The position numbers and the translations under genes are program-made. The notes below the pieces were generated by a model that saw only the letters and a list, made by a program, of their open reading frames with translations, was not told the DNA's origin and did not search any database. From Nitrosarchaeum sp. (GTDB lineage Archaea; Thermoproteota; Nitrososphaeria; Nitrososphaerales; Nitrosopumilaceae), in the NCBI GenBank assembly GCA_025699025.1, contig JAILWJ010000003.1:1-64000 (forward strand): 64,000 nucleotides of DNA, read 5' to 3'. Numbering within the stretch: position 1 is the first letter of the stretch; each line of letters starts with the position of its first letter. Positions 1-64,000 of this stretch are shown piece after piece.

Positions 1-144
1 TTCTTTGGAGCTGGTCTCTTTGCTTTCTTTGGAGCTGGTCTCTTTGCTTTCTTTGGAGCTGGTCTCTTTGCTTTCTTTGGAGCTGGTCTCTTTGCTTTCT
101 TTGGAGCTGGTCTCTTTGCTTTCTTTGGAGCTGGTCTCTTTGCT
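1..144. repeat. 24-bp tandem repeat, six perfect copies
   Basis: Six identical, in-phase 24-base units fill 1-144. The array probably continues left of the window. Each unit encodes AKRPAPKK on the minus strand. The copies are identical at the DNA level, including wobble positions, which points to recent expansion by slippage or unequal recombination rather than old protein-level selection. Confidence 0.95.
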
Positions 145-797
145 TTCTTTGATGCCCGCTTTTTAGCAAGAAATTCCCGGAGCTTTTTTGTTGCCTTGTC
201 CAGAGCATCCTTTGCGGACTCTTCGGCCCTTGTTCTTCGCTCCAATTCTTTTGTCAATCTAGATGCCTCCTTATGACTAGACGCCAAGGTAGCTTTCAGG
301 GAGGGTTTTGATTTTGCCTGTTTTTGGATTTTTGTGGTAATTTTTGACTTTACATCATTAAATTTAGAAATCTCATCGACAATCTTTTTGGCAGTTTTTT
401 CTCTGTTTTTTATCTCAGACTCTAGCTCCGTTATGCGATCCTTGATTGCACGCAATCTTGCCTCAGCATATGCTTTCTCTTCGGGATTGTTGGCAAATTC
501 AATTTCTTGCTCTGTTTGGGTTACTGCATCTTTTTCCCTATCTAGCCGCTCATTAGCAAGTATGATTAATCGGCCAATGCTTTCAATTTGGGCATTTTTT
601 TGAGTCAATGTTTCAGTTACATCTGTTGCATCTTCTTTCTCAGACTCGATCTTTTTATCAATAGTATTCAGACTTGAGGATGAACGTCTCTCAATAGATC
701 TAAATTCTTGTAATTGCTTTTCAGCTTTATTCTTTAATCGAGTTGCTTCTTGCTTTCTTTTTCTTAGTTTTGTAACAAGTTTTTCTAAAGGTGTCAA
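1..797 (-). CDS. Basic coiled-coil protein with AKRPAPKK repeat tail (C-terminus beyond window)
   Basis: An open frame runs leftward from a TTG at 797 to the window edge, so at least 265 residues are visible and the C-terminus is missing. It has no internal ATG start near its beginning, and an in-frame TGA lies two codons before the TTG. The first ~215 residues are highly charged and look like a long coiled coil (many K/E/R/Q, heptad-like spacing). The tail is at least six exact copies of the octapeptide AKRPAPKK, a Lys/Pro/Ala-rich composition like histone H1 or other nucleic-acid-binding tails. DNA or RNA binding is therefore an inference from composition. I do not recognise the family. Confidence 0.75.
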   Translation of the reverse strand, partial: MTPLEKLVTKLRKRKQEATRLKNKAEKQLQEFRSIERRSSSSLNTIDKKIESEKEDATDVTETLTQKNAQIESIGRLIILANERLDREKDAVTQTEQEIEFANNPEEKAYAEARLRAIKDRITELESEIKNREKTAKKIVDEISKFNDVKSKITTKIQKQAKSKPSLKATLASSHKEASRLTKELERRTRAEESAKDALDKATKKLREFLAKKRASKKAKRPAPKKAKRPAPKKAKRPAPKKAKRPAPKKAKRPAPKKAKRPAPK

Positions 798-932
798 TGA
801 TCAGAGAAAGGCCGATACTCGATTAAGTTGTTAATATAATCATGATTTGACTTACCAGTTAAGAAAATTAACATATATTGATCGCATGATCGTGTTGGAA
901 AAAATATTAGTGTAAATATATCACACATATTG

Positions 933-1244
933 ATGGATTTTCACCCAAAGGATTTACCAATCGCCAAAACATTTGATCTAAGGGATGAAAGGGATGCCTC
1001 GGAGGCAGTAGATGAGATGGTAAAAATAGGATTTGAAAATAGAAAAGAAGGATTTCGTGTTCTAATGCCAAAAGAACAGAAAACTGCAAAGAGGATTGGA
1101 TATACTGTGACAACAGGAGTCACAGCAGGATTAAGAGGAAAGAACGAAGTCAGAGACATAAAGTACTGGACATACCATCATGACAAAGAGCATTATGCCA
1201 TAGTTTTGATAAGCAACAAAGTTCTGACAGAACTAGGTTTTTGA
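933..1244 (+). CDS. Small conserved-looking protein of unknown function
   Basis: This is a 103-residue soluble protein starting MDFHPKDLPIAKTFDL; I do not recognise the family. A TTG directly before the ATG (930) is a possible alternative start. The AT-rich stretch at about 901-909 lies one TATA-to-start distance (~27 bases) upstream of 933, which favours the ATG and a leaderless transcript. It is charged, with no membrane segment and no cysteines. Its 3' end overlaps the convergent PAP2 gene by 12 bases. Confidence 0.6.
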   Translation: MDFHPKDLPIAKTFDLRDERDASEAVDEMVKIGFENRKEGFRVLMPKEQKTAKRIGYTVTTGVTAGLRGKNEVRDIKYWTYHHDKEHYAIVLISNKVLTELGF

Positions 1245-1901
1245 TTTCTCAAAGATCCTGTAAAGTTTGGTTCTTTTTGCCATAACTCCTGCCAACATGC
1301 AACCAAGAATGGTCCCCCCAACAACATCCATAGGATAGTGTTGAAGCACATACACTCGGCTAACTGAAACCAATATAGGATATATCAAAAGCAGATACGC
1401 TCCACGAGGAAATCTCTCAGATAATACATACCCTAGAATAATTCCAAAGATGGTGGCTCTTGCAGCATGCCCTGAAGGATATGATGCATTGTATCCACCC
1501 TCACAGAATAACGCAAAAGTGTCACGGCTAACATCTACGGGAAAAGGAATTCCCACATAGTCCATTTCTGGTCGGTCTCGGTCTACGCCACATTTGATAT
1601 ACCCTGTAAGAATCGTGGCCAGAACAATCAATATCATAAGAGTTATTCCTATTCGCCTTGTTTTCTTTATTATTAACATCAAGATTCCAAATCCAAGCAT
1701 GTAAAAAGAATCCCCGCTTTCGGTGATTAACTGCATAATTGTATCAAGTGCAGAATTTCCAGAATTCTCATTTACAAAAAAAACTACAGATTGATCAAAG
1801 TTTTCTGTAACCTCAAAAACTACCAAGAGGGTTACAAAGACAAAGGCAATCACAAGTAAAACAAAGGAACGTGATCTAATATCGAAAATCCAGTTTTGCA
1901 A
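1233..1901 (-). CDS. PAP2-family membrane phosphatase
   Basis: A 222-residue polytopic membrane protein with all three motifs of the PAP2 (type 2 phosphatidic acid phosphatase) superfamily: K103-x6-R110-P111, PSGH at 142-145, and SR181-x5-H188-x3-D192. The His of PSGH and H188 are the usual catalytic pair. About six hydrophobic segments are visible. Likely substrates are polyprenyl diphosphates or lipid phosphates on the outer face of the membrane; which one cannot be told from sequence. The start is a TTG at 1901, with no nearby ATG. The gene stands alone and is convergent with the small gene to its left. Confidence 0.85.
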   Translation of the reverse strand: MQNWIFDIRSRSFVLLVIAFVFVTLLVVFEVTENFDQSVVFFVNENSGNSALDTIMQLITESGDSFYMLGFGILMLIIKKTRRIGITLMILIVLATILTGYIKCGVDRDRPEMDYVGIPFPVDVSRDTFALFCEGGYNASYPSGHAARATIFGIILGYVLSERFPRGAYLLLIYPILVSVSRVYVLQHYPMDVVGGTILGCMLAGVMAKRTKLYRIFEKSKT

Positions 1902-2022
1902 TTATTCAAACCTCAAGTGTATTGTTTTTAATTTTTTTCAGGTAGATAAGTTTTGGAGTGCAAATAGAACATAGTATTCTGATCGGCTCAAAGAATTTAA
2001 CCTAGGTAACAATAGAAAAATC

Positions 2023-3234
2023 GTGAAGGTACTCACTCTGGATGATTTTGATCTAAAAGGAAAGACCGTTTTTTTGAGAGTCGACATGAATTGCCCCATA
2101 GATCCAGATACCATGGAGATCTCAGGAACCAAGCGCATTGAAGAAGCCATTGAAACGATCAAGTCATTAGATGAAGCGAAATTGGTTGTTGCATCACACC
2201 AAGGACGTGTGGGAAATAAGGACTATACGGGCATGGACAAGCATGCCAGAGTTTTAGAAGAGTTGATTGGAAAGAAGATCAAATATGTAGAAGATGTTAT
2301 TGGCGAGGCTGCACAAAATGCAATCAAAAATTTGAAGAGTGGAGAAATATTACTTTTAGACAATTTACGACTGTGTGCAGAAGAGAATTATGAGTTTTCA
2401 CCAGAAGATGCAGCAAATACCATAATGGTAAGTCGTCTTTCAAAATTATTTGATCTTTGTGTTTTAGACTCATTTCCTAGCGCGCATAGATCACACCCAT
2501 CCATTGTAGGATTTCCACATGTGTTACCAGCATGCGCTGGAAGAATCGTTGAACGGGAGGTGAGAAACCTAGACGAGATAATCACAGTGGCAAAAGCTCC
2601 CCATGTTATTGTGTTGGGAGGTTCAAAAGTTCCAGATAGGTTGGAGGCAATAAAGATGCTCATACAGAACGGCAGAGCAGACCATGTTTTACTTACAGGG
2701 CTAATAGGGAACGTATTCATGCGTGCTCAAGCCCGGATAAAATACCCCCTGGGGATCAAAAGAGAAGAGGAAGTTGTTGCAAAAGCCCACAATCTGATTG
2801 GAGAATATCCGGACGTGTTTTCAACCCCAGTCGACATTGCAATTGACAAAGATGGTCAAAGAGTGGAGATGGACGTAAGAGAGCTGGGAAAAGGAGACAA
2901 AATTTATGATCTTGGTCCAAAGACGGTGGAGCATTACTCAAAACTTATTGCAGGTGCAGGTACTGTGTTCATCAGCGGTCCTGCAGGATTTTTTGAAAAA
3001 GGGAACTTTAGTTACGGAACAAAAGAATTACTCACTGCAGTAGCAAATTCAATGGCAACAACAATTGTTAGTGGAGGTCACCTTACGTCGGCACTAAAGA
3101 AATATGGATTGGCTGAAAAAATAGATCACATCAGCACTGCAGGAGGGGCACTGGTGCTTTATCTGACAGGGGAAAAGCTTCCAATGATAAAGGCTCTAGA
3201 AAATGCAGCAATGAAATATCGCGCTAAACAGTAG
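2023..3234 (+). CDS. pgk: Phosphoglycerate kinase
   Basis: A 403-residue archaeal-type phosphoglycerate kinase, which interconverts 1,3-bisphosphoglycerate + ADP and 3-phosphoglycerate + ATP. In an autotrophic archaeon this serves mainly gluconeogenesis. Family signatures are FLRVDMN near the N-terminus (substrate-binding Asp/Asn), GGSKVPDRL in the middle, GPAGFFEKG, and the nucleotide-binding region around TAGGALVLYLTG near the C-terminus. The start is GTG at 2023 (residues MKVLTLDDFDLKGK). The 3' end overlaps the convergent zinc-ribbon gene by 11 bases. Confidence 0.95.
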   Translation: MKVLTLDDFDLKGKTVFLRVDMNCPIDPDTMEISGTKRIEEAIETIKSLDEAKLVVASHQGRVGNKDYTGMDKHARVLEELIGKKIKYVEDVIGEAAQNAIKNLKSGEILLLDNLRLCAEENYEFSPEDAANTIMVSRLSKLFDLCVLDSFPSAHRSHPSIVGFPHVLPACAGRIVEREVRNLDEIITVAKAPHVIVLGGSKVPDRLEAIKMLIQNGRADHVLLTGLIGNVFMRAQARIKYPLGIKREEEVVAKAHNLIGEYPDVFSTPVDIAIDKDGQRVEMDVRELGKGDKIYDLGPKTVEHYSKLIAGAGTVFISGPAGFFEKGNFSYGTKELLTAVANSMATTIVSGGHLTSALKKYGLAEKIDHISTAGGALVLYLTGEKLPMIKALENAAMKYRAKQ

Positions 3235-3571
3235 ACCTGCAAGAAGGGTTTGGACAAGTACGGTCCTCTTCAGGACCAAGATAGACATCAAAATTGCAAG
3301 CAGTGCAATGTATCTTTTCTATTGGCAGAAACAGTTTCATCCAGATGGTCGTAAAGTTTTGGGCAATGTTTCGTGCAAGTCCAGAATTGCAGATATCCAA
3401 AAAATAAGATTCCACATCATCAATAGTCAAGGAAGGATCCAGATCCCCATTTTGTTTTAGCTTGTCAAAAATTTCATCATTAGTAAATTTTGCATCAGGT
3501 TCATTATGTTCCTCGAAAATTACTTTTCGTATTTGAATTTGTATAGGAGTGGAGGGAATAAAATCACCCAT
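3224..3571 (-). CDS. Small C-terminal zinc-ribbon protein at the end of the SUF operon
   Basis: A 115-residue protein. The C-terminal 30 residues carry CTAC and CPNPSC, a plausible four-Cys zinc ribbon. The N-terminal ~75 residues (TPIQIQIRKVIFEE, then a helical segment) resemble a small winged-helix or helix-turn-helix fold, which is inference. The start codon overlaps the sufU stop (TGATG), so it is co-transcribed with the SUF genes. A role in sensing or regulating Fe-S assembly is possible but unproven. Confidence 0.7.
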   Translation of the reverse strand: MGDFIPSTPIQIQIRKVIFEEHNEPDAKFTNDEIFDKLKQNGDLDPSLTIDDVESYFLDICNSGLARNIAQNFTTIWMKLFLPIEKIHCTACNFDVYLGPEEDRTCPNPSCRSTV

Positions 3572-4014
3572 CAGTAAAGGTTTGCTGCCTCTTCTTTTAA
3601 CTTATCTACATCTTTAGAATCTTGCATGTGTTTTCCAAGATATGAATAAAGTGCAGATTTGAGCACCTTGAGGGATAATAGTGCACATTTGATTCTAACA
3701 GCCTGTAAATGTTCTAGGCCAAGTTCGCTCAGTACGTCAGTTTTATCAATTTTTCTTACTTCATCAATGCTCTTTCCTTTAGTAATTTCAGTCAGAACAG
3801 AAGAACAGGCCATACATATTGCACATCCTTTCCCATGAAATTTGATATCAGAAACAGTGTTATCATCAATTTTCATATCAATGTCAATACTGTCGCCACA
3901 TAATGGGTTAGAATCATGAAATGTCACATCAGGATTTTCGATGTGGCCATAGTTGACGGGGTTTCTAGAGTAATCAATGATCATTTCATGATAAATGTCT
4001 GCATTACTACTCAT
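3571..4014 (-). CDS. sufU: SufU/IscU-type Fe-S scaffold protein
   Basis: A 147-residue protein of the NifU_N/IscU/SufU family. These proteins accept sulfur from the desulfurase and either build or relay Fe-S clusters. The conserved cysteines are visible in NPLCGD, GKGCAICMACSS and IKCALLSLKVL. The extended central loop around the second Cys is the SufU type rather than the shorter IscU type. It overlaps sufS by four bases (ATGA) and is followed at once by the zinc-ribbon gene. Confidence 0.9.
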   Translation of the reverse strand: MSSNADIYHEMIIDYSRNPVNYGHIENPDVTFHDSNPLCGDSIDIDMKIDDNTVSDIKFHGKGCAICMACSSVLTEITKGKSIDEVRKIDKTDVLSELGLEHLQAVRIKCALLSLKVLKSALYSYLGKHMQDSKDVDKLKEEAANLY

Positions 4015-5255
4015 AGTTTGAACAGCCTCGCCACCTTATTTAATGAATTAATCAATGCATCAACGTCTGACTTTGTATTGTATATGTAAAAACTTGCTCT
4101 AGAGGTCGCAGCAACATTTAGTCTTTCCATTAATACTTGAGCGCAGTGATGTCCAGATCTTACAGCAATTCCTTCCTCATCTATAATTTGTGCAACGTCA
4201 TGAGGATGAACATCTGCAAAATTAAAAGAGATCACACCACCTCTTTTTGAGATGTCTTTTGTACCATAGATTTTTAGGCCTTTAACTTTTGATAGTTCTT
4301 CAATAGCATATTGGGTTAATTCGATTTCATGTTGTCTTACATTGTCCATTCCAATTTTACTAAGATAGTCAATTGCAGCTCCAAGACCAACAACATCAGC
4401 AATGTTTGGTGTGCCAGCTTCAAATTTGTATGGAAGATCATTCCAGGTTGTCTCATATTTGTGAACTTCGCGGATCATATCGCCGCCTCCATGAAACGGA
4501 TTCATTGTCTCCAAGACAGATTTTCTAACCCACAGTACGCCGATGCCAGTAGGGCCAAGCATCTTGTGTCCAGAAAAGGCAAAAAAATCACACCCCAATT
4601 TCTCAACATCAACCTGCATGTGAGGAACAGCTTGTGCCCCATCAACCAGAGTCAAAACCCCCTTTGCTTTGCATTTTGTAATGATTTTTTCAGCATCAGT
4701 GATTGTGCCCAATACATTAGACATCAAGCTAAATGTAACGAGTTTGACTCTTCCTGTGTCAAGTAGTCTGTCTAGATCATCTAAGATTAATTCTCCATTA
4801 TCATCCATTCCAATGTACTCTATCTTGGCATGTTTTTCTTGTGTGAGTAATTGCCATGGAACAATATTACTATGATGTTCATATTCGGTAGAAACTACAA
4901 TGTCACCTTCATTGACATTATCTCGTCCCCAAGCATACGCAACAAGGTTAATTGCCTCTGTGGTTCCTCTAACAAAGACGATTTCTTCTCGGTGTTTGAT
5001 GTTGATGAATTTTGCAACTTTGTCTCTTACTGATTCAAAAGCTTCGGTTGCCTCTTCTGCCAATGCATATACTGCTCTGTGAATATTGGCATTGTGGTTT
5101 TGATAGTAATCAGTAATAGCGTCGATCACCTGATTTGGTTTTTGGGTTGTTGATGCATTATCAAGATAGACTAGTGTTTTGTTATCTCGTACTTTACGTG
5201 TAAGTATTGGAAAGTCTTTTCTCAAGTTTTCAAAAGATGTTTGGGCACTTTGCAT
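4011..5255 (-). CDS. sufS: Cysteine desulfurase SufS
   Basis: A 414-residue PLP-dependent group II cysteine desulfurase (SufS/CsdA type) that removes sulfur from L-cysteine as a persulfide for Fe-S assembly. The PLP lysine lies in FSGHKMLGPTGIGVLW and the persulfide-forming Cys in RSGHHCAQVLMERL. The DNASTTQKP and EYEHHSNIVPWQ signatures are intact. Length is normal for the family. It lies three bases downstream of the Rieske-type gene and overlaps sufU by four bases. Confidence 0.95.
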   Translation of the reverse strand: MQSAQTSFENLRKDFPILTRKVRDNKTLVYLDNASTTQKPNQVIDAITDYYQNHNANIHRAVYALAEEATEAFESVRDKVAKFINIKHREEIVFVRGTTEAINLVAYAWGRDNVNEGDIVVSTEYEHHSNIVPWQLLTQEKHAKIEYIGMDDNGELILDDLDRLLDTGRVKLVTFSLMSNVLGTITDAEKIITKCKAKGVLTLVDGAQAVPHMQVDVEKLGCDFFAFSGHKMLGPTGIGVLWVRKSVLETMNPFHGGGDMIREVHKYETTWNDLPYKFEAGTPNIADVVGLGAAIDYLSKIGMDNVRQHEIELTQYAIEELSKVKGLKIYGTKDISKRGGVISFNFADVHPHDVAQIIDEEGIAVRSGHHCAQVLMERLNVAATSRASFYIYNTKSDVDALINSLNKVARLFKL

Positions 5256-5258
5256 ACT

Positions 5259-5576
5259 TTAAACCTCCACGTAGATCTCATTTTGGTCTATTTTAATATT
5301 GTATACTTTGAGTGGAACTTCAGCTGGAAGGTTTTGAGGTTTGCCATTCTCTAAATTGAAAACAGAAAGATGTAATGGGCATCTAACTCCTTGATCACTT
5401 AGAAATCCTGTTGAAAGATCAGCATCAGCATGCGTACAAATTAAATCAGTCGCATGAATCTTTCCTTTTTGATTTGCTATGAGAATTTTTTTGTCATTAT
5501 GAGTGAATCCGAAAAGCTGTCCCTCTTTTACTTGATCCAGATTACAAGCTTTTATCCATGCTGTCAAGATAATCAC
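5259..5576 (-). CDS. Rieske-type [2Fe-2S] ferredoxin in SUF operon
   Basis: A 105-residue soluble Rieske protein. Cluster ligands are C-T-H (CTHADAD) and C-P-L-H (RCPLHLSVF), spaced as in Rieske-type ferredoxins of dioxygenase and NirD type. There is no signal or membrane anchor, so it works in the cytoplasm. The GTG at 5576 overlaps the sufD stop as GTGA. An in-frame TTG nine bases later is an alternative. Its place between sufD and sufS suggests it delivers electrons for cluster assembly. Confidence 0.85.
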   Translation of the reverse strand: MIILTAWIKACNLDQVKEGQLFGFTHNDKKILIANQKGKIHATDLICTHADADLSTGFLSDQGVRCPLHLSVFNLENGKPQNLPAEVPLKVYNIKIDQNEIYVEV

Positions 5577-6973
5577 CTATACTTGTAATGTTGTTCTAGT
5601 TCAGAATCTTCATTGTAACGAGTTTCCTCAACTTCGACAAACTTGGCAAGCTCTTCATCAGTGTTAATAGAGAGCTCTTTTCCGTCCCATTTTGATTCAA
5701 TTAGATATGCAATCCATGCTCTTACTTGAAATGACATTTTTCTTGAGAGTGGTTCTAAAAATCCCTCTACAATGGTTCTTTCAGCTTCTTCTTTTGAAAG
5801 ACACCTTGTTTGCAAATAGAAAATCTGTTCCTCATCAATCTGTGCTACAGATGCAGAATGTGTTGCCTTGACATCATTTGTGAAGATCTCAAGGCCAGGA
5901 ATGGCATCAGATTTTGCATCCTTGTCAAGCAGAATAGAACGTCCGGACAAGAAAGAGTTTGATTTTGACGCATTCTCTTTAATTCTAATCATTCCTTTGA
6001 AAAGAGATTTGGATTTGTTTCTTAGAATGGATTTTTCAACTACTCTGCCCTCGGTTTGAGGACTAAGATGATTTACATTTGTTTGAATGTCAAAGTCCTG
6101 CTCATTGTTTCCAAAAACTACTTCAGAGTCATTAGCTGATGCCCCGATTCCATTTAGAAAGTATTCGATTTTATATCTAGATAGTAAGGAGCCAAAGAGT
6201 CCTGAATACCAATTAACTTTTGCGTCTTGGGCCAAATCCGTTCTTCGGGTTGAAAAATTTACAGTCGTTTGATCCATCATTTGTAGTGTGGTAATGTCAA
6301 GCTGTGCATTTGCTGCAACCGTTGTGTTTAGCAATTCAAGATATGCTTGCTGTTTTTGTGCTTTTGGTGAATACAATTCCTGAACTATGACAGCCTTGCT
6401 GTTCTCGTCTGCAAAAATAACATTTCTTGAAATTGTGGAAATTCCATCCTCAGATAAGCACGAGATCAAATGAATCGGAGTATCCAATATGACGTTTTTT
6501 GGAATGTGTATGAATATGCCAGAGTTGAACGCGGCATTGTTTAATGCCGTGAATTTGTCATCATTTGAATTCGATGCATCTAATGCCTTTTTGACAAGAT
6601 CTTGATTGTTTTGAATGGCATCAGCAATTGAAGTAATAATTACTCCTTTTGATTTTATATCATCAGTGACATTGATTTTGTGAATGTTTGTTCCAATTTG
6701 AATTACGCAGGTATTGTTTTCCAGCTCGCCCAATCTTCTTTGTAAAAGGGTCGGAACTGTTGCATCGGTTTTAGTTGAAAATGATACTTGTTCAGGATCC
6801 ATCTTCTTTGCATCAGTGTATTTGTTGTAAAGCGGAGAGGTTTCAATTGGAAGAGTATCATATACAGACAAAGAGGCTTTACGGTATTGCTTTAGCCATT
6901 CAGGTTCATTTCTAGACGAAGATATTTCCTCAATGAGACTAGAGCTGATTTTAGATAATGTTTGTTGAGACAT
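5573..6973 (-). CDS. sufD: Fe-S assembly protein SufD (SufB paralogue)
   Basis: A 466-residue SufBD-family protein. The C-terminal core is characteristic (HSASVAQIDEEQIFYLQTRC, then EAERTIVEGFLEPL), and it diverges from SufB in the N-terminal half. SufD pairs with SufB in the SufBCD scaffold complex, where it helps iron entry. The ATG start at 6973 is 24 bases after the sufB stop. It ends in a GTGA overlap with the Rieske gene. Confidence 0.92.
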   Translation of the reverse strand: MSQQTLSKISSSLIEEISSSRNEPEWLKQYRKASLSVYDTLPIETSPLYNKYTDAKKMDPEQVSFSTKTDATVPTLLQRRLGELENNTCVIQIGTNIHKINVTDDIKSKGVIITSIADAIQNNQDLVKKALDASNSNDDKFTALNNAAFNSGIFIHIPKNVILDTPIHLISCLSEDGISTISRNVIFADENSKAVIVQELYSPKAQKQQAYLELLNTTVAANAQLDITTLQMMDQTTVNFSTRRTDLAQDAKVNWYSGLFGSLLSRYKIEYFLNGIGASANDSEVVFGNNEQDFDIQTNVNHLSPQTEGRVVEKSILRNKSKSLFKGMIRIKENASKSNSFLSGRSILLDKDAKSDAIPGLEIFTNDVKATHSASVAQIDEEQIFYLQTRCLSKEEAERTIVEGFLEPLSRKMSFQVRAWIAYLIESKWDGKELSINTDEELAKFVEVEETRYNEDSELEQHYKYR

Positions 6974-6997
6974 GTTATTCAGACTTGGAGAGTAGGA

Positions 6998-8398
6998 CTA
7001 TCCCACCGAATCATCCATTTCTAGCTTTATGAGTCGGTTTAGCTCTACAGCATATTCCATTGGTAGTTCTTTAGTGAATGGTTCCATGAATCCATTTACA
7101 ATTAGAGACAATGCTTCTTCTTCGGTAAATCCTCTAGTCATAAGATAGAAAATTTGTTCATCACCAATTTTTCCTACCGTTGCTTCATGTGTAATTGTTG
7201 CATCCTCTTGGTTAATTTCCATGTAGGGATATGTATCGGTTTTTGACGTATCATCTAAAAGTAATGCATCGCATCGTACGGTTGATTTTACATTTGTTGC
7301 ACCCTTTGCTACATTTAACAATCCTCTATACGTAGAACGTCCGTCTAATCTGCTGACGGATTTAGAAGTAATCTTTGAAGTAGTGTTTGGAGCCAAGTGA
7401 ACCATTTTTGCGCCAGTGTCTTGATGTTGTCCCTTACCTGCAAATGCAATGGACAGTGTTTCACCATATGCTCGTTCACCCATAAGATAGACACCAGGAT
7501 ACTTCATGGTTAGTTTGCTTCCAATATTTCCATCAATCCACTCGACAGTGGCACCCTCGTAGGCATAGGCTCTCTTTGTTACAAGATTGTATACATCGTT
7601 GCTCCAGTTTTGTATTGTTGTGTATCGTAGCTTTGCATCCTTGTGTGCAACTAGTTCTACCACTGCAGAGTGTAATGACTCTGACGAATAAACTGGTGCG
7701 GTACAACCTTCAATGTAATGAACTTCTGCACCCTCATCAACAATAATCAAAGTCCTTTCAAACTGACCAATGTTTTCAGCATTTATTCTGAAGTATGCCT
7801 GTAAGGGCATGTCAACTTTAACGCCCGGTGGAACATAAATGAAAGAACCACCACTCCAGACTGCACTGTTTAATGCAGCAAACTTGTTATCTTCCGGAGG
7901 GATAATTTTTCCAAAATACTTCTTGAAAATCTCTGGTTGCTCTTTTAGAGCAGAGTCAGTATCTAAAAAGAGAACGCCTTGTTTTTGAAGGTCTTCCCTA
8001 AGATTGTGATATACCACTTCTGATTCGTATTGTGCACCTACTCCTGCAAGGAATTTCTTTTCAGCTTCTGGAATGCCTAGTTTCTCAAAAGTATTCTTGA
8101 CGTCTGCTGGAACATCATCCCAGTTCTTTTCAGCTTTCTCGGATGCTTTTGCATAGTAATAGATATTTTGAAAATCAATGGGACTAAGATCTCCGCCCCA
8201 AGTTGGCATGGGCTTTTTCATGAAAATTTCATATGAGCGTAATCTAAAATCAAGCATCCATTGGGGTTCATCTTTCATCTTACTGATGCCAATTACTGTT
8301 TCCTTAGACAGACCTTTCTTGCTAAGGTGAACATACAATTCTGTAGAATCTTTAAAATCATATTTTGAATAATCCATGTCAAGATTTTCTGTTGCCAT
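6998..8398 (-). CDS. sufB: Fe-S assembly scaffold SufB
   Basis: A 466-residue SufB, the scaffold on which SufBCD builds Fe-S clusters. It has the canonical SufB stretches [63 protein letters not shown]-like and [22 protein letters not shown] chose ATG 8398 over the TTG at 8404 because a TATA box at 8419-8426 lies ~25 bases upstream of the ATG. It is the first gene of a six-gene minus-strand operon. The partner ATPase gene sufC is not in this window. Confidence 0.94.
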
Positions 8399-8418
8399 AC
8401 TCAAGATAACTCCGTTAT

Positions 8419-8426
8419 ATTATAAA
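8419..8426 (-). promoter_or_regulatory. TATA box of the SUF operon
   Basis: On the minus strand the AT-rich element reads TTTATAAT. Its centre is ~25 bases before ATG 8398, the usual archaeal spacing for a start-codon-proximal (leaderless) transcript. Confidence 0.6.
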
Positions 8427-8504
8427 TACATGAGGAAAAATAGGCATAGCTAAATAGCTTGAGCTAAAATATTCTAGTCAGTATTTGAATTATAAAAATT
8501 AAGA

Positions 8505-10649
8505 TTATTGTCTTGCTGAAGCTGTTGCCTCTGGTGAAGAGTTTACTGGATCAACTGTGATGGTCACAGTGTCAACTGCTGATCTTCCGTTATCATCATA
8601 CACCTTGAGTTCAAATGTCAAGACTTTGATTTCTCCATTTGCAACAACAGGACTGGTAAATGATGGGGTCGCAGTTGTAGCAGAAGATAGTGTTACTGTC
8701 TCTCCTGAAACTTGAGTCCAGCGGTAAGAGATGTTTTGTTCTTCAGGATCATGACTTGCGCTTCCATCCAATGAAACTTTGACATTCTCATTTACAATTC
8801 TATCCTCGCCCGCATTGGCAACTATATCCAAATTGAGTGTATTCATTACAGTTACGGTCATGCTGTCTGATGAAAAGTATCTTCCGTCACTTACAGTACA
8901 TGTCAAGGTTAGTTTTGTATCAGATACAACTGATGGGGCCATAAATGCGGCTATTGCGTTGTTGCTTGGAACGACTTGCACATTAGACGATTCCCATGAA
9001 AAAGTAATAGCATCGTTATCAGGATCGCTTCCAGTACACATGATGTTGACTAGAGCATTTTCATCCACAACTTGATCAGCACCAGCATTAGCAGTTGGTG
9101 CACCATTTTCTGGAACTGCAAAGATCACAACATTATCAATTCCACTCTTGCCGCTTGGATCAGTCACGGTCAACTGGAATTCAAGACGTTTAGAATCAGT
9201 TGGCAATACCTGAGGAGCAGTAAACGTAAAGGATGGACTTGTTGCATCAAAGTCGACAAATTCGCCAAAGATCTGCTTCCATTGGTATGTCAGAGGATCA
9301 CCATCAGGGTCAACACCAGTACCAATGATTTCTACTTGAGAGCCACCAATTACTCGTTTGTCAGAGCCAGCAAATGCTCTTGGAGGAGAATTCACGTTGG
9401 TTATAGTAATGGTTACTTCATCAGTATCATAATTACCATGAGGATCAGTGACGGTTAATTCAAAGACAAGTTCCTGGGTTGCAGAAACATGTGGAGTTGT
9501 AAAATAAACGGAAAATGATGCACGTTCATAAACGGTCATGGAAGGTCCTGATTTTTGAGCCCATGAATACTTTAGTTTTTCACCGTCAGGATCAGTGCCA
9601 GTTCCCTCGAGTTTTACAAGTGTATTTCCAAACACAGTTTGATCTGCACCTGCATTAGCGATTGGGGCACCATTAGATGGAAGAACTTTTACTAATGCTA
9701 ATGCATTTGCCCAGCCATTACCAGGAGAATAACCAGTTACTTGAAATGACAAGAGTTTTTCTGTTTCACCAACTTCTGGTGCTACAAACTGAACTTCTTG
9801 TCCGTTGAAAGCGCTTAATGTTGTAGGAATCCCAATCAATTGAACCCAAGAGTAGCTTATTGGTTTGCCATCTAATGTTTGTCCAGTAGCACGTAATGTT
9901 ACAGTATCGCCCTCAGTCACGGTTTGAAGAGGACCTGCGGAAACTGAAATACGCTTATTGTCAAGCAATCCAGTAAACGGGAATACATTTACGGTATCAC
10001 TAGCAATACCACCAAATCCATCATTTACAGTAATTTCAAAAACCATTGGCTCTAGATCAGAAAAATCAAGATACATTGGAAGTATGGTAAGGTGCTTTTG
10101 TGTAGTATAATCCAAGTCCGCATCTTGTCCAGAGAGTTGTTTCCAAGAATAAGACAGAACATCATCATCAGCATCAGAGACAGTTGGGATAATACTCATT
10201 GCATTAATTGTTGGCAATGCAAGTAGATCATTTCCTGCATCAACAAAAGGAACATGATTGACAGGATTTACAACGACTTCAATAATATCAGAATTACTAG
10301 CACCAATTGGATCAGTTACAGTTAATTCAAAAGTTAAAACCTTGATTTCCCCATTAATGACTTCTGGAGCCATAAAGGTCGGTTGTGGAATATTGTATGA
10401 GGACAGGGTTACAGGTTCGCCACCAATTTGAACCCACTTGAATATAAGTTCCTCTTCATCAGCATCGTAGCCTTCTCCGATTAGAGTGACGAGTTTATTC
10501 TCTTCTACATCTACAGAATTTGTTATTTGGGCAAAGGAGTACGATGCACTACCAAGTAAAAATACGGCAAAAGTTAAAGACATTAAGATTGATAATTTCA
10601 CGCACATTCTTTTGTAACCAGATATTAAAACCTTGTTTATCTTTATCAT
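8505..10649 (-). CDS. Secreted multi-domain PKD-like protein
   Basis: A 714-residue exported protein with an N-terminal signal (hydrophobic stretch LMSLTFAVFLLGSASYSFAQ). A shorter start at MCVKLSIL (10607) would give a more standard signal peptide. About seven ~90-residue Ig-like PKD/cadherin-like domains follow, several opening with ANAGADQ-type motifs, then DPDGD and a YSW/YQW-x-Q core tryptophan, and ending in LTVTDP-type strands. Such stacks usually serve in cell-surface adhesion or S-layer-associated stalks. No C-terminal anchor is seen. The protein stops just after the linker that would normally lead into another PKD unit (VNSSPEATA). Confidence 0.85.
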   Translation of the reverse strand: MIKINKVLISGYKRMCVKLSILMSLTFAVFLLGSASYSFAQITNSVDVEENKLVTLIGEGYDADEEELIFKWVQIGGEPVTLSSYNIPQPTFMAPEVINGEIKVLTFELTVTDPIGASNSDIIEVVVNPVNHVPFVDAGNDLLALPTINAMSIIPTVSDADDDVLSYSWKQLSGQDADLDYTTQKHLTILPMYLDFSDLEPMVFEITVNDGFGGIASDTVNVFPFTGLLDNKRISVSAGPLQTVTEGDTVTLRATGQTLDGKPISYSWVQLIGIPTTLSAFNGQEVQFVAPEVGETEKLLSFQVTGYSPGNGWANALALVKVLPSNGAPIANAGADQTVFGNTLVKLEGTGTDPDGEKLKYSWAQKSGPSMTVYERASFSVYFTTPHVSATQELVFELTVTDPHGNYDTDEVTITITNVNSPPRAFAGSDKRVIGGSQVEIIGTGVDPDGDPLTYQWKQIFGEFVDFDATSPSFTFTAPQVLPTDSKRLEFQLTVTDPSGKSGIDNVVIFAVPENGAPTANAGADQVVDENALVNIMCTGSDPDNDAITFSWESSNVQVVPSNNAIAAFMAPSVVSDTKLTLTCTVSDGRYFSSDSMTVTVMNTLNLDIVANAGEDRIVNENVKVSLDGSASHDPEEQNISYRWTQVSGETVTLSSATTATPSFTSPVVANGEIKVLTFELKVYDDNGRSAVDTVTITVDPVNSSPEATASARQ

Positions 10650-10720
10650 GAAATTCCTAAAACTCGTGTTTTACACCTAGGCAGAGAATAGTCAATCAAA
10701 AACAGTAGTTCAGAAGATGA

Positions 10721-11521
10721 TTATGAGTGAGATAATGCCATCTTCAAGGTAGCAAAAGATCCAGAGACCGTATGAACTTCAGATACGACGTTTTCAATAT
10801 TGAATTTTTTGAGCTCATCTGCAGTAAATGGGCCAATTGCAACAATAGGTATTTTCTTGAGATGTTCAATTAGTTTTGATTTATCATAATCTTTTGACAT
10901 GATTTCAAAAAAACCACGAACCGAGGAGACAGATGTAAAAACTATTCCATCAATTTTGTTTCCAGAGAATAATTCTCTAAACTCATTCCAGTGACTGGTA
11001 TCCCGAAATGCACAAACGTCATACAGATGAATTTCCAGAACATCAATTCCAATTTTGTTCAATAGTTCTTTTAAGAAAGGTGTTGAAGCCCCACTACGTG
11101 GTACAATTACTTTTTTTCCAGAAGCGTTGATTTTTGTAAATTCTTCCCCAACTCCCACAGATGAATATGTTGTAGGCTGATAATTCACTTTGATGCCCTC
11201 ATTTTCAAGTGCCAGTGTAGTTTTTGGACCGACGGACATCACCATGGTGTTTGAAATTGCAAGTTGTAATTTTTCATGTTTTCCCGTCTGTTTTGCAGTA
11301 TCAAAAAGAAGGGTTACTGCTTTTGAGCTCATAAACACAGAATAGTCAGGATTGTATTTTGAGATAGAGTCCAAGAACTCATCTACAATTTTTTCCCCCT
11401 TGCTAACAAGCTCAATTGTGGGCAATGCGATAGGATTTGCATGGTGCTGTTTTGCAAGATCAATGAACTCTGCAGCATCGTCTTTTGAGCGAGTTATTGC
11501 AATCGTCTTTCCATCGAGCAT
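10721..11521 (-). CDS. hemD: Uroporphyrinogen-III synthase
   Basis: A 266-residue HemD-family protein, which cyclises hydroxymethylbilane to uroporphyrinogen III. Sequence conservation is always low in this family. Support comes from the N-terminal KTIAITRSKDDAAEF, the SVFMSSKAV and GIVFTSVSSVRGF (F-T-S) stretches, IPIVAIGPFTADELK near the C-terminus, and its place directly after cobA. ATG 11521 is one base after the cobA stop. It is the last gene of the tetrapyrrole operon. Confidence 0.88.
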   Translation of the reverse strand: MLDGKTIAITRSKDDAAEFIDLAKQHHANPIALPTIELVSKGEKIVDEFLDSISKYNPDYSVFMSSKAVTLLFDTAKQTGKHEKLQLAISNTMVMSVGPKTTLALENEGIKVNYQPTTYSSVGVGEEFTKINASGKKVIVPRSGASTPFLKELLNKIGIDVLEIHLYDVCAFRDTSHWNEFRELFSGNKIDGIVFTSVSSVRGFFEIMSKDYDKSKLIEHLKKIPIVAIGPFTADELKKFNIENVVSEVHTVSGSFATLKMALSHS

Positions 11522-11522
11522 A

Positions 11523-12263
11523 TCATTTCCACCCTATTGTTTTTGATAATTCAACAACGTTTCCTATAATAATATTAGTTGGAGGTACAATCTTGTTTTG
11601 TCTTACGAGTTTTGCTATATTAGATACTGTTCCAGTAATCATTTTTTGTTGAGGCGTAGTTCCGTTTTGGATTACTGCCACCGGAGTATTTTTATCCATT
11701 CCACCAGCAACAAGCTGTTTGCATATGGTGTCTATCCTAGACAGACCCATCATGATCACAATAGTATCAACAGACTTTGCGAGTCTTTTCCATTTTACAA
11801 TTTCTTTTTTCTTTTCAGGATCTTCATGTCCGGTCACAAACACAACAGATGAAGCGTGTTTCCTATGTGTTAGTGGAATTCCAGCATAAGTTGCAGAACC
11901 AATTCCAGATGTGATTCCGGGTACAATTTCATATTTTATGTTGTGGAGTTTGAGAAATTCTGCCTCTTCACCACCTCGACCAAAAATTATTGGATCCCCG
12001 CCCTTTAGTCTGACCACATTTTTTTTAGATTTTGCATATTTTACCATTAAATCATTTGTGGTGTCTTGATGAGTTGTGTCATCACCAACGGCACGGCCAA
12101 CATAGACCTTTTCGGCTTTTTTTGGAATCATGGAAAGAATTTTTTTGCTAACCAGTCGGTCATAGAGAACAACATCGGCATGCTGAATTAATTCTACAGC
12201 ACGCAGAGTAATGAGCTTATGATCGCCAGGACCGGCACCCACTAGATAGACTTTGCCTGTCAT
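11523..12263 (-). CDS. cobA: Uroporphyrinogen-III C-methyltransferase
   Basis: A 246-residue SAM-dependent methyltransferase that makes precorrin-2, the branch point to sirohaem, cobalamin and alternative haem. Signatures are GAGPGDHKLITLRAVELI at the N-terminus, VRLKGGDPIIFGRGGEE, PGITSGIGSATYAGIPLTHR, and a GTTPQQK segment. I chose ATG 12263 because it overlaps the hemC stop as ATGA and gives the family's usual N-terminus. Earlier in-frame starts at 12275 (ATG) and 12296 (TTG) would run far into hemC. Confidence 0.94.
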   Translation of the reverse strand: MTGKVYLVGAGPGDHKLITLRAVELIQHADVVLYDRLVSKKILSMIPKKAEKVYVGRAVGDDTTHQDTTNDLMVKYAKSKKNVVRLKGGDPIIFGRGGEEAEFLKLHNIKYEIVPGITSGIGSATYAGIPLTHRKHASSVVFVTGHEDPEKKKEIVKWKRLAKSVDTIVIMMGLSRIDTICKQLVAGGMDKNTPVAVIQNGTTPQQKMITGTVSNIAKLVRQNKIVPPTNIIIGNVVELSKTIGWK

Positions 12264-13195
12264 TTCGTATTCCATTCCTCCACCTTTTCTCTCCAATTTA
12301 ATGCAAGGTCATTTACTCCTTTTTGACGCAGTTCTTTTCCAGCACTTGTTCCCAGAAGACGAGGATTATTTTTTGGACCAGTCTTTGTAACAAATAATGA
12401 CTGCTTGCCATCAACGGAGAACGCGCTTACATCAATAGTCATGTCATTGCCATTTGATTTTGCATATGCACCGACAGGAAATCGACATCCAGAATCAACA
12501 TAGTCAGACAGGGCTCGTTCTGCTTCTATCTCCAATCTAGAATCATGATCTTCGATTTTTTTAAGCATTTGAATTGTTGCAGTGTCATCTTTTCTGGCTA
12601 CAATTGCCAATGCCCCCTGACCAGGTGAAGGAGAAAAATCTTCAACGGTCAATGGAGAAAACTGCACATCAACTCCAAGCCTTAAAAGTCCAGCTTGAGC
12701 AAGTACGATTGCATCATATTTTCCCATGGATGTTTTGTTTATTCTTGTTTCAATATTTCCACGGATTGGTTTTACTGTTACATCAGGCCGTTTTCTGGAT
12801 ATTTGTACTGCTCGCCGAAGTGAGCTTGTACCAATCACAGCACCAGATTTTATTGTTTCAAGCGTAGAGCCATCTGATGAGATAAACACGTCATTTACTG
12901 CCTCTCTTTTTGGAATGCAGGCTAAAACAAGGCTTTCGTCAAGCTGTGATGGAACATCTTTTAGACTGTGTACTGCAAAATCAACTTCTTTTTGTACAAC
13001 TGCCCTGTCAATTTCTTTTTCAAATATTCCTTTTTGGTTGATCGTAAAAAGAGGCCTTGCGTCAGTGTCGCCTTGTGTCTTTATTGTTTTGATTTCAAAA
13101 GCTATTTGCGGATATGTTTTTTTGAGTTCAGCAATAACCCAGTTTGTTTGTGCAAGAGATAATTGGCTTCCTCTTGCCCCAATCACATACTTCAA
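12260..13195 (-). CDS. hemC: Hydroxymethylbilane synthase (porphobilinogen deaminase)
   Basis: A 311-residue HemC that polymerises four porphobilinogens into hydroxymethylbilane. It begins KYVIGARGSQLSLAQ, contains the substrate-binding HSLKDVPS and the GTSSLRRAVQ and PIRGNIETRI segments, and keeps the dipyrromethane-cofactor Cys in DSGCRFPVGAYA. The start is TTG 13195, overlapping the hemL stop as TTGA. Confidence 0.95.
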   Translation of the reverse strand: MKYVIGARGSQLSLAQTNWVIAELKKTYPQIAFEIKTIKTQGDTDARPLFTINQKGIFEKEIDRAVVQKEVDFAVHSLKDVPSQLDESLVLACIPKREAVNDVFISSDGSTLETIKSGAVIGTSSLRRAVQISRKRPDVTVKPIRGNIETRINKTSMGKYDAIVLAQAGLLRLGVDVQFSPLTVEDFSPSPGQGALAIVARKDDTATIQMLKKIEDHDSRLEIEAERALSDYVDSGCRFPVGAYAKSNGNDMTIDVSAFSVDGKQSLFVTKTGPKNNPRLLGTSAGKELRQKGVNDLALNWREKVEEWNTK

Positions 13196-14472
13196 TTCTT
13201 CACCGATTTTAGTGCAACCTCATATGCATCTAGAGTTCTGTTAAGATCGGCAGAAGTATGAGAGTCGGACAAAAATACGACCTCAAACTGCGAGGGGGCG
13301 ATGAATATTCCCTGTCGTAGAAGCGAGCGGAATAACTTTTGGAATTTTTTGGAATCTGCGTTTTTTGATGTTTGATAGTTAACCACAGGCTCAGTTGTAA
13401 AAAAAATCTGAAACATTGAAGATATAGAATTTATCTGATGGGGAATTTTCAGATCAGTTGCCATATCGTCCAAAGATCTAGTAAATCGCAAGGTGTATTT
13501 TTCAAGTTTAGAGTATAATTTGTTTTTAATTTTGTTTATTGTCTTAATGGAACTGATGGCAGCACTTACCGATACTGGATTTCCTGCAAAAGTGCTTGCT
13601 TGGTAAACTTTGCCACCAGGAGAAAGTAAGTCCATTATCTCTTTTCTTCCTCCAACTGCTGCAATTGTAAACCCGTTTCCCAATGCTTTTCCGAGTGTTG
13701 TGATGTCAGGTCTTATTCTAAAGTGCTTCTGTGCGCCACCGGAAGATATACGAAATCCGGTAACAACTTCGTCAAATATTAGAGGAATATCATTTTCTTT
13801 TGTGATTTTTCTAATCTCAGATAGGAAATTACTTGTAGGTAGGATCAATCCCATGTTTGCAAGAACGGGTTCCACGATTACACCAGCTACATCTTTATTC
13901 TTTCTGAGTGTCTGTTCGAGATCTTGCACATTGTTGTATTGAACAACCAGTGTGTTTTTTGATACCTCATCTAATCCACCATCAGATACAGATATGCCAT
14001 TATGTGCAGAACCAGAGCCTGCCTTTACAAGTACAGAGTCATGGGCGCCATGATAGCATCCTTCAAATTTTATAATTTTTTTCTTTTTTGTAAATCCTCG
14101 TGCAAGACGGATTGCAGTCATTGTTGCTTCGCCGCCAGTATTTACAAGACGAACCTTATCGATTGAAGGGTAATTTCCTATAATTAATTTAGATAACTCG
14201 ATCTCAGATTTAGTCGGAGTGCAATATAATGTTCCACGAGCAATCTGTTTTGAAACTGCCTGAATTATTTCCTTTCGCCTGTGTCCTAAAAGTAATGCAC
14301 CGTAGCCATTGCAAAAATCAATGTATTTTTTGTTCTCTTCGTCCCAAATGTATGCACCATTTGAGTTTTTAGTAAAGAACGGATATGGCTCAAAGTATCG
14401 GACAGGGCTATTTACTCCTGATGGGATAACCTTCTTTGATTCTGAGAACAGCTGCAAATTTGTCAATATCAT
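13192..14472 (-). CDS. hemL: Glutamate-1-semialdehyde 2,1-aminomutase
   Basis: A 426-residue PLP enzyme of class III aminotransferases that converts glutamate-1-semialdehyde to 5-aminolevulinate. Signatures are IPSGVNSPVRYF at the N-terminus, FCNGYGALLLGHR, the substrate-channel VNTGGEATMTAIRLAR, and the PLP lysine in TLGKALGNGF. It is first in the hemL-hemC-cobA-hemD operon. hemA and hemB, which complete the C5 route, are not in the window. An AT-rich TATA-like stretch lies about 30 bases before the ATG. Confidence 0.95.
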   Translation of the reverse strand: MILTNLQLFSESKKVIPSGVNSPVRYFEPYPFFTKNSNGAYIWDEENKKYIDFCNGYGALLLGHRRKEIIQAVSKQIARGTLYCTPTKSEIELSKLIIGNYPSIDKVRLVNTGGEATMTAIRLARGFTKKKKIIKFEGCYHGAHDSVLVKAGSGSAHNGISVSDGGLDEVSKNTLVVQYNNVQDLEQTLRKNKDVAGVIVEPVLANMGLILPTSNFLSEIRKITKENDIPLIFDEVVTGFRISSGGAQKHFRIRPDITTLGKALGNGFTIAAVGGRKEIMDLLSPGGKVYQASTFAGNPVSVSAAISSIKTINKIKNKLYSKLEKYTLRFTRSLDDMATDLKIPHQINSISSMFQIFFTTEPVVNYQTSKNADSKKFQKLFRSLLRQGIFIAPSQFEVVFLSDSHTSADLNRTLDAYEVALKSVKN

Positions 14473-14604
14473 GCTTCTAACATGGTCATTATTATTCGTA
14501 AAAGCCAGGATGACACCATTCAGGCATTAATACAATAAAGTCAGCACGATAATTGAACTTACAAATACCAAGACACAACACATAACACTTTCATCTCATC
14601 GCAT

Positions 14605-14736
14605 TTAAGAGGAGTTTTCGGATGCAGATTCTTTTACTATTTGTTTAATGATCTCTGCCACCTCTTTTGACAACAATATCTTTGAAAATGAAGCGCTGTC
14701 ATGCTCAAGTAAGAAAGAAGTAGGCATTGACCACAT
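14605..14736 (-). CDS. Doubtful 43-residue ORF
   Basis: A reading frame starting MWSMPTSFLLEHDSASF and ending KQIVKESASENSS. The frame stays open further upstream, to about 14802, without another good start. The C-terminal half looks like an ordinary amphipathic helix, the N-terminal part is hydrophobic, and no family is recognisable. In its favour, the palindrome TTCTATATAGAA lies 62 bases before the ATG, the same distance as the related palindrome before pstC. It may be a true microprotein, the remains of a longer gene, or chance. Confidence 0.25.
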   Translation of the reverse strand: MWSMPTSFLLEHDSASFSKILLSKEVAEIIKQIVKESASENSS

Positions 14737-14797
14737 TAGGAGAAAACACGATAAAAGAGAATTGTGAATAGTTCCTGTAATTAACTGAGATTTTGTA

Positions 14798-14809
14798 TTC
14801 TATATAGAA
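14798..14809. promoter_or_regulatory. Palindrome TTCTATATAGAA, copy 1
   Basis: A perfect 12-bp palindrome in intergenic DNA. It is identical to the copy at 23576-23587 upstream of pstS and one mismatch from the copies at 19065 and 21862. It lies 62 bases upstream of the doubtful ORF at 14605-14736. Confidence 0.45.
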
Positions 14810-14820
14810 AAGTAGAGATT

Positions 14821-14955
14821 TCAACACATATGAAAACGTGGTAATGTTTTTTCATTACATTGCACACATATCTCTTGAAATAATAAATTACAATTTGAAC
14901 ATTTTAGACAATGCTTCAAATACCGTCCACACTTACGGCAGCTTTCATCAGGCAT
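14821..14955 (-). CDS. 44-residue double-CxxC zinc-ribbon microprotein
   Basis: A tiny gene of 44 residues with eight cysteines arranged C6-x2-C9, C16-x2-C19-x2-C22, C30-x2-C33 and a C-terminal Cys. This is the pattern of a small zinc-binding protein with two knuckle pairs. Its ATG shares a base with the stop codon of the upstream gene (TAATG), so the two are almost certainly translated together. The function is unknown; a zinc chaperone or an adaptor to the upstream protein are possibilities only. Confidence 0.7.
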   Translation of the reverse strand: MPDESCRKCGRYLKHCLKCSNCNLLFQEICVQCNEKTLPRFHMC

Positions 14956-15368
14956 TATACGTAAAGTAGATCATGTATCTTCCAATCAAAATCCTGAATA
15001 ATAAACAAGATCTTTTTGGCAAGGTATCTTGAAATCACATCAAGATCAGATAATACAAAAATTGCTCCTTGTGAATACGGAAAAATAAATTCTAAAAGAG
15101 TTGTTCTTTGTAAAGTAATAAAATCAAGAGGGCCAATTAAATCATCAAATTCCATACTAAGTGAGGTTTGTAATGTCCTCTGCATAAAGAACATCTCTGT
15201 TTCTTGAGCAGACGTTTTTGTAAAAATTCTATCATTGCGAAAGTGATGTTCTATTGCTTTTCCATTCTTGTTCAATGAGGTTACAAAATAAATGTGCTCA
15301 TCAGAAGATAAAATTTCTTTACACAAGCGTGAAACCGAAGTATTTCGCTCAAGATTAGACGACGCCAT
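14955..15368 (-). CDS. Thaumarchaeal DUF6659-like protein
   Basis: A 137-residue protein starting MASSNLERNTSVSRLCKEIL. The layout resembles the roadblock/longin-like DUF6659 proteins that are common in ammonia-oxidising archaea: an N-terminal LC-x2-IL helix, a central F-x-T-S-L-N-K-N-G-K strand turn, and a C-terminal hydrophobic sheet ending in an ISRYLAKKIL helix. That assignment is from memory of the pattern and is uncertain. I moved the start 23 codons in from the longest frame (15437): a TTTAT element lies ~25 bases before ATG 15368, and the longer N-terminus would be an unlikely Cys-rich extension. It is coupled to the zinc-ribbon gene downstream. Confidence 0.65.
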   Translation of the reverse strand: MASSNLERNTSVSRLCKEILSSDEHIYFVTSLNKNGKAIEHHFRNDRIFTKTSAQETEMFFMQRTLQTSLSMEFDDLIGPLDFITLQRTTLLEFIFPYSQGAIFVLSDLDVISRYLAKKILFIIQDFDWKIHDLLYV

Positions 15369-15609
15369 CAGTCTATAGAACACATAAAGACCACAAAAAC
15401 AGAATGTATGTAGTTTTGATAAAATACAGTAGACCATAGAGACTACGTAGTACTATGATTTGTCATATCTTAATCCCAAATGTTTGCCTGAAAACAACAC
15501 AATTACGACAATGTCAATGCATTAAATCACAGTTTGGTAAAAATGTGAAATGATTAACAAATTCACATGGTGTCACATGACATTAAGAAGGTGTTTGATG
15601 AATTAAAGC

Positions 15610-16269
15610 TCATTGATGTTTTGTATGAGATGCTATGCGTTCCTCGGTCGGTCTGTGTTTTCCAGTGACGATGTAGTTGATTGCATCACTCATAAACACC
15701 GCGTGATCACCAATTCGTTCCAAGTATCTCAAAAGCAACGCTTCAGCTAAAGCGCACTTGGTGTCATGTGAGTCTATTAATTTTGGTAGTCTTTCTTTGT
15801 AGATTTTATCGATAAATCGTTCATCCTCTCGAATAATTGCAGCTTTTCTGACATCCAGTTCTGCAAAAGACATTACAGCCTCTTTTATCATGTGTTTTAC
15901 TTTTTTTGATGATTCAACCAAAGACGCATTTTTACATGCAGAGATATCTCCAAACAAGTCACGTACCAGTGTAATATCATATGCATACCGGCCAAATCTT
16001 GAAAATGCATAGGATATCTCAGTAGATGAACGAATCAGCCTGAAATCGTCTGCAACAGGTTGGAATTTTAAAAGCATGTCAAATGTCAAATCCTCAACTT
16101 CAAAGTATTTAGCACGAATTGCATCAGATAGCTGTAAGACTTTGTCTTTGGTATTAGTACCATCCAGATAGGAATCTATTGCAAGGGTAATAGACTCAAT
16201 TACCATATCTCCCATTTCAGCCATGATAAAAGAGAGCTTTTGCAAAGAGGGATCTATTAAGCGAGTCAT
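15610..16269 (-). CDS. phoU: PhoU-family phosphate uptake regulator
   Basis: A 219-residue all-helical protein with two PhoU repeats (TLAIDSYLDG..., then a second half with DERFIDKIYKERLPKLI). The metal-site E/D-x3-D pattern of PhoU helices and the RYLERIGDHAVFMSDAINYIVTG ending are visible. PhoU proteins damp Pst transport and adjust the phosphate signal. It starts directly after the pstB stop and is last in the pstC-pstA-pstB-phoU operon. Confidence 0.92.
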   Translation of the reverse strand: MTRLIDPSLQKLSFIMAEMGDMVIESITLAIDSYLDGTNTKDKVLQLSDAIRAKYFEVEDLTFDMLLKFQPVADDFRLIRSSTEISYAFSRFGRYAYDITLVRDLFGDISACKNASLVESSKKVKHMIKEAVMSFAELDVRKAAIIREDERFIDKIYKERLPKLIDSHDTKCALAEALLLRYLERIGDHAVFMSDAINYIVTGKHRPTEERIASHTKHQ

Positions 16270-17106
16270 TTATCCAAACTGACCCTGAACATATTTTGCA
16301 GTTAATTCATTTTTTGGATCCGTAAAGAGTTTTTTTGTTTCTCTGAATTCTATCAGATCACCCAGGTACATAAATCCGGTGTAATCTGAAACCCTTACAG
16401 CTTGTTGCATGTTATGAGTGACAATGATGATAGTGTATTCTTTTTTCAGTTCTGTGATTGTTTCTTCAATTTTCTGGGTTGCAATTGGATCAAGAGCGGA
16501 GGCAGGCTCATCCATAAGTAAAACTTCAGGTTGTATTGCCAACGCTCTTGCTATACACAGTCGCTGTTGTTGGCCTCCAGAAAGTTCAATGGCTGATTTT
16601 TTCAGGTCATCTTTGACCTCATCCCAGAGATATGCCATTTTTAGCGAATCCTCAACTATTTCATCCAGGATTTTTTTATCCTTTACACCATTTAGTTTTA
16701 AACCTGCAACCACATTATCATAGATAGACATTGTGGGAAATGGGTTTGGCTTTTGGAAAACCATACCGACTTTTCTTCGGTGGTATATTGGGTCAATTGA
16801 TTTATCATAAAGATCAATATCATCTATCATCACTTTGCCTTCGACTTTGGCACTCTTTGTCATATCATGCATTCTGTTAAGACATCGCAGAAAGGTAGTC
16901 TTACCACATCCAGAGGGCCCAATCAAAGCAGTGACCGATTTTTCAGGAAACTTCATCGTGATATTTTTAACGGCTGCAAAATCGCCGTAACTAATGGTGA
17001 CGTTTTCGGCTACCATTTTGAATTTTTTTTCTTTTTCAGGCAAATGTGAGGGAGGTTCTGAAACAGATGAATTATCAAAAGTAGATCTAATACTCAATGC
17101 TGTCAT
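16270..17106 (-). CDS. pstB: Phosphate ABC transporter ATPase PstB
   Basis: A 278-residue ABC ATPase that powers high-affinity phosphate uptake. Walker A is GPSGCGKTT, the signature is [15 protein letters not shown], Walker B is [11 protein letters not shown], and the H-loop is [11 protein letters not shown]. PstB-specific stretches include LRCLNRMHD and the C-terminal [21 protein letters not shown]. It overlaps pstA as ATGA. An N-terminal extension of ~30 residues ([18 protein letters not shown]) precedes the ABC fold. Confidence 0.96.
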
Positions 17107-18029
17107 TTTTTAATAATAGCTCCTTGTTTAATTAATCGTCCGAAAATATTATTTCCCTTTTTGCTTGCAAAATAATATCTAACCCCCAAATTGATGCCAA
17201 GAATGATCATTATCAGAACCAGTGCAGCACCCCAACCTTGTAACTGGGCACTATCATAAGGCAACAGGGATAACCGCCATATCCTCAGAGGAAGTGCATC
17301 CATGGGAACATCCATGCTTCTAAAGAAAGTACTGCTTCCAAGAATGGTCATGATTAATGGGGCGGTTTCACCGCCGATTCTGGAAACAGACAACAAAATG
17401 CCAGTAATCATCCCACTTTTTGCAGCAGAGATTACAATTCGAATAGTAATCACCCATTTTTTTAGACCTAATGCAGTCCCAGCTTCTCGATACGTCATAG
17501 GAACCATTTTCAGTGATTCCTCAGTTGTTCTAGCAACAATTGGAAACATGATAAGCGACAAGGCAAAGGCTCCTGCCCAAACAGAAAAGTGGCCAAGGAT
17601 CAGAACTATCAGCAAGAATGCAAAGATTCCAAGTACAATCGATGGAAATTCCATAAAAACGTCATTAAAAAATCGGATGTAATGTGCAAGTCTATTATCA
17701 CCATATTCAGAAAGAAATATTCCGGACATCACACCTATTGGAACACCGATAAGGCTAGACAGACCAATAATAATCAGAGTACCTTGAATTGCAGGGCCAA
17801 TTCCGCCCTCGCCTGAACCTATCGACCCAGGAGTGGCTGTAAGGAATTCATAACTAATTGCAGCTGCACCATTTTTAAAAACTTCAACCAATATACTTCC
17901 AAGCGGGATAATTGCAATTATCACACATGCAAAGACCACCGCTCTAACTGCCTTATCAACAACTAGTCTTTTCTCAACGTTTTGCTTGAATAATGCCCGA
18001 TATTCTTGTCGTCTCTGGTTTGTTGTCAA
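17103..18029 (-). CDS. pstA: Phosphate ABC transporter permease PstA
   Basis: A 308-residue membrane permease with six predicted segments and the EAA-type loop ([20 protein letters not shown]). The [18 protein letters not shown] stretch is diagnostic for PstA. It forms the channel with PstC. Its TTG start overlaps the pstC stop as TTGA. Confidence 0.95.
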
Positions 18030-19003
18030 TTATTAATTGCACCCTCCTTTACTTTTAGCATTCTAGTAACCAAGATATGAGCCACGACATTGATTGCAAT
18101 TGCAATTAACAAAAGAACCAATGCGACACCAATCAAAGCGGGAAGATGAAGCGATGCAGGAGAGGCCTCGACAAATTCGTTTGCAATGATGCTGGACATT
18201 GTCTGACTAGGTTTGAACAGAGATGAAGGTATTGCACCAATGCCTGTTGCATTACCAATCAACATGGTAACTGCCATCGTTTCGCCAACAGCTCTGCCAA
18301 GTCCGAGAATTGAAGCACCAATAAGCCCAGTTTTGGAATAAGGAAAAACCGCAAGCTTGAACATCTCCCATTTTGTGGCACCCAACATGTATGCAGCCTC
18401 TTTTTGCTGTTGAGGGACAGCTCTCATTATCTCACGCGATACTGCAGAAACTGTGGGGATAATCATGATTGCCAGAATTACGCTTGCAGTCAGTATATCC
18501 AACCCAAAGGGAGTTCCAGAAAAAAGCCAGATGTTATCTCCAAATGTATTATGTAGGGGTTTTTCAATCCAGTCAACAAAAAATACCCTGAAAACAAACA
18601 ATCCCCACAAGCCATAGATCACGCTTGGGACAGCGGCAAGCAATTCCACGATAAAACCTAAAGGAGCGCCTATTTTGGCAGGAGCGTCAGATATGAACAT
18701 TGCAATTCCAATGCTCAAAGGAACGCCTATGGCCATGGCCAAAGCGGATGTCGCAAGAGTGCCAAATATGTAAGGTAACGCACCAAAGTCTTCACGTCCT
18801 TCAACTGCATTCCATTCTGTTTTTGTAATAAATGAGAGTCCATTTTCTTCCCAGATAGGATATGATTCAGAAACCAGCTGAAATGCCAGAAATACAATCA
18901 TAACAAGAACATATACACCAGCTAGAGTTGCACCTATTTTGAAAATTTTATCTGATATTACCCCCTTTCCAGTTTTTGAAGGGGTGAGTTTTATTCTGAC
19001 CAC
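18026..19003 (-). CDS. pstC: Phosphate ABC transporter permease PstC
   Basis: A 325-residue membrane permease with the PstC-type cytoplasmic loop EAAYMLGATKWEMFKLAVFPYSK and GRAVGETMAVTMLIGN. The start is GTG 19003 (MVRIKLTPSKTGK). It is the first gene of the pst operon and diverges from the AbrB-PhoU regulator. The 117-base gap between them carries a TTCTATATAGAT palindrome 62 bases upstream of this start. Confidence 0.95.
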   Translation of the reverse strand: MVRIKLTPSKTGKGVISDKIFKIGATLAGVYVLVMIVFLAFQLVSESYPIWEENGLSFITKTEWNAVEGREDFGALPYIFGTLATSALAMAIGVPLSIGIAMFISDAPAKIGAPLGFIVELLAAVPSVIYGLWGLFVFRVFFVDWIEKPLHNTFGDNIWLFSGTPFGLDILTASVILAIMIIPTVSAVSREIMRAVPQQQKEAAYMLGATKWEMFKLAVFPYSKTGLIGASILGLGRAVGETMAVTMLIGNATGIGAIPSSLFKPSQTMSSIIANEFVEASPASLHLPALIGVALVLLLIAIAINVVAHILVTRMLKVKEGAINN

Positions 19004-19064
19004 AGATTTAGGCAGAAATTTAGAGATATCAAAGATCTTACTATATTTTATGAGTTGATCATAG

Positions 19065-19076
19065 TTCTATATAGAT
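19065..19076. promoter_or_regulatory. Palindrome-like TTCTATATAGAT, copy 2 (pstC/regulator promoter region)
   Basis: Eleven of twelve bases match the perfect palindromes at 14798 and 23576. It lies 62 bases before the pstC GTG and 45 bases before the divergent regulator's TTG, so it could serve both promoters. Confidence 0.5.
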
Positions 19077-19120
19077 CGTAAGCAATATTGTAAATAACAA
19101 TTTTTCAGTATAGAGGGTAA

Positions 19121-20164
19121 TTGGAAACAATTGAAAACGCCAAACAGACACGAAAAATGCAACTAAGCGGCGGATCTACTTACATTATTTCATTACCAAA
19201 AAACTGGATCGAGGATCTAAAGATCAAGGTTGGAGAAAACGTCATGATAGTAAAAAACTCTAACAATTCACTGACTCTATTTCCAAGAGAGAAAAACGAG
19301 CAAAAGAAAAAAAGCACAGCAGTAATCCCATCAAGTCAAAAGGATTCAGGAGAATTCATCAAGCGAAAAATAATCGCAGCATATCTTGCAGGATATAAAA
19401 CAATAAAAATCAAAACAAAAGGAATGAGAATACCATCAGAGCACTCCAAAAGTGTAAGAGATTTGGTCCGTTCAGCGATGATTGGAACAGAGATCGTAGA
19501 ATCAAGCTCAGAATCAATAATAATTCAAGTTCTCACCAGATTGCCAGAATTATCATTTGATACGGCATTAAAAAGAATGTATTTGATGGCAAGCAACATG
19601 GTAAAGGAATCAATAGAAGCGCTAGAGAAAACAGATACGATACATGCAGATGAAATTTCAAATATGGATGATGAGGTAGACAGATTCAGCCTCTACATGA
19701 GAAGGAATCTAGTTTTGGCAGTAGGAAACGAGAGTGTTTTACAAGATATGGGGCTAAGAAAACCGTCAGACTGTCTAGGTTACAGAACGGTGGTAAGCAG
19801 AATTGAGAGGATTGCAGACCATGCAAGTTTAATTGCAAAAAGAATAAAGTTCATAGAGGATGAGATCGAGCCAAAAATAACAAGTAAGATAAAAACCCTT
19901 TCCGAAAAATCGTTAGAAGTTTTTGAAGAATCAATCACTGCAATGCAGGAACATGATTTTGAAAAAGCAGAAAGAGTTGCAGAGAAAGTAAATCAGGTAA
20001 TAGACGAAGAAAAACAAATCATGAGCAAAATTAAAGAAACTGAGAAAAATGTGACAATCATAAGATTTGTCTTAGAAGACCTGAGAAGAATTGCAGAATA
20101 CTCAAGCGACATTGCAGAAGTTGCAATAGATGAGAACATTCAAAGCATAATTACAGAAGAATAA
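19121..20164 (+). CDS. AbrB-type DNA-binding domain fused to PhoU (phosphate regulator)
   Basis: A 347-residue fusion. Residues ~13-58 form a SpoVT/AbrB swapped-hairpin DNA-binding domain (QLSGGSTYIISLPKNWIEDLKIKVGE core). Residues ~125-340 are two PhoU helical repeats with conserved metal-binding Asp/Glu. This architecture is known in archaea as a phosphate-uptake regulator, and it is the best candidate here for the protein that reads the recurring palindrome (inference). The start is TTG 19121, preceded by GAGGGT at 19113-19118. It is divergent from pstC. Confidence 0.9.
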   Translation: METIENAKQTRKMQLSGGSTYIISLPKNWIEDLKIKVGENVMIVKNSNNSLTLFPREKNEQKKKSTAVIPSSQKDSGEFIKRKIIAAYLAGYKTIKIKTKGMRIPSEHSKSVRDLVRSAMIGTEIVESSSESIIIQVLTRLPELSFDTALKRMYLMASNMVKESIEALEKTDTIHADEISNMDDEVDRFSLYMRRNLVLAVGNESVLQDMGLRKPSDCLGYRTVVSRIERIADHASLIAKRIKFIEDEIEPKITSKIKTLSEKSLEVFEESITAMQEHDFEKAERVAEKVNQVIDEEKQIMSKIKETEKNVTIIRFVLEDLRRIAEYSSDIAEVAIDENIQSIITEE

Positions 20165-20167
20165 CAC

Positions 20168-20197
20168 ATCAAAGAAAATAAAAAAATAAAAAGAAAA
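20168..20197 (-). terminator. T-rich terminator of the triplicated secreted-protein gene
   Basis: On the minus strand the 38-base gap between the convergent genes is a run of T tracts directly after the stop at 20203, the usual archaeal termination signal. Confidence 0.5.
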
Positions 20198-20202
20198 TAG
20201 AT

Positions 20203-21780
20203 CTATTGCACGTAGAAGTCAGGACCCCAGGCATGGGTTTTTCGAAGATCACTTGTGCTTATAGTATCAGCTTTTGTGTATGATTTCGACATTTTTTCAG
20301 ACACTGGGTCATATGGTTTGTAACCTGTACATTCAAACTCGAAAACATTGGTCAACGGAAACACCTTGAAATAGGTTTCCTCACCGCTTGTTTCAGTTTG
20401 TACCTCATAGTCTGTTACTCTACAATCAGCATACTTGAAACCTCGTACAGATTCATCACCATACATGAGATTAATATCCACTTGAAATAGTTCAAGCACG
20501 GGATTTGTACCAGTTGCACTTGTCATTTTCAGATTATCGTCAGCTCGTTTGTATAGCATTGGAGTATCTCCAACCATACCTTGCAACGTGAATGTTGGAT
20601 TTGATTTAACAAGCACATCACCTTGGATAAACAACGGAAAATCGACTGTTTCAACACCATTCATGTATGTAAATGTAGCAACGGCTCTAGGGCCAGTACC
20701 TGTCGGAAACTCGTGTGGAATGGTTTTATGTTCCAACATTGTGTTTTTCCAAGATACTTCTTTTACCATATCCTCATATGCTGTGTTTTTTGGGGACAAT
20801 CCGATGCATTCGACACCTAAATTGTCCACATATGCGAATCCACTCTTTCCAGTAAATCCTTCTTCATTGTCATATAAGGTAGTGAGTTTGTAAGAATCTA
20901 TGCGGCAGTCTCTAAAGTCAAGTTCTCGTAAGACCTGATCGCCTGAAACAAACTGAACTAGTGCCTCAAAATCGGTGTTTGGACCATTTTTGAACCCTGA
21001 TACTTTGCGTGCGTTCTCAATTGCCTCATTTAAGAGGTTGTGTCCACCAACTATCCCTTGAGCTGTAAAGCTTACAGACGTGTTTCTTGTATCCTCACCA
21101 TATCCGGAGGATAGATGAAATACTGGAAACTCTATCTTTTCTACACCCTTATCAAACTCAAATGTGATAAATGTACGTACATCATTTTGGAATTTGAATG
21201 GTGTCACACCATAATCTACAGTTGTGAATGGAGTTCTGTGAGAATATGAAACATTGTTTGGAGTTATCAGATCAATACCACCACAAAGAAAATCAATGGA
21301 ATTGACAATGGCAAATCCACTTGATGATGATGTGTATGATTCATAATCATCATTGAGCGTAGTTACGCGATAGTCATTTATCTCACATTGAGCATAGTTG
21401 AGTTTTTTAACTGAAGTTCCATTTTTGATAAAATCAGCTGTAACGCTGAAATATTTAGAGTTCCAGTCAAAGCTGCGATTTTGCTTGTGTTTGAAAGCAT
21501 CATCTAGTGCCTGATGTAATAGTGGAGATGGTTCAACAACGCCTTGTAGCCTAAATATCTGTGAGCCTGAATTTGCCACAAAATCATCAATCATCACAAA
21601 TACAGGATATTTGTAAGTCTCTACCCCATCACGAAATGTGAATGTAGTGACAACACTTACGTCATCTGCATATTTGTATTGTGGTTCTTCAGCATATGCG
21701 CTAGAGGTTCCAATAACAGATATTGTTAGTACTGCAACAAGGTTGAGCATTGCAATATTTTTCATGTTTTTCAAAGTCAT
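20203..21780 (-). CDS. Secreted protein with three internal repeats, in phosphate region
   Basis: A 525-residue exported protein; the signal peptide ends near SVIGTSSAYA, with a possible inner start at MKNIAMLN. The mature part is three divergent ~150-residue repeats (about 38-175, 190-340, 365-505). Each has a T-x-F-x-F/Y-x-x-GVE-x-x-x-x-PVF opening, a middle LQG or AQG turn, an L-x-Y/F-x-x-C-x-I/V-x-x-Y-x-x-T-T strand, and a closing Cys segment. The paired Cys in each repeat suggest one disulphide per repeat. I do not recognise the family. Its position between the phosphate regulator and pstS, with the palindrome upstream, suggests phosphate-linked expression. Confidence 0.75.
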   Translation of the reverse strand: MTLKNMKNIAMLNLVAVLTISVIGTSSAYAEEPQYKYADDVSVVTTFTFRDGVETYKYPVFVMIDDFVANSGSQIFRLQGVVEPSPLLHQALDDAFKHKQNRSFDWNSKYFSVTADFIKNGTSVKKLNYAQCEINDYRVTTLNDDYESYTSSSSGFAIVNSIDFLCGGIDLITPNNVSYSHRTPFTTVDYGVTPFKFQNDVRTFITFEFDKGVEKIEFPVFHLSSGYGEDTRNTSVSFTAQGIVGGHNLLNEAIENARKVSGFKNGPNTDFEALVQFVSGDQVLRELDFRDCRIDSYKLTTLYDNEEGFTGKSGFAYVDNLGVECIGLSPKNTAYEDMVKEVSWKNTMLEHKTIPHEFPTGTGPRAVATFTYMNGVETVDFPLFIQGDVLVKSNPTFTLQGMVGDTPMLYKRADDNLKMTSATGTNPVLELFQVDINLMYGDESVRGFKYADCRVTDYEVQTETSGEETYFKVFPLTNVFEFECTGYKPYDPVSEKMSKSYTKADTISTSDLRKTHAWGPDFYVQ

Positions 21781-21861
21781 TAAGATTCAAAATGTAATAT
21801 GCATTATAATCACATCACATAGTATAACAGGTTGGAACGTAATGGTAGATAGTCCTCATAT

Positions 21862-21873
21862 TACTATATAGAA
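21862..21873. promoter_or_regulatory. Palindrome-like TACTATATAGAA, copy 3
   Basis: Eleven of twelve bases match the TTCTATATAGAA palindrome. It lies in the divergent gap, 82 bases upstream of the triplicated secreted-protein start and 75 bases upstream of the small membrane protein at 21948. Confidence 0.45.
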
Positions 21874-21947
21874 GATAAATTTTGAAATGCGTTTCAATAG
21901 TTTCATGTATAAAATATCCTTTTTACAGGGAGATTTTACAAAAAAAT

Positions 21948-22214
21948 ATGAAATCAGTATTGACATTAAATAGAATTGTGTTGATTTCGGCAATTGGAGT
22001 GTTTGCAGCTATCTATGTGACATCATTTATCATGTTTCCTGAGATAGGGGAAAGAATACTATACGGCAAGCATCCGCCAGAAGAAAAATACAAGCAGTTA
22101 GAGTATAGCCAGATAATAACATCAGGAAATTACAATTGTATGGAGACTGCATCAATCAAAGCGCAAGGAGATTTGCCTAAATTCATAAAAGAATTCAACG
22201 AGTGCAATGAGTAA
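21948..22214 (+). CDS. Small single-pass membrane protein
   Basis: An 88-residue protein with one N-terminal membrane segment (VLISAIGVFAAIYVTSFIMF) followed by a charged extracytoplasmic tail with two Cys. I chose ATG 21948 because a TATAAAAT element lies ~35 bases upstream and the longer frame (from 21882) adds an unlikely Cys-rich leader. The tail motif NYNCMETASIKAQGDL is not one I can name. It is convergent with pstS, 36 bases away, and shares the palindrome-containing gap with the triplicated secreted protein. Confidence 0.6.
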   Translation: MKSVLTLNRIVLISAIGVFAAIYVTSFIMFPEIGERILYGKHPPEEKYKQLEYSQIITSGNYNCMETASIKAQGDLPKFIKEFNECNE

Positions 22215-22227
22215 CCACCAAATTAAA

Positions 22228-22250
22228 CAATGAAAAATAAAAGGAAAAAA
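22228..22250 (-). terminator. T-rich terminator of pstS
   Basis: The minus strand just past the pstS stop is dominated by T tracts, matching archaeal T-rich termination between convergent genes. Confidence 0.45.
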
Positions 22251-23504
22251 TTAGACTTTGAGAATACCTTGCTGTATAAGATACTGTAGTCCATTGATAT
22301 AGTCTTGATCGGTTATCAATCCTTCTGACCACCATTTGGCGTTATCACGAATCCATTTTGGAATTTGGTATTCTTTAGTGTCTACTGCGTCAGAGTAATC
22401 CCAGAGAGATTCTCCACCATATGTTACTTTAGACAAGCCGTTTTTGCCAATTTCAGCTACTTTGTCAGACAGCGGAACGTATAGCAAATCAGGTGCATAG
22501 TCTTGACCCTCAGTAATCATCCAATGAATCATGTGAATTACAGCTTTTGCTTGATCCTTGTTCTTTGTAACCTGCTTTAGGTCATCATATACAAGCAGAT
22601 ACGTGAAACTGGCAATTGGATATGAATCAGAACCCGGTGCATTGACTATTGTCACATGTTCCCAGCTTTGATCTGCTGCAGGGAGGCTAGAAGCCGCACC
22701 ACCAGATGCAGCTGAAATAGTATCCAAGGTAGGCTCTACGAATGCATTTCCATCGGCATTTTGAATAAAAGCAAAGCTCATTCCAGTTTGAAATGCATAT
22801 GCCAATTCAACATAACCTATAGAATATGGAGTAGATTTTACAATTCCTGCGACACCTTCGTTTCCGGCTGCTGCCAATCCGAGTGGCCATGGAACAGATT
22901 TTCCTTTTCCTACTTTTTCATCCCATTCTGGACTAACTGTTACCAGATAGTCAGTAAAGACAAAGGTAGTACCAGAGCCATCTGAACGATGTGCAGTGAC
23001 AATCTCTTTGTCAGGAAGATTCAGTCCAGGATTATGAGACTGAATTTTAGGATCGTTCCATTTTGTGATCTTTCCAAGAAAGATATCGGCAATCTCATCT
23101 CCAGTCAGTTTTAACCCTTTGTTTGGAATTTCAGGAATGTTGTATACCACAACAACCCCTCCAATGGCTTCTGGGATGTGAAGTGTGCCAGGGGCCAATT
23201 GCATTTCAGACTCACGAAGTGGAGCATCAGAAGCTGCAAAGTTAACAGTCTTTTCGATATGCTGTTTTACTCCACCTCCACTTCCGATTGATTGATAGTT
23301 CAGATTTACATTAGAATATGCTTTGTTGTATTCTACTCTCCACAAATCAATTAGAGGGAACGGAAATGTTGCACCTGCACCATCCAAATTAAATTGTTGA
23401 TTTGGATTTGGAGCATCAGGTACTGATGATGCATTCGCGTATAGTGGTGGCATGACTGCAACAAGAGTTGCGATCAAAAGTATTGATGTTATTGTTGTCT
23501 TCAT
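22251..23504 (-). CDS. pstS: Phosphate-binding protein PstS with WIxxNAxWW tail
   Basis: A 417-residue exported phosphate-binding protein (signal peptide through PPLYANASS). PstS signatures are GAGATFPFPLIDLWRVEY, the phosphate-contacting SGGGVKQ and AASDAPL, and HRSDGSGTTFVFTDYL. The last ~37 residues (IPKWIRDNAKWWSEG...LQYLIQQGIL) are not part of ordinary PstS. They match the tandem tail modules of the secreted protein at 29700-31187, and may hold the protein at the cell surface. The palindrome TTCTATATAGAA lies 72 bases upstream, beyond a TATA-like stretch at about -27. Confidence 0.94.
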   Translation of the reverse strand: MKTTITSILLIATLVAVMPPLYANASSVPDAPNPNQQFNLDGAGATFPFPLIDLWRVEYNKAYSNVNLNYQSIGSGGGVKQHIEKTVNFAASDAPLRESEMQLAPGTLHIPEAIGGVVVVYNIPEIPNKGLKLTGDEIADIFLGKITKWNDPKIQSHNPGLNLPDKEIVTAHRSDGSGTTFVFTDYLVTVSPEWDEKVGKGKSVPWPLGLAAAGNEGVAGIVKSTPYSIGYVELAYAFQTGMSFAFIQNADGNAFVEPTLDTISAASGGAASSLPAADQSWEHVTIVNAPGSDSYPIASFTYLLVYDDLKQVTKNKDQAKAVIHMIHWMITEGQDYAPDLLYVPLSDKVAEIGKNGLSKVTYGGESLWDYSDAVDTKEYQIPKWIRDNAKWWSEGLITDQDYINGLQYLIQQGILKV

Positions 23505-23575
23505 TGAGGAAATGTAATTGCCAGTTTATTTACAAATAACAATCATAGATTACGAAAAAACAATATGACTCTGGT

Positions 23576-23587
23576 TTCTATATAGAA
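23576..23587. promoter_or_regulatory. Palindrome TTCTATATAGAA, copy 4 (pstS promoter region)
   Basis: A perfect 12-bp palindrome, 72 bases before the pstS ATG and immediately after the stop codon of the NHL gene. This is where an archaeal activator site would lie, upstream of BRE/TATA. Confidence 0.55.
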
Positions 23588-25147
23588 TTACTCACAGTTA
23601 ATTTTCAGATCGTCATCAGATACGTAACAATGATCGTTATTACTGCCTCCATCTATAACATCAGATCCTTCGTTTCCGTCAAGGATATCGTCACCAGCAA
23701 ATCCCTTGATAATGTCATTTCCCTCATTACCGTAGACGATATCATTTCCTTCATTACCGTAAAGAATGTCATCCCCATGGCCACCAAAGATGCAATCGTC
23801 CCCGCTTCCACCATCAATGAAATCATTTCCGTCTAGCCCAAATATCAGATCATCAAGATTTGTTCCATATATCACATCATCCTCAGAAGTGCCAAGAATC
23901 CTGTTATATTGAGAATAATATTTCCCACATGCATTTACAGTGATTACTTGAAAGTCATGAGAGGAATTTCCTGCATTATCAAATGCTATCCACATAATAG
24001 TGGTTGTCCCCAAAGGCAGGCCGTCAGGGGCGTTATTCAAAATGGTCTTTATTCCACTCTCATCAGTCGCAATTGGTTCTCCAAGGTCAACAAATGTCAA
24101 GATTCCGGTGGCGTCAATTTCCATATCTGCAGGCGCAATAATTTTGGGCTTTGAGGAATCACGCAATTTTATCTCAGGTTCTGGGATTTCTTCCACGTGG
24201 ATTATTTCAGGTTGTACGTAAAATGGTGTTTTAAAAATTTGGATTTTGTGTGTTGCAGAATCAATTATCAAAAGATCTCCATTGCTTCCAATAGCAAGAT
24301 CAGTTGGCATTGTAAATGAATTTGGGTATGGTCCCTGTTGATCAAAAATACTGAGATAAAATGAATCTTGTTTGAGATGTAAGATCCTATCGTTTGCAGA
24401 GTTTATCACAAACAATTCATCATTAGAATCAATGGCAATTCCTTCGGGAGTAAAGGCATAATTTGCACCATAGTATTTTAGAGATTCAATGTGATTTCCA
24501 TCTGGATCAAATTTCTCAATATTGCCATTTCCTTTGTCAGTGACATAGAGATTTCCACTGCTGTCAGCATCAATCCCAAGCGCGATAAGCAGTTCGCCCT
24601 TACCTAATCCGCTTGATCCAAATGAAGATACAAAGTCACCATCGGTGGTAAATTTCTGAACTCTTTGGTTTCCAGTATCTACAACATACACAAAATTACC
24701 AGACACGACAATCCCATTGGGATACTTGAATTGCCCTTCATAGATCCCCTTTTTGCCCCATTGAGAGACAAAATTTCCATCATGATCAAATTTTTGAATT
24801 CTATGCAAATCACGATCTGCTACGAATACATGGTCATCATCGACTGCAATTCCAGAAGGATGATGGAATTCTCCTTCAAGGGTTCCACTCTTTCCCCATG
24901 TAGTTTGAAATTGGCCGTCACTTGAGAATTTTTGTACGCGTTTGTTTCCCAAATCTGTGACGTACACATTTCCTTCAGAGTCTACTGCCACAGATTGCGG
25001 ATGTGAAAAGTAGCCAGGCTTTGAGATTCCAAAAGATCCCAATTCTGTAATCAAATCATAATTACTCAAGGCCGAAGAATTTTGAATTAAGACAGGAGTT
25101 AGCAATATTGCTGAGAGAATCACAAACAGGTGGATTGTGGCGGACAA
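23588..25147 (-). CDS. Secreted NHL-repeat protein with C-terminal RTX calcium-binding repeats
   Basis: A 519-residue exported protein. After a signal peptide (HLFVILSAILLTPVLIQNSSA) come about six NHL repeats forming a probable beta-propeller (recurring VDSEGNVYVTDxxNxRVQKF pattern, ~40-310). Then follows a HYR-like Ig domain (~335-405, ending LPLGTTTIMWIAFDNAGNSS). Last is a stack of GGxGxDxxxG-type RTX nonapeptides (~415-505), which bind calcium in a beta-roll. Each part is a known module; the combination suggests a surface or shed binding protein. It is not obviously phosphate-related despite lying next to pstS. Confidence 0.88.
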   Translation of the reverse strand: MSATIHLFVILSAILLTPVLIQNSSALSNYDLITELGSFGISKPGYFSHPQSVAVDSEGNVYVTDLGNKRVQKFSSDGQFQTTWGKSGTLEGEFHHPSGIAVDDDHVFVADRDLHRIQKFDHDGNFVSQWGKKGIYEGQFKYPNGIVVSGNFVYVVDTGNQRVQKFTTDGDFVSSFGSSGLGKGELLIALGIDADSSGNLYVTDKGNGNIEKFDPDGNHIESLKYYGANYAFTPEGIAIDSNDELFVINSANDRILHLKQDSFYLSIFDQQGPYPNSFTMPTDLAIGSNGDLLIIDSATHKIQIFKTPFYVQPEIIHVEEIPEPEIKLRDSSKPKIIAPADMEIDATGILTFVDLGEPIATDESGIKTILNNAPDGLPLGTTTIMWIAFDNAGNSSHDFQVITVNACGKYYSQYNRILGTSEDDVIYGTNLDDLIFGLDGNDFIDGGSGDDCIFGGHGDDILYGNEGNDIVYGNEGNDIIKGFAGDDILDGNEGSDVIDGGSNNDHCYVSDDDLKINCE

Positions 25148-25218
25148 CTGTTTCTGGTTTTAAAATTTCTCAAAGATCCTCAAAGTTAGTAATTGTTGAA
25201 ATGTTTGTCAATAAATTC

Positions 25219-26004
25219 TCAGAAAGGCTTGTTGACTTCACGCGTAAACACATAGCTTGCAAGACCCACCATGAACAGCACAAACACGCAGATAATTCCA
25301 ATGCTAAGAAGTGGTGAAATTCCGCCTTCAGATATGCCAGTCATCATCTCCCTTACCAGTAAAACAGTATATGTTACAGGATTTAGTCTTGCCACAGATG
25401 CAAGCCAGTCAGGCAATAATTCAAGTGGGAATAACGCCGGGCTAAGCATAAACAAAGGCATTCCTAGAAAATTGATTACCCCCCAAAATGTTTCCTGAGA
25501 TTTTGCAGTAGCTGCGACAACTACAGAGATCCCAGAGAACCCCAAAGAGAACAAAATGACGATTGCCATTATTGGGGCAATCATTAGTGGATTTGGAAAC
25601 GATACTCCGATTGCAAGCGCAATGCCCAAAATCAAACTAGCTTGCAGTGCAGCAATCAGTGATATTGCAAGCATTTTTCCTAATGCAAGCGATGATCTGG
25701 ATATCGGTGAAGTTAACGCCTTGTTCATAAATCCATAACGTCTATCCCACAAAGTGTTGACACCTCCAAAAATGCTGGTAAATATCGCAGTAAGTATTAT
25801 TACGCCAGGCGCCATGAACTCGATGTATTGACCGTCAAAGCCGACTGATTGAATGAGCGGCTGCGTTCCTGCAAATGTATTTCCAATTACTATAATCCAT
25901 ATTGCAGGCTGTATCAGTCGAATCAAAACTCCGCTTCGAGATTTTTTGTATCTCTTTAGTTCTCGCCAAAAAATTGTATATGTGTCATACATCAACGAGT
26001 TCAT
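25219..26004 (-). CDS. ABC-2 type exporter permease
   Basis: A 261-residue membrane protein of the ABC-2 family (DrrB/NodJ type) with six hydrophobic segments and the EFMAPGVI and NPVTYTVLLVREMM stretches typical of the family. It pairs with the ATPase gene that overlaps it by four bases. The substrate (lipid, drug or polysaccharide) cannot be told from sequence. Confidence 0.9.
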   Translation of the reverse strand: MNSLMYDTYTIFWRELKRYKKSRSGVLIRLIQPAIWIIVIGNTFAGTQPLIQSVGFDGQYIEFMAPGVIILTAIFTSIFGGVNTLWDRRYGFMNKALTSPISRSSLALGKMLAISLIAALQASLILGIALAIGVSFPNPLMIAPIMAIVILFSLGFSGISVVVAATAKSQETFWGVINFLGMPLFMLSPALFPLELLPDWLASVARLNPVTYTVLLVREMMTGISEGGISPLLSIGIICVFVLFMVGLASYVFTREVNKPF

Positions 26005-27020
26005 GCACGCAGCCTCTTCATTTTTGCATGCTCACGTTTTCTATCAAAGCCAGAGTCATCAGATCGGATCTCATGGCCAGTGTACGAGATAAACACATCA
26101 TCAAGTGTGGGAGTAGTAAGAGAAATGGAATTAATTTTGATTCCAAGACGGGACGAGATCTGAAAAATTTTGGGTATTACTTCAGTACCCTTTGACGCAA
26201 ACAATACGAGTTTGTCATTATCTTTGTTGATTTTGTTTATTGTTTCAATTTTTTCCAATTCAGAAAGAAAAGAGTCATGTGACAATACATCTTGCGTGAC
26301 AAGCGTAATTATTTCATTTCCCATAGAATTTTTCATGTTTTGCGGTGAATCAATCACCTGAATCTTGCCATGATCAATTATTCCTATCCGGTCGCACAGC
26401 TGGTCAGCCTCTTCCATATAGTGAGTGGTAAGAAATATGGTCATTTCAAATTCGGTGTGGATTTTTTTTATATATTCCCAAATTTTTCTGCGGGTTTGGA
26501 TGTCAAGCCCAACCGTAGGCTCATCTAGAAACAGAACTTTTGGATAATGAAGTAGGCCACCAGCAATGTCAAGACGCTTCCTCATTCCGCCAGAATAAGT
26601 GACCACGGGATCGTTTTGCTTGTCAGAGAGTTCGATTAGTTCCAATATATCGTCAATTCTCTTGTTGATTTGGTTTTTTGGGATGTGGTTCAGTCTGGCT
26701 TGCAAAAGTAAATTTTCGCGTCCTGTAAGGTATTCATCAACGGTTGATTCTTGTTGAACATATCCAATATTTTGGCGGACTTTTTTTGCTTGGGTTAAAA
26801 CATCAAATCCAGACACCAATGCTTGACCAGAGGTAGGCTTTAGAAGAGTGGTAAGAATCATCATTGTAGTACTTTTTCCAGCGCCGTTAGGTCCCAGAAA
26901 ACCAAAGATCTCTCCAGCATTCACGGTAAAAGAGATGTCATCAACAGCAGTAACAGGCCCAAATGATTTTGAAAGAGATCTTGTCTCTATAGAATGCAAC
27001 ACTTTGATCGCTTGTCTCAA
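26001..27020 (-). CDS. ABC exporter ATPase (DrrA-like)
   Basis: A 339-residue ABC ATPase. Walker A is GPNGAGKST, the signature is YSGGMRKRLDIAGGLL, Walker B is VLFLDEPTVGLD, and the switch is FLTTHYMEEADQL. The ~90-residue C-terminal domain (TLDDVFISYTGHEIR) is the DrrA-type regulatory tail. The start is a TTG (27020 or slightly inside). The frame begins RQAIKVLHSIETRSLSKSFG, so a start within the first ten codons cannot be excluded. Confidence 0.93.
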   Translation of the reverse strand: MRQAIKVLHSIETRSLSKSFGPVTAVDDISFTVNAGEIFGFLGPNGAGKSTTMMILTTLLKPTSGQALVSGFDVLTQAKKVRQNIGYVQQESTVDEYLTGRENLLLQARLNHIPKNQINKRIDDILELIELSDKQNDPVVTYSGGMRKRLDIAGGLLHYPKVLFLDEPTVGLDIQTRRKIWEYIKKIHTEFEMTIFLTTHYMEEADQLCDRIGIIDHGKIQVIDSPQNMKNSMGNEIITLVTQDVLSHDSFLSELEKIETINKINKDNDKLVLFASKGTEVIPKIFQISSRLGIKINSISLTTPTLDDVFISYTGHEIRSDDSGFDRKREHAKMKRLRA

Positions 27021-27089
27021 TTATAAATTGCTAAGCGTTTGGCAATACACCTCAAAAAAAATTTAAACACCAGTTTACAAAATGACCAC

Positions 27090-27185
27090 ATGAGAGGGCT
27101 CTGCCAAAAATGTCATTCGTCAAATGTAGAAATTTTCGTCCAAGATGGAAGGCCAGTGTGTAAACAATGCGGCAAAACAGATTAG
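27090..27185 (+). CDS. 31-residue zinc-ribbon microprotein
   Basis: The protein is 31 residues with a complete four-Cys zinc ribbon: C5-x2-C8 and C24-x2-C27, 15 residues apart, ending KTD. An AATTTAAAC TATA element at 27058-27066 lies ~28 bases before the ATG, so it has its own leaderless promoter. Such stand-alone ribbons are near the lower limit for a folded protein. Function unknown. Confidence 0.7.
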   Translation: MRGLCQKCHSSNVEIFVQDGRPVCKQCGKTD

Positions 27186-27208
27186 CGCAAATTAAAAAGT
27201 AAGAAGGA

Positions 27209-27661
27209 TCAGTCCAGTTTTTTGAAATCTTCTTTGGTCATTCCGAGGATTATTTTTTCCCCCACACCCCAAATTTCAGATTTGGAGAGGATCTTGGAAT
27301 GAAGTAGACCATCAGTGATTTCAATTGACTCCAGTTCGCTGGTCTCAGGATTTCTGTGTATGCGTTTTACTTTGCCAATCTTGTGTCTATCAATATCAAC
27401 TACCTGGATTCCAGTTCTGACTGGAGGTCTGCTTAACAATAGAGTTTCGTCGGTAAACTTGTCGATATAATCATCAGATAGAAAGTAATCCTTGTTAAAG
27501 CCCTGATGGATTGTGACGCCTGAAACTATGAGTGTTTCTGGGTTTATGTGAATGTGTTTTACTTTGCCATAGTCGATTCCTTCTCTGTCAATTACTCTTT
27601 TTCCAGTGAAATCATCGGCCGTGGTAATGTTTGAAGGCATTCCTTCTAGTTTGACTGACAT
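27209..27661 (-). CDS. PRC-barrel domain protein (two barrels)
   Basis: A 150-residue protein of two PRC-barrel-like repeats: DFTGKRVIDREGIDYGKVKHIHINPETL and VVDIDRHKIGKVKRIHRNPETSELESIEI. PRC barrels are adaptor domains found in RimM and photosynthetic reaction-centre H subunits and are often stand-alone in archaea. I chose ATG 27661 because longer frames would run into the divergent gene at 27749. It is soluble. The function is not evident. Confidence 0.8.
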   Translation of the reverse strand: MSVKLEGMPSNITTADDFTGKRVIDREGIDYGKVKHIHINPETLIVSGVTIHQGFNKDYFLSDDYIDKFTDETLLLSRPPVRTGIQVVDIDRHKIGKVKRIHRNPETSELESIEITDGLLHSKILSKSEIWGVGEKIILGMTKEDFKKLD

Positions 27662-27748
27662 GACGCTTGATTGACAGATTTGCTTATCATACCAAATATC
27701 AGAATTTTCTAGCAATGAGGTTAAATTACTTGACAGAATGCATTCGTC

Positions 27749-28069
27749 ATGGCAACAAAGGAGGACGTATTCCGAGCAATCCTGGTTACCAAAGGCAGAA
27801 AGACAGGCAAGAGCCACTCCGTGATGCTTCGTGCGGTAAAATATAACGGAAAAATATATTTTTCAAGACACAGGCCAGATGGGGACTGGTTTCAGAACGC
27901 AGTTGTAAATCCACAAGTCACAATAAAATACAACAATTCAACACATACAGGAACGGCAAAGCAAGTCAAAGATGAAAGGATAGCAAGTAAAATTTCAGAA
28001 TTAAAATATCCCGGTGAAGAGAGGGCCAAGGAAAAAAGAGTTGCAATAGAAATCACACTAGATGAATGA
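27749..28069 (+). CDS. F420/flavin-binding nitroreductase-like (Ddn/DUF385-type) protein
   Basis: A 106-residue split-barrel protein resembling the deazaflavin-dependent nitroreductase family: LVTKGRKTGKSHSVMLRAVKYNGKIYF near the N-terminus and a GDWFQNAVVNPQVTIKYN strand pair. The basic GRKTGK segment is where these proteins contact F420 phosphates. The presence of cofE in the same window fits F420 use, but the substrate is unknown. The ATG at 27749 diverges from the PRC-barrel gene. The 3' end overlaps the convergent gene by 17 bases. Confidence 0.65.
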   Translation: MATKEDVFRAILVTKGRKTGKSHSVMLRAVKYNGKIYFSRHRPDGDWFQNAVVNPQVTIKYNNSTHTGTAKQVKDERIASKISELKYPGEERAKEKRVAIEITLDE

Positions 28070-28685
28070 TAGTCGTCAGGCCACGACGATCATACTCGGT
28101 ATCACCATTCATTTCAACTACAGTTACTGTAAATGAGATCACATCTCTCTGTTTTGCATCTTCTGCATGAAGTGTAAGATGGATGTCCATCAGATCAAAT
28201 TGCTCGGTGGGAAGATTTTTTTCATCAATGTATGCGCCGCATGTTGATTCGATTCGGAACCGATCGTCTTTAAAATGAAACCCAAGCTTGGTTTTTCTAT
28301 TTTCCCTGCCGTTGGCTTTTACATTTATGTCAATAGTTCCAGGTTTTGCCATGGTATAGCTTGATGTTCCATTGACAAACACACCTATAGGAAATGGCTT
28401 TCCTGCAGTGGATTCTGCCATTTTTTGAATGCCGTCATTCATTACAACATCCACGGCTTTGATCGATTGTGCAACTTTTGCAATCCATTCATTGGTCCTC
28501 TTTATTGTGGCATGAATCCCATCTCTTCTTTTTTTGTCTTCGTCTTCTGGAAGCTTGTAGTAATCAACCCATGCTTCATAGTCATGCGATATGTCTTCGA
28601 TAAAATCAATGCATGTTCTCTTGTAGTCATCAACATTGGTGGTTCTTTCAGACTCGTCACCTGTTCTTAATCCATCATAATCCAT
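28053..28685 (-). CDS. Unknown soluble protein with C-terminal beta-rich domain
   Basis: A ~210-residue protein (MDYDGLRTGDESERTTNVDDY). The N-terminal third is helical (ATIKRTNEWIAKVAQSIKAVD), while the C-terminal two thirds look like an Ig-like beta sandwich ending EMNGDTEYDRRGLTTIIHLV. No signal peptide or membrane segment. A TTG at 28697 would add four residues. Not recognised. Confidence 0.6.
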   Translation of the reverse strand: MDYDGLRTGDESERTTNVDDYKRTCIDFIEDISHDYEAWVDYYKLPEDEDKKRRDGIHATIKRTNEWIAKVAQSIKAVDVVMNDGIQKMAESTAGKPFPIGVFVNGTSSYTMAKPGTIDINVKANGRENRKTKLGFHFKDDRFRIESTCGAYIDEKNLPTEQFDLMDIHLTLHAEDAKQRDVISFTVTVVEMNGDTEYDRRGLTTIIHLV

Positions 28686-28782
28686 TGGAAGCGCCAACAG
28701 AATAGTGATGGTTTTAACATCTAAAAAACTAATCTTGTCAGAAAATTAACGATATTAATGGGATTTTAGCAAGACACATCAA

Positions 28783-29262
28783 ATGATATTCTCAGAACTA
28801 ATCCAGAACCTACAAAAGGAGCTCAAGACAAATTTGGCACAAATCAGATTCCTGTTAAAGAAGAGTCCAGCCATAGGATATTCCAAAATAGTGGAGATTG
28901 GAAAGGAGGTAGGAAACAAATACAACATCAAGCTTGTAGTGAACTTTCCAAAAGAGGGAAGAATAGAGGAATTTGAAATGTATGGAAGACGGGATCTCAG
29001 CCTAATCATAGACTATGAGAGAAAACAGTTCCCAATAGATAGAAACATCATTAAAGAAAAGGCAAGGGAGATCTTAGGAGACATCAAGACTGAAGACGCA
29101 TACATGTATGAGAATAAGGAAGGCGTAAGAGTGTTTTCAGAAGGATGGAAGATAGACATTCTGCCACATTCTTTGCATATTTGGACAGAGTTTGATGAAA
29201 GGGTAACGCAGTTTTGCGATTGGCTTATGGACAATGTGTACATGGTAAAACACAAAGATTAG
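28783..29262 (+). CDS. Unknown 159-residue protein
   Basis: A soluble alpha/beta protein: an N-terminal helix (MIFSELIQNLQKELKTNLAQIRFLL split around 20), a FEMYGRRDLSLIIDYERKQFP middle and a HIWTEFDERVTQFCDWLMDN end. I do not recognise it. ATG 28783 is clear. The 3' end overlaps the convergent TPR gene by four bases. Confidence 0.65.
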   Translation: MIFSELIQNLQKELKTNLAQIRFLLKKSPAIGYSKIVEIGKEVGNKYNIKLVVNFPKEGRIEEFEMYGRRDLSLIIDYERKQFPIDRNIIKEKAREILGDIKTEDAYMYENKEGVRVFSEGWKIDILPHSLHIWTEFDERVTQFCDWLMDNVYMVKHKD

Positions 29263-29618
29263 GAATTTTCTAATTTTTCAAGCAGCCCGTGCGCTTCATA
29301 ATTATCTGGTTGTAGTTTTAGAATTTTTTTGCAGCAGTCAATTGCTTTATCTTTTTGTTGTAAGGAAAGATGGGCATTTGTTTTTAGGACAAGGGTTTCA
29401 ACATCATCGCTTTTCATAGCATGGGCCTGCTCAAAATACGGAATTGCTTTTTGAGCGTCCTCTAAAATATAGTAAATGCTTCCCATGATGAACATAAAGT
29501 CAGGATCGTTAGCAAACTTTGCCTCTAGGTTCTTGCCGTATTCAAGAGCATCGACATACTCCCCGTCTTTGATCAGTTTTTTAAGATGTCTTTTTGGGTA
29601 AGTAAAAAGCCCTGTCAT
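29259..29618 (-). CDS. TPR-repeat protein
   Basis: A 119-residue protein of about three tetratricopeptide repeats. A canonical one is DPDFMFIMGSIYYILEDAQK followed by AIPYFEQA, and the last is KAIDCCKKILKLQPDNYEAHGLL. TPRs mediate protein-protein contacts; the partner is unknown. Confidence 0.85.
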   Translation of the reverse strand: MTGLFTYPKRHLKKLIKDGEYVDALEYGKNLEAKFANDPDFMFIMGSIYYILEDAQKAIPYFEQAHAMKSDDVETLVLKTNAHLSLQQKDKAIDCCKKILKLQPDNYEAHGLLEKLENS

Positions 29619-29699
29619 TTTATCGTCAGCCTACCTATAACACCTAACAATTTGAATGTAATACATTAATCCATTCAAGAAATTGCCAAAACAGCAAGT

Positions 29700-31187
29700 T
29701 TATGGAGCTGCAGAAATTTTCATGATTCCTTCTTTGATCAGGAACTGTATTCCCTGAACAAATGAAGAGTCGTCAATTGAGCCGTCTGCCCACCAGCCTG
29801 CATTGTTCTTAATCCATGATGGGATCTCATTGGAGCCAGTTCCTGTACCTTGTGTAGTTGGAGGAATCTTCATGATTCCTTCTTTGATCAGGAACTGTAT
29901 TCCCTGAACAAATGAAGAGTCGTCAATTGAGCCGTCTGCCCACCAGCCTGCATTGTTCTTAATCCATGATGGGATTTGTGGCGACGGAACTATGGGAGTG
30001 ACACTGCCCTCTCTAGCATAAACAGGAATCTCAATCACCAAATAATCAGCAGGCGTAGATGGAACAATTCCCTCAGGAGCTAGTCCATATACCCATACAG
30101 CATATCGTGCAATTCCAGGTTCTGCCTCCACCATAATATCAATTAAAGACTGACCAGATGGAGAAAAGAGAAACTTTCTTCCCTCTTCTTGAGCAATTGA
30201 TCTTAATGGGTTTAGATTTTCATCCACCAGCAGTAGGTCATATTGAACTTGATTAAGATATTGAGTATCATCGTACTTGCTGATGAATTCAATTAGCCAT
30301 TGCATAGAGCAGCCTTGAGTAACCTCCGAAGGTCCGTAAAAGGCATGTATCTGGTAGCTAAAGTTTTTTGTTGGTTTTTTGATGCTTTCGGTCCTTTCAT
30401 AATTTGTTTTACATCCCATCTCAGCTGCCTTTACATCAGTAGAGACAATTCCAATAAATGGGCTTGTAGATACGTTTTCGCGATACTCTAGTAATTCAAA
30501 CTGATATTCCGGTGGAGGTATTCCTTCTGAAACATGTGTCCAAGTTTGAGCTTTTATTGGAAATGGGAAGTTATCTACAATCCATACCTTGCTTACGTAC
30601 CCGCCTGTCTTCCATGAAACCAAAACTGTCTCCCAGGTTCCAGCTTTGACAGTAACGGTTTCAATGGCAGTTGGCATAACTTGTTCTCCGCCAATGTTTC
30701 CAATCTTTCCCCAAGATGTTGCTTTGAATTCTTTTGGTCCTTTACCGCCAGAGCTTCCATCAGATGTCGCAAAGGCAGATAGCCATGCAATAGATGATTT
30801 GAATGCACCTCGGTAAACACCTAGTTCGGCGCTACCTCCTGTGGGTTCTGGAGCAATTTTTCCCAATTCCAGTTCACCTTTGATTATTTTATTGCCATCA
30901 TAAACAACAGCTTCTGCTAGCCATTTTGTTTCACTTCCAACCTGTTTATCACCCTTAATCCAAATATCCATCTCAAATGTTGCACATTCTTTGTAATCCA
31001 CATGGCACATTGAATAGCTGAAATAATCACCCTGTTTGAGACCCTCTCCAGCATACCAAGATCCTTCCTTGTTGACACCACCAGACTGGAATTGTGCTGA
31101 TGCCATTGGAGAAAAGGTTCCAAGGATCAAAATTGCAATCAATGAACCAGCCATGAACGTATGTTTCAAATCAAAAAAATTGAGCAC
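29700..31187 (-). CDS. Secreted protein with duplicated WIKNNAGWW tail module
   Basis: A 495-residue exported protein with a signal peptide (SLIAILILGTFSPMASAQ). Residues ~40-230 form a beta-rich domain with paired Cys (MCHVDYKEC). Residues ~255-385 are a second beta-rich domain. The C-terminus is two near-identical ~37-residue modules starting IPSWIKNNAGWWADG and ending LIKEGIMKI, joined by a PTTQGTGTGSNE linker. One such module also ends PstS. Related tails recur, as I recall, in other secreted proteins of ammonia-oxidising archaea; a wall-anchoring or S-layer-binding role is inference. Confidence 0.8.
   Translation of the reverse strand: MLNFFDLKHTFMAGSLIAILILGTFSPMASAQFQSGGVNKEGSWYAGEGLKQGDYFSYSMCHVDYKECATFEMDIWIKGDKQVGSETKWLAEAVVYDGNKIIKGELELGKIAPEPTGGSAELGVYRGAFKSSIAWLSAFATSDGSSGGKGPKEFKATSWGKIGNIGGEQVMPTAIETVTVKAGTWETVLVSWKTGGYVSKVWIVDNFPFPIKAQTWTHVSEGIPPPEYQFELLEYRENVSTSPFIGIVSTDVKAAEMGCKTNYERTESIKKPTKNFSYQIHAFYGPSEVTQGCSMQWLIEFISKYDDTQYLNQVQYDLLLVDENLNPLRSIAQEEGRKFLFSPSGQSLIDIMVEAEPGIARYAVWVYGLAPEGIVPSTPADYLVIEIPVYAREGSVTPIVPSPQIPSWIKNNAGWWADGSIDDSSFVQGIQFLIKEGIMKIPPTTQGTGTGSNEIPSWIKNNAGWWADGSIDDSSFVQGIQFLIKEGIMKISAAP
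29721..29825. repeat. 105-bp perfect direct repeat, copy 1
   Basis: It is base-for-base identical to 29871-29975 and encodes the second (C-terminal) tail module of the secreted protein. Confidence 0.95.
29871..29975. repeat. 105-bp perfect direct repeat, copy 2
   Basis: It is identical to 29721-29825 at a 150-base offset (50 codons), in frame, and encodes the first tail module. Confidence 0.95.
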
Positions 31188-31248
31188 AACAGATAGTTAA
31201 AGGTTATTCAAATAAGCAAATATAGAGGAAAATTGGAGAAATTTTAGA

Positions 31249-31416
31249 ATGTGTGAATGCTCAAAAATACATTTGTATGAAGTTGAGTTCAAGCTGGACG
31301 GAATGGTAGTAGTTCCAACACACAAGAATTGTGGATTTGCACTTGATGAAAAGCAATCAGACAAGTTCCAAAAAGAACTAGTAAAATCATGGGGCTTTGA
31401 GGACGAAGAAGAGTAA
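31249..31416 (+). CDS. 55-residue small acidic-tailed protein
   Basis: It starts MCECSKIHLYEVEFKLDG and ends KSWGFEDEEE. There are three Cys (C2, C4, C27). A CAAATATAG TATA-like element lies ~26 bases before the ATG, and codon use is normal. Not recognised; the C-x-C start and single later Cys could bind a metal. Confidence 0.55.
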   Translation: MCECSKIHLYEVEFKLDGMVVVPTHKNCGFALDEKQSDKFQKELVKSWGFEDEEE

Positions 31417-31417
31417 G

Positions 31418-31440
31418 TAAAAAAGAAAAGAAAAAGTTGT
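31418..31440 (-). terminator. T-rich terminator of the metallothionein-like gene
   Basis: The minus strand after the stop at 31448 is a series of T tracts, with only ~30 bases separating the convergent stops. Confidence 0.45.
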
Positions 31441-31447
31441 ATTTTCT

Positions 31448-31582
31448 TTAATGTTCTGCGTTTTTGCAAATATCTAATTTACAATCACATGTAGCGTCAC
31501 AGTAACATTCTCCTTGCATAGCACAGTCACATTCAGTACCATTGTCTGCTTGTGCTGCACATCCACATGCTGCGTCGGACAT
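31448..31582 (-). CDS. Metallothionein-like 44-residue Cys-rich protein
   Basis: A 44-residue protein with nine Cys, eight of them in C-x-C pairs (C6-x-C8, C18-x-C20, C26-x-C28, C32-x-C34) plus C39, and many Asp/Glu. There are no long hydrophobic stretches. This is the composition and C-x-C spacing of a metallothionein, which would bind Cu(I), Zn(II) or Cd(II) in thiolate clusters. Ammonia oxidisers depend heavily on copper, so copper buffering is the natural hypothesis. A TTTTAAAATA TATA element lies ~25 bases before the ATG. I know no named family that it belongs to. Confidence 0.75.
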   Translation of the reverse strand: MSDAACGCAAQADNGTECDCAMQGECYCDATCDCKLDICKNAEH

Positions 31583-31635
31583 ATCATAGCAAAGAATCTA
31601 CTTATTTTAAAAGGTTAGTACATGAATTTGGAAGA

Positions 31636-32520
31636 TCAGGCTTGATACAGGTGCTCCAGGATTTGCCTGCAGGACTTTTCAACGTGTTTGGATTGCTCCA
31701 ATAATAGTCCAGAATCAACCTCAATGTCAAAGGCGATCTTTAGTATATGAATTAGGTATTGCTCCTTATCTATGGTTTTTTTTATTTTAATGAAGCTTTC
31801 TTTGTTCAGGTAACCCAGGTAAAAATAACAGTCAGACAGCATTGAGTTCTTTACAAAAAAATCATGTTTTTGTTGTATCATTTGAGAATGGTTAGTGTTC
31901 TCAGCAATGTCTGAAAACCCAACTGTTGATTTTAGCATTCTCTCTAAGAGAGTAGGGGTTGCTCGCTCTATCCCAACTGTTTGATTGACTACTGAAAGAT
32001 GCTGGTTTACAGGTGTTTTTTCAAACTTTCTTAACATTTCCAGCATGTGTGATGGGGAAGGCCTTTTCTGATTGAGTGCGCATATTGCATCTGCCAAATA
32101 AAATGAAGCGCATTTTTGCCAACATGCTGCAAACAAATTAGAAGAGTCAATTCCGTCTTTGCACTTTTCACAACAAAAGATAGATTCAATCAAGCAATTT
32201 TTTGCAAAATCACGGTATAGTTTTTGTCTCTTTTCTTTAACTTTAGATAAGAGCATTCGGAGCTCCCAAGAATCGTCCTGGATTATTTGCATATTGTCGT
32301 ACTGGATCAAAACTTCAGATTTTGTCTCTTGTAATGTGCCATGGTGAAGGTGAATGTACCTTCCTTCAAACAAGATGATTTGATCATGTCCTAATGTTTC
32401 ATCAAATACGGTAATATCATAATCACATGAATCAAAGCTCTCAGCAGTAGTTCTGCAACCACCCAAGCCAACGGGAAAACTTGCCAAGTTTTGTTGCTCG
32501 ACAAATTTTTTCAAATCCAT
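31636..32520 (-). CDS. Putative nucleotidyltransferase-fold protein with helical C-terminal domain
   Basis: A 294-residue protein. The N-terminus reads G20-G21-x11-D33-Y-D35-I, the hG[GS]...DhD signature of the polymerase-beta nucleotidyltransferase fold; a third acidic residue may come from later strands. Residues ~95-290 are helical with a Cys cluster (FCCEKCKDG at 115-123), reminiscent of a substrate-binding helical domain such as those fused to small nucleotidyltransferases. The substrate and even the activity are unproven. It stands alone, upstream of the tRNA-Glu gene on the opposite strand. Confidence 0.55.
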   Translation of the reverse strand: MDLKKFVEQQNLASFPVGLGGCRTTAESFDSCDYDITVFDETLGHDQIILFEGRYIHLHHGTLQETKSEVLIQYDNMQIIQDDSWELRMLLSKVKEKRQKLYRDFAKNCLIESIFCCEKCKDGIDSSNLFAACWQKCASFYLADAICALNQKRPSPSHMLEMLRKFEKTPVNQHLSVVNQTVGIERATPTLLERMLKSTVGFSDIAENTNHSQMIQQKHDFFVKNSMLSDCYFYLGYLNKESFIKIKKTIDKEQYLIHILKIAFDIEVDSGLLLEQSKHVEKSCRQILEHLYQA

Positions 32521-32600
32521 TAAAATGAATCCAGAGTGATTTTGTATAAATGATCAAACTTACTAATTTTCACTAATCGATTTATTGTCAAAACATTTCC

Positions 32601-32608
32601 TTTAAATT
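32601..32608 (+). promoter_or_regulatory. TATA box of tRNA-Glu
   Basis: TTTAAATT is centred ~28 bases before the first base of the tRNA, the expected archaeal spacing. Confidence 0.6.
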
Positions 32609-32632
32609 GAGATTGAGATCATTTTTCAACAA

Positions 32633-32708
32633 GCTCCTGTGGTGTAGTCCGGCTAAGCATACTGCCCTCTCAAGGCAGTGATCCCGGGTTCAAATCCCGG
32701 CGGGAGCA
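32633..32708 (+). tRNA. tRNA-Glu (CUC anticodon)
   Basis: A full cloverleaf folds. Acceptor GCTCCTG pairs with CGGGAGC, the anticodon stem is CTGCC/GGCAG with loop CTCTCAA (anticodon CTC), and the T arm is CCGGG-TTCAAAT-CCCGG. The discriminator base is A at 32708. CCA is not encoded, and a T run follows as terminator. There is no intron. Confidence 0.95.
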
Positions 32709-32869
32709 TTTTTCTTATTGGGTACAAATATTCGGATTTTATCTATGTAGACAGCACATATCTTACAATCATAAAATGAAGTATTGCAAGAAAAATTTGA
32801 AAAAGTATGGTTAAACCAGAATTTAATCAAAGGTTATAATTTAACCGTCCATCTACATTTAGACTAAAA

Positions 32870-33700
32870 ATGTCAACACACACAAGACAGAAAAAATACA
32901 TCGTAACTGTAGTGGTAGCTGCATTAATCGTAGTCGGGATTGTGAGTGCGTATCTCATCCCCACCCAGACAACATTAACCATCATACCAATTACACAAGA
33001 AGAACAAGAAAGAAACGAGGCACTAGGCATAGCCCAAAGATACATCGTAACTAGCCCGACATTTGCATTTGATGGAGACATCAATACATTAGATGTGGAA
33101 TACATTGGCTCTGCTGAATCATTTCCACCCCAATACATGTTCACAATGGCATTTGATTCATCGCATGGAGGGTATGGAAATAGAGAAGGACAGATGCTGA
33201 CTCAGGCCATCACACACCATAAAATGGACATAATTGTATCAGAAGGCAATGTAATTTCTGCTGTCACAGATAAGACATGGGATGAGATTAACCATCAGTA
33301 TGTTCTAAAACAAAAATTGCCGTCAAGTAACGAGCAAACAGAATACTTTGATGAGAAAGTAACAGATTACCAATCATTGTTAGTGGCACTAAAATCCCGA
33401 GGCCTTGAAGTAAAAGAGACTGAAGAAATTAATGATTCAGTATTTGCAGTTCCAATCAAAGTTCTCTCCGTTGCAGGAATGGATCTTCAAGTGTACGAGT
33501 TTGGTTCAGAATCCATTACAAATGAGGCAATTCAGGTAGTTTCTTCAGATGGGACAGAGATTGGATCAAGTGTAATTAGATGGATCGATGAGCCACATTT
33601 TTACAGCCAAGGCAAAATTATTGTCCAATATATTGGACACAACCCAGAAATGTTGAGTGTACTTGATTCACTTTTAGGCAACCAGTTTGCCGGAATGTGA
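32870..33700 (+). CDS. Membrane-anchored protein of unknown function
   Basis: A 276-residue protein with one N-terminal membrane segment (YIVTVVVAALIVVGIVSAYL) after a short basic cytoplasmic end. The ~245-residue extracytoplasmic part has no Cys and two half-similar segments. Not recognised. A TTATAATTTAA element lies ~30 bases before the ATG. A T-rich terminator follows. Confidence 0.7.
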   Translation: MSTHTRQKKYIVTVVVAALIVVGIVSAYLIPTQTTLTIIPITQEEQERNEALGIAQRYIVTSPTFAFDGDINTLDVEYIGSAESFPPQYMFTMAFDSSHGGYGNREGQMLTQAITHHKMDIIVSEGNVISAVTDKTWDEINHQYVLKQKLPSSNEQTEYFDEKVTDYQSLLVALKSRGLEVKETEEINDSVFAVPIKVLSVAGMDLQVYEFGSESITNEAIQVVSSDGTEIGSSVIRWIDEPHFYSQGKIIVQYIGHNPEMLSVLDSLLGNQFAGM

Positions 33701-33710
33701 TTCAAGTATC

Positions 33711-33724
33711 TCTTTTTTTGTTTT
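33711..33724 (+). terminator. T-rich terminator
   Basis: A T7 run and a T4 run start ten bases after the stop at 33700, matching archaeal intrinsic termination. Confidence 0.55.
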
Positions 33725-33863
33725 ATAGAAGTTAAGCCTGACAGACAGATCACGTTTCAACAGGTATAGGAAATAATCAGATTGAATTTCAAGTAACTTT
33801 TTTGAGATTTGTGCAATATTGAGAAATAATCAGGAACTTATACTACACATAACCAAAAACGAT

Positions 33864-34049
33864 ATGGCCAACTACATAGGGGACAATAACAAAAAACAAG
33901 TACATGATCTTGAAAATCTAAAAGACAATTGCCAAATGGACGAAATCAAGCTAGTGCACAGAAGATACTTCATCCCAGACTCATTCAAGCAGGCAAATTC
34001 TGAAGGATACACGAGTTGTGCATGGTGCATTGAAAACTTTCAAAAATAG
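33864..34049 (+). CDS. 61-residue protein of unknown function
   Basis: It starts MANYIGDNNKKQVHDLENLK and ends TSCAWCIENFQK, with a C-x2-C near the C-terminus. I chose ATG 33864 because a TTATACTA TATA element lies ~22 bases upstream; a TTG at 33819 is the longer alternative. The H-x-R-R-Y-F-I-P-D core suggests a small nucleic-acid or nucleotide-related protein, but no family is recognised. Confidence 0.55.
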   Translation: MANYIGDNNKKQVHDLENLKDNCQMDEIKLVHRRYFIPDSFKQANSEGYTSCAWCIENFQK

Positions 34050-34117
34050 AGCAACATTTACCGCAATAATTCAACCAATTGTCTTTACCTTATAAGCCAG
34101 AGGCAACCCAGTAAAGC

Positions 34118-34222
34118 ATGTTAAAAAAACTATTTTCAAGACTGAAAAATAACCAGAAAAACGCAACAGAGAACATAAACGCATTCAAAGAATCCGAGAA
34201 GAAAAGAGAAGAGTCAAATTGA
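34118..34222 (+). CDS. 34-residue basic leader-like ORF, coupled to the next gene
   Basis: It starts MLKKLFSRLKNNQKNATENI and ends EKKREESN. The TATA element CTTATAAG at 34089-34096 lies ~26 bases before the ATG, so the promoter belongs to this ORF. Its TGA overlaps a TTG in another frame (TTGA) that opens the zinc-finger ORF. Either it is a true small gene translationally coupled to the next one, or the pair is one gene with a frameshift. Confidence 0.5.
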   Translation: MLKKLFSRLKNNQKNATENINAFKESEKKREESN

Positions 34223-34323
34223 GATATCATTGCAAAACATGCAGCTTTCACTGGGAAGGATGGATGGACACATTTGACAAAGTACTAACTCATGAAAAGA
34301 CACACGTGATCAAAAAGGCATAA
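34219..34323 (+). CDS. 34-residue C2H2-type zinc-finger ORF (or 3' part of a frameshifted gene)
   Basis: From the TTG the frame reads RYHCKTCSFHWEGW... followed by VLTHEKTHVIKKA. C5-x2-C8 and H26-x3-H30 fit a classical C2H2 zinc finger with a 17-residue loop. It lacks its own TATA box, and its start overlaps the stop of the ORF before it. In the same frame, sense codons extend back ~22 codons before the TTG, rich in Arg/Lys, which leaves a frameshift open. Confidence 0.5.
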   Translation: MRYHCKTCSFHWEGWMDTFDKVLTHEKTHVIKKA

Positions 34324-34471
34324 GTGTCAACAGATAGAAAACCACATAGGATATTCTTTCATAGAAAAAAATAAAATCTGGCCCACCCACCATGAGATAC
34401 ATCCAAGACATTGCCTTACAGATGATCAAAGCATGGTTTCTTTAAATAATTTAGATTAAGACCAAATCTAG

Positions 34472-35128
34472 TTGGCGTTAAGAGACTTACGATTAAAAGA
34501 AGAGTACAGATCAGATACAGATGACATCGTATCAGAATTTTTCTTCCCCTGCCTTAGCAATTGTATAGAATACGACCGGTGTGTTGACTTTTTGTCCATC
34601 CAGACATTGGCGTCAATAGCCATGGCATTTGATAATTTTGCAGAGGGCAAAGCAAAGCTGAGAATGATTACGGGGCACAGATTCAAGATATCAGATCTGA
34701 ATCTGCTTACAAGGCTCTTTTCAGAAAACTACACAAAGGCAGACAATGTAAAATTAATGAAGGATTCAAAGATAAACAAGATAAGAAACATTATAGAAAA
34801 CGGACAAATTGAAATAAAAATTGCAATTCCAAACTCAGAGCAAGTTACAGACTCATTCTCAGAGAGAATAGGAATTTTCAGAGATGAGAACAATGACGTA
34901 GTGGCATTCACTGGGACTTCAAGAGGAACAGTTCCATCTCAAACAAGGGACTTTGAATCCGTTGACGTGTTTACATCCTGGAATGACAAATCCAGAGTCG
35001 AAAGAAAGATGAAGGATTTTGAAGATCTTTGGCAGAACAAAACAAAATATGTCGAAGTGTATGATTTTGCATTCGCAGAAAAGAACAACCTTTTGAAATA
35101 TTCATCAGAATGGATTCTTCAGGGTTAA
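34472..35128 (+). CDS. Orphan phospholipase-D-like domain, catalytically degenerate
   Basis: A 218-residue protein that matches the PLD-like N-terminal domain of SNF2/DEAD helicases linked to restriction and phage defence: a LRDLRLKEEYRSDTDD start, YDR-x-VDF at 34-40, G-x-IEIKIAIP at 111-120, IGIFRDEN at 133-140, FESVDVFTSW at 161-170. In the family the catalytic HxK precedes IGIF. Here it is S130-E-R132, so activity is doubtful. No helicase gene follows. The start is TTG 34472, with a TTTAAATAAT element ~27 bases upstream. It may be a cut-down remnant or a binding protein. Confidence 0.7.
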   Translation: MALRDLRLKEEYRSDTDDIVSEFFFPCLSNCIEYDRCVDFLSIQTLASIAMAFDNFAEGKAKLRMITGHRFKISDLNLLTRLFSENYTKADNVKLMKDSKINKIRNIIENGQIEIKIAIPNSEQVTDSFSERIGIFRDENNDVVAFTGTSRGTVPSQTRDFESVDVFTSWNDKSRVERKMKDFEDLWQNKTKYVEVYDFAFAEKNNLLKYSSEWILQG

Positions 35129-35688
35129 AACTGAACTGAATTGTCGGATCTGGATTTGTTTTCATAGAAATCCATCCTGTTGATTTTATAGTATATTACC
35201 TCGCCCCTTCTTTCAATCACAGCAATCACGGGTTCCTTGCCCATTTGAGTAATTTGCTCAATTTTTTTCTGAAGGTTACCCATTTTTTCTTGTTGTCCCT
35301 CATTTAACCCAAAGATAAGAAATTTGGAGCCTTTTTCACCAAACTGTCCTCGCTCATACACCCTAAAATCAGAGCCAAAACCAAATCCGTCCTTTACCAC
35401 GTATCCCCTGTTTCTCAAATCTCTGTATATCAAGAATTTTGTTAAGATGTCAGTGTCGTTTTTTTGGCATAGGTTCATCAGCGTATCAAAATCAATTTTC
35501 TTTGAATTTTTTTTGAGGATCAGTCGTTCTAAATATAAAAGATAAAGAGACTCGAAAGATTTCAGAAATAACTTGTCTTTGTCAAGATCACCATAGCCCT
35601 TGAGTTCAAGATCATGAATCATTTCTTTGTTTGAAATGCATGCTTGATCATCTATCAAATCGCCTTCGACAAGTGGGGTTTCTTCCAT
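35125..35688 (-). CDS. tRNA-splicing endonuclease-like subunit lacking the catalytic His
   Basis: A 187-residue protein with the EndA C-terminal nuclease domain: YRDLRNRGYVVKDGFGFGSD, DFRVY (catalytic Tyr at 111), and K151 at the position of the catalytic Lys. The catalytic His is expected nine residues after the Tyr, but G120 is there (FGEKGSKFLIF). It may be the structural beta subunit of an (alpha-beta)2 enzyme, or a family variant using another base. The N-terminal ~75 residues are the EndA-type linker domain. It overlaps the convergent PLD gene by four bases. Confidence 0.75.
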   Translation of the reverse strand: MEETPLVEGDLIDDQACISNKEMIHDLELKGYGDLDKDKLFLKSFESLYLLYLERLILKKNSKKIDFDTLMNLCQKNDTDILTKFLIYRDLRNRGYVVKDGFGFGSDFRVYERGQFGEKGSKFLIFGLNEGQQEKMGNLQKKIEQITQMGKEPVIAVIERRGEVIYYKINRMDFYENKSRSDNSVQF

Positions 35689-35785
35689 AATTAAGAGAAA
35701 TTACGTGTTTTCAATATAAGCATTGGAAAGCAGGGCGATACGACTACTAACCGTTAAAATATGGGCATTTTGGTTTGTGTTTATC

Positions 35786-36298
35786 ATGCATGGCGCAAAT
35801 TACAGACGCGGTAACGGACAGGTATTCACTAGAAAAGAGTACATCAAAGGCAAACCACAGATAAAAATTGCAAAATTTCAAGGTGGAAAGAGAGGAAATT
35901 ACCAGTATTGCGTCCAGCTGCTCATTAACGAAAAAATCCAGATCAGACACATGGCAATAGAATCAACAAGACTAGCAGCAAACAAGACACTAGAGCAAAC
36001 AACAGGTGAAACAGGGTATTATTCAAGACTTAGAATATATCCTCATAATTTGTTAAGAGAAAATAAACAGATTGCAACTGCAGGTGCAGACAGAGTTTCA
36101 GAAGGAATGCGAAGAGCGTGGGGCAAGGCAGTCAGTCTAGGTGCCAGAGTCAGACAAGGTCAATGCATTATGGAATTGTATGTAAATGGAGATGCACATT
36201 TAGAAGCAGCAAAGAAAGCACTAAGAAGTGCATGTGTAAAGATGCCAGGTACTGCAACAATCAAAGTCATAAACTGGGACGGAAAACTATCACCATAG
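35786..36298 (+). CDS. rpl10e: Ribosomal protein uL16 (archaeal L10e)
   Basis: A 170-residue large-subunit protein near the peptidyl-transferase centre and the A-site tRNA. It starts MHGANYRRGNGQVFTRKEYI and contains the rRNA-binding MRRAWGKAVSLGARVRQGQ stretch. I moved the start from the longest frame (35723) to ATG 35786 because the extra residues are hydrophobic and foreign to the family. It overlaps the convergent gene by nine bases. Confidence 0.93.
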   Translation: MHGANYRRGNGQVFTRKEYIKGKPQIKIAKFQGGKRGNYQYCVQLLINEKIQIRHMAIESTRLAANKTLEQTTGETGYYSRLRIYPHNLLRENKQIATAGADRVSEGMRRAWGKAVSLGARVRQGQCIMELYVNGDAHLEAAKKALRSACVKMPGTATIKVINWDGKLSP

Positions 36299-36553
36299 AT
36301 TTTCCAAAGTAGAGATTTTTGATTTTACAAATTCTAAGAACTCTTTGAATTCAGATTCAGTTGGATCTCTGCCAAGAATTCTTTTTGATTGGTAGTAAAA
36401 TGCATTGTACAGTCTACCGACAATAATGCCAACAACAAACGATTTGGTACCATCAATTGAAGATAGTGTTTCAGCCAATTGTTTTAGGTCCTGTTTGTTA
36501 GAAATAGTCTCTTGAATTTTTTGCTCCATTTTTTGCATTAGAATTTCATTCAT
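36290..36553 (-). CDS. 87-residue helical protein of unknown function
   Basis: An all-helical, charged protein (MNEILMQKMEQKIQETISNK) with a central glycine-rich segment (SFVVGIIVGRLYNAFYY) and a C-terminal ESEFKEFLEFVKSKI helix. It looks like a small conserved archaeal protein, but I do not recognise it. It overlaps the convergent L10e gene by nine bases. Confidence 0.6.
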   Translation of the reverse strand: MNEILMQKMEQKIQETISNKQDLKQLAETLSSIDGTKSFVVGIIVGRLYNAFYYQSKRILGRDPTESEFKEFLEFVKSKISTLENLW

Positions 36554-36616
36554 GATATTACTTGGAGGAAATAGTTAAAAACAGTTTAATATCCAAATTC
36601 TTCCTCTAGGGTTGTT

Positions 36617-36693
36617 GCAGTCATAGTACAGTTTGGTTAATATTCGAGCTTGCCAAGTTCGTGACCCGGGTTCGAATCCCGGTGACTGCACCA
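36617..36693 (+). tRNA. tRNA-Gly (GCC anticodon), with encoded CCA
   Basis: Acceptor GCAGTCA pairs with TGACTGC, the anticodon stem is CGAGC/GTTCG with loop TTGCCAA (anticodon GCC), and the T arm is CCGGG-TTCGAAT-CCCGG. Discriminator A at 36690 is followed by a genomic CCA (36691-36693). The D stem has a weak 13-22 position, which is common. No intron. The next gene's stop codon begins at 36694. Confidence 0.95.
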
Positions 36694-37122
36694 TCATCTT
36701 TGATTGCCATGCAACCCGCGTTCAATAATTTCCAATGCGTCTTGTGCTTTTTCAGGACGGGGCAATTGAATCATAAACACATTGTCTTTTCCATAATGGG
36801 ACTTTGGCGAGGATAACGCAAGCATAGATGTTTTTGCAAGGTGTTGAAAAAATGTCAGATGCTTATTTGCGTTTATCAAGAGTTTTTCCACAAACCCCCC
36901 ATGGGAAAAAGTCAGTACGACTTCAACAAAAACATGTCCTAGGCCATCCTGTAAGATATTAAGATCAGTGTTTATAGAAACAGGCTTTCCTGCAATAACA
37001 GAAATAATCTGATCGTATTTTTTTTCTTCAAAGATGATGCAGGGGACGTCATTGCCATCAAAATCAAATACGGTTACATCATCATGCGATTCGGCAATGA
37101 ATTTTTCCAGATCATCACTCAT
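36694..37122 (-). CDS. Unknown 142-residue protein, co-transcribed with antiporter
   Basis: A soluble alpha/beta protein. An N-terminal DVTVFDFDGNDVPCIIFEE stretch is followed by a VFVEVVLTFSHGGF strand pair and a C-terminal helix. It overlaps the antiporter gene by eight bases, so the two share a transcript. It may be a regulatory or nucleotide-sensing partner, but no family is evident. Confidence 0.6.
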   Translation of the reverse strand: MSDDLEKFIAESHDDVTVFDFDGNDVPCIIFEEKKYDQIISVIAGKPVSINTDLNILQDGLGHVFVEVVLTFSHGGFVEKLLINANKHLTFFQHLAKTSMLALSSPKSHYGKDNVFMIQLPRPEKAQDALEIIERGLHGNQR

Positions 37123-38440
37123 GTTCTTTTTCTTTTAACATTGGTACTATTTTGTCACTTGCCTTGATTAAAAATGGAGATATGAATGCCGTGATAATGG
37201 AAATCACACCAATTAATGGGAACAAAAATGTGCTTACTGCGCCAATATCAACACCCGCTTTTATTATAACAATGGAAAATTCCCCCCTAGGGGATGCCAA
37301 AGTAAACGCAGAGCGTATCGACTTGGCTCTTTTTTGTCTAAAAATAAAATTGCCAATCAAGTTGCCCCCAAACTTCATCCCAGTTGCCACAACAATGAGA
37401 ATTATTATGACAAAGAAATAATCACGAAGCTGAGAGACATCCATCAATGCACCTACTGAAATAAAGAATATGGCTACAAACATGTCCTTAATGGGGCTGG
37501 CCAATAGCTTTGAGACTTCAGATGATTTTGATTCGGCAACCAGCACACCAGCAAGAAATGCTCCGATGGCAACAGACAAACCAACAATGTTTGCCAATAA
37601 TGCGTAGCCAAAACACACACCCAATACACTCAAAAGCAATATTTCATGATGCTCAGATGCAGCTACTCTGTCAATAAGAGGCGGAATTATTCTTGTACCA
37701 ATGGTAAATGTTCCAACAATCAATCCCGTTGCAACCAGCACTACAACCACAACAGACTCGACAGATACGCTTCCGACAAGAGCGATAGATTGTAAGGATG
37801 AGATCAAGATGACAGCTATTACATCCTCTACAATCAGAATACCAAGAACTAGAATAGAAGACTCTTTTTTGATCTTCCCCATTTCCTCTAAGACTTTTAC
37901 AATAATGGCAGTACTTGAGATAGATAATGCAGCTCCTATGAATAATGAATCCATGAAGTTCATCCCAAGTGCACTAGCAGCATAAAACACCACACCAAGT
38001 GTAGAGAACAAGCCAATTGTACCAACACCAATTGCAATTCTCCCTATACTACGAATTTTCTGATATGGAAATTCAATTCCGATTACAAAGAGTAGCAAAA
38101 TCACACCAATCTCAGAAAATAAATTCAGCGCAGAGACATCAGATAAAATCCCTACGCCTCCAAGGATATCTGATGTCGGACCTCCGTCAGGCAGCATCCA
38201 AGACCATAGGGGAGACAGAGGCCCCAAAAGCATTCCAGCAAAAAGATACCCAATAATCAGAGGTTGCCTAATCTTGAAAAATGCCAAAGTGACAACAGCG
38301 CCAATTATCATGATAAATGCCAAATCAGTTACAAACGTAGTATGAGGTAATTCAGGAGTTATTTGCTCAATCAAGCTTGAAAACGTATTATTCAGAGAAT
38401 TATGAATTTCAGAATCAATTTGTAACGCAAAATCATCCAT
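37115..38440 (-). CDS. CPA2-family cation/proton antiporter (KefB/NapA type)
   Basis: A 441-residue membrane protein with about 12 segments. CPA2 signatures are GYLFAGMLLGPLSP, SSTAIIVKVLEEMG, LGILIVEDVIAV and VGLSVAIGAFLAGVLVAES. It has no C-terminal TrkA-N domain, and the small gene overlapping its 3' end may take that place. It exchanges Na+ or K+ for H+. ATG 38440. Confidence 0.9.
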   Translation of the reverse strand: MDDFALQIDSEIHNSLNNTFSSLIEQITPELPHTTFVTDLAFIMIIGAVVTLAFFKIRQPLIIGYLFAGMLLGPLSPLWSWMLPDGGPTSDILGGVGILSDVSALNLFSEIGVILLLFVIGIEFPYQKIRSIGRIAIGVGTIGLFSTLGVVFYAASALGMNFMDSLFIGAALSISSTAIIVKVLEEMGKIKKESSILVLGILIVEDVIAVILISSLQSIALVGSVSVESVVVVVLVATGLIVGTFTIGTRIIPPLIDRVAASEHHEILLLSVLGVCFGYALLANIVGLSVAIGAFLAGVLVAESKSSEVSKLLASPIKDMFVAIFFISVGALMDVSQLRDYFFVIIILIVVATGMKFGGNLIGNFIFRQKRAKSIRSAFTLASPRGEFSIVIIKAGVDIGAVSTFLFPLIGVISIITAFISPFLIKASDKIVPMLKEKEHE

Positions 38441-38556
38441 GTCTTGATTCAGGAAATTTGTTTAAAAACAGTTGCGCGATGAGGAAGCCAGACCAACAAA
38501 TGGCACAATTTTGATGTACAGTTAAGGTCTTTATGCCTAACCACCAAAATCCAAGC

Positions 38557-38618
38557 GCAGAGTGATGAGTAGGTCAACTGAAAACAATGTAGAGATATGA
38601 CCTGGGGTATCTGACTGC
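38557..38618 (+). ncRNA. Candidate C/D box small RNA
   Basis: In intergenic DNA, GCAG-A-GTGATGA (box C, 38562-38568) opens and CTGA-CTGC (box D, 38611-38614) closes. The GCAG/CTGC stem flanks a three-base AGT bulge, exactly the archaeal kink-turn. An internal D' (CTGA, 38578-38581) and a weak C' (GATATGA, 38594-38600) divide it into guides of 9 and 10 bases. Length 62 is typical of archaeal 2'-O-methylation guides. Targets were not identified. The C' box is degenerate and the D'-C' spacer is long. Confidence 0.5.
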
Positions 38619-38652
38619 ATAATTGGTTACGTCATAATCACCTGACTATTAA

Positions 38653-38675
38653 TAGTACGGTACCATACCGTACTA
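38653..38675. promoter_or_regulatory. Perfect 10-bp inverted repeat at the start of a zinc-finger gene
   Basis: TAGTACGGTA-CCA-TACCGTACTA: ten-base arms with no mismatch and a three-base centre. It fills the space between a CTATTAAT TATA element (~38649) and the ATG at 38677, so it covers the predicted transcription start. This is the place for a repressor operator. Confidence 0.65.
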
Positions 38676-38676
38676 T

Positions 38677-38784
38677 ATGATTCAATGCGAATACTGCCCA
38701 AGAGGGTTTATTGAAACAGCTAATGGTTTAGCTGAAAAGACCTTTCACGAGTTACTTCATGAACCAGAAGTTGTCAACAAGTAA
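38677..38784 (+). CDS. 35-residue C-x2-C/H-x4-H zinc-finger microprotein
   Basis: It starts MIQCEYCPRGFIETANGLAE and continues KTFHELLHEPEVVNK. C4-x2-C7 and H24-x4-H29 fit a C2H2-type finger. The start is fixed by its TATA box (~28 bases upstream) and lies one base after a perfect 10-bp inverted repeat. It may bind that operator itself, which is inference. Confidence 0.6.
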   Translation: MIQCEYCPRGFIETANGLAEKTFHELLHEPEVVNK

Positions 38785-38845
38785 CTCTTTACATTTTTTA
38801 TTTTTGACCTAACTTTTTTAACGTCAGATTTTCTTTCCAATATGT

Positions 38846-40435
38846 ATGGCTACTAAGGACGCAAAGAAAAAAACCGTGAGCGTAAAAAAAGTCTCCAAAC
38901 GAGAACCAACTCCAGCTGCAATTCTCAAAAAAGTAGCAACCGTTTCAGATTCCAGTAAAGCACTGCAAAAAGAGATCAAGTCGATGTCAAAAATTTTTGT
39001 AGATAACCAAAAAGTCCTAATATCCATGAAAGGCATGATAGACGCACTAACCACAACATTAGAAAACATACAAAAACAATCAAGACAGATAAATATTCTA
39101 GAAGACGACACTCAAAAACTCTATGCAGGATTAAACCAGGTGAGAACACAATCCAATCTAATTACAAAGATAAATGATCAGACAGCAAAGATTCAAGAAG
39201 AAATTAACAAAATAAACGAGATACAAAAATCAGCACCCAAAACTCAGGAATTATCACAGCAAGTAGAGGACAGCATGAATTCCATCAGGAATAATTCTCA
39301 AATGATAATCAAAATTGCACAGAGAATTGATGAAGTAAGAGATGATTTGAGATCAGTCTCTGGCAAAGCAGACTCATTTTTAGAAATAAGCTCTGAAATT
39401 GACAATCTAAAGAACAACATTCAAAACATAGCAGAAAAAACAAATCAACTTGAAACCAACACACAGATAATCACAAGCCTTAAAGAAGAATTTGGAAAAA
39501 TTGTAGATGATGCAAATTCAGCTACAAATCTAAAATCAGAACTAGATGCAATAAAAGTGGCAATCGATACAATATCATCCAAGGCATCAAAGATTGACTC
39601 TCTAGGAGGAGTGATCGACGGCCTGAAACAACAGTTTGAGACAGTTTCATCCAAGGCATCAAAGATTGACTCCCTAGGTAACGCAATAGAGTCTCTAAAG
39701 CAACAGTTTGAGGCAGTTTCATCCAAGGCAAATGCAGCTAGTAACATGAGTATGGAATCAATCAAGGATCTGGGAGGCAAAATGGATAAAATTGAAACTG
39801 AGATTGGCTCGTTAACAAAAAGAGCAGACTCGACTGCATTTGTAGGAGAAGGTCTAAAATCAGTTCAAAAGGATTTTGGTGATTTTAAACAGAACGTGCT
39901 AGAAAAAACAAATACAATTGATCAAAAGATTTCTTCAGTAAACGAGATGATGAAGAGACAAGATGCATCAACATCAGAATTTCACAAGAAGACAGATAAG
40001 ATTTTTGAACAGCTACAATCTGTCAAAGACGTTACAAACAAAGTTTCAAGTGATTCGTCAAAGGAGATGATGGCCCTATTGAAGTTATCAGAATATCAAT
40101 CAAACATAAGAATGCTGTCTGAATCAAAGTATGGGGAATTAAAAGATCTGGAAAGCATGGCATCACAAACTGCAGACATTGTTAACTTGTTTGACAGAAT
40201 ATCAATTGAGGCCGGAGAAAAAATTCCACTGCCTCATGAAGTAAGGCAGTGGGCAGTAAGCAAGATTTTAGACTGTGCGGACAAGTGGGAGATTAGATTT
40301 AGCGACATATTTTCTATTCTGTCAAACTCTCTAGGAAGAGACATGTTAAAAGAATCAATCAGGATTCAACAAGTAAGAGACATTTACGGAATTAGAGCTG
40401 TAGATGAGATTCGAAAAGAACTTGGCATTACCTAG
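38846..40435 (+). CDS. Long coiled-coil protein with conserved C-terminal domain
   Basis: A 529-residue soluble protein. A Lys-rich N-terminus (KKKTVSVKKVSKREPTPAAI) leads into ~370 residues of heptad coiled coil. That includes a tandem 24-residue repeat (two full copies and a partial third, SSKASKIDSLG...LKQQFE) at ~243-296. Then follows a ~105-residue C-terminal domain (LLKLSEYQSNIRML to DEIRKELGI). There are no membrane segments. It may be a filament or scaffold protein; not recognised. It ends in a four-base overlap with the convergent glycosyltransferase. Confidence 0.75.
   Translation: MATKDAKKKTVSVKKVSKREPTPAAILKKVATVSDSSKALQKEIKSMSKIFVDNQKVLISMKGMIDALTTTLENIQKQSRQINILEDDTQKLYAGLNQVRTQSNLITKINDQTAKIQEEINKINEIQKSAPKTQELSQQVEDSMNSIRNNSQMIIKIAQRIDEVRDDLRSVSGKADSFLEISSEIDNLKNNIQNIAEKTNQLETNTQIITSLKEEFGKIVDDANSATNLKSELDAIKVAIDTISSKASKIDSLGGVIDGLKQQFETVSSKASKIDSLGNAIESLKQQFEAVSSKANAASNMSMESIKDLGGKMDKIETEIGSLTKRADSTAFVGEGLKSVQKDFGDFKQNVLEKTNTIDQKISSVNEMMKRQDASTSEFHKKTDKIFEQLQSVKDVTNKVSSDSSKEMMALLKLSEYQSNIRMLSESKYGELKDLESMASQTADIVNLFDRISIEAGEKIPLPHEVRQWAVSKILDCADKWEIRFSDIFSILSNSLGRDMLKESIRIQQVRDIYGIRAVDEIRKELGIT
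39574..39730. repeat. 72-bp tandem repeat in coiled-coil gene
   Basis: The segment around TCATCCAAGGCATCAAAG recurs at a 72-base offset (24 codons), with a shortened third start (TCATCCAAGGCAAATGC). The first two copies differ by a few bases. It lies inside the coiled-coil gene and lengthens the coil without shifting the heptad by more than a few residues. Confidence 0.8.
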
Positions 40436-42474
40436 ACGCCGGAATCATCAATTTCTTTGAATTGTTCTTTCTTTCTTTTGAGCGCTGCAAAGATTCCAAT
40501 TATTGCGGCAATCCAGATAGTACTGAATAAAACATTTGAAATGCTGACATACATGTATGGTGTAGCATCCATCAAGTTTGTCTTAATCAGAAGGGCCCTA
40601 TCATGCACATCTATCATGCCAGTATGATATGCAGAACTGTCTTTGGGAACAGCAGATATTCGTGCAATACTTTGCTCCATATTGTTTATGTTACTTTCTA
40701 TTCTCAAAAAGTCAGTAGAGGGCGTAGGGAATATCCATACGGGGTTTTTGTTGTCTTCTGGAAGATGTTCCATAACAATTGCCAAATCTTGTTTTATTGC
40801 AACAATGTGAGATTGAAGTGCAGATGGATCAGAAGTTCCAATAATACCATCCAGATGCCCACGCATCCTATCAATTGGGTAGATATCAGAATGATATCCA
40901 TTAAAAGCCATTACCGCTCCAAATACAATAATGCCAACAATACCAACCATGGATAATCTGTAAACTGTCTTAGCCATCTTTTCGCTCTTGGTCAGATTTC
41001 GGTTTTTGCCGGATTTATTTCTTTTAAACTGAGTGTGAGAGAGGCTCATGTATGCAATATAGAAGAAACCCACAGTTTGAAGCCCAATTATAGGTACAAA
41101 GATAGGATTGTTAGAAAATATCGAGATAAAAATTCCCAATATCCCATATACACCAAAAAATATCTCAAGCAATGTTGTTTGTGTAAATGGTAAGTTGTAC
41201 GCTTTATTTCTCCAATCGTCCCCTTTGGATATAATTCCATACTTGGGTGTCCTTAAAAATTCATTTTTCTTTCCCAACACAGCATCAAATACGGCAACGC
41301 TATTGTTAACAGACATTCCAGCATTGTATACCAAAAGAGCAGGCAAAATTTTTGCCTTGGATTTCCAAGACTTGTGATACATGCTTTGTATAATCATCAT
41401 GTATGCACCAGGCCCCATAGCAAGATATGTGGCAATGGTTATTGCAGGCAAAAAGCTGATTACATAGAGATTCATGTGTGAGGCCAAAAGAATAGGCAAG
41501 GTAAGAAATTGAACAAGCATTAATGGATAAACAATGTGACGTGTAAGTTGGATAAATGCCTGAATCTTTGCCTCTACTGCAACTTTGCGTTTTACAATGA
41601 TATCAGACAATAATTTAATTGCACATTGTATAGAGCCTTTTGCCCAGCGGAACTGCTGTCGCTTTGCAGCATTCATCTGTACTGGAAGCTCTGCGTCAAC
41701 TACAATATCAGGCAAGAATACACATTTCCAGCCTTTCATTTGTGCACGATAGCTTAGATCAAGATCTTCAACCAGGGTTGCAGTATGCCAGCCTCCTGCA
41801 TCCTCAATGCAGGTTCTTTTCCAAATTCCAGCTGTTCCATTAAAATTCATAAACAAATGAGAATTGCTTTTTGCTTTTTGTTCAATAAGAAAATGAAAAT
41901 CAAGACTAAGGGCTTGAGCCTGAGTTATTGCAGAGTAATTTTCATTGACATGTCCCCAACGACACTGAACTAATCCGATGTTGGATTTTGTAAAGTGAGG
42001 TATTGCGCGCCTTAAGAACCAGTGCGGCGGAATGAAGTCGGCATCAAATATTGCCACATATTCAGTATCAGTGGTTTGCATTGCGTATTTTAATGCGCCT
42101 GCTTTGTACCCTTTGCGCGTACCACGCCTTATGTGTTCAATTTTAAATCCCTGTTTTTTGTAATCGTTTACAACAGTCTCTAAAAGTTCAACAGTATCAT
42201 CATCAGAATCATCCAATACCATTATTCGCATTTTTTCTTTCGGATAATCCATGTGGCATACTGCTTCAACCAATCGTTTTGCAACATACTTCTCATTGTA
42301 TATCGGCAGTTGAACAGTTACAGACGGAGTTCCCATTTCAGCAGTATCAAGAATTTCTTTGCGTCTGCCAGAGAGAATGGCAAGATAGTAAAAGTTGCAA
42401 GTATATGCAGTAATTATTATGGCAGACACAATAAAAAGATCAAATATAAAATGAGTAAACGGGTTTAGTGCCAT
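40432..42474 (-). CDS. Membrane family-2 glycosyltransferase (cellulose-synthase-like)
   Basis: A 680-residue membrane glycosyltransferase. After one N-terminal segment, a cytoplasmic GT2 domain (~50-285) carries all catalytic motifs: DDSDDD at 88-93, D144-A-D146 (metal), E236-D237 (base region) and Q273-QFRW-277. Five or six membrane segments follow, then a ~115-residue extracytoplasmic domain (~530-645) and a last segment. It polymerises or transfers a nucleotide sugar across the membrane, and may build an exopolysaccharide or glycolipid. Confidence 0.9.
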   Translation of the reverse strand: MALNPFTHFIFDLFIVSAIIITAYTCNFYYLAILSGRRKEILDTAEMGTPSVTVQLPIYNEKYVAKRLVEAVCHMDYPKEKMRIMVLDDSDDDTVELLETVVNDYKKQGFKIEHIRRGTRKGYKAGALKYAMQTTDTEYVAIFDADFIPPHWFLRRAIPHFTKSNIGLVQCRWGHVNENYSAITQAQALSLDFHFLIEQKAKSNSHLFMNFNGTAGIWKRTCIEDAGGWHTATLVEDLDLSYRAQMKGWKCVFLPDIVVDAELPVQMNAAKRQQFRWAKGSIQCAIKLLSDIIVKRKVAVEAKIQAFIQLTRHIVYPLMLVQFLTLPILLASHMNLYVISFLPAITIATYLAMGPGAYMMIIQSMYHKSWKSKAKILPALLVYNAGMSVNNSVAVFDAVLGKKNEFLRTPKYGIISKGDDWRNKAYNLPFTQTTLLEIFFGVYGILGIFISIFSNNPIFVPIIGLQTVGFFYIAYMSLSHTQFKRNKSGKNRNLTKSEKMAKTVYRLSMVGIVGIIVFGAVMAFNGYHSDIYPIDRMRGHLDGIIGTSDPSALQSHIVAIKQDLAIVMEHLPEDNKNPVWIFPTPSTDFLRIESNINNMEQSIARISAVPKDSSAYHTGMIDVHDRALLIKTNLMDATPYMYVSISNVLFSTIWIAAIIGIFAALKRKKEQFKEIDDSGV

Positions 42475-42528
42475 ATCCCTAGTTTCTCAGAATGACTAAT
42501 CGCTATTTATACTTGCAAAAATTTTCGT

Positions 42529-43476
42529 TTATTTTTGTTCAAATATCTTGATTGCTTGAGGAGGACAAACACCCTCACATGCTAAACAAAAGATGCAGTC
42601 AGGCTCTTTTGACATCAAAGGTTTCTTTTCAGATGCAGGATTTCCAGGAGTGTCAAACCACTCATACACGCCAACAGGACACGCTTCAATGCATGCACCA
42701 TCAGCTACGCAAATATCATAATCGACAGAAACAAATTCTCCCCATACTCCCAATATCGCATTATTTGAGCCACGTCGTCCCCAAGTCTTGATGGTATGAT
42801 CACCTGCAGCAAATGGTGCTGATGGCTTCATCTTCGATTTGTATTCTACATCGATCGGTCCTGGTTTTGCACCATCAGGAACTTCAATTTCTCCCTCATC
42901 ACCTTCGATTTCTTCCTCTGTTGTTTCAACTGGTTTTGGTTTAGCACCAAGAACAATTTTTGCCAGAGGAGTTAATTCTTCCAGTCTTTTTATTGCCTGT
43001 GTATGATCTAACTTTTCAGCTTTTGCAAGATATGAAATCATCTTGTCTGCCAAGATTGTGTTTCGTAAAATAGTATCAATAACCATTTTTGCAAAATGGT
43101 CTGCTTTCTTTCTATAATCTTTGACCCAATTTGGATCTCCAAATTTTTCGATTGGAAATATCTGATAAATAATATCTACAACTTCGCCAGTAACAATTTC
43201 TACGGTAACAGACAGTTCGACTTCCTCGTATCCCTTTGCATCAGGATCACTCATGTTCTGTTCCTTCCAACGATATGTTGCAAAAATTCTGTCCGCATAT
43301 GCATCCATTTCAAATGCCTTTTTGAGTCCATCGTGAACAGATTTGATTTCATTAGGATCCTCAAGTTTTATTGGTAATCGATATAATCCAAGTTTAAAGC
43401 CATGTAAAGGATAAACACCTCTCTTTGCAGTGGGTGCCTCCATAGACCAAACACGATCTTTTAGAAGTAACGACAT
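42529..43476 (-). CDS. Protein with C-terminal 2x[4Fe-4S] ferredoxin domain
   Basis: A 315-residue soluble protein. The last ~75 residues carry two clusters' worth of Cys: CVADGACIEACPVGV and CIFCLACEGVCPPQAI. The N-terminal ~165 residues (LHGFKLGLYRLPIKLEDPNE) match no domain I know. An acidic linker (~180-205, EETEEEIEGDEGEIE) joins the two. It probably carries electrons for a dedicated partner. Confidence 0.8.
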   Translation of the reverse strand: MSLLLKDRVWSMEAPTAKRGVYPLHGFKLGLYRLPIKLEDPNEIKSVHDGLKKAFEMDAYADRIFATYRWKEQNMSDPDAKGYEEVELSVTVEIVTGEVVDIIYQIFPIEKFGDPNWVKDYRKKADHFAKMVIDTILRNTILADKMISYLAKAEKLDHTQAIKRLEELTPLAKIVLGAKPKPVETTEEEIEGDEGEIEVPDGAKPGPIDVEYKSKMKPSAPFAAGDHTIKTWGRRGSNNAILGVWGEFVSVDYDICVADGACIEACPVGVYEWFDTPGNPASEKKPLMSKEPDCIFCLACEGVCPPQAIKIFEQK

Positions 43477-43512
43477 GTAGTTTCACTAACTTGAATTTAT
43501 TTAAAAAGGTTA

Positions 43513-43824
43513 TCAGTCGTTATCCTCAGGACAGGTTAACTCACGTAGTTCAGTGTACCTTTTGTCCATATCCTCAGCATAGAATGAAACTTTTTCAAGA
43601 TCAAAGTGATCTTTTGAAAAATACCAGCGAATAGGAACCCAATGGCCTATTCCATCCATGTCATGGATCATACCTTTGTCAGCTTTGACATGCAGTTTTT
43701 CGTCAAGGGACGTTTCTTTTACAGTCAAACCCCTTTTTGTCTTATCCTCCATAACAAATTCAGAGCCGCCGTCTTTGATATAGTAAAAAGACCCTTTCTT
43801 TAGAATGGGCAGATCTAAGAGCAA
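43513..43824 (-). CDS. Unknown protein downstream of rhodanese
   Basis: A 103-residue soluble protein with a KKGSFYYIKDGGSEFVMEDK opening and a C-terminal Cys (LTCPEDND). I chose TTG 43824, one base after the rhodanese stop, over a longer frame that would run 23 bases into that gene. Its place suggests a shared sulfur-related role. Not recognised. Confidence 0.6.
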   Translation of the reverse strand: MLLDLPILKKGSFYYIKDGGSEFVMEDKTKRGLTVKETSLDEKLHVKADKGMIHDMDGIGHWVPIRWYFSKDHFDLEKVSFYAEDMDKRYTELRELTCPEDND

Positions 43825-43825
43825 T

Positions 43826-44671
43826 TTACTTTTCCACAGGATTACCAATCATGTTGCCCCACTCAGTCCAAGAACCATCATAATTTCTGACCTTTGGATA
43901 ACCAAGCAAATATTTCAAAACAAACCAGCTGTGAGAAGATCTTTCTCCAATTCTACAATAGCAAATTACATCTTTATCAGGAGTTACACCTTTTGGCTCA
44001 TAGTTTTGTTTTAGTTCTTCTACAGACTTGAATGTCCCATCAACATCATTTACAGCAGTAGCCCATGGAATGTTATTTGCCCCAGGAATGTGTCCACCTC
44101 TTTGTGCATGTTCCATAGGATATTCAGGAGGAGCGGTGATTTCTCCGGTGAACTCTTTAGGAGATCTGACGTCAACCATAACAGTATCTTCACGATTTAA
44201 TGCACGACTAACATCAAACAGATATGCACGCAATCCCTCATCGGGGGGAACTGCAGAATATGTTGTTGTGTAAATATGTGGTTCCTCTGTCGTATATTCT
44301 CTGTTTTCCAATTCCCATTTCTTTCTACCACCATTCATAATCTTGAGGTTTTCATGTCCATAGTACTTGAAAACCCAAAAAACAAATGCAGCAAACCAGT
44401 TGTTAAAATCACCATATAGAATCACTTCAGTGTCTTTTGCAATTCCGTTTTTTGACATTAGTTGCTCGAATTGTTTTTTGTTGATAATATCTCTAGTTGT
44501 CGGATCATTAATGTCACGTTTCCACCAGATAAGACTAGCACCTTTGATATGTCCTTTCTGATATCCATTAACAGGATCATAATCGACTTCGACTAGCTTT
44601 CTATTTTGGTTAGGAGGGTTTTTTGAGACCCATTCAGTGTCAACCAATACTTCAGGATGTGCGTAACTCAT
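43826..44671 (-). CDS. Rhodanese (thiosulfate sulfurtransferase), two-domain
   Basis: A 281-residue two-domain rhodanese. The active-site loop CRIGERSS follows DVICY in the C-terminal domain, while the N-terminal domain lacks the Cys, as usual. CDC25-like active loop length is normal for thiosulfate or 3-mercaptopyruvate sulfurtransferases. It could supply sulfane sulfur or detoxify cyanide. ATG 44671. Confidence 0.9.
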   Translation of the reverse strand: MSYAHPEVLVDTEWVSKNPPNQNRKLVEVDYDPVNGYQKGHIKGASLIWWKRDINDPTTRDIINKKQFEQLMSKNGIAKDTEVILYGDFNNWFAAFVFWVFKYYGHENLKIMNGGRKKWELENREYTTEEPHIYTTTYSAVPPDEGLRAYLFDVSRALNREDTVMVDVRSPKEFTGEITAPPEYPMEHAQRGGHIPGANNIPWATAVNDVDGTFKSVEELKQNYEPKGVTPDKDVICYCRIGERSSHSWFVLKYLLGYPKVRNYDGSWTEWGNMIGNPVEK

Positions 44672-44763
44672 GATAAATTACAACTTTGTTTCATACTTAA
44701 TTGTTTTTCCAAAAAATAAATAAAAAATATCATTTTTAAGTAAATGAAACCTATAGGAACTGA

Positions 44764-45579
44764 TTGAAACTTCAGAAAGTAGCAGTTGTAAGCAAGGTAG
44801 GTTCTAAGGAATCAGAGGCTGCTGCAAGAGATGTCGCAAAAAAATTCCTAGCAAAAAAGTCAAAAGTATACACAATTTCTCCAGTAGAGATAGAGGGAGC
44901 AAATAAGCTAGGGTCTCTTGAAGAGTTAAAAAAAGAAAATCTGGACTTGGTAGTTACATTAGGAGGAGACGGAACAACACTCAGGGTATTTAGAAATCTC
45001 ATAAATGAGACGCCCATTCTTACCATCAATGTAGGTGGCAACAGGGGGATACTCGCAGAGATCACCATAGAAGAGATCGATGAAGCAATAAACAGCATTT
45101 TGAAAGACAAATTCTTTCTAGATAAAAGAGTCAGAGTGGTAGCATCTTGTGGAGGGGAAGAGTTCCCCCCAGCATTAAATGAAATTTACATTTGTAGGAC
45201 AAATCTTACGAAAACTGCAGAGATTGAAATCAAATTTCAAAACGACACAGTAAAACAAAAAATGGACGGAGTCATCATTGCAACACCAAGCGGATCAACA
45301 GGACACTCATTTTCATTGGGAGGACCAATACTCCACGAGAGTTTAGACGTCTTGATAATTACGCCGGTTGCCCCAGTTTATAGATTAGAGTCGATTGTAG
45401 TGCCAGATGAAAAAATAGAAATAATCTCATCTCATGATTGCAGCATAGTTATGGATGCACAGGTCGTAAAATCCGCGGGTTTTGGCGAGCCAATCATAAT
45501 TAAAAAATATAAAAAACCAGCAGTTTTTATCAGATTAAAGAAACGTGGTTTAAGACAGATGAGCAAGCTTGGATTTTAG
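44764..45579 (+). CDS. nadK: NAD kinase
   Basis: A 271-residue NAD(P)-dependent ATP-NAD kinase that makes NADP+. It has the GGDGTT motif (VTLGGDGTTLRVF), NVGGNRGILAEI, the conserved PSGSTGHSFSLGGP and the APVYRLESIVVPD stretch. The start is TTG 44764. It overlaps the nob1 gene by 11 bases, so the two are co-transcribed. Confidence 0.93.
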   Translation: MKLQKVAVVSKVGSKESEAAARDVAKKFLAKKSKVYTISPVEIEGANKLGSLEELKKENLDLVVTLGGDGTTLRVFRNLINETPILTINVGGNRGILAEITIEEIDEAINSILKDKFFLDKRVRVVASCGGEEFPPALNEIYICRTNLTKTAEIEIKFQNDTVKQKMDGVIIATPSGSTGHSFSLGGPILHESLDVLIITPVAPVYRLESIVVPDEKIEIISSHDCSIVMDAQVVKSAGFGEPIIIKKYKKPAVFIRLKKRGLRQMSKLGF

Positions 45580-46075
45580 GATTTTAGACGCAAGTGCATT
45601 TTATGCTGGAGTTCCATTTGGATCAGATAGTGATTGCTATACAACATCGTTAGTTTATGAAGAGATCAAACACATCAAAAAAAATGAGGGTGCATTGGGG
45701 ACTTTAATGGAGACAAACAGACTAAAGATCATGGATCCGGACAAAGAATCAATTAATGCCGCAGTTGCGTCGGCAAAGCAAACTGGAGATTTCCAGCAAC
45801 TATCAAAACAAGACATTTCAATTATTGCACTTTGCATTAATCTTGGAGGACTGATAATTACAGATGACTTTGCAATTACCAATGTTGCCAAAAATATCGG
45901 CTTGAGGACATCATCAATAATGACAACAGGCATTCAAGATGTTGGAAAATGGGTACATTATTGCCCAGGTTGCAGAACAAACCACACGTCAGGAAAGGAA
46001 TGTCCAATGTGTGGAACGCCGTTAAAAAGGAAACTACTCAAGGGGGAATCTTCTTCCGTACCACTCAACAAATGA
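45569..46075 (+). CDS. nob1: rRNA maturation endonuclease Nob1 (PIN + zinc ribbon)
   Basis: A 168-residue protein. The PIN domain has its acidic residues at D7 (LDASAFY), E30 (YEEIKH) and D91/D92-like (ITDDFAITNVA). A C-terminal ribbon follows with C-PGC and C-PMC. Nob1 cuts the 3' end of 16S rRNA. The TTG start overlaps nadK by 11 bases. It overlaps the convergent rhodanese by 42 bases, unusually long for this window. Confidence 0.88.
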   Translation: MDFRILDASAFYAGVPFGSDSDCYTTSLVYEEIKHIKKNEGALGTLMETNRLKIMDPDKESINAAVASAKQTGDFQQLSKQDISIIALCINLGGLIITDDFAITNVAKNIGLRTSSIMTTGIQDVGKWVHYCPGCRTNHTSGKECPMCGTPLKRKLLKGESSSVPLNK

Positions 46076-46792
46076 TCCGTCATACAGTTTGACATTATCA
46101 TAACCTGCAGATTTGAATTGGAAAAACAAGCTGGATGCTCTATGTCCATGCATACAATAGCACACAACAGAGTCATTTTTTGATATGTTATTTTCTAAAA
46201 ACAAGTCGTTGAGAAATTCTTTATTTTTGAAGAGTTTTCCGCCATGATCAATCCCATCAGTAAATGGGATTAGTTTTGCTTTAGGCAAATGTCCACTCAT
46301 GAATTCCTGCAAAGTTCTCGCATCAACAATCGTAAAACGGTCTAGATTATCTTTAAGATACTGAGATTCAACTCGTATGTCTTGATTTATCTTGGACATG
46401 AAATCTGCAGGTTTTGGCGAAGGGAGTTTTTTTGTAAATGTGAAGCCGTTTTTTTGCAATTCAGGAATAGAGGAATCAAGTAAAACCGTCTTTGTATGCC
46501 CAAAATACAAAAGAGTCCAGGCAATTCTTGCTAAAGAAGGATCCATAGGATCACCAATAACCACAACAGTTTTGGAATCATCTATCCCAACAGAACTGAA
46601 GAGTGGAAGGATTTTTGTTTCATCTAAAACAAGGTGAGACCCATACTGGTCAAATTGAATGACTTGATCTATAGATAGTGATTGGGAATTCTCCAGATGA
46701 CCGTACAGGTATAGTGCTTTTGGCCTAGTGTCTAGCAGAATAACATCAGGATCAGATACATGATCTTTCAGCCAATCAGGTGAGACTAACAC
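46034..46792 (-). CDS. Second rhodanese (sulfurtransferase)
   Basis: A 252-residue two-domain rhodanese, distinct from the one at 43826. The active-site loop is C-MHGHR (VVCYCMHGHRAS). The N-terminal domain is inactive. The two paralogues share only the general fold here, so they probably have different donors. It overlaps nob1 by 42 bases on the opposite strand. Confidence 0.88.
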   Translation of the reverse strand: MLVSPDWLKDHVSDPDVILLDTRPKALYLYGHLENSQSLSIDQVIQFDQYGSHLVLDETKILPLFSSVGIDDSKTVVVIGDPMDPSLARIAWTLLYFGHTKTVLLDSSIPELQKNGFTFTKKLPSPKPADFMSKINQDIRVESQYLKDNLDRFTIVDARTLQEFMSGHLPKAKLIPFTDGIDHGGKLFKNKEFLNDLFLENNISKNDSVVCYCMHGHRASSLFFQFKSAGYDNVKLYDGSFVEWYGRRFPLE

Positions 46793-46825
46793 ACCAACAC
46801 AGACTTGTCAATTTATTTAATCGTA

Positions 46826-47515
46826 TCACATATCGTGCAATGTTTTTTGGTTTGACGCTTTTAGAAATTTGCTCTCAGATTCCAAGATCTTTTTTATTTT
46901 TTTAGCTCTTGCCTCCCCCAGCCCCTCAACTTTGGCAAGTTCAGAAGTCGTTGCGGTAAAAACTTTCAATGGAGTGCCAAATTTTTCAAGCATCCTAACT
47001 GCAAACTTTTCACCGATCCCGGGAAGACTGCATAATGAAGATAGTTGTTGTTTTTCCAAATCGTTTGATTTTTTGATTTTTTTCAAGTACGGTCCTTTTG
47101 GAGATTCATTTCTAGAGCACATTGAAACAAGTAGCTTGGCAGAATGCATTGCGCTGGGAGTGGGAATTATCGGAATTTTAAAATCAATAACTATGGTAGA
47201 TATTGCACCATAGAAGATCAATGGGTTATCAGCAATCTCATCAATTTCATCAACATTTCCCTCAAGAAGAATTACTGGGTATTGAAAATGCTCCTTAAGT
47301 CTTGAGCATTGATCAAACAGCCTGCCATCAAACACGGAGGATAGTAAATCGCGAATGCTTTTTCTTTCAACAACTGTTTCTGGAGCAACTATGTAGTCAC
47401 CAATAGGCAATGTCTTCATTTCAAGATTAAGACCAACTGCCTTTAGTAGATCAGGAATGCCACTCTTGCGTTCACGTTCATCCACAATGATTCTGAGGTT
47501 TTCTAATTTCAACAA
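46826..47515 (-). CDS. XPF/ERCC4-type nuclease (Hef-like)
   Basis: A 229-residue structure-specific nuclease. The ERCC4 catalytic residues are in IIVDERERKSGI and VVERKSIRDLLSS (V/I-ERK-x3-D). A C-terminal tandem helix-hairpin-helix (LPGIGEKFAVRMLE and VEGLGEARAKKIKKIL) binds DNA. No helicase domain is present, so it is the stand-alone XPF type seen in crenarchaea, which relies on PCNA. It repairs branched or forked DNA. It lies at the end of the exosome/eL43/pfdB cluster, separated by 45 bases. Confidence 0.9.
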   Translation of the reverse strand: MLKLENLRIIVDERERKSGIPDLLKAVGLNLEMKTLPIGDYIVAPETVVERKSIRDLLSSVFDGRLFDQCSRLKEHFQYPVILLEGNVDEIDEIADNPLIFYGAISTIVIDFKIPIIPTPSAMHSAKLLVSMCSRNESPKGPYLKKIKKSNDLEKQQLSSLCSLPGIGEKFAVRMLEKFGTPLKVFTATTSELAKVEGLGEARAKKIKKILESESKFLKASNQKTLHDM

Positions 47516-47560
47516 GTAGAATTGAAATAATTTGTTAATATCTTATTTGAAATTAAGAGG

Positions 47561-47968
47561 TTATTTTCTAGGATTGTCGTCGTCTGTAGATGGGCTTTGC
47601 ATCTTTGCACCGCTGCCGGATCCACCTTTCATCATTTCTGTAATCTTTGTTTCTTGTTCTTTGAGAGTTTCTTTAATTCGGATTTCCTGTTTTTCAAGAA
47701 CTGTCGAACGGGTTTTTGCCAATTCCAGTCTTTCTTCAAGTTCATCAACAAGTGTTTTTTTTGTGGATTTTATCAGTATTGAACCTGCATGTTTGTATAC
47801 ATTGTCATCATCTCCTGCCTTTCTTAATTCTTCAAGAGCTTTTTCAGTTTCTGCTTTTTCCATCTCAAGATGCTGCTTTTGAGCCATGATTGACTGTAAA
47901 TTTTGCTGGGACTGTTGCAACTTCATAATTTGTTCTTGAAGCCATGGGGGCATCTGTCCTGTAGACAT
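47561..47968 (-). CDS. pfdB: Prefoldin beta subunit
   Basis: A 135-residue protein with two long coiled coils (~12-60 and ~82-125) around a central beta-hairpin (AGSILIKSTKKTLVDEL). This is the shape of prefoldin beta, which passes unfolded proteins to the thermosome. The tail (KGGSGSGAKMQSPSTDDD) is low-complexity. It lies 24 bases after pcc1. Confidence 0.85.
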   Translation of the reverse strand: MSTGQMPPWLQEQIMKLQQSQQNLQSIMAQKQHLEMEKAETEKALEELRKAGDDDNVYKHAGSILIKSTKKTLVDELEERLELAKTRSTVLEKQEIRIKETLKEQETKITEMMKGGSGSGAKMQSPSTDDDNPRK

Positions 47969-47992
47969 GTTAATCTCCTTCTTGATGTTTCA

Positions 47993-48238
47993 TTATATCT
48001 TTACCGATTTTATCACATCATAACTTGCTTGAATCAATCGGAGGGTTGAGTTTAGATTAGCTCGCAAGTGAGGAATGTGTTCAGATTCGATACAGATTTC
48101 AATTTTTTCATTTAAAGACATTTTGGTATGGGTTGGATTTTCAGGATAGTATTCGTTATCAATATTTATTGAATCAAAAATTGCTCTGGATTTGTCAGCA
48201 GCGTCTACGGTGATTTTAGCACTAAAGTTTGATGTCAT
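47993..48238 (-). CDS. pcc1: KEOPS complex subunit Pcc1
   Basis: An 81-residue Pcc1-like protein: FSAKITVDAADKSRAIFDSI and the C-terminal LRANLNSTLRLIQASYDVIK. It dimerises within KEOPS, which makes tRNA t6A37. I chose ATG 48238 (MTSNFSAK), which overlaps the eL43 gene by 17 bases. A longer frame to 48253 would overlap more. Confidence 0.85.
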   Translation of the reverse strand: MTSNFSAKITVDAADKSRAIFDSINIDNEYYPENPTHTKMSLNEKIEICIESEHIPHLRANLNSTLRLIQASYDVIKSVKI

Positions 48239-48431
48239 ATGCAGTTCCTGCAACTTTTAGACTGCATTTCTTACAGGACCAGATTCCAACGGCATCGCGG
48301 GTAAACTGCTTTGAGCCACACTCAGGGCAAGTTCTCTTTTCTTTTAACAAGAAATGAACTTTAGAGTACTGTTTTCTGTGTTTAATTCCATATCTAGCAC
48401 CCAATCCTTTTAGAGATTTGATTTTTGCCAT
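48222..48431 (-). CDS. rpl37ae: Ribosomal protein eL43 (L37Ae)
   Basis: A 69-residue zinc-ribbon ribosomal protein with C-PEC and C-KKC (TCPECGSKQF...WSCKKC) and the typical GARYGIKHRKQYSKVH N-terminus. It lies in the order Rrp42-eL43-Pcc1. The gene for Rpo12 (RpoP), which often follows eL43 in archaea, is missing here. Confidence 0.93.
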   Translation of the reverse strand: MAKIKSLKGLGARYGIKHRKQYSKVHFLLKEKRTCPECGSKQFTRDAVGIWSCKKCSLKVAGTAYDIKL

Positions 48432-48432
48432 T

Positions 48433-49251
48433 TTACTGGTTACCAGCCTTTGCTTGTTTTAACTTTTCTCTGATTTTTGAGCCCACCTTTACAGAAATTT
48501 CGCCGCACTTGATAACTTCATCAAGGCTGAAGCCATCACTTCCACCTTTTTGTAATGCACAAATGTTTCCATCAGAATCAGTCGTAATTGTAATTCTTGC
48601 ATCCATACAAACCCATTCATCAGCATTTGGATCCACTATAATGTGACGTCCAATCTTTCCCATAGTTACGGACACTGGAATGGTTGTAACTGGGACCTCG
48701 GATTCTTTTCCTTCAACGATTGTTGGAACATCATTTTTGAGTTCCCATTTCGGAGTCTTCGATGACAGAATTGCAGCAGTTGCAGCATATGCACATGCGT
48801 CAAACAGGTTACCATCATAATCAACCACCACGTTATCAGCAAACACGCCAACAACAGACTTGTCTTTCTCAATAACAAGTTGAGACAGATCAATCATGTG
48901 GCTTTCTCGGATTCCCCTGTCAACTACTCTAGCTAGCTCAATAACATCAGGTCCTGGAGGTCCTGTTTCCACACTAGGATCAGATAGAGGCAAAAGTTCG
49001 GCAGTACAAATGAATATTCCTTTATCACCCATGTCAGGAAAAGGTCTATCAGGCTGAATCTTTACGCCACATATGACTTCACTGTCACCAAGTCTAACTC
49101 GTGCAGAACCGTTTGCTTTTGGAATTGCATTTGTTTCAACAACCAACTCTCTTGGTTCATCTAAGGCCCTACCATCAACTCGTTTTCCTTGTTCTAGCAA
49201 TTCAAGAATCTGTAATTTCTTTAACTCATCTAAAACGCCAACAGAAGTCAT
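48433..49251 (-). CDS. rrp42: Exosome subunit Rrp42
   Basis: A 272-residue RNase PH-fold protein, the non-catalytic partner of Rrp41 in the archaeal exosome ring. It has the family stretches LLEQGKRVDGRALDEPREL, GDSEVICGVKIQPD and FDACAYAATAAILSS. It lies directly between rrp41 and eL43. Confidence 0.93.
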   Translation of the reverse strand: MTSVGVLDELKKLQILELLEQGKRVDGRALDEPRELVVETNAIPKANGSARVRLGDSEVICGVKIQPDRPFPDMGDKGIFICTAELLPLSDPSVETGPPGPDVIELARVVDRGIRESHMIDLSQLVIEKDKSVVGVFADNVVVDYDGNLFDACAYAATAAILSSKTPKWELKNDVPTIVEGKESEVPVTTIPVSVTMGKIGRHIIVDPNADEWVCMDARITITTDSDGNICALQKGGSDGFSLDEVIKCGEISVKVGSKIREKLKQAKAGNQ

Positions 49252-49253
49252 TC

Positions 49254-49988
49254 TTAATCTCCTCCATTTCCAAAATATTTGTCATGTAATGCTTTTTTTT
49301 GCAAGTCATAGACGATTTTGCATCCATTAATTCCAGTCTCAACACATTTTTTGTATTCTTCCGGAGTCAAAACACCATCTAATTGAAGTAATGTAATTTT
49401 TTCAAGATTTGGCATATAGCCTATTGGCATATCTGCCTGACCCGCTTGATCCTCTTCATTATTCACGTCAAGAATCACAGTATCTGCTACTTTGCCAGCG
49501 GCACATGCAGCAACCAGATCTCGCATTGGAATTCCCGCATCAGCCAATGCAACAGATGCTGCAGAGAGAGCAGCACAACGAGTACCACCGTCTGCCTGAA
49601 GAACTTCAATGAAAACATCAACTGCTGTTCGTGGAAATTTGTCCAACATCACAGCTGGTTCTAATGCTTCTTTGATTACTTTGGATATTTCAATTTCTCT
49701 TCTTGAAGGAGCAGGATTTTTTCTTTCAGTCACTGAAAATGGTTCCATGTGATATCGGACTCTTAAAATTCCAGTATCAGTGTTTGACATGTGTTTTGGA
49801 TGTACATCTCTTGGACCAAATACGCCTACCAAGATTTTATTGTCACCAAATTCAATATATGCAGAACCGTCAGCATTCTTCAAGCCTCCTGCTTTAATCA
49901 TGATTCTTCTTGGCTCGTCAACTTTTCTTCCGTCACAACGAATTCCATTTTCATCTAATAGTACTAACTCGGATTCTCGTCCGCCCAT
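49254..49988 (-). CDS. rrp41: Exosome catalytic subunit Rrp41
   Basis: A 244-residue RNase PH-fold phosphorolytic 3'-5' exoribonuclease. It has GIRCDGRKVDEPRRIMI, FSVTERKNPAPSRREIEIS (RNA/phosphate Arg residues) and the catalytic Asp-containing GGTRCAALSAASVALADAG and DMPIGYMP. It starts at the last base of rrp4 and has normal length. Confidence 0.94.
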   Translation of the reverse strand: MGGRESELVLLDENGIRCDGRKVDEPRRIMIKAGGLKNADGSAYIEFGDNKILVGVFGPRDVHPKHMSNTDTGILRVRYHMEPFSVTERKNPAPSRREIEISKVIKEALEPAVMLDKFPRTAVDVFIEVLQADGGTRCAALSAASVALADAGIPMRDLVAACAAGKVADTVILDVNNEEDQAGQADMPIGYMPNLEKITLLQLDGVLTPEEYKKCVETGINGCKIVYDLQKKALHDKYFGNGGD

Positions 49989-50668
49989 TATGATTCACCT
50001 TTTTTTTCTAACATTTCTTTTACCTGATCAGTCAAATTTGCAACATGTGCTTGCTCATCGACCATTTGAATTGCTTTTTTAGCCTTTAATAATCCCTCGG
50101 GATCCTCGCATGAAACAACCACCCATCCGTTCTGTCCAATAGTAATTGCAGCGTTTGTGGCCATCTCAATGGTTTGAATCATGGTTCCTCGTTTGCCTAT
50201 CAATCGTGGAACTTTGCTGGGAGAAATTTTAACGAGATCTCCAGAGTCTATCTTTCCAAGATCTCTGTCAGCAATGGTCAGTAAAGGATCGCGGGTTCTA
50301 TCAAAATTTGCAATTCTTGCAGCGACTAAATCACCGGTTCGTAGTTTTGAGGTCAGTTCATCTGCATGTGCTGAAAAATCCCTGCCAAAAACATCCGTTG
50401 CTGGCAAAAATCCAACATAGCAAGAGTTGATATCCAATTCCCATGACAAAGATGAGTGAGATACGACTTTGCCAATTACCAGATCATTGATTTTTGGGAT
50501 GTACTTGCCGGTCAAGGGTATTACTTTTACAGCATCATCATAAATTTCAGAAATACCAATAGCAGTAGCAATTATCCTATTACCCTCTAAAACCACATTT
50601 TGCTCAGGTCTGAAGGGACCTGTAGTTACCAAATCACCCGGAATGACATATTTTCTTTTATTATCCAT
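49988..50668 (-). CDS. rrp4: Exosome cap subunit Rrp4
   Basis: A 226-residue protein with an N-terminal domain, an S1 RNA-binding domain (~60-140) and a KH domain with the GKRGTMI-like motif (VPRLIGKRGTMIQTI). Rrp4 feeds RNA into the Rrp41/Rrp42 ring. It overlaps both neighbours by one base. Confidence 0.93.
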   Translation of the reverse strand: MDNKRKYVIPGDLVTTGPFRPEQNVVLEGNRIIATAIGISEIYDDAVKVIPLTGKYIPKINDLVIGKVVSHSSLSWELDINSCYVGFLPATDVFGRDFSAHADELTSKLRTGDLVAARIANFDRTRDPLLTIADRDLGKIDSGDLVKISPSKVPRLIGKRGTMIQTIEMATNAAITIGQNGWVVVSCEDPEGLLKAKKAIQMVDEQAHVANLTDQVKEMLEKKGES

Positions 50669-51354
50669 TATTTCATAACCTCAACTGTAGCTGAACCTTT
50701 TGTTATAGAACCTAATCTATCAATCACGTTTGGCCTTGCTGCAGCGGGTATTTCAAGTATTGCTTTTAGAGAACCATTATTTTGCCATTGTTCTTGTTTC
50801 AAAGAGCCAACAGATTTTAGAACAGCATACGACTGAGACGCATATTGTGCAGGTATTGTAATTTCAAGTGAAATATTTTCTGACTTGAGTGGGATTATTG
50901 AACGAAGATGTTCCACTATGTCTTTCACCTGATCACCTACTGATTTCTGAGGATCCACAGACACTCTTGCATCTTTCATTGCTTGTTCTATCCTCAATGG
51001 CGGATGTGGCAAATGAGTTCTGGGATCGACATATGTCTTGGCAATGAATTCAACAATCTGTTTTTTCTTATCATCAATCATTTTTCGTCTTTGATCAGTT
51101 GTTAAGTTCAGGTCTCCTTTTTCAAGGATTTTTTGAGCGATTTCGGTCTTGTCTTCAGTTTTGAAAGCTTTGAGCAGTTTTTCAGTTGAAGGTTTTGTGC
51201 CTTTACTAGAATCTATGTAAATTTCATCAGAAACCAATACTGCTGAAAGGTCCTTTTTCTTGCCTAGCTTGTAATCCAAGGCAGGATCAGGTTTTACCAA
51301 AATCTCAAATTTTTCTCCCTCATAGGAATACTTGACTACCGTGACTTCGGCCAT
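50668..51354 (-). CDS. sdo1: SBDS/Sdo1 ribosome maturation protein
   Basis: A 228-residue protein in three domains: N-terminal FYSH-like (KYSYEGEKFEILVKPDPALDYK), a helical middle (RRKMIDDKKKQIVEFIAKTYVDP) and a C-terminal ferredoxin-like domain. SBDS helps release eIF6/aIF6 from the 50S subunit. It is first in the exosome operon and divergent from rpoD with 60 bases between. Confidence 0.93.
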   Translation of the reverse strand: MAEVTVVKYSYEGEKFEILVKPDPALDYKLGKKKDLSAVLVSDEIYIDSSKGTKPSTEKLLKAFKTEDKTEIAQKILEKGDLNLTTDQRRKMIDDKKKQIVEFIAKTYVDPRTHLPHPPLRIEQAMKDARVSVDPQKSVGDQVKDIVEHLRSIIPLKSENISLEITIPAQYASQSYAVLKSVGSLKQEQWQNNGSLKAILEIPAAARPNVIDRLGSITKGSATVEVMK

Positions 51355-51414
51355 TTCTGAATACCGTAAGGCAATTTGGTATTTATCTATACGTAAAACT
51401 AGCTAGATTTTTAT

Positions 51415-52080
51415 GTGGACTTTGAAGATTTCACTCAAGATTTGTCCTCATTAGAAGTTATTAGTAAAGATGATAAAAAAATGTCTGTAAAGCTCAAAGG
51501 CGTTCCATTGCAGTATGCAAATGCATTAAGACGTGTTTGCCTAAATGGCGTTCCAGTGTTTGCCATAGATACAGTAGATATTTTAGAAAATTCTTCGGTT
51601 CTTCCTGACGAAGGTCTGGCTCACAGATTAGGATTGATTCCAATCAAGACAGATTTGAAAAGATTCAATGAACCATCAAAATGTGAATGCAAAAGTGAAA
51701 CTGGCTGTTCAAACTGCAAAGTAATGCTAGTATTAGATTCAGGAGATACAGAGGCAACCAGAACGGTATTATCTGATGAATTGACATCAGAGGATGATTC
51801 CGTAAAGCCAATTGCAGACAATATTCCCATTGTCCAATTAGCTCCAGGACAAAGAGTCAAAGTAGAGTGCTATGCAAGATTAGGACGAGGCAGTGAACAT
51901 GCAAAATGGAATTCAGCAAACATTGCAATCCTAACGGAGACAGATAAAGAAGATGAAAGAATTCTCACCGTAGAATCAACAGGATCACTCAAGCCAGAGC
52001 AGATTATTCTTGCAGGAGTGGAGGAAGTAGGTGTTCGATTGAGCGAATTCAAAGACATGATCAACGAAGTAGAAGCATAA
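51415..52080 (+). CDS. rpoD: RNA polymerase subunit Rpo3 (D)
   Basis: A 221-residue subunit of the archaeal RNA polymerase assembly platform. It has the alpha-like NALRRVCLNGVPVFAID and a C-terminal dimerisation domain. Cysteines C90-x-C92-x5-C98-x2-C101 form an Rpb3-type zinc loop, not the extended Fe-S domain of some archaea. The start is GTG 51415, with an ATTTATCT TATA-like element ~30 bases upstream. It opens the rpoD-rpl18e-rpl13-rps9 operon. Confidence 0.95.
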   Translation: MDFEDFTQDLSSLEVISKDDKKMSVKLKGVPLQYANALRRVCLNGVPVFAIDTVDILENSSVLPDEGLAHRLGLIPIKTDLKRFNEPSKCECKSETGCSNCKVMLVLDSGDTEATRTVLSDELTSEDDSVKPIADNIPIVQLAPGQRVKVECYARLGRGSEHAKWNSANIAILTETDKEDERILTVESTGSLKPEQIILAGVEEVGVRLSEFKDMINEVEA

Positions 52081-52123
52081 CAAGCATACACATTATATTT
52101 GGGTTTTAAAACGCATTATTCAC

Positions 52124-52471
52124 ATGACTAACCAAGTCGTCATACGCATGGCAAAGGATCTAAAGAAGGCATCAGCTAAGAATGACGCTCCAATTTGGGC
52201 AAAATTAGCAGAATATGCTCTAAAACCATCAGTAGCCAGACGTGATATCAATTTGTACAGAATCGGTCAATTAACAAAAGAAAACGATACCGTGGTATTT
52301 CCAGGAAAAGTTCTAGGCACTGGAAATGTACCCCATAAAATTACATTATGTTCATTTTCGATCTCAAATTCTGCAGCAACAAAAATAATTGAAAACGGCG
52401 GAAAGGTCATCAGTTATTCAGAATTGATAGAGAAAAACCCAACAGGAAAAGGAGTAGTGCTACTTGGCTAG
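52124..52471 (+). CDS. rpl18e: Ribosomal protein eL18 (archaeal L18e)
   Basis: A 115-residue protein with ARRDINLYRIGQLTKENDTVVFPGKVLG and ITLCSFSISNSA. It lies in the standard rpoD-L18e-L13-S9 order and overlaps rpl13 by eight bases. Confidence 0.94.
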   Translation: MTNQVVIRMAKDLKKASAKNDAPIWAKLAEYALKPSVARRDINLYRIGQLTKENDTVVFPGKVLGTGNVPHKITLCSFSISNSAATKIIENGGKVISYSELIEKNPTGKGVVLLG

Positions 52472-52925
52472 TCAAGAAACTGTTGTCCAAACAGACAAAC
52501 CAATTGTAGTAGACGCCACAGATCATATAGCTGGAAGGCTTTCATCACATGTTGCAAAACTATTGCTAAAAGGAAATAGGGTGTCAGTTGTGAATTGCGA
52601 GAAGATCATGATTAGTGGAACACGTTCTAACATCATTAAAGAATATAGAAATTTTCTAGAAATATCAAGTGTCATTCATCCACGACATACTCCTGTTCAT
52701 CCAAGAAGACCAGATACAATTATGAAAAAGATGATCAGAGGAATGCTGCCCAGAAAGAAGCCATCCGGATTAATTGCACACAAAAGATTAAGAACATACA
52801 TTGGATCCCCAAAAGAGCTCAGATCATTTGAAAGAATACAGTTTGAAAATGCAAAAATTAAAAGATCCCCTTCAAATTATACTACAATGGGAGAACTTGG
52901 AAGAGTAATAGGGTGGACTGAATGA
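52464..52925 (+). CDS. rpl13: Ribosomal protein uL13
   Basis: A 153-residue protein with IVVDATDHIAGRLSSHVAKLLLKG and RGMLPRKKPSGLIAHKRLR. The start is TTG 52464 (MASQETVVQ). It overlaps L18e and S9. Confidence 0.95.
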   Translation: MASQETVVQTDKPIVVDATDHIAGRLSSHVAKLLLKGNRVSVVNCEKIMISGTRSNIIKEYRNFLEISSVIHPRHTPVHPRRPDTIMKKMIRGMLPRKKPSGLIAHKRLRTYIGSPKELRSFERIQFENAKIKRSPSNYTTMGELGRVIGWTE

Positions 52926-53371
52926 CAACACCAAAAACTGAAATTTATTTTGCAACCAGAAAAACAGCTAGTGCACACGTTTACATCACAAAAGGACAGG
53001 GCAAAGTTAGAATCAACAACGTTCCAATTGAGATGATTCCTCAAGAAACTGCAAGAGAAGTCATGCTTGCACCATTAGAAATTACAGGAGATTTGAGAAG
53101 CAAGATTGACATTTCAGTCAGAGTAAGAGGCGGAGGTTACATGGGACAGGCCAGTGCTGTGGCTACGGGAATATCAAGAGCATTAATTGGATGGACCAAG
53201 TCCAAAAAAGATCCAAAAGACCATCCATTACCAAAATCAACCAGAGAAGATCTAAGACAAAGAATTTCCGAGTATGACAAATATCTAATTAGCGGGGATG
53301 CCAGACAGAAAGAACCAAAGAAATTCGGCGGACCTGGCGCTAGAAGAAGAAAGCAAAAGTCATACCGTTAG
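52922..53371 (+). CDS. rps9: Ribosomal protein uS9
   Basis: A 149-residue protein with FATRKTASAHVYITKGQGKVRIN and the conserved basic C-terminus GGPGARRRKQKSYR that reaches into the ribosomal P site. It overlaps rpl13 by four bases. In many archaea rpoN (Rpo10) and rpoK follow; here a sugar nucleotidyltransferase follows instead. Confidence 0.95.
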   Translation: MTTPKTEIYFATRKTASAHVYITKGQGKVRINNVPIEMIPQETAREVMLAPLEITGDLRSKIDISVRVRGGGYMGQASAVATGISRALIGWTKSKKDPKDHPLPKSTREDLRQRISEYDKYLISGDARQKEPKKFGGPGARRRKQKSYR

Positions 53372-53374
53372 GCT

Positions 53375-54100
53375 GTGAAGGCTGTAATTTTAGCCGGTGG
53401 CAAAGGGACAAGAGGCAGACCATATACAGAATATTTCCCAAAAGCAATGACTCCAATTAACGGAAAACCGTTAATTGAATATATTGTGAACTACTTGAAT
53501 TCTTTTAGTTTTATCAATGAAGTAATCATAATATCAGATTATGAAGGATTAGGCGGCCAAATCAAAAACTATTACGACAACCAAAACAATAAAAAAAACA
53601 TCACCTTTGTGCAAGATTCACAAAGTGGAACTGGCGGAGATTTGTTACATATCGAACAAAAACTCTCAGGGGAATCGGAGTTTGTGCTATGGTTTGTGGA
53701 TAATTTGTGTGCCATAGATCTAAAAAACATGAGGGATTTTTTCAAAGAGAAAAAAAGCTCAGCATGCATTGCCACTAGAACCAAAAGAAAAGAAGAGACA
53801 GGGTTTGCAGTTGTTGAAGACGGAATAGTGACAGAGTTCAAAGAAAAACCAAAAATGAAGTTACAATTATCAGAATGTTTAGGGATATACATCTTGGGAA
53901 AAGATATCCTGAAGAGAATCAGAAAGTTGAAACAAAAAGAGATCAATCTATCATTTGACATACTGCAGGAATTATCCAAGGAGGGGAAAATCAGTGCCTA
54001 TGACATAGGAGATAAAGAATGGATAGATGTAGAATCACCGATGGTTTTAGACAGAAACAAAAAAACAGTTCAAAAGATCATAAAACAGATGGAATTTTAG
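53375..54100 (+). CDS. Sugar-1-phosphate nucleotidyltransferase
   Basis: A 241-residue nucleotidyltransferase. It has LAGGKGTRGRPYTEYFPKAM (nucleotide-binding loop and Lys), the metal-ion Asp in LWFVDNLCAIDL, and KEKPKMKL. It most resembles glucose-1-phosphate thymidylyl/uridylyltransferases, without the C-terminal left-handed beta-helix. The start is GTG 53375, three bases after rps9, so it is probably co-transcribed. It overlaps the convergent leuD by 23 bases. Confidence 0.88.
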   Translation: MKAVILAGGKGTRGRPYTEYFPKAMTPINGKPLIEYIVNYLNSFSFINEVIIISDYEGLGGQIKNYYDNQNNKKNITFVQDSQSGTGGDLLHIEQKLSGESEFVLWFVDNLCAIDLKNMRDFFKEKKSSACIATRTKRKEETGFAVVEDGIVTEFKEKPKMKLQLSECLGIYILGKDILKRIRKLKQKEINLSFDILQELSKEGKISAYDIGDKEWIDVESPMVLDRNKKTVQKIIKQMEF

Positions 54101-54662
54101 ATTGTTTTTCAAATTTAGAAATTTCATCACCGAATTGAAGAGTTTGTGCAATATCATCTAATCCTTCCAAGAGAATGTTTTTGCGATGAGCATCAATGCT
54201 GAAGGGTATTTGTTCTTCAGGGGTGATTATTACTTGATTCTCTAAATCAATTTCAATTTCATCATGCATATGCTGCAATTTTTCGACGGTTTGTTCATCT
54301 AAGACTATTGGCAAAATTCCATTCTTGAAGCAATTACTATAAAATATATCGGCAAAAGAAGGGGCAATCACTACAGAAAACCCATAATCTTGTAGTGCCC
54401 ATACGGCATGTTCACGGCTGGAGCCGCAACCGAAATTATCACCTGCAACAAGAATTTTAGAATTTTTATATTTTTTATCATTTAACACAAAATCTTGCTT
54501 TTCGTGGTTGTCTTCATCGTATCTCCAGTTATAGAAGAGAAATTTGCCAAAGCCGGATTTTTGGATCAGTTTTAAGAATTGTTTTGGGACAATTTGATCA
54601 GTATCTACATTTACCTTGTCTAATGGCGTAACAATTGTTTTGATTTTCTTAAATGGTTCCAT
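54078..54662 (-). CDS. leuD: 3-Isopropylmalate dehydratase small subunit, bacterial type
   Basis: A 194-residue LeuD of the long bacterial type. It has KFLFYNWRYDEDNHE, the [17 protein letters not shown] swivel-domain signature and ADIFYSNCFKNGILPI. It pairs with the leuC directly upstream (TAATG overlap). Leucine biosynthesis is the standard role. It ends in a 23-base convergent overlap. Confidence 0.92.
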   Translation of the reverse strand: MEPFKKIKTIVTPLDKVNVDTDQIVPKQFLKLIQKSGFGKFLFYNWRYDEDNHEKQDFVLNDKKYKNSKILVAGDNFGCGSSREHAVWALQDYGFSVVIAPSFADIFYSNCFKNGILPIVLDEQTVEKLQHMHDEIEIDLENQVIITPEEQIPFSIDAHRKNILLEGLDDIAQTLQFGDEISKFEKQSKIPSVL

Positions 54663-56077
54663 TAGCTCAGATCCATCTCCCTAACATCAACAAAATGTCC
54701 TTCAATTGCAGCTGCCGCGGCCATAACAGGACTGACAAGGTGAGTTCTGCCACCAGTTCCTTGTCTTCCTTCAAAATTTCGATTAGAAGTACTAGCACAT
54801 CTCTCACCCGGAGATAAGATATCAGGATTCATGCCAAGACACATACTGCATCCAGCCTCTCTCCACTCAAAATTGGCATCAATGAAGATTTTATCCAGGC
54901 CCATTTCTTCGGCTTGCTGTTTTACCATTTGAGAGCCAGGTACAACCATTGCTCTAACATGTGGTGAAACTTTTCGATTCTTTACGACTTTAGAGGCTTC
55001 AATGAGATCTTCTAACCTGGCATTTGTACAAGAGCCAATAAACACTCGATCAACTTTGATATCAGTTATTGGAGTTCCAGGTTTCAAGTCCATATACTCT
55101 AGAGCTTTTTGAGCTCCTTTCTTTTGGTTTTGATCACCTTTAGAATAATCATCTGGAGATGGAACAGAGTCAGTCACATCACATGTCATTCCAGGATTTG
55201 TCCCCCAGCTGACCTGAGGAGCAATGTCGTCTATGTGTAAAACGTATTTTTTTTCAAACGTTGCATCAGAATCAGTCTTTAGAGTTTCACGCCAATAATC
55301 TACCAGGGATTCATAATTTTTTGGGGTGTATTTTCTTCCTCTCAGATAATCAAAGGTCTTCTCATCAGGAGCAATCAACCCCGCACGGGCTCCGGCCTCA
55401 ATGGACATGTTACATATTGTCATTCTTTGCTCCATGGAAAGGTCAGTTATTCCTTCGCCACGATATTCTACCACAGTTCCGGTACCACCACCAGTACCAA
55501 TGTTTTTGATAATTGACAAGATGATATCCTTTGCAGTAACTGCATGAGGATTTTTTCTTTTTCCTTCCACCCGGATTTCAAATGGTTTTGGTTTTTCAAG
55601 CCACAGTGTTTGGGATGCAAGGACATGTTCTACCTCACTAGTACCTATTCCAAACGCTAACGCACCAAATGCGCCATGGGTTGATGTGTGGCTATCTCCA
55701 CAAACAATGGTACTTCCAGGCAAAGTAATGCCTAATTGAGGCCCTATTACATGAACAATTCCCTGATTAGGACTGGCAATATCAAAGAGTTGGATTCCAA
55801 AGTCTTTGCAATTCTTTGCAAGCGTTTGGATTTGAATAGCAGAAGTCTGATCTAAGATAGGAAGGCGTCTATTTGTGGTTGGAACATTATGATCCATCGT
55901 GGCAACAGTAAGATCAGGTCTACGTACTTTTCTGTTGTTCATTCTTAATCCATCAAATGCTTGTGGAGACGTCACCTCGTGTACAAGATGTCGGTCAATA
56001 TAGATCAAAGATGGGCCAGACTGCTTCTCAACAACTATGTGTGCATCCCAAATTTTTTCAAAAAGTGTTTTTCCCAT
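54662..56077 (-). CDS. leuC: 3-Isopropylmalate dehydratase large subunit, bacterial type
   Basis: A 471-residue aconitase-superfamily LeuC. The 4Fe-4S Cys are in [12 protein letters not shown] and CSMCLGMN, and active-site stretches include [27 protein letters not shown]. It converts 2-isopropylmalate to 3-isopropylmalate with LeuD. It is one of two large subunits in this operon. Confidence 0.93.
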
Positions 56078-56085
56078 TTTTAATC

Positions 56086-56571
56086 CTAGTCTGGCTTGTA
56101 ATTAAAAAGTCCACCAGCTTCGATGATCTTTCCGATAATTTCTGAAAAGGGTTTCATGCCATAGGTCTGATTCTTTGTAATATTTTTTATTTCATTTTTA
56201 CTTATATCGATATTAACTTCATCGCCTTCAGAAATTGCATTATATGCATCCTCTCCAATCTCAATAGGCAACAAGAATGCGCCATCAACTGCATTTCGAT
56301 AGAAAATCCTAGCAAAAGAGAGAGCCAAAACAGCCTTTATTCCAGAATGAGACAACGCGATAGGAGCGTGTTCACGAGAAGAGCCGCAGCCGAAATTTTT
56401 TCCAGATAAGATAAAGTCTCCATCTTTCACTTTGGAATGAAAATTAGGATCCAAGCCTTCCATTGCATGAGTTGCAAGTTCAGCATAATCATGGATTTTA
56501 AGATATTGGCCTGGAATTATTACGTCAGTATCGATGTTGTCTCGAGCATATTTTATTATGTGGCCTTTCAT
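56086..56571 (-). CDS. Isopropylmalate/homoaconitate isomerase-type small subunit, archaeal type
   Basis: A 161-residue small subunit of the short archaeal type (HACN/LeuD-like): [19 protein letters not shown] and [21 protein letters not shown]. The [20 protein letters not shown] loop corresponds to the substrate-determining region of these enzymes. It overlaps the large subunit upstream as ATGA. Leucine, homocitrate or another 2-hydroxy acid are possible substrates. Confidence 0.88.
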
Positions 56572-57839
56572 GGCAAGTCCCTCGGATCTGTAATTTTTCC
56601 AGTAACTGCAGAAGCTGCAGCAACCAGAGGTGAAGAAAGATACGTCTGAGAGTCTACATGACCCATCCTTCCAGGAAAGTTTCGGTTTGTAGTACTAATG
56701 CAGATTTCATCTTTTGCTAAAACTCCCATATGTGCACCACAGCAAGCACCACAAGTTGGTGGACCTATAGTGACTCCAGCATCCAAGAAAATAGTAAGCA
56801 ATCCATTTTCCATAGCACGCTTATAGATTGAAATTGATGCAGGCAATACTTCGGTTCTTATCTTCACTTTTCTACCTTTTAGGATCTTTGCGGCAGCCTC
56901 CAGATCTTCATATTTTGCACCAGTGCAGGAACCAATGTATGATTTGTCAAGATCAACTGAAGGTGCATCTCTCACTACCACAACATTTTCAGGAGAGAAG
57001 GGCTTTGCAACAAGAGGCTCCATTTCAGAACCCTCATATTCAATTATTTGTGCATACTCTGCATTCTCATCCCCCTTTATCAGAGAAATGCCAGTAGCTC
57101 CTCTGCTTGTAAGATAATCCACGACTTTTTGATCAGGTTCAACAATCCCGTTTTTAGCTCCTGCTTCAGTAGTCATGTTACATAATGTCAATCGGCTTTC
57201 AACAGACATGGCATCAACTCCAGAGCCACCAAACTGCATTGTTCTATAGTTTCCACCGTCAGTGCCTATATCTCCAATAATTTTTAAAATGAAGTCTTTT
57301 GCCATCACGTGTTCTGGAAGCTTTCCGTTTAGTTTGAAGTAGATAGTCTCAGGAACCTTAAACCAGATCTTGCCATATAACAAGACGTATGCAACATCAG
57401 TGTGACCCAATCCACATGCAAACGCTCCAAGGGCTCCCGTGGTATTGGTATGAGAATCACCTCCGACATAGACTTCCCCAGGTAGCACCAATGCCTCCTC
57501 ATGTGATAAGGTGTGACATATGCCATATTGACCCATACCATACTTGAAGTGCTTTTGAATGCCATAATTTTTTGTAAAGTTGGATAATTTCACTATATTT
57601 TCAGCAGATACTTTTTCAGCTGAAGGAACAAAATGATCTTCGGCTACCCAGATCTTTGAAGGATCCCATAGTTTGCTAACATCAATTCCTTGTTTCTTTA
57701 GTTTGTCAAATACTTTGATGACTCCTGGGCCAGAAACATCATGAACCATTGCTTTGTCCACGTTTGCAAAAATGACATCATCTGGAGCAACTGAGTCTCT
57801 GCCTGATGCACGTGCAAGAATCTTCTCAACAATATTCAT
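56568..57839 (-). CDS. Isopropylmalate/homoaconitate isomerase-type large subunit, archaeal type
   Basis: A 423-residue archaeal-type (HACN) large subunit, distinct from the bacterial-type LeuC downstream. The cluster Cys are in YIGSCTGAKYEDL and PTCGACCGAHMG. GDSHTNTTGALGAFACGLGHTD is intact. I chose ATG 57839 over a TTG at 57845. It opens a four-gene operon (large, small, leuC, leuD) and is divergent from cofE. Confidence 0.9.
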   Translation of the reverse strand: MNIVEKILARASGRDSVAPDDVIFANVDKAMVHDVSGPGVIKVFDKLKKQGIDVSKLWDPSKIWVAEDHFVPSAEKVSAENIVKLSNFTKNYGIQKHFKYGMGQYGICHTLSHEEALVLPGEVYVGGDSHTNTTGALGAFACGLGHTDVAYVLLYGKIWFKVPETIYFKLNGKLPEHVMAKDFILKIIGDIGTDGGNYRTMQFGGSGVDAMSVESRLTLCNMTTEAGAKNGIVEPDQKVVDYLTSRGATGISLIKGDENAEYAQIIEYEGSEMEPLVAKPFSPENVVVVRDAPSVDLDKSYIGSCTGAKYEDLEAAAKILKGRKVKIRTEVLPASISIYKRAMENGLLTIFLDAGVTIGPPTCGACCGAHMGVLAKDEICISTTNRNFPGRMGHVDSQTYLSSPLVAAASAVTGKITDPRDLP

Positions 57840-57911
57840 GATCAAAAACCCCGCGATTACAGATTAAAAGCTTTTCAGAACAATAAAAAAGAATAGACAC
57901 ATCAAAACAGT

Positions 57912-58691
57912 ATGCCACTAACAGTTTTGCCTCTGCTCTCAGAGAGAAAAACGGAACAATTCGATGTATTTGAGTCATTATTAGACATATTAGATAAAAA
58001 TAATGAAAAATTAGAAGATGGAGACATTATAGTCATTTCAACAAAATATGTCTCAAATTCTCAGGGAAGAATAGTTGATCTTGACAAGATTAAAACATCA
58101 AAACAGGGAATAAAAATATCAAAAAAATTTAAACTAAAATATGAAATTGCAGAAATCATCTTAAGAGAGTCAGATAAGATTTTTGGCGGAATTTTCGGAT
58201 TTGTAATTACATCGGCGGACAATATTATGGCTCCAAATGCAGGAATTGACAAATCTAATGCCAAGAAAGGCAAAGTGATTCTATATCCAAAAAATCCATA
58301 TCTGATTGCAGAGCAAATTCGCAGAAAGATTTTCTTGAAGTTGCTAATTCATGTTGGGGTAATTTTAGTAGACAGTAGGCTAATGCCAGTACGTGTTGGA
58401 ACATCAGGGGTCACAGTTGCATGTGCAGGAATTGAGCCGGTGTTAGACATGAGAGCGCAAAAAGATCTGGATGGAAACCCACTCAAGGTAACATTTCAAG
58501 CAGTTGCAGACAACATTGCGACTATCGCAAATCACAAGATGGGTGAGGGGGCAGAATCAAAACCAATTGCCATCGTTAGAGATTCGGATGCAAGACTCAC
58601 AGACAGAGCAATCAATCCAAATGAAATGGCAATATCCCCAGATCAGTGTGTGTACGTAAGAGGGCTATCAAGTAAATCCAACAAGCAGTAA
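57912..58691 (+). CDS. cofE: Coenzyme F420-0:L-glutamate ligase
   Basis: A 259-residue CofE, which adds glutamate residues to F420-0 with GTP. It has DGDIIVISTKYVSNSQGRIVDL, FGFVITSADNIMAPNAGID and VRVGTSGVTVACAGIEPV with DMRAQKDLDGNPLKVTFQAVAD. F420 fits the Ddn-like gene at 27749. Length is normal for the family. Confidence 0.93.
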   Translation: MPLTVLPLLSERKTEQFDVFESLLDILDKNNEKLEDGDIIVISTKYVSNSQGRIVDLDKIKTSKQGIKISKKFKLKYEIAEIILRESDKIFGGIFGFVITSADNIMAPNAGIDKSNAKKGKVILYPKNPYLIAEQIRRKIFLKLLIHVGVILVDSRLMPVRVGTSGVTVACAGIEPVLDMRAQKDLDGNPLKVTFQAVADNIATIANHKMGEGAESKPIAIVRDSDARLTDRAINPNEMAISPDQCVYVRGLSSKSNKQ

Positions 58692-58737
58692 GAATTCTTG
58701 TTCTCCTTTAAATATAGGTATTTTTGATGTCACAATA

Positions 58738-59289
58738 ATGGAATACTTTACAACGTATCCAAAAAATATTTCATTTTTAGACGGGATCAAACACAGAATT
58801 GACGTAGACAACAAGGAGGGAGTAGAACAATTACACATTGTTGTAAAGAAGAGTTTTGATGAATTGATGAAGATCTTTACAACCGAGGGATTTACCAAGG
58901 TAAAATTTGAACACAAACAACCGGATCAAATAGGAAGTGGTTTGAATCTCAAATTAAAGAAACCATGGGAGATGCACATCAGAATGGTCGACTTGAAAAA
59001 AGGATTGATTGGAATTCATGCCGAGGTTGAAGTTTCAAGAGATTATCTTCAACATCTTTTCTCGCAGAGAACTCCCGTGGTATACGAAGTGGAAGAAATC
59101 CTAAAAAAATATCAAGTTGAGTACAGGATTTGGCACGACAAAATCAAGAAAGACGTTCATACAATAATTGATAATTACAAAGTAAAACTTGCAACACCAA
59201 GCATTCCAGTGTTTGCGTGGAAGCCGATGTTATTTGTCATTGCAACCATTGCAGCATTTTACGGTTGGAAATACTTCAATACAATCTAA
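58738..59289 (+). CDS. Unknown protein with C-terminal membrane anchor
   Basis: A 183-residue protein: a cytoplasmic ~150-residue part (KHRIDVDNKEGVEQLHIVVKK; IGIHAEVEVSRDYLQHLFSQ) and one C-terminal membrane segment (PMLFVIATIAAFYGWKYF), so it is tail-anchored. A TATA-like TTTAAATATAGG is centred ~30 bases before ATG 58738. Not recognised. Confidence 0.65.
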   Translation: MEYFTTYPKNISFLDGIKHRIDVDNKEGVEQLHIVVKKSFDELMKIFTTEGFTKVKFEHKQPDQIGSGLNLKLKKPWEMHIRMVDLKKGLIGIHAEVEVSRDYLQHLFSQRTPVVYEVEEILKKYQVEYRIWHDKIKKDVHTIIDNYKVKLATPSIPVFAWKPMLFVIATIAAFYGWKYFNTI

Positions 59290-59290
59290 A

Positions 59291-59303
59291 AGTAAAAAAA
59301 AAT
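59291..59303 (-). terminator. T-rich terminator
   Basis: A nine-A run (T on the minus strand) lies between the convergent stops, just after the stop of the minus-strand gene at 59304. Confidence 0.4.
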
Positions 59304-59627
59304 CTAGATTCCCAAAGTTTCTTCTTTGGTCAGTTCTAAATAGACTTTGTCACCCACTGACAATCCCATTTCCTTGTATTCATGCATCTCCAGTTTAAGC
59401 TGAGTTACTCCGCTTTGCATACCCATGCCCATGCCAGAGAACATTTTGTTGAGATCTTTCATCATGTCATTCATGTTTGTAAATCCCATTACCTTTGGAC
59501 CACCAAATGGAGATGGAGGAGAGCCGGTTCCCTCTTTAAGATCTTTTACTGAAGATAAGGAAACCACAACATATGGTGCACCGTCAGGGGCTGCATCAAT
59601 ACTTCGTACAACATATTCTTTCTTCAT
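59304..59627 (-). CDS. Unknown 107-residue protein with Met-Gly-rich loop
   Basis: A soluble protein. An N-terminal strand pair (YVVRSIDAAPDGAPYVVVSL) and a C-terminal VGDKVYLELTKEETLGI sandwich a Met/Gly-rich segment (FSGMGMGMQSG). Such loops can bind Cu(I), but there are no Cys and only one His here, so that is speculative. No family recognised. Confidence 0.6.
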   Translation of the reverse strand: MKKEYVVRSIDAAPDGAPYVVVSLSSVKDLKEGTGSPPSPFGGPKVMGFTNMNDMMKDLNKMFSGMGMGMQSGVTQLKLEMHEYKEMGLSVGDKVYLELTKEETLGI

Positions 59628-59720
59628 AAGTAAATTAGGTAGGAATGCATCATAATTTTAATTTTGAGGTCAAATTACACGCATATCAAGCCTTGAATCT
59701 TTATTTAGAAATTTGACTAG

Positions 59721-60263
59721 TTGAAATTTGTGCATGAAAATCTTGAAACACACTTGAAATACTATGGAATTTCGCCATGGGAAATCGAAGTGATTTACGG
59801 ATTTCTTAATTCAAGATTCACAATTTTGCAAGAGGAGATTCAACCAGACAGTGAAGAGTTTGTCAGCTTTTTAGAAATAGAAATCCCACTTGCATTTAAT
59901 GACGAATTTTTCAAATGGTTTGAGTACAGGAGATGGGAAAATATCAAAGATGTTTTCAAAGAGATGAAAAGACGTCGAGGTTCAGGAAATGCAATTAAAA
60001 TACAGATGAATTTTCTGGGAAATCCAAAAATTGTATTTATCTTGGACGTGGGGGACAAGCAATTGTACGATAATGCAATTGAAAAGATTGATTTTGTACT
60101 GGAACTCTTGCCATACCATCTTGATCCAGAAAAACTTCCATCAGATGTAATCGAGATAAGTTACAGGTTTGATATCGAATCCGCAAGATGGCGCCTAAAT
60201 TTGGCCAGATCAAAGGACAGAAAATATTCTTTCAGCGGAGATTCTTGGAAAGAGTTTACTTGA
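59721..60263 (+). CDS. Unknown 180-residue soluble protein
   Basis: Helical N-terminal half (KFVHENLETHLKYYGISPW; EIPLAFNDEFFKWFEYRRWE) and an alpha/beta C-terminal half (NPKIVFILDVGDKQLYDNAI; YRFDIESARWRLNLARSKDR). The start is TTG 59721, with a TTATTTAG element ~18 bases upstream; GTG 59730 or ATG 59733 are alternatives. Not recognised. Convergent overlap of eight bases with the next gene. Confidence 0.6.
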   Translation: MKFVHENLETHLKYYGISPWEIEVIYGFLNSRFTILQEEIQPDSEEFVSFLEIEIPLAFNDEFFKWFEYRRWENIKDVFKEMKRRRGSGNAIKIQMNFLGNPKIVFILDVGDKQLYDNAIEKIDFVLELLPYHLDPEKLPSDVIEISYRFDIESARWRLNLARSKDRKYSFSGDSWKEFT

Positions 60264-60696
60264 GATCCTTTTGAAGTGGTTCCAACAGACTATGAAGTTC
60301 CTTGTATTTTGATTCAAGAAATTCTAATGCATCATCCAGTTTTTTTGATTTTCCATACTTGTAGCGGATTAATTCGCGATGATGCCAGAATGTTTTTCCA
60401 TCCTCACCCGAAACAGTAGTAAAATAATCTGTTCCTTTTAGAGCATCAGGGAGTTTGACGTCATGGGGGAAAAGCATCTCAACAATGAACCACTCATCAC
60501 CATCTGGATAATCAGATCCAGTTTCAATATCAAAAAACACATGGAGTAAGTCAGATTGCATAAGACCGTCATCAACTATAGCAGGATGTTTTACCGAGGA
60601 TTTTTTAAAATCTAGATTTACCAATTGAGGTTCAAAGAAACCCTTGATGATAGATTTTCGAAATATCTTGTTAGCCTCATTTATGTTCAATAGCAA
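60256..60696 (-). CDS. Unknown 146-residue soluble protein
   Basis: It begins LLNINEANKIFRKSIIKGFF and has an acidic central part (HVFFDIETGSDYPDGDEWF) and a C-terminal helix. The start is TTG 60696, or TTG 60690 two codons in. No family is recognised. It lies downstream of the oxidoreductase genes with a 47-base gap and its own AT-rich upstream region. Confidence 0.6.
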   Translation of the reverse strand: MLLNINEANKIFRKSIIKGFFEPQLVNLDFKKSSVKHPAIVDDGLMQSDLLHVFFDIETGSDYPDGDEWFIVEMLFPHDVKLPDALKGTDYFTTVSGEDGKTFWHHRELIRYKYGKSKKLDDALEFLESKYKELHSLLEPLQKDLK

Positions 60697-60743
60697 GATG
60701 ATCTAGAAATAAGCTAGTCTATAACTTATCTGGTTTTAATAGG

Positions 60744-61706
60744 CTAAACTTGAAGCGAGTCTAGCAGTTTTGAAATATCTGTTGTCGGTAATCCGTTTTG
60801 AGAAATATTTTGGGCTGATGGGGGATTTTCCAGGTAGTTTGGAATCTTGTCAATCATTCTTTCGCTATAGGGTGAAACTATTTCATTTTGATAAAATATT
60901 CCAGTAGGAATGCTGTTACCCCATTCTAATGATTTAATCAATGCCTGTGCCATCTTTTCGTTTACTTCAGCTTCTTCTGCCACATGAACCACAGGATCAA
61001 ATCCCGTATCTTCCAGTTTATAGATCCTAGAGTGCCTCTCCATCGATTCTTTTGCCAAGTCGACTCCAGCATACCAATCTCTTGTGTTAATATCGTTGTA
61101 GGTTGGACACGGCTGTAACACGTCAAGAAATGACAATCCTTTGTGGTTTACTGCCTTAACAATCAGATCTTTGAGATGTCTAACATCATATGAGTATCCG
61201 CGGGCGACAAAAGTAAATCCACTTGTAACTGCCAGTCCAATAGGATTAACATTGTAATTTGTGTTGGGAGTTGGAAGCGATTTTGTCTTTTCACCTAGTT
61301 TTAGCGTGGGAGATGCTTGTCCTTTTGTCAGACCATACACTCCATTATCAAATACAATGTAAGTCATATCGATATTTCTTCTTCCTGCGGCAACAAAATG
61401 TCCTGCACCAATACCCAATCCATCACCGTCTCCTCCAACTGCAACTACGGTAAGATTTGGATTAGATAGTTTGGCTCCTTGTGCAAAAGTCAAAACTCTA
61501 CCATGTAAGGTGTGAATGCCATAAGTGTTAATGTAATGAGATGTTTTTCCAGAGCAGCCAATTCCTGAAAAAATTACGGCCTTGTCACGTTGAATCCCCA
61601 TCTCAGCTAGAGCCATTTGCAGCGCATTAACAATTCCAAAATCACCGCACCCAGGACACCAGTCATTATGAACATCGGTCTTGTAATCCGCAAGTTTAAG
61701 CGCCAT
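60744..61706 (-). CDS. 2-Oxoacid:ferredoxin oxidoreductase, beta subunit
   Basis: A 320-residue thiamine-diphosphate subunit. It has [15 protein letters not shown] (cluster-binding C-x2-C), [11 protein letters not shown], the TPP-binding [14 protein letters not shown] and a conserved PCPTYND stretch. With the alpha subunit it oxidises a 2-oxoacid (2-oxoglutarate or pyruvate) to acyl-CoA, or runs in reverse in CO2 fixation. The ATG overlaps the alpha gene by 11 bases. Confidence 0.93.
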
Positions 61707-63606
61707 GACTTAGAATCTCCCTCTTGTTTGCTTTGTTTTGAACTATTTTTTTTAATGAATCATAAATTTCTGTACTAGTCATTCCTCTTCCAGTATACTT
61801 TAGAATATAGTAATCAATATCACCTAAAACATTTTGATTGTATAACTTGCCTAGTTGAGCAGAATGATTTGCTTCAACATCAATGATTGTTTTCGCATCT
61901 TTTAGTAATAATTTTACGTAATCAGCTGGAAATGGATGCAATAATTTGATTTGAATAAAACCTATATTGATTCCTTCCTTTTTTAGTAGTTCTATTGCGT
62001 CGATTATTGGACCCTTTGTAGAGCCCCAGGATATCACAGTGTAATCATGGACACCAAATGAAACGACCTGGTCATCTTGAGATATCTGTTTTAGAACCAA
62101 ATCAAGCCTAGACATCCTTTTGTCCATCATTTTTATTCTAACTTGCGGATCCTCGGTAATATGACCATACTCATCAGACTCATCGCCAGTATTCCAGAAT
62201 ATGCCATTATCCAGACCCAGTCTTGAGCGAGGGGATATTCCATTGTCGGTAAACGCAAATCGTTTGTATTCACCATCAGTTTTCTCAAGTAATTGACCTC
62301 TATCAATCGTGATCTTTTGAGGATCAAATCTCTTACATGTAACAACAGAGCTTGAAAGAAACTTGTCCATCATGTGAATCACTGGGATTTGAAATACATC
62401 AGAATAGTTGAAACATCTTCCAGTATCATAAAAACTCTCTTCAATATCACCTGATGCATAAACAATTTTTGGAAAATCCCCATGTCCTGCATGTACAGCA
62501 AAAAGCAGATCATCCTGTCCGTGTCTTGTTGGCAATCCAGTTGAAGGTCCACTTCTTTGATACAGAGTAATCACTATAGGAACTTCGTTAATTCCCGCCC
62601 ATCCTAACGCCTCAGCCATTAATGCAAAACCCGGACCGGATGTAGAAGTTGAAGCACGAACACCTGTAAGAGATGCTCCAATCATCATACCCATTGCAGA
62701 TATTTCATCTTCAGTTTGGATTACAAGTGTAGAACCAGGCCTATCATGCTTAACTTCAAGCAGCTCATGAGATTCTAAATAAACACTCTCATCTGAAGCC
62801 GGAGTGATTGGATAATATGATTGAAATCTACAGCCACTGACCATCTTTCCCATTGCTGTGCCAAAATGCCCCTGGACAAGAATAGTGTCAGGATCTTTTT
62901 TATTTCCAGATAATGAATGTGAAAATCCTGTGAATTTCTCAGTAGCATAGTCATGTGAGAAAATTGCAGCTTGTTTATTAATCTCTGCAACAAGCGGTTT
63001 TTTTGCAAAGATAGAATCAAGTGATCTTAAAAGAGAGTCAACAGGCATTTGGATTATACCCAAAGATAAGGAGACTCCAAGAACATTGTACATTCGAACA
63101 AGCCCGCGTAGTTTTGGATTTTGAGTTTTCTCTGAAAGGTCAGCAAGTAATCCTTTAAAAGATACAGGGTATAGCTTGACCCCTTTTTCTTTTGCTATCT
63201 CTAGAACTCCAGGAATTGTAAATGGTTTATTCTTTGATTCAAGGAATTTGTGCAATCTTTCCTTAAAATAATTATCCAAAGTATGCACGTCATCAGTGGT
63301 GGTTTTTTCCAAATCTGAATCATAGATAATTCCACCATCGGGTGCAACCTCATCAAAATGTCGAAATATTGTTTCAGCATCAAAGGATGCCATTAGAGTC
63401 ACATCATTAACATTGGAATGAATTTTTTTATCAGATACGCGTACTGTAAAGTAACTGTGTTCGCCTTTGATATTTGAATAGAACTCACGCTTTCCAAATA
63501 CATGATATCCCATTTCAGCGCAAACCTTTGAGAACACGTTAGCTCCAGATTCCACACCACTACCCTGTGGACCTCCAATTAACCAACTAAAATCAACAGA
63601 ACTCAT
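61696..63606 (-). CDS. 2-Oxoacid:ferredoxin oxidoreductase, fused gamma-alpha subunit
   Basis: A 636-residue fusion. The gamma domain (1-~185, [17 protein letters not shown]) is followed by the alpha (pyrimidine-binding) domain with [15 protein letters not shown], a glutamate-rich [13 protein letters not shown], and a transketolase C-terminal-like domain ([15 protein letters not shown]). It lacks a ferredoxin delta domain. The gamma-alpha fusion with separate beta is the two-subunit type seen in aerobic archaea and some bacteria. It is upstream of beta in one operon. Confidence 0.93.
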
Positions 63607-63654
63607 AAGTTATTCTCCATTTTTCATTATTAATAATACATTGGATAAAAATTC

Positions 63655-63798
63655 CTAACCACCCGTAGCTGCATCAAACAATGCGCATTCACATTTATCT
63701 CGTTCACCACAATAAGGACATACACAAACACATTTTTCAATAGAATTACCACACTCGATACAAATTGCAAATTCGTCATCGTCATTAGTTGAGGGCAT
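63655..63798 (-). CDS. 47-residue Cys-rich zinc-ribbon microprotein
   Basis: It starts MPSTNDDDEFAICIECGNSI and has nine Cys. C13-x2-C16 and C28-x2-C31 fit a zinc ribbon, and the remaining Cys form C-x-C pairs (C24-x-C26, C38-x-C40). A TATA element (TTTATACG on the minus strand, ~63819-63827) lies ~25 bases before the ATG and is shared with the divergent gene at 63850. Function unknown. Confidence 0.7.
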   Translation of the reverse strand: MPSTNDDDEFAICIECGNSIEKCVCVCPYCGERDKCECALFDAATGG

Positions 63799-63817
63799 AA
63801 TGAGTCTAGAAAGAAAT

Positions 63818-63827
63818 CGTATAAATG
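63818..63827. promoter_or_regulatory. Shared bidirectional TATA element
   Basis: CGTATAAATG at the middle of a 51-base divergent gap lies ~25 bases from the ATG of the zinc-ribbon gene on one side and ~28 from the ATG of the dehydrogenase on the other. It can serve as TATA box on both strands. Confidence 0.5.
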
Positions 63828-63849
63828 GTTTGAGATAAACTCACAATTA

Positions 63850-64000
63850 ATGGAAAAAAAACACATCTTCCTTACAAGAAGATTGCATGATTTTGCATTA
63901 AAAGAGCTGAAAGAAAAATATCATGTTGAAGTTCACTCAGGAAAAATTCCAATTCCAAAATCAAAGCTACGATCAAAGATTAAAGAAATTGATGGTCTGA
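63850..64000 (+). CDS. 2-Hydroxyacid dehydrogenase, N-terminal part (runs off window)
   Basis: The first 50 residues (MEKKHIFLTRRLHDFALKEL, then VEVHSGKIPIPKSKL) match the N-terminal catalytic-domain start of D-2-hydroxyacid dehydrogenases such as glyoxylate/hydroxypyruvate reductase. The NAD-binding part lies outside the window. A TATA element lies ~28 bases upstream. Confidence 0.7.
   Translation, partial: MEKKHIFLTRRLHDFALKELKEKYHVEVHSGKIPIPKSKLRSKIKEIDGL

Follow-up and report, generated by a model that had tools for sequence, protein, structure and literature searches.

The metallothioneins of Neurospora crassa and Agaricus bisporus (Binz-Kagi family 8) are small, Cys-rich fungal copper-thioneins that contain the arrangement CxC-x5-CxC-x3-CxC (PMC4755600). 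The beta domain of vertebrate metallothionein carries nine Cys, as four CxC pairs and one single residue, and in mammals this domain favors Cu(I) and makes Cu6/Cu7S9 clusters (PMC9846682). MymT of Mycobacterium is a 4.9-kDa protein that was unannotated at first and for which binding of up to six Cu(I) has been predicted (PMC7558416), and bacterial SmtA/BmtA (PF02069) is a metallothionein of the cytosol, likewise small, with about nine Cys. The proposed cytosolic Cu(I) store of copper-dependent oxidizers, soil ammonia-oxidizing archaea (AOA) included, is Csp (PF03860) (PMC7785015, PMC7554672), which was acquired in Nitrososphaerales (PMC7554672). In the literature searched, no description of an archaeal metallothionein was found. 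The Nitrosopumilaceae include very abundant marine archaea, and ammonia oxidation runs on copper. In a survey of AOA genomes, no known copper efflux was found to be encoded, and the mechanism of copper tolerance in N. maritimus was called into question (PMC9723733).

Here, a gene for a 44-aa peptide was analyzed in the window, that is, the whole 64-kb stretch of Nitrosarchaeum sp. DNA under study (Table 1). Positions 18-34 of the peptide reproduce the fungal CxC-x5-CxC-x3-CxC spacing; the fungal copper-thioneins, however, are eukaryotic, are 26 aa long with seven Cys, lack the N-terminal CGC pair and have a final spacer of x2 rather than x4, and the sequence relation is confined to the Cys. 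The count of nine Cys is likewise that of the vertebrate beta domain, but in vertebrates that domain is joined by a second, alpha domain. MymT, similarly small, belongs to an unrelated lineage with which no shared sequence family was found; SmtA/BmtA differs in using His and a zinc-finger part, and Csp in being a four-helix bundle rather than a CxC peptide.

Table 1. Positions of the Cys-rich gene, its flanking features and the fused copy of the module
Feature	Position	Strand	Remark
Metallothionein-like protein gene	31448..31582	minus	44 aa, nine Cys, four CxC pairs
Promoter BRE/TATA AACCTTTTAAAA	31599..31620	minus	TATA core 29-30 nt before ATG
T-rich tract TTTTTCTTTTCTTTTTT, archaeal-type terminator	about 31419..31435	minus	3' of stop codon
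Upstream neighbor, 294 aa	31636..32520	minus	nucleotidyltransferase-like fold and helical domain
Convergent neighbor, 55 aa, MCECSKIHLYEVEF...	31249..31416	plus	conserved; function unassigned
Distal neighbor, 495 aa	29700..31187	minus	signal-peptide-like start, repeated IPSWIKNNAGWWADG motif
Fused protein, 454 aa, this genome	L031:5489-6850	minus	second module copy at C-terminal end

A conserved nine-Cys gene with its own promoter

Translation of the minus strand confirmed the preliminary description of an acidic 44-residue protein with nine Cys and four C-x-C pairs, which had named no strand. The encoded peptide, MSDAACGCAAQADNGTECDCAMQGECYCDATCDCKLDICKNAEH, has Cys at positions 6, 8, 18, 20, 26, 28, 32, 34 and 39, eight of them paired and one single, which together make up 20.5% of its residues. 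Asp and Glu number 9 against 2 Lys and Arg, one Tyr represents the aromatic residues, and the only His is C-terminal and unconserved in the family. The plus-strand reading of the same segment is interrupted by a stop. Four ordered CxC pairs in an open frame occur at a single place within the window and in none of 30 first-order Markov simulations of it. Judged from its sequence and that of its relatives, the Cys-rich open reading frame is a real gene. The candidate explanation of a chance open reading frame was ruled out by homologues, dN/dS and the window simulations.

A search of 101 related genomes identified homologues in 58 of the 61 genomes of the same family. The search among AOA that the preliminary description had proposed was positive for the Nitrosopumilaceae, profile A1 matching 162 of 171 such genomes in a class-wide sample, and negative for the other AOA families, with the Nitrososphaeraceae and Nitrosocaldaceae lacking the gene. 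Outside the Nitrosopumilaceae, the profile matched 0/129 genomes of the class-wide sample and 0/170 of a phylum-wide sample. The nine Nitrosopumilaceae genomes lacking the gene are all drafts, split into 30 to 350 contigs. Named carriers among the matches listed were Nitrosopumilus, Nitrosopelagicus, Nitrosarchaeum, Nitrosotalea and Cenarchaeum.

Cys spacing that varied among relatives had been named beforehand as evidence against a metallothionein-like protein. Instead, all nine Cys and the spacing CxC-x9/10-CDC-x5-CxC-x3-CxC-x4-C were retained in 80 of 80 strong homologues (E below 1e-4); the pattern used to extract these sequences demanded the Cys, but every strong match nonetheless satisfied it. 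Conservation extends to the Asp of CDC (80/80), a Met (70/80) and a Gln (71/80). The median dN/dS of 0.15 over 960 pairs indicates purifying selection, and all nine Cys codons alternate between TGT and TGC without ever encoding another residue. The term metallothionein-like is thus upheld by the invariant spacing, the codon switching without Cys loss, the purifying selection and the promoter described below.

Scans for the Cys pattern were applied to viral and genome contigs. In viral contigs, matches were just low-complexity, unrelated or stop-containing; in genome contigs (at least 120 stretches), family-like sequences were present in thaumarchaeal records only, among the matches listed. Viral or bacterial relatives were ruled out by these scans, among the matches listed. 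A 456-aa frame on one viral contig (L140:363-428, minus strand) includes a Cys-rich stretch, CDCGCGPDCSCQTGCTCGCDGC, that is apparently unrelated to the archaeal family.

The TATA box of the gene, CTTTTAAAATA, is inside the promoter element listed in Table 1, and the T-rich tract separates the gene from the end of the convergent 55-aa gene. A TATA box and terminator belonging to the gene itself had been claimed at the outset, and both are not only present but recur in relatives. Each of the 97 stand-alone genes has a TATA core that starts 28-31 nt ahead of its ATG, with an A-rich stretch resembling a BRE on the 5' side of the core; the adjoining 30 nt further upstream contain a TATA core in just 2/97. 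A run of five or more T within 60 nt past the stop was observed in 94/97 stand-alone genes, compared with 61 expected from shuffling. Given the fixed position of the TATA core relative to the ATG, the transcript is probably leaderless or nearly so.

In the window, the TATA box sits within an imperfect inverted repeat, TACTaa..ttAGTA, of which no second copy was found elsewhere in the genome with up to 3 mismatches allowed. A copper regulon acting through this repeat was rejected, there being no second site in the genome at that tolerance. Between TATA and ATG, Nitrosotalea-type loci (L017, L087, L150 and L232) share a conserved palindrome resembling GGGAGATCYCC, which differs from the repeat of the window's clade. 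The two elements are perhaps lineage-specific operators, and a search with the Nitrosotalea-type promoter motif marked essentially the Cys-rich gene only.

Relation to described families and a membrane-tethered form

The peptide has the features by which metallothioneins are generally described, being 44 aa long and 20.5% Cys with CxC motifs and few aromatic residues, and the conserved Cys arrangement expected of such proteins was found in all 80 homologues. The vertebrate-type model PF00131 did not match the window protein and matched 2 of 22 family members with a best E value of 0.018, below the Pfam threshold. PF02069 gave no match up to E 10; the conserved His ligands and CxxC zinc-finger part that characterize SmtA/BmtA are absent from the family, in which no conserved CxxC was found. 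The fungal arrangement of seven Cys, CxC-x5-CxC-x3-CxC-x2-C, is departed from by a last spacer of 4 and two extra Cys. No match to PF03860, the four-helix Cys motif (DUF326) of Csp, was found in the peptide or its genome, and NCBIfam and PDB likewise yielded no match for the peptide. Since the protein answers to the general description of a metallothionein yet fits none of the described families, it is best described, on present comparisons, as the representative of a new Nitrosopumilaceae-specific metallothionein-like family with free and membrane-tethered forms.

The membrane-tethered form is represented in this genome by a 454-aa protein consisting of a signal peptide, an ectodomain, a transmembrane segment at about 315-338, basic residues and a tail that ends in the module. 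Outside the module this protein is Cys-free, and its ectodomain had no PDB match at E≤0.001. The single-pass membrane protein is found throughout AOA (L266-L305), with the module ending its tail in many Nitrosopumilaceae. Homologues without the module, from other AOA families and several Nitrosopumilaceae genera, have tails that end differently, with an RGSMPKGWKPS-like sequence in some and a different domain in L273. The fused modules of L078, L259 and L275 are of the free-peptide type and retain the start Met, as though the membrane protein had acquired a copy of the free gene; the module is thus mobile within genomes. MymT is not known to have a fused membrane form.

Given the order of segments in the 454-aa protein, the fused module is predicted to face the cytosol; the 44-aa peptide has no signal peptide, and a cytosolic location is likewise indicated for it. 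A secreted disulfide peptide was rejected as an identity for the gene product on these two grounds.

Such modularity, with one form joined to a membrane-protein tail, would also suit a Zn-binding structural or adaptor module, which would mediate protein interactions or regulation instead of storing metal and whose fused form would be a membrane anchor for partners. The conservation of some non-Cys positions (the Asp of CDC, Met and Gln) and the different domain at the place of the module in the L273 lineage are in keeping with this role. However, searches of Pfam and NCBIfam matched the peptide to no family of zinc ribbons or fingers, its small size and high Cys content (20%) do not suit a protein with one or two structural zincs, and zinc fingers do not usually have four CxC pairs. 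An adaptor function is therefore regarded as improbable.

Copper carriers of the host and the proposed metal preference of the peptide

Archaeal AmoA is encoded in the same genome, which identifies the host as an ammonia oxidizer. The HMA domain of CopA/CopZ is absent from this genome and, with it included, from 52 of 61 Nitrosopumilaceae genomes, whereas 13 of 14 control genomes contain it; the other nine family genomes either have both the Cys-rich family and HMA domains or are without the Cys-rich gene. Csp was found in none of the Nitrosopumilaceae genomes searched, a contrast that is loose given that only three genomes outside this family gave a Csp match. The preliminary description had proposed a new copper buffer in a copper-dependent ammonia oxidizer. 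AmoA bears out the second part, and the spacing and HMA absence make a copper role plausible.

The fungal spacing, the beta-domain make-up, AmoA, the absence of HMA domains, the published lack of efflux and the pattern of Csp occurrence together point to a Cu(I) buffer as the best account of the family. With moderate confidence, and by analogy with copper metallothioneins, we propose a Cu(I)-thiolate buffer that is both cytosolic and membrane-tethered. The 44-aa peptide would be made from its own promoter and, with its nine Cys as ligands, would fold round a cluster of some six or seven Cu(I). It would keep free cytosolic Cu(I) extremely low and hand copper back to cuproprotein assembly, and through the fused module that copper-binding site would be present at the membrane too. 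Metal binding and the preference for Cu(I) are here what we infer, as is the stoichiometry of six or seven, for which the mammalian beta domain with its nine Cys serves as the analogue.

Several observations weigh against the Cu(I) buffer. No copper gene adjoins the Cys-rich gene, its neighbors encoding a nucleotidyltransferase-like protein and proteins of unassigned function, and the repeat round the TATA box, being unique in the genome, revealed no copper regulon. A simple tie to ammonia oxidation is opposed by the Nitrososphaeraceae and Nitrosocaldaceae, which live without the gene. CxC pairs alone, furthermore, cannot tell Cu(I) from Zn(II) or Cd(II). A zinc/cadmium metallothionein like bacterial SmtA/BmtA would use an M3Cys9 cluster to buffer Zn(II) and trap Cd(II), for which nine Cys are enough (M3S9): the mammalian beta domain holds three Zn or Cd (PMC9846682), and Pseudomonas metallothionein makes Zn3Cys9His and Cd4Cys9His clusters (PMC7387436). 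The archaeal family, by contrast, has a single unconserved His, no CxxC zinc-finger part and no match to PF02069, and its hosts are unusually copper-dependent and mostly without HMA copper carriers. We consider a zinc/cadmium function unlikely, albeit the most serious of the rivals to the Cu(I) buffer.

Metal binding could also be secondary to a role as a thiol redox buffer or as a scavenger of NO and reactive oxygen or nitrogen species. AOA are without catalase (PMC9723733), and gamma-glutamylcysteine synthesis has been described for Nitrososphaerales (PMC7554672), from which it follows that the Nitrosopumilaceae may need another thiol. An invariant nine-Cys spacing would be needless for redox chemistry, yet it is fixed in 80/80 homologues, and little credence is given to this role.

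The near-universal metallothionein-like gene is a concrete, testable candidate for the copper tolerance that the survey could not explain (PMC9723733). It would give Archaea a conserved metallothionein-like family, reveals a membrane-tethered form of a metallothionein-like module and illustrates that tiny Cys-rich genes escape current family libraries. The wider idea that a family-wide copper-thionein, in free cytosolic and membrane-tethered forms and perhaps born in place, stands in for the CopZ/CopA route in most Nitrosopumilaceae is given a slim chance only.

Genomic setting and possible origin of the gene

The order 294-aa gene, Cys-rich gene, convergent 55-aa gene and 495-aa gene was found at nearly all stand-alone loci. 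The modeled 294-aa protein (pLDDT 93) is nucleotidyltransferase-like (E 2e-4, TM about 0.4), with structural matches to ANT(4')/KNTase and, more weakly, to Hailong HalB; no Pfam family was matched. Its gene is present in AOA at large and is older than the Cys-rich gene. Given that it is conserved in AOA lacking the Cys-rich gene, no functional link between the two is claimed. The 55-aa protein has the pattern MCxCSKxHLYEVEFKLDG...VVPTHKNCGF, with one CxC and one more Cys, and had no confident Pfam match (best E 0.11); its gene also occurs in AOA without the Cys-rich gene.

Genomes of two other AOA families, f8 and f2, lack the Cys-rich gene but still have the 294-, 55- and 495-aa genes near one another. 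On this comparison, the Cys-rich gene was probably gained in this slot in the Nitrosopumilaceae ancestor. In several outgroups, the 294-aa gene is followed by an adenosine-specific-kinase-like gene, a name that reflects sequence recognition and not a family search.

In the outgroup genome G062, the sole profile match, a weak one (E 0.21), is next to the 294-aa gene, where it falls within the kinase-like gene but in another reading frame; this match was spotted after the fact and is weak evidence. With a DNA matrix of the Cys-rich core, the same spot ranked first of 9,672 positions in the locus, and the corresponding ranks in other outgroup loci were third and thirtieth in two and low in two more. 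An origin of the Cys-rich gene by overprinting of the kinase-like gene is possible, as a weakly founded speculation. At L324:1522-2034 (minus strand), an adenosine-specific-kinase-like gene occupies the slot that holds the Cys-rich gene in Nitrosopumilaceae, and its alternate frame reads SGSCLCSHTCKCISNKC, which resembles the Cys-rich core.
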